DNA of 23,894 nt from a virus. This document shows positions 1 through 23,894 of the stretch, in pieces; within the stretch, counting starts at the first letter, position 1; each line of letters begins with the position of its first letter. The notes under the pieces are model-generated. The model searched no databases. It saw only the letters and a list, made by a program, of their open reading frames with translations, and was not told the DNA's origin. The stretch lies in the IMG/VR virus record IMGVR_UViG_3300049595_004863, positions 1-23,894 of that record; one strand, given 5' to 3'. The position numbers and the translations under genes were made by a program.

Positions 1-251
1 TCATTGGTAAGATAAATGCTCCGATAGACGATGCGTTTACCGCATCATTTGGATATGGTGGATGTAATGATTGTGAGATTTCTAATATAACTCCAACCCC
101 AACACCAACTAACACTGAAACACCAACTAATACTCCAACTGAGTCAGAAACACCAACTCCAACGGTGACTGAAACTCCTACGGAAACACCAACACCAACG
201 GTGACTGAAACTCCAACTGAGACTCCAACACCAACTCCGAGCAGTGCCTAA
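1..251 (+). CDS. Thr/Pro-rich repeat C-terminus of a phage protein (5' partial)
   Basis: The reading frame is open from the left edge (first full codon at 3) to a TAA at 249-251, so only the last 82 residues are visible. The first part (about 28 residues) is ordinary and contains a GYGGCNDC stretch. The rest is almost only Thr, Pro, Glu, Val, Asn and Ser in TPT/TET/TPTE units. At DNA level a 20-base block recurs exactly at 159-178 and 195-214, a 36-bp (12-codon) period. Such tails occur as linkers or surface-exposed stalks on virion proteins and secreted proteins, and Thr/Pro-rich stretches are typical O-glycosylation substrates. The function of the whole protein cannot be told from this piece. 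A terminator follows directly, so this gene closes the upstream transcription unit. Confidence 0.75.
74..244 (+). repeat. In-frame TP/TE codon repeat
   Basis: Degenerate ACNCCAAC-type units encode alternating Thr-Pro and Thr-Glu. The clearest period is 36 bp, with a perfect 20-base match between 159-178 and 195-214. The repeat keeps the reading frame, so copy-number change would lengthen or shorten the protein tail without breaking the gene. Confidence 0.7.
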
Positions 252-280
252 TTGAATTAAAAAAATTTTATTTACACTAT

Positions 281-308
281 ACCCCCCCTTGTGGGGGTTT
301 TTTGTTTT
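281..308 (+). terminator. Rho-independent terminator after the repeat protein
   Basis: A C-run (CCCCC, 284-288), a TTGT loop and GGGGG (293-297) form a short strong stem followed by TTTTTTGTTTT. It lies 30 nt after the stop at 251 and before the glycosyltransferase cluster. Confidence 0.75.
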
Positions 309-363
309 AAAAAATATTCAGTTTATTAACCTTATGATTATTTTTTTTGTAAAAATTAAATTA

Positions 364-1611
364 ATGAAAATATTTGTTCAAATAGCCTCTTACAGAGACC
401 CCCAACTCATCAAAACACTTAAAGATATGATTGGGAATGCAAAGAGACCAAAAAATCTAAGAATTGCGATTGCAAGACAATATCACCCTGAGGATAAGTT
501 TGATGATTTGAATGAATATGAAAACGATAAGCGTTTTCGTATTTTGAATATTCCACATGAGGATTCTAAAGGAGTTTGTTGGGCTAGAAACTTAACTCAA
601 CAACTCTATGATGGTGAGGAGTATACACTACAGATTGACTCTCATATGAGATTTGCCCCCAATTGGGACGATGAAATGATTAAAATGGTTAAACAGCTAC
701 AAAAGAAAGGACATAAGAAGCCTTTGTTGACGGGATATGTTTCATCGTTTGACCCTGACAACGACCCAGCGGGTAGAGTTAAAGAACCATGGAGAATGGT
801 GTTTGATAGATTTATCCCTGAAGGTGCGGTTTTCTTTTTACCTGAAACAATTCCCGGTTGGAAAAATTTGAAAGAACCTGTAACTGCACGATTCTATTCC
901 GCACACTATGCGTTTACTCTTGGACAATTCTCAACAGAGGTTCAACACAATCCCGAATATTATTTCCACGGTGAGGAGATTTCGATTGCCGCTAGAGCAT
1001 ATACCTGGGGCTATGATTTGTTTCACCCACATAAGGTTCTTATCTGGCACGAGTACACACGTAAGGGTAGAACCAAGCAATGGGATGATGACAAACAGTG
1101 GGTTGATAAAAACAACAAATCCCACCTTAATAACAGAAAACTATTCGGTATGGACGGTGAAACTCAAGAAGGTCACGACGGCCCATTTGGTTTTGGTACT
1201 GAGAGAACGTTACAAGAATATGAAAAGTATGCCGGTATTTTATTTGAAAAACGTGCAGTTCAACAATACACATTAGATAAAAATTATCCTCCCAATCCAT
1301 ACACTTATTCAAATGAGGAAGAATGGAAAAAAGATTTTGCTCAAGTTTTCAAACATTGTATTGATGTGGGTTATGCAAGTGTTCCCGAAAAAGATTATAA
1401 TTTCTGGGTTGTGGCTTTCCATGGTTCAGATGATTCAACTTTATTTAGAAAAGATGCTGACAAGGCCGAAATATCTCGAATGATGAATGACCCCGACAAA
1501 TATTGTAAAATATGGAGAGAGTTTCAAACAACCCAGAAACCCGCGTACTGGGTAGTTTGGCCTCACTCAGAATCTAAAGGTTGGTGCGACCGACTCACAG
1601 GTAATTTATAA
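364..1611 (+). CDS. GT60-like glycosyltransferase (GlcNAc-transferase family)
   Basis: The 415-residue protein begins MKIFVQIASYRD and fits the GlcNAc glycosyltransferase family (Pfam PF11397, CAZy GT60), whose known members attach GlcNAc to hydroxyproline of Skp1. Visible hallmarks are the SYRD start (9-12), VCWARN (71-76), the metal/sugar-nucleotide motif LQIDSH (89-94; DxH type), and FHGEEISIAARAYTWGYD (201-218) followed by WHEYTR (228-233). About 115 C-terminal residues lie beyond the catalytic core and I do not recognise them. The frame is open further upstream, but that part overlaps the terminator and reads as low-complexity hydrophobic sequence, so the ATG at 364 is the better start. 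No Shine-Dalgarno is present; the leader is AAATTAAATTA. It heads a run of five glycosyltransferase genes with gaps or overlaps of only a few bases, so co-transcription is likely. Family assignment is fairly sure; donor and acceptor are unknown. Confidence 0.8.
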   Translation: MKIFVQIASYRDPQLIKTLKDMIGNAKRPKNLRIAIARQYHPEDKFDDLNEYENDKRFRILNIPHEDSKGVCWARNLTQQLYDGEEYTLQIDSHMRFAPNWDDEMIKMVKQLQKKGHKKPLLTGYVSSFDPDNDPAGRVKEPWRMVFDRFIPEGAVFFLPETIPGWKNLKEPVTARFYSAHYAFTLGQFSTEVQHNPEYYFHGEEISIAARAYTWGYDLFHPHKVLIWHEYTRKGRTKQWDDDKQWVDKNNKSHLNNRKLFGMDGETQEGHDGPFGFGTERTLQEYEKYAGILFEKRAVQQYTLDKNYPPNPYTYSNEEEWKKDFAQVFKHCIDVGYASVPEKDYNFWVVAFHGSDDSTLFRKDADKAEISRMMNDPDKYCKIWREFQTTQKPAYWVVWPHSESKGWCDRLTGNL

Positions 1612-1616
1612 AACTC

Positions 1617-2351
1617 ATGGTTACCTGGAATAACATCAAAGTTGCTGATAAGGGTTTTTTAATTAATCTTAAAGAAAGAGAAGATAGATTAAATCAATCT
1701 ATTTTCGAACTTGATAAGAACAACATTGTTGGTGTTGAAAGATTTGATGCTATCAAAATTACTGAAAACAGTGATGAAGGTTGGATTATACGAGGATGTA
1801 CCCACAGCCACATGGACATTTTGAAATTGCAAGTCGAGAACCAATGGAACAAAGTGGTAATTTTTGAAGATGATTTTTATTTGGATGTGTGTGACAATCA
1901 AAATCGTGAATTGGATAATAATATGATTGAAAACATTTATCACACAGATTTTGATATTTTATTTTTAGGGGCCTGCTTACTAGAGCCTGTAGAATATTTT
2001 ACTGAAAATTTAATAAAACCAAATAAATTTGTTCAAACAACAACTTATATTACTTCGTTAAAGTTTGCTGAATATGTTGTTAAAAATTTTAACTACTTAG
2101 ATAAAGAACTTGTTGTTTATGGTGAACAAATCGATAGCTACTATAGTGTTCTTGCAGTTAAAGACCACTGGTTGATGGATAATAGAACAAAGGGTGTTCA
2201 AGAAATTAAGAACCACGATTTAAAAATTTATTTTCACTACCCACTTTTTTTTAATCAAAGACCTTCATATTCGAACATCTTGAATAGGGATACCAATTAT
2301 TCTGCGACGAACAAATTCAGAAACTTAAAAAATTTTCCCCAAACAAATTAA
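1617..2351 (+). CDS. GT25-family glycosyltransferase (first of two)
   Basis: This 244-residue protein matches the GT25 / LPS glycosyltransferase family (PF01755). It has the N-terminal INLKEREDR (16-24), a GCTHSHMDIL block (60-69), and the acidic VIFEDDF motif (81-87) expected to bind the metal and nucleotide sugar. Known GT25 enzymes add galactose or other hexoses to LPS, or to hydroxylysine of collagen in eukaryotes. It starts 5 nt after the GT60-like gene ends and 7 nt before the next gene. No signal peptide or membrane segment is visible, so it should act in the cytoplasm. The substrate cannot be read from the sequence. Confidence 0.78.
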   Translation: MVTWNNIKVADKGFLINLKEREDRLNQSIFELDKNNIVGVERFDAIKITENSDEGWIIRGCTHSHMDILKLQVENQWNKVVIFEDDFYLDVCDNQNRELDNNMIENIYHTDFDILFLGACLLEPVEYFTENLIKPNKFVQTTTYITSLKFAEYVVKNFNYLDKELVVYGEQIDSYYSVLAVKDHWLMDNRTKGVQEIKNHDLKIYFHYPLFFNQRPSYSNILNRDTNYSATNKFRNLKNFPQTN

Positions 2352-2358
2352 AATTAAT

Positions 2359-3102
2359 ATGAAATTAAAAAACATTCCTAAGTTTGTAGTTAACCTAAAA
2401 AGAAGGCCTGATAGATTAGAAAGATTCAAAAAACAAATGGAGTATTTGGGTTGGGAATATGAAGTTTTTGAGGCTATCGATACAAATTCGTACATGGGTA
2501 TTACTAAATCTCAACTAGCAATAATTGAAATTGCAAAAGAACGAGGTTATGATAAAGTAATGATTATGGAGGATGATTGCGAAATTATGCCGTATGCCGA
2601 AAATTTTATTGAAAAATTAGATTCCGAAATCGAACATGTTGATTATGCGATTTTGAATTTGTCTCCCACATTAAATAGACATATTAATCGTGCTACAGGT
2701 TTTAACTATTTGTTAGATATGACAAATCTTCCAGAAAAACAAAACCCAGTTCACAGAGACATTTATGCCGCAAACATGATTATTTACGACAAGTCTATTT
2801 ATGATGAAATGTTCAAAATTTCAGAAGTTGCTTTTCAAAGTGGAGATTATTATTATGCTTTGGACGATTTTACGTTTCAATTTATAGTTCAAAAATTTCA
2901 AAGCTATTGTCCCACGGTTCCGATAGCAACACAAGGGAATGATTGGTCAGACATTTCTCAAGGAAATTATAACAACTTCTACCTTCAAACCTACAATTGG
3001 AATTTGTTCAGCCCGGTAAAAATTCCTGGACATTTTTGTAACGCAGAAATTAATAAACAAAAAAGAAATGAAATTATAAAAGAAACTATAAATGTCAATT
3101 AA
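2359..3102 (+). CDS. GT25-family glycosyltransferase (second of two)
   Basis: A second GT25-type enzyme of 247 residues: VVNLKRRPDRLERF at 10-23, and the acidic VMIMEDD motif at 67-73. Compared with its upstream neighbour it is similar in size and layout (INLKEREDR against VNLKRRPDR, IFEDDF against IMEDDC), so the two look like old duplicates or paired family members. It differs in lacking the GC.HSH block: the equivalent position reads ITKSQLAIIEIAKE. The gene's 3' end overlaps the start of the following gene by 11 nt, which suggests coupled translation. Substrate unknown. Confidence 0.75.
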   Translation: MKLKNIPKFVVNLKRRPDRLERFKKQMEYLGWEYEVFEAIDTNSYMGITKSQLAIIEIAKERGYDKVMIMEDDCEIMPYAENFIEKLDSEIEHVDYAILNLSPTLNRHINRATGFNYLLDMTNLPEKQNPVHRDIYAANMIIYDKSIYDEMFKISEVAFQSGDYYYALDDFTFQFIVQKFQSYCPTVPIATQGNDWSDISQGNYNNFYLQTYNWNLFSPVKIPGHFCNAEINKQKRNEIIKETINVN

Positions 3103-3973
3103 AATTATAACTTGTATCTATAGCGATTTAGCAGGTACTGAATACGGAGGACGACCCGCAAGAGGTGGTCATTACAGATGGAGTTTACTTTCGCTTTTGA
3201 AAATGACCGATGCTGATTTTTTGTGTTACACTTCTGAAAGAGAATATGAATCTTTGAAAAAATTTTTTTATGAAACAAATAACATCAGCCCTAACAAACT
3301 TAAGTTTAAAATTTTCGATATTTCAAATACAAAGTTTGCGGACAAAATTAATGAAGTTAAAGTTATCGATGATGTTAAACGTGGTGATAGGTGTGTTGAA
3401 ATTCAATATTCAAAATTTCATTGGTGGTGGAATGAAGATAAATCTTATGATTATTACTATTGGTTTGATGCTGGCTTATCTCACACGGGTTTAATCCCTA
3501 ACAAATATTTAAACACCACACATCCAGAGCGTAGATATTATGAATCCACATTATTTAATAATGAATTTTTAAAAAATGTTATTGAAGACACAGGTGATAA
3601 ATTTTTAATTTTAGCTAAGGAAAATCAAAAATATTATTGGTCCGGCACTGTGAATCGTAGTTGGTATAATGAATTTGATGCTTCATACCATGTTATTGGC
3701 GGGTTGTTTGGAGGACATAAATCTAAGTGGGATGCTATCGTAAAAACTTTCGAGGATTATTTAGAAAAAATAATTACTCAAGATAAAGGTTTACCTCATG
3801 AAGAAAATATAATGTCATTGATGAAGGTTAATCATCCACATCTTTTTGAAGTTAAAGATTTTGATATTTGGTGGTGTCCGGATTCTGGTCCTAGAGATTT
3901 GGATGCTTCGTATTATACCGATAAAAAAAGTTTTTATAGAATTTTAGAAGAATTTAATAGAATTTATGAATAA
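3092..3973 (+). CDS. HtrL/YibB-like putative glycosyltransferase
   Basis: 293 residues. Although not an obvious textbook family, several blocks line up with the N-terminal half of the next protein and with the HtrL/YibB group (PF09612), which is linked to LPS synthesis: YYYWFDAGLSHTG (121-133) against LFWIDAGITNT, then GGLFGGHKSKWD against GGIFGGAKDV, then HEENIMSLMKVNHPHLFE against EESLFSILLYRHPDLFD. The WFDAG aspartate (126) sits where a DxD-type metal ligand would be. The N-terminus has an unusual GTEYGGRPARGGHYRW stretch. It overlaps the previous gene by 11 nt and the following one by 8 nt. The family link is by eye; enzyme activity is an inference. Confidence 0.6.
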   Translation: MSIKIITCIYSDLAGTEYGGRPARGGHYRWSLLSLLKMTDADFLCYTSEREYESLKKFFYETNNISPNKLKFKIFDISNTKFADKINEVKVIDDVKRGDRCVEIQYSKFHWWWNEDKSYDYYYWFDAGLSHTGLIPNKYLNTTHPERRYYESTLFNNEFLKNVIEDTGDKFLILAKENQKYYWSGTVNRSWYNEFDASYHVIGGLFGGHKSKWDAIVKTFEDYLEKIITQDKGLPHEENIMSLMKVNHPHLFEVKDFDIWWCPDSGPRDLDASYYTDKKSFYRILEEFNRIYE

Positions 3974-5636
3974 AGTTACATTTGTTACCGGATTATGGAA
4001 TATAAAACGAGATGAACTCTCCGAAAATTGGTCTCGTTCGTTTCAGCACTACCTTGATAAATTAGAACAACTTCTGAGTATTGATGCTAATTTAATAATT
4101 TTTGGTGAACAAGAACTAGAAAGTTTTGTTTGGCAAAAACGTAAAAAAGAAAATACACAGTTTATACTTCGAAGTCAGGAATGGTTTAGAAACGATTTCT
4201 TTGCTAAGATTCAAAAAATTAGAACATCTCCTGAGTGGTATAATCAATCTGGTTGGTTACCGGATTCTACACAGGCAAAGTTAGAAATGTATAATCCTCT
4301 TGTTATGTCAAAAATGTTTTTGCTTAACGATGCAAGAATTTTTGACCAGTTTGATTCTTCACATTTATTTTGGATTGATGCTGGTATTACAAATACTGTA
4401 CACCCTGGATATTTTACTCACGATAAAATACATCTTAAATTTGACAAATTATTTAACAAATTTGGTTTTGTAGCTTTTCCTTATGCTGCTGAAAGAGAAA
4501 TACATGGTTTTTCTTATCCAAAAATCAACAACTACGCAACTAATAATGTCAAATTAGTTTGTAGGGGTGGTATCTTTGGGGGTGCAAAAGATGTTATTAG
4601 TGATGTAAACGGCCTATATTATAACGTAATGCACCAGACCTTGTCAGACGGGTTGATGGGGACTGAAGAGTCTTTATTTAGTATTCTTTTATACAGACAT
4701 CCGGACTTATTTGATTACTATGAAATTGAAGGTAATGGTCTGATAGGTAAGTTTTGCGAGGATGTCAAAAACGACAATCACAAAATAAAAAATACACAAG
4801 GTAAAGTTGCATATTCTGATTTGAATATTGATAACTCAGCATTATATGTAATTACTTTTAATAGCCCCAATCAGTTTGAAACTCTCATTAAATCAATGGA
4901 AATGTATGATAGAAACTTTTTGGACAAACCAAAGAAGTTTTTGTTGAATAATTCATCCGATTTATCAACTACAGAACGATATAAAGAGTTGTGTGATAAG
5001 TTTGGTTTCGAACACATTAAAAAGGATAACTTAGGAATTTGTGGTGGAAGACAATGGATTGCCGAGCATTCTCAGGAAAACAATTTTGATTTCTACTGGT
5101 TTTTTGAAGATGATATGTTTTTTTATAGCGGTCTTGACAAAACTTGTAAAAATGGTTTTGTAAGAAAAATTCCAGACCTCTACAACAAATCAATTCAAAT
5201 TGCTAAAAAAGAATCTTTGGATTTTATAAAACTTAATTTTACCGAGTTTTATGGTGACAATGGTACTCAATGGTCTTGGTATAATGTCCCACAAAGTGTA
5301 CGAGAGGAATATTGGCCGGAAAAATCAACTCTTCCAGTACAAGGGTTAGACCCAAATGCTCCAAGGACCAAATTTAATGAGGTTCGTTCTTACAAAGGTC
5401 TAGCTTACGGAATTGGTGAAGTTTATTATTGCAACTGGCCTCAAGTTGTTTCAAGATATGGAAATGAAAAAATGTTCTTGACAACTAAATGGGACCGTCC
5501 GTTTGAGCAAACTTGGATGAGTTACATTTATCAAGAAACCAAAAAAGAAAATCTTAAACCCGCTTTATTGTTTGCGACACCAACAGAGCATGATAGATTC
5601 GAATTCTACGATGGAAAGTTAAGAAAAGAGTCGTAA
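3966..5636 (+). CDS. Two-domain glycosyltransferase: HtrL/YibB-like plus GT-A-like domain
   Basis: 556 residues. Residues 1 to about 265 resemble HtrL/YibB (PF09612): TFVTGLWNI near the start, YNPLVMSKMFLLNDA (109-123), FWIDAGITNT (135-144), GGIFGGAKD (201-209). Residues from about 290 to 556 look like a second, GT-A-type domain: a strand SALYVITFNSP, then LGICGGRQWIAEH, then the acidic motif FEDDMFF (380-386, EDD at 381-383). The mature protein is therefore about twice the size of a single-domain HtrL protein. The start ATG lies 8 nt inside the previous gene. It is the last of the glycosyltransferase run; the next gene has its own late-type motif. A two-domain enzyme could add two sugars in sequence, but this is inferred from architecture only. 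Confidence 0.65.
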   Translation: MNKVTFVTGLWNIKRDELSENWSRSFQHYLDKLEQLLSIDANLIIFGEQELESFVWQKRKKENTQFILRSQEWFRNDFFAKIQKIRTSPEWYNQSGWLPDSTQAKLEMYNPLVMSKMFLLNDARIFDQFDSSHLFWIDAGITNTVHPGYFTHDKIHLKFDKLFNKFGFVAFPYAAEREIHGFSYPKINNYATNNVKLVCRGGIFGGAKDVISDVNGLYYNVMHQTLSDGLMGTEESLFSILLYRHPDLFDYYEIEGNGLIGKFCEDVKNDNHKIKNTQGKVAYSDLNIDNSALYVITFNSPNQFETLIKSMEMYDRNFLDKPKKFLLNNSSDLSTTERYKELCDKFGFEHIKKDNLGICGGRQWIAEHSQENNFDFYWFFEDDMFFYSGLDKTCKNGFVRKIPDLYNKSIQIAKKESLDFIKLNFTEFYGDNGTQWSWYNVPQSVREEYWPEKSTLPVQGLDPNAPRTKFNEVRSYKGLAYGIGEVYYCNWPQVVSRYGNEKMFLTTKWDRPFEQTWMSYIYQETKKENLKPALLFATPTEHDRFEFYDGKLRKES

Positions 5637-5654
5637 CAAAGTATTTATCTTTGT
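5636..5654 (+). promoter_or_regulatory. TATTTAT motif inside a 6-bp inverted repeat
   Basis: TATTTAT at 5642-5648 is flanked exactly by ACAAAG (5636-5641) and CTTTGT (5649-5654), and the ATG of the structural gene follows at once at 5655. It may be the late promoter element or an RNA hairpin exposing the start codon. Confidence 0.45.
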
Positions 5655-6053
5655 ATGGAATTTTTTATTCGCAAAAATGCTACTTTACCTGTATTAAAAA
5701 TGGAAGTTGTTCAGGACGGACGAAGTTCTTATGGTGATACTATGGAGTTTTTAGAACTCTCAACAATTTACTTTTCAATGGTAAATGTCCAAACTGGAAT
5801 TCCGAAAATTGTAAGTGCTCCTTGTTCTATTGTAAGTTTAATCCCAAACGAACCAGGGGCTCCAGTGGAGTATTACATTTACTACCAATTCACTTCAAGG
5901 CAAACCGACACTCCTGGTAGGTTCCAAGGACAATTTCTTATCAAAAATAGTGGCTTGCTTGGAACTCAAGCGGGAAGCTTGATTGTTCCCATTAGAGAGG
6001 AACTTTATATTAATATTGAAGATAGTTTTATTTCTGAGCAGGCTTGTTGCTAA
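5655..6053 (+). CDS. Small beta-rich structural protein, BppU N-terminal-like
   Basis: 132 residues with alternating hydrophobic strands and no enzyme motif. The start (MEFFIRKNATLPVLKMEVVQ), the VNVQTG turn, VSAPCSIV and the later TPGRFQGQF with strands either side follow the pattern of the N-terminal immunoglobulin-like domain of phage baseplate upper proteins (BppU, PF10651), in which a short hydrophobic start is followed by dG and pGxFxG turns. The C-terminus ends with a Cys pair. Preceded by a TATTTAT motif as are the other virion genes here, so a virion component expressed late is likely. The BppU match is by eye and uncertain; a simple tail or fiber accessory protein is the main alternative. 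Confidence 0.5.
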   Translation: MEFFIRKNATLPVLKMEVVQDGRSSYGDTMEFLELSTIYFSMVNVQTGIPKIVSAPCSIVSLIPNEPGAPVEYYIYYQFTSRQTDTPGRFQGQFLIKNSGLLGTQAGSLIVPIREELYINIEDSFISEQACC

Positions 6054-6079
6054 ATTGACCGATTGATTTTGCTTGATTA

Positions 6080-6123
6080 TATTTATTGAAGAATGAGAAA
6101 GACAAACTTCACCATTTGGTGAA
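6080..6123 (+). promoter_or_regulatory. Leader of the DNA polymerase gene: TATTTAT, mini-ORF and hairpin
   Basis: In the 103-nt gap before the polymerase, TATTTAT (6080-6086) is followed by a nine-residue ORF (6093-6122, MRKTNFTIW) whose stop lies in a perfect inverted repeat TTCACCA-TT-TGGTGAA (6108-6123). The repeat has no U-tract, so it is not a terminator. T4 DNA polymerase represses its own translation by binding an RNA hairpin in its leader; this hairpin, 33 nt before the start, could play such a part, or be a protein operator. Confidence 0.4.
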
Positions 6124-6156
6124 AGCTAATGTGTCGCTCGGTAAAACTTTAATAAT

Positions 6157-8958
6157 ATGATTGATTCAGAAATCATTAAAACCTTCCTAGAGGGGAATGA
6201 CCCCGAGGAGTTTATTGTGGCTTGTGAGTTTGACTATATGTCGGATTCAATCTACAAAATCAAAGAAATTCCTGGTAAGGGAAAAGAAATCCGTAAAGAT
6301 ACTTTTATTCCATTTTGCTGGGTCGGAGACCTGCATAACATGGGTTTTTATCAAAACTCAAAAGGGTTGCAGAAAGAAGCAATGACCAAGCATGGAATTG
6401 TAATAACCAAACTGGATACTCATGGAGACCCACGAATGGAAAAAGGGTTGACCTTTATGGTTAAATCTCTCAAGGGCTATCGCAGTTTAATTCAATTTTT
6501 CCGTGAAGGTGGTGCTGACCCTTGGAGCGAAAAATTTAAAGAGAAAATTTTAATTCTCCCCCCCGTCGAACAGTACTTTATTTCAAAGGAAAAACGATTG
6601 TTCAAAGGATTTGAGGATTATGATGAAGTTACCCGATTGGTATTTGACTTGGAGACTACCTCTCTTGAGCCAAAGGATGGTAGAATCTTTATGATTGGTA
6701 TTAGAAGCAACAAGGGTTATAATAAAATTATTGAATGTATTAACGAGGAAGACGAAGCGAGAGGATTAAGAGAGTTCTTCGATATTATCAACGAGCTAAA
6801 GCCAAGTATTATTGGGGGGTATAATTCAGCAAACTTTGACTGGTATTGGATTTTTGAGCGTTGTAAGATTCTCAAAGTTGATATCAGAAAGATTGTTAAG
6901 TCCTTACATCCCCAACATTCTATTTCTCAGCGAAAGAATATGTTGAAACTTGCCAATGAGGTTGAGGAATTTCAACAAACAACTATTTGGGGATACAATA
7001 ACATTGATATTATTCACGCTGTCCGTAGAGCTCAAGCAATTAATTCTTCGATAAAGAGTGCGGGTCTTAAGTATATTTCTGAGTTTATTGGAGCTAAGGA
7101 AGAAGACCGAGTTTACATCGGTCACGAGAACATCGGTAAAATGTATACCGATAATCATGAGTATTGGTTAAACCTCAAAAATGGTGAATACCGCAAAAAG
7201 GGGGATTTTATGGATTTAGATAAGAAATTCCCTGACACATATCTCCTAACTACTGGTAGCGATATTGTTGAACGATATCTTCAGGATGACTTGGAGGAAA
7301 CCTTAAAAGTAGATAAGGAATTTAACCAGGCTTCTTTTCTTCTAGCTTCGATGATTCCAACCACCTATGAGCGTGTATCGACTATGGGTACTGCTACTCT
7401 TTGGAAGATGCTTATGCTTGCCTGGAGTTATAAGAACAACTTGGCTGTTCCTGCACGTCAGGGTAAAACAGAATTTGTGGGTGGATTGTCTAGATTGTTA
7501 AAGGTGGGGTATTCCAAGGATGTTCTCAAACTTGACTTCTCTTCTCTGTATCCGTCCATCCAGCTTGTACATGATGTATTTCCTGCTTGTGATGTTACCG
7601 GAGCTATGAAAGGTATGCTTAAATACTTCCGGGATGCTCGTATCAAATACAAGCAGCTTGCTGAGGAGTATTACGAGATTGACCGAAAGAAGTCCGAATC
7701 TTATGGAAACAAGCAGTTACCGATTAAAATATTTATCAACTCCATGTTTGGTGCGTTGTCAGCTCCTCAGGTTTTTCCGTGGGGAGACATGTATATGGGG
7801 GAACAAATTACCTGTACAGGTCGTCAGTATCTGCGTCAGATGATTAGGTTTTTCATGGCCCGTGGATACACTCCACTTGTAATGGATACTGACGGTGTAA
7901 ACTTTTCATTGGCCGATGGAGCAAAGGATAGAAAATATGTTGGTCGTGGACTTAACTGGAAAGTAAAAAAGGGTAAGGTCTATGAAGGCGCTGAAGCTGA
8001 TGTTGCCGAGTATAACGATATTTTTATGAGGGGGGAAATGGCTCTTGACACAGATGGTGTATGGCCATCATGTATTAACCTTGCTCGAAAAAACTATGCG
8101 GTTATGGATTACAAGGGTAAGATTAAACTAACAGGTAATTCAATCAAATCTAAAAAGCTCCCTGGTTATATTGAAAAGTTCTTGGACAAGGGTATAAAGT
8201 TGCTTTTGGAGGGTAAGGGTAAAGAGTTTGTTGATTACTATTATGAGTATATCGAAAAGATTTACAATAAGCAGATTCCTTTGGCTTTAGTGGCTCAAAA
8301 AGCACGAGTTAAGCAAACCCTTGAGGATTACAAAGTTCGTTGCACACAGACCACAAAAGCGGGGTCTCTGATGTCAAGGCAAGCTCATATGGAACTCGCC
8401 ATTCAACACAAGATGAATGTTAACTTGGGAGATGTTATTCTTTATGTGAATAATGGTGAAAAAGCTTCACATGGTGACGTTCAAAAAGTTCCGGCGAAGA
8501 GACATTCTGAGTTACAGAAAAAAAAGCATTTTGATAAAACTGGTGAAGTTTTGCAAGATGTTGCATCTTATATTAATTTAAATTGCTACATTTTGGACAA
8601 TGATGAGTTAGAAAACAACCCAGACATGACTGGTGATTATAATGTTGCTCGTGCAATTGCGACTTTTAATAAGCGTATTGAACCGCTTTTGGTATGCTTC
8701 AAGGATGATGTTCGAAAAGAATTTCTTGTAAACAATCCAGAAGAAATGGGTATTTTTACTTATACACAATGTGAATTAATTAACGGGTATCCAATGGGCC
8801 CTGGTGACCAGGATGAGCTAGAAGAAGTCATGACGCTTTCTGATGGCGAGGTTAGATATTGGGAAAAACGAGGTATTTCAGAAAATTATATCTACGATTT
8901 GGCTGAAGAAGATTGGAAGTCGTATATTTACAGTCATGAAACTGAAACACATTGTTAA
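6157..8958 (+). CDS. Family B replicative DNA polymerase with 3'-5' exonuclease
   Basis: 933 residues, near the size of T4 gp43 (898). The proofreading exonuclease is intact: Exo I VFDLETTSL (D164, E166), Exo II YNSANFDW (D228), Exo III YLQDD (Y374, D378). The polymerase core is complete: motif A LDFSSLYPS (459-467, D460), motif B KIFINSMFGA (524-533, K524, N528, G532), motif C MDTDGV (576-581, D577 and D579). A KKLPGY stretch follows, as expected of the thumb-side region. No intein or split is seen. It replicates the phage genome in the cytoplasm, with accessory factors not in this window. The start ATG is supported by the leader and by the protein's N-terminal fold beginning there. The 3' end overlaps the following small gene by 23 nt. 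Confidence 0.96.
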   Translation: MIDSEIIKTFLEGNDPEEFIVACEFDYMSDSIYKIKEIPGKGKEIRKDTFIPFCWVGDLHNMGFYQNSKGLQKEAMTKHGIVITKLDTHGDPRMEKGLTFMVKSLKGYRSLIQFFREGGADPWSEKFKEKILILPPVEQYFISKEKRLFKGFEDYDEVTRLVFDLETTSLEPKDGRIFMIGIRSNKGYNKIIECINEEDEARGLREFFDIINELKPSIIGGYNSANFDWYWIFERCKILKVDIRKIVKSLHPQHSISQRKNMLKLANEVEEFQQTTIWGYNNIDIIHAVRRAQAINSSIKSAGLKYISEFIGAKEEDRVYIGHENIGKMYTDNHEYWLNLKNGEYRKKGDFMDLDKKFPDTYLLTTGSDIVERYLQDDLEETLKVDKEFNQASFLLASMIPTTYERVSTMGTATLWKMLMLAWSYKNNLAVPARQGKTEFVGGLSRLLKVGYSKDVLKLDFSSLYPSIQLVHDVFPACDVTGAMKGMLKYFRDARIKYKQLAEEYYEIDRKKSESYGNKQLPIKIFINSMFGALSAPQVFPWGDMYMGEQITCTGRQYLRQMIRFFMARGYTPLVMDTDGVNFSLADGAKDRKYVGRGLNWKVKKGKVYEGAEADVAEYNDIFMRGEMALDTDGVWPSCINLARKNYAVMDYKGKIKLTGNSIKSKKLPGYIEKFLDKGIKLLLEGKGKEFVDYYYEYIEKIYNKQIPLALVAQKARVKQTLEDYKVRCTQTTKAGSLMSRQAHMELAIQHKMNVNLGDVILYVNNGEKASHGDVQKVPAKRHSELQKKKHFDKTGEVLQDVASYINLNCYILDNDELENNPDMTGDYNVARAIATFNKRIEPLLVCFKDDVRKEFLVNNPEEMGIFTYTQCELINGYPMGPGDQDELEEVMTLSDGEVRYWEKRGISENYIYDLAEEDWKSYIYSHETETHC

Positions 8959-9223
8959 TCTGAGCCTTGACAACCCAGGAGCAGACTTTTGGATTGTTCG
9001 TCGTGGTAATGCCAACCAAGTTGGTCGACCTACTCGTGAATACTCTCCCGAGCACATTGGAGTAAGCGTAACTCGTCCAGATTTGGTTCTGGCAGATTAT
9101 CTTTACTACTTATTCGAGTTTATGGCGAGCAATGGGGTATTTGCTCAATTAGCTCAAGGAACTACTGGTCTGAAAAGTATTAGTGTAAAGGATTTAAAGA
9201 ATATTCCTCTTAGGACATCTTAA
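8936..9223 (+). CDS. HsdS-like specificity (target recognition) fragment
   Basis: 95 residues from an ATG that lies 23 nt inside the polymerase gene. An earlier in-frame ATG at 8843 exists, but its extra residues just translate polymerase sequence out of frame. The protein resembles one half of a type I restriction specificity subunit (HsdS, PF01420): DFWIVRRGNANQVGRPT, then the YLYYLFEF helix, then the ending GTTGLKSISVKDLKNIPL, which is the standard close of an HsdS target-recognition domain (G..GLK.IS..DLK.IP). A full HsdS has two such domains of about 150-200 residues each and partners with HsdM, which is not seen here. Possible roles: a decoy subunit, a partner of a host methylase, or a fold reused for another DNA-binding task. 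It ends in a 14-nt convergent overlap with the minus-strand gene. Confidence 0.55.
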   Translation: MKLKHIVNLSLDNPGADFWIVRRGNANQVGRPTREYSPEHIGVSVTRPDLVLADYLYYLFEFMASNGVFAQLAQGTTGLKSISVKDLKNIPLRTS

Positions 9224-9237
9224 GTCCGTCAGAGGAA
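9204..9237. terminator. Hairpin spanning two convergent stop codons
   Basis: TTCCTCT (9204-9210) pairs with AGAGGAA (9231-9237), and GGAC (9213-9216) with GTCC (9224-9227), around a 7-nt loop ATCTTAA. The stop codons of the plus-strand (9221-9223) and minus-strand (9210-9212) genes both lie in it. It lacks a clear U-tract on either side, so termination is a guess; blocking read-through between convergent genes is the likely job. Confidence 0.4.
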
Positions 9238-9545
9238 ATAATATACCAAACTCCTGCGCAGAATCTAAATTCTACGCAAGCCCCTTTATCAATTAAAAGT
9301 TCGTCATATTCCTCATCGATTCTACCAACATCAGGAATTATTAGGACTTTTGTCATCGCCTTTATAACTGTGTGGTCGGTTGAGATACTGTCTAGACGGA
9401 CTTTTGAATGTTCCACACCCCTTATTACGATACATGCTTCACCGTGCGTTTCGTAAAAAGGTTCCGAAACCACTGCAGTTTCTGAGGTGTTAATTAATTT
9501 ACCGTGAATAACCCTTTGTGAGGGTGCATTTTTAATTACAGCCAT
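9210..9545 (-). CDS. Small beta-rich putative virion protein
   Basis: 111 residues, not recognised as a named family. It is strand-rich with no catalytic motif. The C-terminal pattern GACVEFRFCAGVWYIISSDG resembles the repeated 'G-hydrophobic strand-WxIISS' end common in phage fiber, neck-whisker and capsid-decoration proteins. It starts one base after the stop of the gp13-like gene on the same strand, so it is almost surely co-transcribed with it. Function as a neck or head accessory is inferred from this position. Confidence 0.5.
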   Translation of the reverse strand: MAVIKNAPSQRVIHGKLINTSETAVVSEPFYETHGEACIVIRGVEHSKVRLDSISTDHTVIKAMTKVLIIPDVGRIDEEYDELLIDKGACVEFRFCAGVWYIISSDGLKMS

Positions 9546-9546
9546 T

Positions 9547-10665
9547 CTATATTACATAAATTTGTCTGGGCATAGCTCTATACTTCATTTGCTTGTTCAA
9601 ATTTTCAGCAAGCAGCGCTTCTTTTTCCATTTGTTTTTCTGGACGAAGTCTTTCGAGACGAAGTTTAAGCTCCTCTTCCAATTTAACCTTCTCATCTTTT
9701 GATTCAGTTTGTAAGGACTGGTAGTCCATTTGTAGTTCAGAATCAGGAGTTTTAAGGTTACCAGAGAACTTACCCCTTACTCTTGCTAAAGTTTCTTTAG
9801 CATAAGCGGTAAACCATTTTCTAACCCATTGTTGGGCTGGAACGTTTAAATCCTCCCAACTAAGTTCTTCAATGGGTACGTCAGATGGTAGTTTAATTAT
9901 ATCTGGATTATCTTTTAAACATTTTGCTCTACTATCACCGTCAACATCGTAATACCAATACCAAACAGCTTTACCTGTGTAGGAGGAATAATTACTGAAC
10001 GAAAAGTTAGAGCCTGGTGCATTGTATAATGTTACTAATCTTTTTCCATCGGGAAGCCCAGTAATTTTATAGGTCAAGGCACCCCCCAATATTCTGTTAA
10101 GGATATTGGCTTCTTGGAATCGAAGTAAATAATCGAATCCACTTAACATAAAATATGAACCAGCATTTCCTATTTGAGCATATCCTGCTTGGTTCGCCCC
10201 CAATCCCAAACCACCAAATCCATAATCAGTTGTACCAAAAAGGGCTAAATTTTGAAATGGTTGGTTAGAAAACCATAATAGTTCGTTGATTTCACGTCCA
10301 GCTGGAATTTCGTATGATTGTGTATTGGCACTTAAAACAAAATAATCTTTCTTCAAAACATAAGGGCCTGTTGTTTGCAAACCAACTATCTTCGAATAAG
10401 CGTATGTGAACTGGTCCTCCAAATTAAATGTTCTTGTTGTAAGAGCTCTTGCAACAGATTTTTCACTCATGTTCAAGTTAACCAAGTTAACCCAATTTGA
10501 CTCGATAAGCCAATCTAGTGTATATTGTTCGTAATCTTGGATGGATAACTCCATCAAGGAATCGAGCATATCGTCCTCCAATTCTACGGCTCTCAAGGGC
10601 GCACCTAATTGGTGACGTAGTCTAGTATAAATTCTACTTCTTTCGGGTTCTGGTAATACTGCCAT
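9547..10665 (-). CDS. Neck protein, T4 gp13-like
   Basis: 372 residues. The N-terminal LRHQLGAPLRAVELEDDMLDS, SIQDYEQYTLDWLIESNW, then FTYAYSKIVGLQTTGPYVLKKDYF and the IPAGREINELLWF block follow the layout I associate with neck (gp13-type) proteins of marine T4-like phages, which close the head after packaging and join it to the tail. A central Gly/Ala/Phe-rich loop (YGFGGLGLGANQAG) and a long charged C-terminal helix (KDEKVKLEEELKLRLERLRP) are visible. It has its own TATTTAT copy 4 nt upstream of the ATG, between the preceding gene and its start. The gp14/gp15-like genes lie some 4 kb away on the other strand, unlike T4. The gp13 name is based on recall of the family pattern, not an alignment. 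Confidence 0.55.
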   Translation of the reverse strand: MAVLPEPERSRIYTRLRHQLGAPLRAVELEDDMLDSLMELSIQDYEQYTLDWLIESNWVNLVNLNMSEKSVARALTTRTFNLEDQFTYAYSKIVGLQTTGPYVLKKDYFVLSANTQSYEIPAGREINELLWFSNQPFQNLALFGTTDYGFGGLGLGANQAGYAQIGNAGSYFMLSGFDYLLRFQEANILNRILGGALTYKITGLPDGKRLVTLYNAPGSNFSFSNYSSYTGKAVWYWYYDVDGDSRAKCLKDNPDIIKLPSDVPIEELSWEDLNVPAQQWVRKWFTAYAKETLARVRGKFSGNLKTPDSELQMDYQSLQTESKDEKVKLEEELKLRLERLRPEKQMEKEALLAENLNKQMKYRAMPRQIYVI

Positions 10666-10669
10666 ATCA

Positions 10670-10676
10670 ATAAATA
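10670..10676 (-). promoter_or_regulatory. TATTTAT late-type motif before the gp13-like gene
   Basis: On the minus strand TATTTAT ends 4 nt before the ATG. If it is a -10-type element, transcription would begin inside or next to the start codon, giving a leaderless message; alternatively it acts in translation. Confidence 0.4.
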
Positions 10677-10682
10677 CCTTGA

Positions 10683-12209
10683 TTATCTCAAATCGTAAAT
10701 CAATGATTTTTTATCGAAAACATAATTACCCAAAACTATTTCACCGTTATTTTCAAAAACAGCAACTTGCTTTCCTCTAACAAAAACCATCAAATCGACA
10801 TTATATTTTGCTACTTCTCCAGTTTTAGTTACAACGAACTTGTTGTTTTGTTCAATTATTTCAGCATAACCTTTAATTTGTGCCGTTTTCTTTTTTCCTT
10901 CAATAACCAAATGGGCATCAATCTTTTTTTCAGCATCAATACTTTTACCTGCACCTGAAGTGTTAATAACTTTAACATTTGGTAAACCTTCGGTTAAAGT
11001 TTTTAGTGCTGACTTTTCTCTGTTAGAACCAACTTTCTTTTTTTCTGCCAAAATTTTTATTAAAGTTTGAAAAACATTTTCTTTCACATCAAAAATTGGT
11101 TTAGCAAATTTCTCAATTAAGTTTGCAAATCTTTTCATTTCCACAACTTGTTCTCCGGGGCTTTTCTCAGTAAAGTTTATTAATGCCTGACCTTCATCAG
11201 ATTCCAAACGCTGATTGATATCACGCATTATGAAACACAAAGCCGAGTAACTTGTATTCAAAAAATTAATATCACTTCGTCCAGGTTTTTCTAAATAATA
11301 TACTCCAGGTATTTCACCATTTTCTTTTTTATTGTGATACTTGTCTTTAAAAACTTTTTCAAGTACTGAATTGATAGTATTTTTGTAAAGATTTCTTGCT
11401 TGAGTGTTCACGTTAAATAACGTTCTGAAAAATTCTACTTCGGCTCTACTACAGTATTCAATCTTTGTTTCTTTCAAAAGAGCCCCCATTTCTTTGGATT
11501 CTAAGAGTTTTGTTTCTGTTTTTAGTTGATACATTTTCTGAACAAATTCCCAGTTTACAACAGTCCAAAAGTTTTTGATGTACTCGTCTCTTTTGTTTTT
11601 GTATTTGAGGTAATAAGCGTGTTCCCATAAATCCAATCCGAGAATCGGGTATCCCCCCCCTTCGATGATGTTCATAAGTGGATTGTCTTGGTTGGGGGTG
11701 GACATAATTTTAAGTGTCCCTTTGTTTGTTAAAACGAGCCATACCCATCCGGAACCAAATCTTTGACGAGCCACGTCTTCAAAACTTTTTTTGAACTTTT
11801 CATAAGAACCAAAATCTTTTTTAATTTTAATGATGAGCTCTTTGCTTGGTCTTTGTTGGGTGGGGGAAAGCATGTTCCAGAATAGTGCATGGTTGAATGC
11901 TCCACCAGCGTTGTCCCTAACCCCTTTTGGGTAGCGTGAGATGTTTTTAATTATTTTTTCTAAGTCGTGGTCGCCTTTTCTTTTTTTAAGCATGGCGTTG
12001 AGCTTATCCACATAACCTTTGTAGTGTTTGTTGTAGTGAACATTCATAGTTTCTGAATCTATGAATCTCTTTACGGCTGAGTAACTGTAAGGGAGTTTTT
12101 CTATTCCTATGTTTTTTCCTTCCTGGAGAAGCTCTCTTACTTGTTCTTTTTTCTGTTCGTGGATTATTTGCTCTTGTATTTTATTAACTTGCTCTTGTAA
12201 ATGTTGCAT
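10683..12209 (-). CDS. Mn-type superoxide dismutase fused to a PD-(D/E)XK-like C-terminal region
   Basis: 508 residues in three parts. Residues 1-45 are Gln/Glu/Lys-rich and probably coiled coil. Residues 46-228 are a complete Fe/Mn superoxide dismutase: metal ligands H58 (NVHYNKHY), H107 (FNHALFW), D193 and H197 (LDLWEHAYY). The AGGAFNH block and NQDNP (173-177) favour the manganese type over the iron type. Residues 229-508 are not a known SOD extension; the end contains KKIDAHLVIEGKKKTAQIKG (D431, Q444, K446), which has the spacing of a D-x13-QxK nuclease core of the PD-(D/E)XK fold. Typical SODs have about 200 residues. It lies between the SNF2 gene and the neck gene and has its own TATTTAT motif, so it is probably made late and perhaps carried in the virion. 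The SOD assignment is firm; the nuclease part is tentative. Confidence 0.85.
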   Translation of the reverse strand: MQHLQEQVNKIQEQIIHEQKKEQVRELLQEGKNIGIEKLPYSYSAVKRFIDSETMNVHYNKHYKGYVDKLNAMLKKRKGDHDLEKIIKNISRYPKGVRDNAGGAFNHALFWNMLSPTQQRPSKELIIKIKKDFGSYEKFKKSFEDVARQRFGSGWVWLVLTNKGTLKIMSTPNQDNPLMNIIEGGGYPILGLDLWEHAYYLKYKNKRDEYIKNFWTVVNWEFVQKMYQLKTETKLLESKEMGALLKETKIEYCSRAEVEFFRTLFNVNTQARNLYKNTINSVLEKVFKDKYHNKKENGEIPGVYYLEKPGRSDINFLNTSYSALCFIMRDINQRLESDEGQALINFTEKSPGEQVVEMKRFANLIEKFAKPIFDVKENVFQTLIKILAEKKKVGSNREKSALKTLTEGLPNVKVINTSGAGKSIDAEKKIDAHLVIEGKKKTAQIKGYAEIIEQNNKFVVTKTGEVAKYNVDLMVFVRGKQVAVFENNGEIVLGNYVFDKKSLIYDLR

Positions 12210-12225
12210 GGTCTAATTGTTTTTC

Positions 12226-12233
12226 TATAAATA
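12226..12233 (-). promoter_or_regulatory. TATTTATA late-type motif before the SOD-fusion gene
   Basis: On the minus strand the motif sits 17 nt before the ATG within CTAT-TATTT-ATAG, a short inverted repeat. Read from the plus strand it is TATAAATA, the exact T4 late element, but in the wrong direction for any nearby gene. Confidence 0.45.
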
Positions 12234-12248
12234 ATAGAAACCGACCGA

Positions 12249-14009
12249 TTATTTTTTCCGATTAATACTGTTTAAAATTTCTTCTACAATATTTGTTTCG
12301 TCTTGGGCTCCATCGCCCATAACGGTGGCTATAATTCTTTTTTTAATGTTTAATATGTCGTATATGATACCTTCAATTGTGTTGTCAAAAATGGGGTAAT
12401 AAACAAGGACGTTATTCTTTTGCCCATACCTGTATGCGCGGTCTTCAGCTTGGCTGTGGTCCGAAGGAAGAAATGATAGGTCATTCATAATAACAGCTTC
12501 TGCTGCGGTTAATGTAATTCCAGTTCCAGCTGATTTAATATTACCAACAAACACTTTAACCTTTTCATCTTCTTGGAATTTGTCCACAGCTTCTTGTCTA
12601 AGTGCTTTACTAGTTGACCCATCCAAACGAACCGCTGCCTTGCCAAAATGGTTGTAGATGGTCTCCAAAGAGTTCGTAAAATTGCAAAAAATAATTACCT
12701 TCTTTCCTTGTTCAATAATATTTTCAGCAAGTTCGATTGTGTGCTGAGTTTTTTCATCAGCAATTAACTGACGGACTTGTACGAGTTTGGAAAATTGTAT
12801 TGACAGGTTTTTACTTTCTTCAGGGTTTTTTTCATACCAATTGTAGTATTCCCCCATTAGTTCCTCGTAGTTTTTTGAGCGAAGTCTAAGGTATACTGGG
12901 GTAATGATTTTCTCTGGTAAATCCAACACATCTTCTTTTAATCTTCGAAGAATAGTTGCACCCGTTCTATCTCTTAATTCCTCCAAGTTGGAAGCACCCA
13001 TTACGTTCCAAACTTTTCTTGGACCAACCCTAAATTGGTAACCCGCACAATATCTGATTACATATGCCATCCAATTTTTGGCAACTGGAGAATCAACCAA
13101 CGACAAAAGGTTGAAGTAATTAATTGGACGAGATGTCATTGGAGTTCCTGTCAATAACCAAAGTCTTTCAATGTTTTTAACCAAATCATTGATAAGCTTT
13201 GTCCGCTGTGCTTGAACGTTTTGAATATAGTGTGCCTCGTCGATTATTACCAAATCAAATTTTGATTTGAACATTAATGAATTCTTGGGGTCTTTAGAAT
13301 CGTGAAAATTTTTGATGATATCATAGTTTATTATAACAATCTCAGCATCTTCAGAATAATTTTTTCCCTCACAAACATAACTTGTCTTATCGCTGTATAG
13401 TTGGTATTCCCTTTGCCAGTTGATTTTTAGAGTAGCTGGACAAATAATCAAAATCTTTTTTGCACCTGTTTCTAGCGATGCAATAATGGTCGATGTTGTC
13501 TTGCCCAAGCCCATATCATCAGCAAGAATATATTTTTTGTTTTTCAACAATTCTTCAATGGCAGTCTTTTGGTGGTCAAGAGGGGGGCGATGTGAATATT
13601 TTGAATAATCAACCTCGGCAATCTCAACTTTGTTGTCCTTAATAATTGCTGCTTTTGGAATCCACAAGTCCGAAAATTCATCGTTTTCAAAGAATTTCCC
13701 CCAAATGTGGTAAGCTTTATCTTTCTCAGCTAAAAGCTTTTCAATCCACATCTTTTCTGGGATATTCATCAAAAATCTTTCATCAGCGATTTTGTTGGCA
13801 AAGTAAGTGTCAAGAACCACCCACTTCTTGGCTACCATAGGAACCTTATCGTGGTTTAATAAAATGTATTCGGCCTGACTTCTTGTTGGATAAAACTTTG
13901 AATTTTTATCTAGCTTTGCTTTCAGAGTCAAAAGATAATTGTTAGCTCCTTCGTAATTGTCCAATACCGAAAGTGCTTTTGATTCAATGGGTAATTCAGT
14001 ACTCATCAT
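12249..14009 (-). CDS. SNF2-family DNA helicase/translocase
   Basis: 586 residues with all main SF2/SNF2 motifs: I DDMGLGKTT (164-172), Ia ICPATLKINW, II IIDEAH (255-260), III LLTGTP (285-290), V GTGITLTAAEAVIMND, and VI QAEDRAYRYGQ (520-530). The closely spaced motifs and GTGITLTAA place it near the SMARCAL1/annealing-helicase branch rather than large chromatin remodelers, but this subfamily call is by eye. The first 140 residues are unlike these families. Likely role: ATP-driven movement on DNA for fork remodeling, recombination or removal of bound proteins, comparable in role to T4 UvsW. The start ATG overlaps the stop of the SET gene (ATGA), so the two are translated together from the SET promoter. 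Confidence 0.9.
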   Translation of the reverse strand: MMSTELPIESKALSVLDNYEGANNYLLTLKAKLDKNSKFYPTRSQAEYILLNHDKVPMVAKKWVVLDTYFANKIADERFLMNIPEKMWIEKLLAEKDKAYHIWGKFFENDEFSDLWIPKAAIIKDNKVEIAEVDYSKYSHRPPLDHQKTAIEELLKNKKYILADDMGLGKTTSTIIASLETGAKKILIICPATLKINWQREYQLYSDKTSYVCEGKNYSEDAEIVIINYDIIKNFHDSKDPKNSLMFKSKFDLVIIDEAHYIQNVQAQRTKLINDLVKNIERLWLLTGTPMTSRPINYFNLLSLVDSPVAKNWMAYVIRYCAGYQFRVGPRKVWNVMGASNLEELRDRTGATILRRLKEDVLDLPEKIITPVYLRLRSKNYEELMGEYYNWYEKNPEESKNLSIQFSKLVQVRQLIADEKTQHTIELAENIIEQGKKVIIFCNFTNSLETIYNHFGKAAVRLDGSTSKALRQEAVDKFQEDEKVKVFVGNIKSAGTGITLTAAEAVIMNDLSFLPSDHSQAEDRAYRYGQKNNVLVYYPIFDNTIEGIIYDILNIKKRIIATVMGDGAQDETNIVEEILNSINRKK

Positions 14010-14392
14010 TTAACATGAACATATTCTCTTGAGCTCCAATATTCATTACCACCATAATAAACAAAAATTTCTTCACCTTTTTTTATGTTCCTAGTTGAAA
14101 TAAAATCTATTGAATTATTTTTTACATTGTTTGTAAAATTACAATTTGGTTGGTCGGAGTGATTGTAAAGTGAACCATAACCTAAGGCAATCACATAACT
14201 ATTGAAGTTATTTTCGTCCTTCCACCAATATCTATAATCACCAAGCATTGGATTTTGTTCCTCAATAGGTAATTTTAGAATCGGTGCTATTTCAATTAAT
14301 TCCCATTGTTTTATATCTTCTGCCGCAAAAACTCCCAATCCATGAATTGGGCTTTTTTGCACAAAAACTTTAAGGGGTTTATTTTCAGACAT
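14006..14392 (-). CDS. SET-domain protein methyltransferase
   Basis: 128 residues forming a minimal SET domain: GLGVFA (18-23) in the N-terminal part, the signature NHSDQPNC (77-84), and GEEIFVYYG (106-114) with the catalytic tyrosine region. There are no pre-SET or post-SET zinc-binding cysteines. SET enzymes transfer a methyl group from S-adenosylmethionine to lysine in proteins; small free-standing viral examples exist (chlorovirus vSET). The substrate here is unknown: a host DNA-binding protein, a ribosomal protein or a phage protein could all be targets. It is the first gene of an operon with the SNF2 helicase and is preceded by a Bacteroidota-like promoter, so early expression is likely. 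Confidence 0.85.
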   Translation of the reverse strand: MSENKPLKVFVQKSPIHGLGVFAAEDIKQWELIEIAPILKLPIEEQNPMLGDYRYWWKDENNFNSYVIALGYGSLYNHSDQPNCNFTNNVKNNSIDFISTRNIKKGEEIFVYYGGNEYWSSREYVHVK

Positions 14393-14401
14393 ATTTTAAA
14401 A

Positions 14402-14432
14402 CAAATATATTATTAATAGTGGTATTTATCAA
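14402..14432 (-). promoter_or_regulatory. Bacteroidota-type promoter for SET-SNF2 operon
   Basis: On the minus strand TATATTTG (14409-14402) matches the Bacteroidota primary-sigma -7 element TAnnTTTG. TTG (14432-14430) lies 20 nt upstream, as expected for the -33 element. The SET start codon is 9 nt downstream. Confidence 0.6.
14423..14429 (+). promoter_or_regulatory. TATTTAT late-type motif before the gp14-like gene
   Basis: TATTTAT lies 13 nt before the ATG at 14443 and next to the -33 TTG of the opposite-strand promoter, so the two directions share sequence. Confidence 0.45.
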
Positions 14433-14442
14433 TATATTAGTT

Positions 14443-14958
14443 ATGACAAATAAATTAGTACCAATTACTCGGCTAGGTAAGTTCTTCGGTGGTGAAGATT
14501 ATTCTTTAGATATTTCTATGGGACAAGAATGGCTCGAGGGGGATATGAATTTTACTGTTGTATTATATCGTATTGACAGATACAAAACTAGAATTGATGA
14601 TGTTTATGGAGAATCTCCGGAACAAGGTATACAATTCCTTGCACCTGTAGAACTTAAAGGTTATGTTCAAATTTTGGGACCTACTGCTCAAAGACTTGGT
14701 GATTCTAGAATTGAACAAAATGAACCTGGCAATATGAGGTTCTCTGTATATCAAGCATACCTTGAGGAATTGGGTGTTGAAATTGCTTATGGTGACTATT
14801 TGGGTTATTACGAGTCAGAGGATAAAGTAAGGTACTATACGGTTGCTGATGATGGTCGTGTTGTTTCAGACAATAAACACACTTATGGTGGGTACAAACC
14901 GTTCTATAGAACAATTATTGCTGTTCCTACTTCACAAAATGAATTCTTTGGAACCTAA
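14443..14958 (+). CDS. Structural protein, possibly gp14-like neck protein
   Basis: 171 residues. I start it at the ATG at 14443, after the TATTTAT motif, rather than at an in-frame GTG that would overlap the motif. The protein is strand-rich (FFGGEDYSLDISMGQEWLEG; PVELKGYVQIL) and ends YGGYKPFYRTIIAVPTSQNEFFG. The YGDYLGYYESEDKVRYYTV stretch followed by 'Y-x-PFYR' resembles the part of T4 gp14 in which a strand block is followed by DPFYQLGQ, but the match is weak. Better support is position: it directly precedes a gp15-like gene (TAATG overlap), as gene 14 does in T4. A head-completion or connector role is therefore probable; identity as gp14 is not proven. Confidence 0.5.
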   Translation: MTNKLVPITRLGKFFGGEDYSLDISMGQEWLEGDMNFTVVLYRIDRYKTRIDDVYGESPEQGIQFLAPVELKGYVQILGPTAQRLGDSRIEQNEPGNMRFSVYQAYLEELGVEIAYGDYLGYYESEDKVRYYTVADDGRVVSDNKHTYGGYKPFYRTIIAVPTSQNEFFGT

Positions 14959-16022
14959 TGGCATTACCTAAAGTACCCATATTCAAAAAACAGGTAAAAC
15001 CAGATATTAATTTGGTTCCTCCAAAAACTTTATCCGCTAGGAGAGAACAACTTCTTCAATTTATTAATGAAGACGGTACTTATCTTCCTCAGAGTGTGTT
15101 GCACGCCGATTTGGATGGCGGAATGCTTGAGTTTGTTCAAAACTCCTTAAAAACTACGGTATCTGGTAAAGACATTAACGTTGTCGATAAAATTATTACT
15201 AATCAAAGGTGGTCACAATTTACGGAAACATGGAATTTTGTGGACCAAGATTTTAATGTTCAATTGCCATTTATTACCGTTGTTCGACAACCTGAGGTTA
15301 AATACGGTTCAAATCCATCACTGCAATATACAATCCCAGTAAGAAAACAATTTTATTACGCTAAAGTTCCAACTTGGAACGGAAACCAAAAAGGGTATGA
15401 CATATACACTATTCCTCAACCAGTTCCAGTGGATATTAACTATAGTGTCAAAATTCTTTGTAATAGAATGCGTGAGTTAAATACGTTCAATAAAAACGTT
15501 CTCCAAACTTTTTCTTCTCGCCAAGCGTATACTTTCATAAAAGGTCAATACGTACCAATTATTATGAATGGTTTATCAGACCAATCGATTATTGATGTTG
15601 AAAAAAGAAATTACTACATACAAAGTTATGACTTTACAATGTTAGGTTATTTAATTGATGAAGAAGAATTTGAGGTTAAACCAGCAATTTCAAGAGTTGT
15701 TCAACTTTATGAAGTGGATAGTCAGGTTCCAAAAGGAAAAAGAGCTGAAATTATTCCGGCAAATCCTGATGAGTTTGTATATGATTTATTTTATACCTCT
15801 GGTAATACAACAATTATTGATGATAAAGTCGATTATAGAATTAATCTAACATTAGTAAAATGTCTAAATGTTGAAAATTATTTTGTTTATATCAACAATG
15901 ATTACTATGGGGAAAATGTTGATTTTATTCAACTTAACACCGGAGATTTATTAAGAGTGGATATTACTAAGGAAACTCCAGGTCAAGAAGCTAATATTGA
16001 GTTCCAGGCAAAGCTGGTTTAA
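14958..16022 (+). CDS. Tail completion/sheath terminator, T4 gp15-like
   Basis: 354 residues, larger than T4 gp15 (272). The middle (PVPVDINYSVKILCNRMREL, then FIKGQYVPIIMNG, VEKRNYYIQSYDFTMLGYLIDEEEF) follows the layout of the tail-terminator fold of gp15: 'P-x-P-hydrophobic strand-helix' then a strand with KRD/PI and a 'R-(Y/I)-x-Q-(S/W)-x-(D/L)-F-x-(V/M)-x-G' block. In T4, gp15 caps the sheath and tube and binds the neck. The gene overlaps its upstream neighbour by one base (TAATG) and ends exactly where the convergent small gene ends, with no spacer. The following virion gene is the sheath, as expected for the 13-14-15-18-19 order. The gp15 name is by pattern and order only. Confidence 0.55.
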   Translation: MALPKVPIFKKQVKPDINLVPPKTLSARREQLLQFINEDGTYLPQSVLHADLDGGMLEFVQNSLKTTVSGKDINVVDKIITNQRWSQFTETWNFVDQDFNVQLPFITVVRQPEVKYGSNPSLQYTIPVRKQFYYAKVPTWNGNQKGYDIYTIPQPVPVDINYSVKILCNRMRELNTFNKNVLQTFSSRQAYTFIKGQYVPIIMNGLSDQSIIDVEKRNYYIQSYDFTMLGYLIDEEEFEVKPAISRVVQLYEVDSQVPKGKRAEIIPANPDEFVYDLFYTSGNTTIIDDKVDYRINLTLVKCLNVENYFVYINNDYYGENVDFIQLNTGDLLRVDITKETPGQEANIEFQAKLV

Positions 16023-16184
16023 TTATTCACCGTAGATATCTTTCTGCTTTTTACAATTATCTAAAATTAGTTTTTCAAGATACTTGTAAATTTTCAAACC
16101 ATTCTCATCACAGTATTCTTTTAACACTTGATGGGTTGTTTCTGATATTTTGAGGTTCTTAATCTTCTTAGGGGTACTTTTCAT
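16023..16184 (-). CDS. Small ribbon-helix-helix-like protein
   Basis: 53 residues from the ATG at 16184; a longer upstream frame exists but reads as low-quality hydrophobic sequence. The pattern KIKNLKISETTHQVLKEYCD then GLKIYKYLEKLI has one strand followed by two helices, as in MetJ/Arc/CopG DNA-binding proteins, with the strand 'LKIS' preceding 'ETTHQVLKEY'. It lies on the minus strand between two plus-strand late genes. Its stop abuts that of the gp15-like gene. Two perfect 11-bp repeats stand right in front of the start codon and could be its own operator. Confidence 0.6.
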   Translation of the reverse strand: MKSTPKKIKNLKISETTHQVLKEYCDENGLKIYKYLEKLILDNCKKQKDIYGE

Positions 16185-16186
16185 AA

Positions 16187-16208
16187 GGTAGAAAAAAGGT
16201 AGAAAAAA
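16187..16208 (-). repeat. Perfect 11-bp tandem repeat at the RHH gene start
   Basis: GGTAGAAAAAA occurs at 16187-16197 and again at 16198-16208 without a gap (TTTTTTCTACC on the coding strand). It ends 2 nt before the start codon. An 11-bp period puts both copies on one face of the DNA helix, typical for a dimer-of-dimers operator. Confidence 0.6.
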
Positions 16209-16264
16209 TTCTGCCCACTTACTAATACATATTGAAAAGTCAAGTTTTTTGAAAAAAAATTGAA

Positions 16265-16271
16265 TATTTAT
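16265..16271 (+). promoter_or_regulatory. TATTTAT late-type motif before the sheath gene
   Basis: TATTTATC lies 33 nt before the sheath ATG, leaving room for a leader of about 25 nt that is A-rich with no Shine-Dalgarno (GAAAAATTACAA). Confidence 0.5.
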
Positions 16272-16304
16272 CATTAAAATAAAACCGATAAAGAAAAATT
16301 ACAA

Positions 16305-19300
16305 ATGTTTTTTCAAGTAACATCTCAAGCAAACCAAAAAGTTTTTGTATCCCCAGGGGTATACACATCAGAAACTGATTTATCGTTTGTTGCTCAAAGT
16401 GTTGGTGTAACCACTTTGGGTTTAGTGGGCGAAACACAAAAGGGGCCTGCCTTTGAACCTATTTTCATCACTAACTTCGATGAGTTTCAAACTTTTTTTG
16501 GTGGTACAATACCAACCAAATTTATAAACACACAAATCCCAAAATACGAAGCGGCTTATATTGCCAAAGCCTATTTGCAACAATCTAATCAGTTGTTTGT
16601 AACTAGAATACTTGGTTTGTCGGGATATGATGCAGGTCCTTCATGGAGTTTGCAAGCTATTGCTAATGTTGATGGTACCACTGTTGGTATCAACACTAGT
16701 GTAGCAACTGTACCTTTTTCGGTGACTTTCTCAGGATTTTCCACGGGGTCAACTGTTAATTTTAATGCAGGTCTACCCGCATTGATTTCTAATTCGTTGT
16801 CAACTTCTTATACACTAGCTGATGGTTCAACGTCAACTTACAATGCTGACTTTTTAAATTTTATGTTGGATATTTCGGGTAATACCAGTCTCTCTGCGTC
16901 TACCGCCAACGTTTATGGTTCCTTACCAACTTCGGATTATAACACATTAAACGGTACTTATTCTAATTTGGATAATGTTTTTGGTTGTGACAATTTAAGT
17001 TTGGACTTTGCAGATTTGACAAACGGCGTGAATGATTCTTGGTATTATGCTACTTTTGATATTACAACTAATAATAGTTATTCTGGTTATTCTTGGTATT
17101 ATGATGTAACTCAATATGTTACAGGAGCTTCAGGATTTTTCTCTGGAACAGTTACTGGTGATTTATTTACCTATTCCGGCACTGCTTATACAGAATGGAA
17201 CAACTTAATTCTAGCAACACTACGCTCTCGTGGTATTTCTATTTATACGGCTAATGAACACGGACCACAATATCAAGTAACTGGTTTAACTGATTTGAAT
17301 TTAATTTGCACCGGTGCTTATTCTGGTATTTCTCTAAGCCCTTTTGCTACATTCCAATTGAGTGGTGTTACATACGAAGGTAAAACATTTTCTTTTGACA
17401 CCTCATTCGATTCAACAAATGCTAACTACATTACTAAAGTTCTTGGAATAGCTAACTTCTCGAAACCAAGGCAAGAAGTTCCAATTTACGTTGAAGAATC
17501 TTATCTTGGAATGTTAAACTATGGATATAATAAAGGATATGTTCGTGGGGTAAAATGTGATTTGATTGCTCTTCCTGAAGCTCGTGATAAAAGTTCTACA
17601 ACATCTATAGCTTGGTTCTTAGACCAATATCAAACTCCGAAAACTCCATACTTTGTATCGGAATTACGTGGTAACAAAGTTTTTAATTTATTTAGATTTG
17701 TAACAATCAGTGATGGTAACTCGGCAAATACTGATATAAAAATTTCAGTAGCTAACATTTCCTTCAACAACCAAACATTTGATGTATTAGTTAGAGATTT
17801 CTTTGATACAGATGCTAATCCAGTTGTTTACGAAAAGTATACCAATTGTACTATGGACCCAAGTCAAAACAGTTTCATAGGTAAAAAAATTGGCTCCGTA
17901 GATGGAGAGTATCCACTTAATTCAGCGTATGTGATGGTTGAGCTTTCAGACGAATATCCGGTCGACGCTTTACCTTGTGGATTTTTTGGTCTTGAAGAAA
18001 GAGTTTATGAAAGTGCTACAAATCCTTCTCCGTTTCCAATTATTAAAAACAAATATTTCTTCCCTGGAGAAACTATTTTTGACCCTCCTTTTGGTACTTC
18101 TGCTGGGGGTGCAAACATTACTAGTTCTTCCGGTGATATTGTTAGAAGAACTTATTTAGGTATTTCATCTCAATTTGGAATTGATACTGATTTATTACAA
18201 TATAAAGGTAAAAAAAATCCTGTAGTTGGATGGGATTTAGCTACAACTTCAGAACCTTGGAACTATCAAACTAAAGGTTTCCACATGGATTCTGGAGCAA
18301 CTGTTGTTACAATTTCCAATTCACAGGTTACAAGTGGTACACCAGCGTTTGTTTGTGGTGTTGCTAGTTTTGATTCAGAACCTACTTCACAAGAAAGTCC
18401 ATATTATTTTATTTTCTCAAGAAAGTTTACATGCGTTTTCCAGGGTGGTTTTGATGGTTGGGACATTTATAGAGAATTTAGAACTAACCAAGACAGATTT
18501 GCTTTAGGAGCTTCCGGTTATTTACAAGGTTCGACACAAACACAAAGGTATCCTACAGCTTCTGGAGATGGTACATTTAAGAGAATTGTTGTTGAAAATA
18601 ACACTCAGGACTTTGCTAACACCGACTATTACGCTTATTTATTGGGTCAACTAACTTTTAACAATCCTGAATCTACAAACATTAACGTTTTTGCTACACC
18701 AGGAATTGATTATATTAATAATTCTAATCTTTGTGAATTAGCAATAGGGATGGTTGAGAATGAAAGAGCAGATGCTGTCTACATTGTTACAACACCGGAT
18801 TATAATATGTATGTTCCTGATGGTACATCACAGTATGAAATAGTTTACCCTCAGCGAGCTGTCGATGACTTAGATAATACTGGAATTGATTCTTCGTATA
18901 CTGCAACTTACTATCCGTGGATTCTCGAAAGGGATACTGTCAATAATACACAAATTTACATACCTCCAACAGGACAAGTTTGTAGAAACCTTGCTTTAAC
19001 TGACAATATCTCATTCCCTTGGTTTGCTTCAGCTGGTTATACTAGAGGTCTTGTCAATTCTGTTAAAGCTAGATTGAAATTAACCCAGGAAGATAGAGAT
19101 ACTCTTTACCAAGGTAGAATTAATCCGATTGCTACATTCTCTGATGTAGGAACTGTAATCTGGGGTAATAAAACTCTTCAGATAAGAGACACTGCTCTTA
19201 ATCGTCTGAATGTAAGAAGATTATTGTTACAAGCTAGGAAATTAATTTCTGCTGTCGCAGTAAGATTACTCTTCGAACAAAATGATGAAATTGTAAGGCA

Positions 19301-19511
19301 GCAGTTCTTGGATTCGGTAAACCCAATCTTGGATGCTATACGTAGAGACCGCGGTCTATACGACTTCCGTGTGACTGTTGCATCAACACCAGAAGATTTG
19401 GATAGAAATACGCTCACGGGTAAAATTTATCTTAAACCTACTAAGGCACTAGAATTTATTGATATTGAGTTTTTGATTACACCTACTGGTGCGTCATTCG
19501 AAAATATTTAA
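16305..19511 (+). CDS. 18: Contractile tail sheath protein (gp18 type), unusually large
   Basis: 1068 residues; T4 gp18 has 659. The N-terminus SPGVYTSETDLS (16-27) and GLVGETQKGPA (39-49) followed by DEFQTFFGG are the classical start of sheath proteins, in which the peptide hooks to neighbouring subunits. The C-terminal block with RLNVRRLLLQARKLISA, LFEQNDEIVRQQFLD and the final LTGKIYLKPTKALEFIDIEF is the conserved inner sheath domain. A middle block (FATPGIDY ... VYIVTTPDYN) is also conserved. Extra length lies mainly at about residues 115-380, a Ser/Thr/Tyr/Asn/Gly-rich stretch without recognised motif, and in a further loop region near 600-720; both are probably surface domains on the outside of the tail. 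A strong terminator follows directly. Confidence 0.95.
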   Translation: MFFQVTSQANQKVFVSPGVYTSETDLSFVAQSVGVTTLGLVGETQKGPAFEPIFITNFDEFQTFFGGTIPTKFINTQIPKYEAAYIAKAYLQQSNQLFVTRILGLSGYDAGPSWSLQAIANVDGTTVGINTSVATVPFSVTFSGFSTGSTVNFNAGLPALISNSLSTSYTLADGSTSTYNADFLNFMLDISGNTSLSASTANVYGSLPTSDYNTLNGTYSNLDNVFGCDNLSLDFADLTNGVNDSWYYATFDITTNNSYSGYSWYYDVTQYVTGASGFFSGTVTGDLFTYSGTAYTEWNNLILATLRSRGISIYTANEHGPQYQVTGLTDLNLICTGAYSGISLSPFATFQLSGVTYEGKTFSFDTSFDSTNANYITKVLGIANFSKPRQEVPIYVEESYLGMLNYGYNKGYVRGVKCDLIALPEARDKSSTTSIAWFLDQYQTPKTPYFVSELRGNKVFNLFRFVTISDGNSANTDIKISVANISFNNQTFDVLVRDFFDTDANPVVYEKYTNCTMDPSQNSFIGKKIGSVDGEYPLNSAYVMVELSDEYPVDALPCGFFGLEERVYESATNPSPFPIIKNKYFFPGETIFDPPFGTSAGGANITSSSGDIVRRTYLGISSQFGIDTDLLQYKGKKNPVVGWDLATTSEPWNYQTKGFHMDSGATVVTISNSQVTSGTPAFVCGVASFDSEPTSQESPYYFIFSRKFTCVFQGGFDGWDIYREFRTNQDRFALGASGYLQGSTQTQRYPTASGDGTFKRIVVENNTQDFANTDYYAYLLGQLTFNNPESTNINVFATPGIDYINNSNLCELAIGMVENERADAVYIVTTPDYNMYVPDGTSQYEIVYPQRAVDDLDNTGIDSSYTATYYPWILERDTVNNTQIYIPPTGQVCRNLALTDNISFPWFASAGYTRGLVNSVKARLKLTQEDRDTLYQGRINPIATFSDVGTVIWGNKTLQIRDTALNRLNVRRLLLQARKLISAVAVRLLFEQNDEIVRQQFLDSVNPILDAIRRDRGLYDFRVTVASTPEDLDRNTLTGKIYLKPTKALEFIDIEFLITPTGASFENI

Positions 19512-19519
19512 TATCTTTG

Positions 19520-19552
19520 GGGTGGGAAAAATGACTTTCCCACCCTTTTTTT
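19520..19552 (+). terminator. Strong Rho-independent terminator after the sheath gene
   Basis: GGGTGGGAAA (19520-19529) and TTTCCCACCC (19536-19545) form a 10-bp perfect stem with a 6-nt loop, followed by seven Ts. It lies 8 nt after the sheath stop and 12 nt before the next start codon. Confidence 0.9.
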
Positions 19553-19564
19553 GTCTTACAGAAA

Positions 19565-20389
19565 ATGAAAACGAAACAAGCATCGTCCTTCAAAACTGGA
19601 ACCCCAGACCTCAAATACTATGCATTTGATTGGGACGATAACCTGGTGCACATGCCCACAAAAATAATCCTCTTAGACATTACCGGTAATAAAGTTCCAA
19701 TGTCTACAGAGGATTTTGCCACTTACAGAAATAAGATAGGCAAGGAAAATTTTAAATACAATGGAAAAATAGTGACAGATTTTGCACCAGACCCCTTCCG
19801 GTTTTTCGGAGTAGATGGAGACAAAGACTTTTTAGTTGATTCCCTCAAAGCAAAACTTGGTCCAGCATGGAATGACTTTAAAGAAGCAGTTAACAATGGG
19901 TCTATTTTTGCAATTATTACTGCGAGGGGACATAATCCAGAGACAATCAAGCAAGCAATTTTTAATTACATCGATAAAAACTTCGGTGGTATTTCAAAAA
20001 AGGAGCTTACTAAAAATCTAAAAAAATTCAGAGATTTTGCGGAAGAGGATAAGATGACCGATGATGAATTGATTTGGTCTTATCTGGAGATGAATAAATA
20101 TAATCCTGTTAGTTTTGGTGTTAAAGACGCTGCTGCCAGCCCAGAAGATGCAAAAGTTTTGGCTATGGCTAACTTTGTGAATTATGTAAAAGCCATGGCA
20201 GTAACACTTCAAAAAGCAGCTTTTCTTAAAAAGGACGTTGCAAACAAATTCATCCCAAAAAAACCTACAATAGGTTTTTCAGATGATGATGAAAAAAATG
20301 TAGATAGTATTAAGAAATACTTTAATAGTATTAAAGAACCTATTAAACTATATTCTACTAAAGGAGGTATTAAGAAAGAAATTAATTAA
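19565..20389 (+). CDS. HAD-superfamily phosphatase
   Basis: 274 residues with the HAD motifs in order: I FDWDDNLVHMP (21-31; nucleophile D22, D24), II FAIITARGHNPE (115-126; T119), and IV IGFSDDDEKN (236-245; D240-D242). The motif III lysine is probably in KAAFLKKD (217-224). The layout with a long insert between II and IV resembles phage and bacterial HAD proteins acting on nucleotides or polynucleotide ends, but no specific reaction can be assigned. It is a cytoplasmic enzyme by appearance (no signal peptide). It lies between sheath and tube genes, which are adjacent in T4, and starts 12 nt after a terminator, so read-through or a promoter overlapping the terminator must drive it. Confidence 0.8.
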   Translation: MKTKQASSFKTGTPDLKYYAFDWDDNLVHMPTKIILLDITGNKVPMSTEDFATYRNKIGKENFKYNGKIVTDFAPDPFRFFGVDGDKDFLVDSLKAKLGPAWNDFKEAVNNGSIFAIITARGHNPETIKQAIFNYIDKNFGGISKKELTKNLKKFRDFAEEDKMTDDELIWSYLEMNKYNPVSFGVKDAAASPEDAKVLAMANFVNYVKAMAVTLQKAAFLKKDVANKFIPKKPTIGFSDDDEKNVDSIKKYFNSIKEPIKLYSTKGGIKKEIN

Positions 20390-20420
20390 CTAAAAAGAAC
20401 TAATTAATATAATACTATAG

Positions 20421-20469
20421 TAATACTTAATACTTAATACTTAATACTTAATACTTAATACTTAATACT
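20421..20469 (+). repeat. Seven perfect copies of heptamer TAATACT
   Basis: TAATACT is repeated head to tail seven times (49 bp), in the 184-nt gap between the HAD and tail tube genes. A palindrome TACTATAGTA (20413-20422) borders it. Reverse-complement copies AGTATTA occur at 20306-20312 and 20327-20333 in the end of the HAD gene, so RNA from here could fold back on itself. The rest of the gap (20470-20531) holds A-rich sequence with nothing I recognise. Confidence 0.9.
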
Positions 20470-20531
20470 TATATGTAAATTTTACCAATCCTGAAAAAAA
20501 AGTAAAGAGAAAAAGTTTTCAACCATGGGTA

Positions 20532-20538
20532 TATTTAT
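20532..20538 (+). promoter_or_regulatory. TATTTAT late-type motif before the tail tube gene
   Basis: TATTTATA lies 35 nt before the tube ATG, with an A-rich leader lacking a Shine-Dalgarno sequence, a layout close to that of the sheath gene. Confidence 0.5.
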
Positions 20539-20573
20539 AATAAACGATAAAAGTAAAAAAATAAGAAAACACA

Positions 20574-21062
20574 ATGGCGGATTTATTAATGAAAATGCCG
20601 ATTCCTTATGAACCTAAAAGACAGAATAGGTTTATTTTAAGGTTTCCTTCATCTTTGGGTATCAATGAATGGTTCGTAGAATCTACTGCCAGACCTCACA
20701 TTACGATTAACCCAACAGAAATACAATTTCTAAACACCTCAACATATGTTGCAGGCAGATTTAACTGGCAAACAATTCCAGTTACATTCCGTGACCCAAT
20801 CGGTCCTTCTGCAGCACAAGCTTTAATGGAGTGGGTACGTTTACACGCAGAATCTGTAACAGGCCGTATGGGATATGCTGCAGGTTATAAAAAAGATATT
20901 GACCTAGAAATGCTCGACCCAACGGGTGTTGTTGTAGAAAAGTGGATTCTGTACGGAACATTCCTTACAGATGTAAACTTCAATTCGCTTAACTATTCTC
21001 AAGATGGCTTGGCTACAATTTCAGCAACCTTAAGAATGGACCGCTGTGTATTGATTTACTAA
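20574..21062 (+). CDS. 19: Tail tube protein, gp19-like
   Basis: 162 residues, against 163 for T4 gp19. The pattern PYEPKRQNRFILRFP, NEWFVESTARPHI, then FNWQTIPVTFRDPIGPSAAQALMEWVR, DIDLEMLDPTGVVVEKWILYG and the final YSQDGLATISATLRMD is the standard layout of T4-like tail tube proteins (PF06841). They stack as hexamer rings forming the inner DNA channel under the sheath. The gene has its own motif upstream and own terminator downstream, fitting its need for high, separate expression. Confidence 0.93.
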   Translation: MADLLMKMPIPYEPKRQNRFILRFPSSLGINEWFVESTARPHITINPTEIQFLNTSTYVAGRFNWQTIPVTFRDPIGPSAAQALMEWVRLHAESVTGRMGYAAGYKKDIDLEMLDPTGVVVEKWILYGTFLTDVNFNSLNYSQDGLATISATLRMDRCVLIY

Positions 21063-21095
21063 ATTATTTATTTATTTTTTTTACTGAGTATATTT

Positions 21096-21126
21096 AACCG
21101 TAGAGCCGAACTCTACGGTTTTTTTT
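21096..21126 (+). terminator. Rho-independent terminator after the tail tube gene
   Basis: AACCGTAGAG (21096-21105), loop CCGAA, CTCTACGGTT (21111-21120), then T-run to 21126. The next start codon is only 3 nt beyond the T-run. Confidence 0.9.
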
Positions 21127-21129
21127 ATT

Positions 21130-21873
21130 ATGGACCAAGAAACTTTAAATTACTCACAACAGAATTTCTCACTACCTCATGACGTAGTACCACTCCCTTC
21201 TCAAGGAATTTTTTATAAAAATAAAAAGGGTTCCATCAAGGTGGGGTATTTAACGGCAAGTGATGAAAACATCCTTATCGCTGGGGGTAAAGATATGACC
21301 CTAAATTTACTTAGGGCTAAAATCTACGAACCAGGAATTAGACCTGAAGAATTACTTGAAGGAGATATAGAAGCTATATTAATTTTTTTAAGAAATACAG
21401 CTTTTGGTCCTACGATAGAACTTAATCTGAAAGACCCAAAAACTGGAAAATCATTTCAAGCTACGGAAAGATTAGATGAACTAAACATAAAACGTGGAAT
21501 ATCTCCAGACGAAGATGGTCTTTTTGCAGTAACACTTCCAGTTACAGGAAAAAATATTAAATTAAAACCATTATCATTTGGAGAGAGTAATGAAATTACT
21601 AATCTAATAGAAACATATCCCCAAGGTAGAATTGCTCCAGCAAGAACCTGGCGTTTGCAAAAAGAAATAGTTGTGGTTGAGGGCATTTCAGACAAGGCAG
21701 AATTACAAAAATTTGTAGAAACTATGCCCCTCGCAGATTCTAAATTCATAAAAAAATTCATGATTGAAAATGAACCAAAACTAGATATGGTTCGAGTTGT
21801 TATTGCCCCGTCAGGAGAAAAGCTGTCTGTGAACGTCGGCTTCGGGGTTGACTTTTTTCGCCCTTTCTTCTGA
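21130..21873 (+). CDS. 26: Baseplate hub/wedge protein, gp26-like
   Basis: 247 residues, with the pattern of the T4_baseplate family (PF12322, gp26; 208 residues in T4): VVPLPSQGIFYKNKKGSIKVGYLTA near the start, SDENILIAGG, ELLEGDIEAILIFLRNTAFGP, and later PLSFGESNEI. In T4 gp26 takes part in hub assembly. The zero-frame stop (21871-21873) comes right after VDFFRPFF, and the sequence after it stays coding in the +1 frame (see next feature), so the full-length product may carry about 47-52 more residues made by frameshift. No TATTTAT motif lies directly before the start; the gene begins 3 nt after a terminator T-run and must depend on read-through or on the TATTTATTTAT at 21065-21075. Confidence 0.75.
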   Translation: MDQETLNYSQQNFSLPHDVVPLPSQGIFYKNKKGSIKVGYLTASDENILIAGGKDMTLNLLRAKIYEPGIRPEELLEGDIEAILIFLRNTAFGPTIELNLKDPKTGKSFQATERLDELNIKRGISPDEDGLFAVTLPVTGKNIKLKPLSFGESNEITNLIETYPQGRIAPARTWRLQKEIVVVEGISDKAELQKFVETMPLADSKFIKKFMIENEPKLDMVRVVIAPSGEKLSVNVGFGVDFFRPFF

Positions 21874-22012
21874 TTACCGGCAGAATCAAATAGATGAATA
21901 TTATTACCTTTCCCAACTATTCAATATTTCTTATTCTGATTTTATGGGAATGCCAATATTTATTCGCAAATATATGTTGAATAAGTGGGTGGAAGAAAAA
22001 GATAAAAAATAA
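21848..22012 (+). CDS. +1-frame continuation of the gp26-like gene (or TTG-start small gene)
   Basis: The +1 frame is open from just after a TGA at about 21830-21840 to TAA at 22010-22012 and has no ATG until codon 33. It reads as real protein: DYRQNQIDEYYYLSQLF, NISYSDFMGMPIFIRKYML, NKWVEEKDKK, with aromatic helices and a 'MPI-x-x-R' turn like that found at the ends of phage tail-assembly proteins. Two shift-prone places exist where the frames overlap: TTT TTT CGC (21853-21861; tRNA-Phe can re-pair with TTC after a +1 step), and TTC TGA (21868-21873), similar in kind to the CTT TGA shift site of the RF2 gene. The alternative is initiation at the TTG at 21848, giving 54 residues. A recent frameshift mutation is also possible. 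Confidence 0.65.
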   Translation: MTFFALSSDYRQNQIDEYYYLSQLFNISYSDFMGMPIFIRKYMLNKWVEEKDKK

Positions 22013-22021
22013 TTCCACTTC

Positions 22022-22028
22022 TATTTAT
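22022..22028 (+). promoter_or_regulatory. TATTTAT late-type motif before the tape-measure gene
   Basis: TATTTATA lies 16 nt before the ATG at 22045 and 9 nt after the stop of the +1-frame ORF. Confidence 0.5.
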
Positions 22029-22044
22029 ATTGTAAACAAATTGT

Positions 22045-23775
22045 ATGGCCGATAATCCAAATTTGGAAGATGAAGCATTCAAGAAATTCCTTGGTGAATC
22101 AGCAGATATTATAGGTAACATTGGAAGAATCCAGGATGGTATTTCCGATATTAATAGAAGCTTTGGTGAAACCAGAACGCGTTACTTAGAATTCGCTGAA
22201 GTTGTATCGGACAACGTAGCGGATTTTGTAAGATTAGGGGGTCAAGCTAGTGACATCAGTGATACAATTGCAAAAATAGCTGAAGGTTCAAGAAGAAATG
22301 TTGTTGCTACAGGTGAAACTGTTAAAGAAATTTTTGCCACAGCTACATACCTTGGAACTTCAAGCGAAAAGCTCACTGAAAATTTTGCAATAATCGGAGT
22401 TGAAATGTCCGACATTGCTGAAACCACCAAAGAATCGATTGATTACATACAATCTTTGGGTTTAAATGCAAGAACAGTTATGGAATCCGTCTTAACAAGA
22501 ATGGAAGACATGAACCGGTTTAACTTTGAAGGAGGGGTACTCGGATTTACTAAAATGGCGGCACAGGCTTCTATGTTACGTTTTGACATGGGACAAACCG
22601 TTAAATTTGCGGATGATGTAATGAATCCAGATGGGGCAATTAAAATGGCTGCGGCATTTCAAAGACTTGGTGTTGCTTCTGGGGATTTGGTGAACCCTTT
22701 TGTTTTAATGGATAAATCCATTAACGACCCCGGAGGTTTACAAGATTCGATAATTGAAATGTCCAAACAGTTCACATACTTTGATGAAGCCACGGGGAAT
22801 TTTAGAATCAATCCAGGAAGTATTCGTCTTCTGAAAGAAATTGCCTCAGAAACAGGTCTTAGTTATGAAAATATGACAAAAACTGCTATAGCCGCTCAAG
22901 AAATGGATAGAAGACTCAGCCAAATTTCGTTTGGTATACAAGGAAGTGAAGAAGACAAAATGCTTGTAGCCAACATGGCCAAAATGGGTGATGATAGAAA
23001 ATTTTATGTTGAATTTGAGGATGAAACAGGAAAAAAACAAACTCAAGCGTTAGAAAATTTATCACAAGCTCAGTTTGAGCAGATAAAATTACAACAAGCA
23101 AACAGGCCAAAAACCATGGAAGATTTGGCAAGAGCACAACTAGATACCGACAAATTAATAGAAAGAGGCATAGCAGCACTTCCAATGAGTTTAGGCTATG
23201 CACTTGCTGGTCAAACGGGTTTAGTACGAGGTATTGAAACTTTGAGAGACGGTTTCAAAGAATTTACCAATGAAGCCTATGGTGGTGAAAATCAAATTCC
23301 GGCAACTAAAGAATTTAGAGAAGCTTTTGAAGGTGTAGGTGATAAGCTTGGTGAAGTTGCAAATAATTTTATAATGGGTAATTCGACATTAGAAGAGGTT
23401 AAAAATGAGTTGCTTAATAGTGTTATGAACGAAAGCATTGATTTAAATATGGCAACAAGATTGAATAACGTAATAGAAAGTTTTAATAAAGTAACTGAGA
23501 GAGGGGAAAAATTTCAAAATGTTCTAGGTACAACTCCTGATAACAGATATCCAAGCTGGGAAGAACACCAAAGGCAACAAACCCAAAGAGGTCAAACTAC
23601 AATTTCTGGACAAGTTGCTGTTGGAGGAACAATTAATATAAAGGTGGATTCCCCATCAAACTTAACAGAGCAACAAGTATTTAACATTTTTAACAACCCA
23701 GAAGTACAGACACAAATGTTTAAGATTATCAAAGGGATGTCAGAGGGACTAATCAAACCCTTAGAAAAAAAATAA
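22045..23775 (+). CDS. Tape-measure-like tail protein (gp29 position)
   Basis: 576 residues, close in length to T4 gp29 (590), the tail-length ruler. The N-terminal 150 residues are long amphipathic helix with few prolines. FTKMAAQASMLRFDMGQ (168-184) and AAFQRLGVASGDL (203-215) are typical of tape-measure-type proteins, and a hydrophobic GIAALPMSLGYALAG stretch lies in the second half. The C-terminal end turns Gln/Gly-rich (QRQQTQRGQTTISGQVAVGGT) before a final helix. Position between a gp26-like baseplate gene and another tail gene supports a ruler/hub role. If it is the ruler, its length should match tail length. Homology to gp29 is not shown by eye. Confidence 0.65.
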   Translation: MADNPNLEDEAFKKFLGESADIIGNIGRIQDGISDINRSFGETRTRYLEFAEVVSDNVADFVRLGGQASDISDTIAKIAEGSRRNVVATGETVKEIFATATYLGTSSEKLTENFAIIGVEMSDIAETTKESIDYIQSLGLNARTVMESVLTRMEDMNRFNFEGGVLGFTKMAAQASMLRFDMGQTVKFADDVMNPDGAIKMAAAFQRLGVASGDLVNPFVLMDKSINDPGGLQDSIIEMSKQFTYFDEATGNFRINPGSIRLLKEIASETGLSYENMTKTAIAAQEMDRRLSQISFGIQGSEEDKMLVANMAKMGDDRKFYVEFEDETGKKQTQALENLSQAQFEQIKLQQANRPKTMEDLARAQLDTDKLIERGIAALPMSLGYALAGQTGLVRGIETLRDGFKEFTNEAYGGENQIPATKEFREAFEGVGDKLGEVANNFIMGNSTLEEVKNELLNSVMNESIDLNMATRLNNVIESFNKVTERGEKFQNVLGTTPDNRYPSWEEHQRQQTQRGQTTISGQVAVGGTINIKVDSPSNLTEQQVFNIFNNPEVQTQMFKIIKGMSEGLIKPLEKK

Positions 23776-23783
23776 TAAACTTC

Positions 23784-23790
23784 TATTTAT
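23784..23790 (+). promoter_or_regulatory. TATTTAT late-type motif before the last gene
   Basis: TATTTATCAAT lies 15 nt before the ATG at 23806, the same core plus CAAT as at 14423-14433. Confidence 0.5.
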
Positions 23791-23805
23791 CAATAAAAAG
23801 TTATA

Positions 23806-23894
23806 ATGGCAAGCCCACTAGATTTCCCTAGTTCAGAAGTTTTCAGAAAAAAACTTGTAGTAAGAAATTTAGTACCTTACAAAAAATCACCAAA
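23806..23894 (+). CDS. Start of an unidentified tail/baseplate gene (3' partial)
   Basis: An ATG at 23806 opens a frame to the window edge (29 codons): MASPLDFPSSEVFRKKLVVR and on. The start context (A-rich leader, TATTTAT 15 nt upstream) is the same as for the other late genes. Too little is visible to name it; position after the ruler gene suggests a baseplate or tail tube initiator protein. Confidence 0.6.
   Translation, partial: MASPLDFPSSEVFRKKLVVRNLVPYKKSP

Follow-up and report, generated by a model that had tools for sequence, protein, structure and literature searches.

The SET-domain gene examined here, compared with more than 100 relatives, is probably an accessory gene that shares the promoter of the neighbouring SNF2-family helicase gene and stands beside an independent core helicase, rather than one half of a chromatin-like machine. 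This level of confidence covers the explanation as a whole, that is, an accessory, early vSET-like methyltransferase together with an independent helicase. The DNA analysed, called the window, comes from an uncultured phage with a contractile tail, probably one that infects Bacteroidota bacteria, and constitutes an IMG/VR record of 23,894 bases. It encodes a sheath, a tail tube, a baseplate hub, a family-B DNA polymerase and glycosyltransferases. Five genes at 289-5636 on the plus strand form a glycosyltransferase-like cluster (a GlcNAc transferase of PHROG 24687, two GT25 proteins and HtrL/YibB), possibly concerned with virion or surface glycans. The features around the two genes are the following.

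9210-9545, minus strand: 111-aa protein without a family, the final ORF of the minus-strand run
9547-10665, minus strand: head-tail adaptor-like structural protein (PHROG 211), with its own late-type motif at 10676-10670
10683-12209, minus strand: Fe/Mn superoxide dismutase (SOD; residues ~37-229; Pfam Sod_Fe_C, 1.4e-40) fused to a C-terminal alpha/beta domain
12249-14009, minus strand: SNF2-family (superfamily 2) DNA helicase of 586 aa, with Pfam and PHROG matches
14006-14009, minus strand: ATGA overlap of 4 nt, formed by the SET stop TGA (14006-14008) and the SNF2 start ATG (14007-14009)
14006-14392, minus strand: SET-domain protein of 128 aa, a vSET-like putative protein-lysine methyltransferase with a Pfam SET match
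14402-14432, minus strand: host-type promoter (Bacteroidota sigma-ABfr-like), with TTG at 14432-14430, N20 and TATATTTG at 14409-14402
14423-14430, plus strand: late-type motif TATTTATC of the P14 gene; base 14430 is common to the -33 TTG
14443-14958, plus strand: P14, a 171-aa protein divergent from SET and without a family match, used as a synteny marker of the lineage

The methyltransferase and the helicase

The SET ORF matches PF00856 as a complete domain (E=2.2e-16; 60.6 bits against a cut-off of 22.4; profile positions 1-105 of 105). The protein consists of this single domain, with no pre- or post-SET region. Profile searches gave PBCV-1 vSET, fission-yeast Set7 and Plasmodium PFL0690c as its closest solved relatives (PDB entries 1n3j, 5h6z and 4rz0), and the best matches were to 5h6z (E=3.6e-25) and 4rz0 (5.8e-20). 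The AlphaFold model of the protein (pLDDT 85.6) has the SET beta fold, and its top PDB match in Foldseek was vSET (3kma; E=1.6e-9; target-normalised TM 0.82). The roles of Tyr105, the catalytic residue, and of Asn69 and His70 in vSET belong to the general knowledge of the SET family; these residues align with Y113, N77 and H78 of the phage protein, and all three are kept. In an alignment of 28 phage homologs, with identity down to 31%, the invariant positions are S14, G20, F22, G71, Y76, N77, H78, F97, I103, E108 and Y113. The loss of catalytic residues in close homologs, a prospect raised in the preliminary description of this DNA, is thus contradicted by N77, H78 and Y113, which are retained throughout. 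Since the domain is complete and its catalytic and SAM-site motifs are invariant, the SET protein looks like an intact, catalytically competent enzyme, and its predicted reaction would be SAM-dependent methyl transfer to lysine.

The helicase ORF matches SNF2-rel_dom (E=1.4e-26), Helicase_C (5e-18) and, over residues 116-577, PHROG 62 “DNA helicase” (E=3e-111). Its translation contains the Walker A sequence GLGKTTS and the DEAH motif of an SNF2 helicase/translocase. Both genes lie at the coordinates first given for them, on the minus strand, and both family assignments were right. The SNF2 gene is also kept in contigs of the same group that have no SET gene or carry it elsewhere. It is best read as an independent core helicase of the phage lineage and as a regular member of the phage SNF2/DNA helicases of PHROG 62, with a predicted function; the process it serves is most likely the processing of replication forks or recombination intermediates. 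Many phages carry SNF2 helicases, with 1,923 matching records; no isolated phage matched the SNF2 of the window above 60% identity. Membership in the defence systems Zorya, DISARM and Dpd was rejected: the matches were confined to the helicase core and fell far below the NCBIfam cut-offs, and none of the partner genes of these systems was seen. In one related locus (L093:6384-9248), the SNF2 ORF is 954 aa long and carries an in-frame LAGLIDADG-like intein within Walker A (GLGK^C...HN^TTST). The gene is interrupted in the same way in L094 and L095.

Promoters and the overlapping junction

The intergenic region between P14 and SET measures 50 nt and contains two interlocked promoter elements. 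The consensus of Bacteroidota sigma-ABfr promoters is TAnnTTTG at -7 and TTTG at -33 (PMC7366714). The TTG-N20-TATATTTG arrangement in the window fits it, but the -33 element reads ATTG and not TTTG. TTG-N18-21-TATATT or a one-base variant was conserved in 74 of 90 relatives, with a spacing of 20 in 67 of the 74, while the plain promoter pattern occurred in 1.2% of shuffled intergenic control regions. The final base of TATATTTG is frequently A, T or C in the relatives, not G. The host-type early promoter of the preliminary description is therefore real as a conserved element (74/90), and the word “early” derives from its promoter-motif class.

Two classes of motif could be distinguished. Of the 20 genes of the window, 8 have TATTTAT no more than 60 nt upstream, where 0.38 would be expected; the motif lies at 5642, 14423, 16265, 20532, 22022 and 23784 on the plus strand and at 12233 and 10676 on the minus strand, mostly before structural genes. 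In three longer relatives, it precedes 31-39 genes per genome (2.3-3.5 expected), including those for portal, protease, sheath and tube. It is a candidate late promoter class of this phage group. The TTG-N19-21-TAnn class is rarer: in the three longer relatives it is found before 4-8 genes, with ~1 expected (5-10 fold enrichment), and these genes encode a gp32-like SSB, DNA polymerase, a ClpB-like ATPase, DnaJ and a Dam-type methylase. It would represent an early or middle class.

The host-type pattern occurs in front of 55 of the 64 helicase loci that have SET and 19 of the 26 that do not. Because it is also present in genomes without SET, this promoter belongs to the helicase gene and is used by SET as well. 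Most simply, SET has its place between this promoter and the helicase gene, a position that would also explain the tight junction between the two genes. The ATGA overlap reported earlier is present, and in a hand count of 51 SET-containing loci, which includes near-duplicates, the genes overlap (ATGA or TAATG) in 36 and abut in 6 more. The idea of an operon stands as far as the overlap and the promoter are concerned. It requires correction further downstream, where the run of minus-strand genes extends past SNF2 into the SOD fusion and the head-tail adaptor, each of which has its own late-type motif (12233-12227 for the SOD fusion).

The proposed arrangement places SET next to the promoter, ahead of the helicase gene. 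SET would be transcribed early or in the middle of infection, probably alongside replication genes, a timing that rests on the promoter-motif classes. The junction of 0-4 nt would keep the downstream helicase gene translated. SET and SNF2 would then be co-expressed, which does not require that they act on the same target.

Pairing and gene history across relatives

A scan with the helicase retrieved 80 loci at 73-100% identity, most of them with SET directly upstream, and a scan with a SET profile enlarged the set further. Among 90 non-redundant helicase loci, SET lies in front of the helicase in 64 and is absent from 26; these frequencies are biased, as some of the 90 loci came from searches with SET itself. 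The presence and absence of SET require 6 changes on the helicase tree, where well-supported branches make 4 of the changes necessary and gain and loss of SET are indistinguishable. The gap between P14 and SNF2 is 45-94 nt in most genomes without SET, and the site is otherwise similar. SET is absent along the whole length of three contigs of 114-142 kb (G003-G005). In three others (G012, G013 and G017), SET and SNF2 are kilobases apart on the same contig, and SET is near the polymerase or inside a cluster of sugar genes. Other genes are found at or near the same spot beside P14, namely HNH-endonuclease-like genes, small ORFs of unknown type and hydrolase-like genes (L156:4953-5627, L113:3491-3823, L047:5603-6043 and L118:4454-5406), and for this reason it resembles a hot spot for insertions.

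Two further SET scans yielded phage SETs of other groups. Every pair of the third scan, with SET no more than 200 nt from an SNF2 ORF, belonged to a locus with the lineage markers P14/P15/sheath. Neither the 80 loci of a second phage SET family nor the 79 cellular SET loci had such an ORF nearby. As far as the search extended, the pairing of SET with SNF2 is a property of one lineage. It is found in most close relatives of the window (64/90) and in none of the loci searched outside the lineage, so the conserved neighbourhood that the preliminary description looks for holds for the former and not for the latter.

These observations bear on the joint action that the preliminary description suggested. 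In that reading, nucleoid or replication proteins of the host would be methylated by SET and stripped or remodelled by the helicase. A further version would have the helicase itself controlled through methylation by SET. The overlapping genes behind a single conserved host-type promoter, the occurrence of both side by side in 64 of the 90 non-redundant loci and a residual correlation of SET and SNF2 distances (0.22) are what such a system could leave behind. Nevertheless, 26 relatives have the helicase but no SET, mostly with the same promoter in front of it, SET stands away from the helicase on three contigs, and no helicase of this type was found near the loci of the second family or the cellular SETs. 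SET distances follow those of the helicase loosely, and the lysines of the helicase and six neighbouring proteins show at most a weak association with the presence of SET. Joint action is improbable on this evidence, and a conserved functional pair is not what the relatives show. Some functional link between SET and SNF2 may exist, because their order is frequent (64/90) and the partial correlation of 0.22 persists.

The correlation figures are as follows. The distances of SET and SNF2 have a Spearman coefficient of 0.28 and those of SNF2 and P14 one of 0.64; controlling for P14 leaves 0.22 for SET and SNF2, and the SET distances are partly saturated. Very different SETs are found on near-identical backbones (L062/L082 and L122/L141), at least partly because tandem copies existed and one or the other was retained. 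Tandem SET genes lie ahead of SNF2 in L082, L120 and L141. In L082 and L141, one of the copies comes from a shorter branch, and its C-terminal YGxxYW motif is altered.

The repeated presence and absence of SET and its loose congruence with the backbone are also what would be seen if it were passive cargo without an important function. The dN/dS ratio of SET in close pairs is about 0.03-0.1 (for example, 0.030/0.76 and 0.056/1.79), and SET is therefore kept by purifying selection, which is strong. The corresponding dN is 3-5 times lower for SNF2, P14 or the adaptor. Positive selection on SET was rejected in view of the low ratios. The active-site residues are invariant in homologs down to 31% identity, and SET is retained across distant phages, including one with a 735-kb genome, and in tandem duplications. 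Passive cargo is thus a very remote explanation.

In the SET tree, which is unrooted and based on few columns, all phage SETs of the window type form one group apart from cellular SETs, with 98% SH-aLRT. The second phage SET family (L341-L420) is divergent, ~104 aa long and apparently of marine origin. Genes for peroxiredoxin-like and glycosyltransferase-like proteins and for an epimerase, together with GTP cyclohydrolase-like genes, are among its recurrent neighbours.

Possible substrates, known relatives and neighbouring genes

The SET protein would be a single-domain, vSET-like protein-lysine methyltransferase of an accessory, host-takeover type. A host protein is its tentative first choice as a substrate, slightly favoured because of the promoter class of SET. 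A phage replication or virion protein is conceivable at a slightly lower level of confidence. The strongest competing candidate is a virion protein, as SETs outside the lineage often adjoin fibre, sheath or glycosyltransferase genes. The neighbouring helicase itself would be a quite improbable target. When the helicase was considered as the substrate, the lysine columns that track SET were few, weak and scattered, and SNF2 was no richer in them than the sheath, the polymerase or SOD. The neighbours of bacterial SET genes gave no broadly conserved neighbourhood that could serve as a clue to the substrate.

The specific reading that SET modifies a virion or adhesin protein of the phage (tail fibre, sheath or neck), and that it is located near structural genes on account of such a role, is rather unlikely. 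SETs outside the lineage adjoin large fibre-like ORFs (L155, L270, L271 and L275), lie near sheath-like genes (L275, L311, L312 and L330) or stand in sugar/glycosyltransferase clusters (L107, L109, L143 and L151), and the SET of the window itself is flanked by P14/P15/sheath on one side and the head-tail adaptor on the other. However, the SET promoter in the lineage of the window is of the host/early class whereas the structural genes carry TATTTAT, and accessory genes of all kinds lie among structural genes in such phages.

The closest known counterpart of the phage SET, read as an accessory methyltransferase, is vSET (A612L), the histone H3K27 methyltransferase of chlorovirus PBCV-1. It is likewise virus-encoded and consists of a single SET domain of ~120 aa, and its DY(50), NH(69-70) and catalytic Y(105) are aligned and kept in the phage protein. 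The two differ in that identity is ~30%, Tyr16 of vSET is not conserved (position 19 varies), and the host of the phage is bacterial, without nucleosomes. vSET methylates a DNA-packaging protein of its host, which is linked to the shut-off of host transcription (PMC3089700, PMC7019647), and is packaged in virions (PMC7019647). Set7 and PFL0690c, the small SET proteins with the best PDB profile matches, are eukaryotic enzymes with other surroundings and partners. Short SETs of Bacteroidota, Bacillota, Daviesbacteria and Methanosarcina have 36-48% identity and a similar length and motifs, but fall outside the phage SET group (98% SH-aLRT) and have no SNF2 nearby. Annotated phage-borne SETs of Stenotrophomonas phage Moby and of an uncultured Caudovirales phage (A0A6J5L8Y2) are 37-38% identical; unlike in the window, no annotated SNF2 adjoins the SET gene of Moby.

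SET genes in phages are thus already known as annotations, just as SNF2 helicases are known to be common there. New are the scale of the survey, the evidence for selection together with intact motifs, and the demonstration that the SET-SNF2 pair is optional. In the open-access literature, which leaves out most subscription journals, no paper on the role of phage SET proteins and nothing on SET with SNF2 in phage genomes was found. It is possible, though doubtful at this stage, that tailed phages possess a widespread family of early-expressed, vSET-like lysine methyltransferases with which they modify proteins of the bacterium, or their own, during infection, and that one lineage among them uses the promoter of a core helicase. 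If this is true, the SET family of tailed phages would parallel, in bacteria, the strategy that chloroviruses pursue with vSET. With the collected loci (hundreds of candidate matches per scan), the targets of phage lysine methylation become a testable question. The promoter result, in addition, corrects an inference that is often made: a gene translationally coupled to the next may be a guest behind the promoter of another gene and not a functional partner.

The SOD fusion downstream of the helicase has a C-terminal region of ~280 aa, whose last ~130 residues are modelled as an alpha/beta domain (overall pLDDT 77.7; C-terminal blocks mostly ~88-96). Pfam gave no match for this domain, and none of the isolated phages in the collection spans the whole fusion. 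D425, D431, Q444 and K446 are invariant in the alignment, and the C-terminus resembles a putative nuclease of the D...QxK type (Mrr-like PD-(D/E)xK). A stand-alone homolog of the C-terminal region, 290 aa long, is encoded in the 735-kb genome of an uncultured phage (LR756501; L088:7023-7895), where it divergently adjoins the SET gene.
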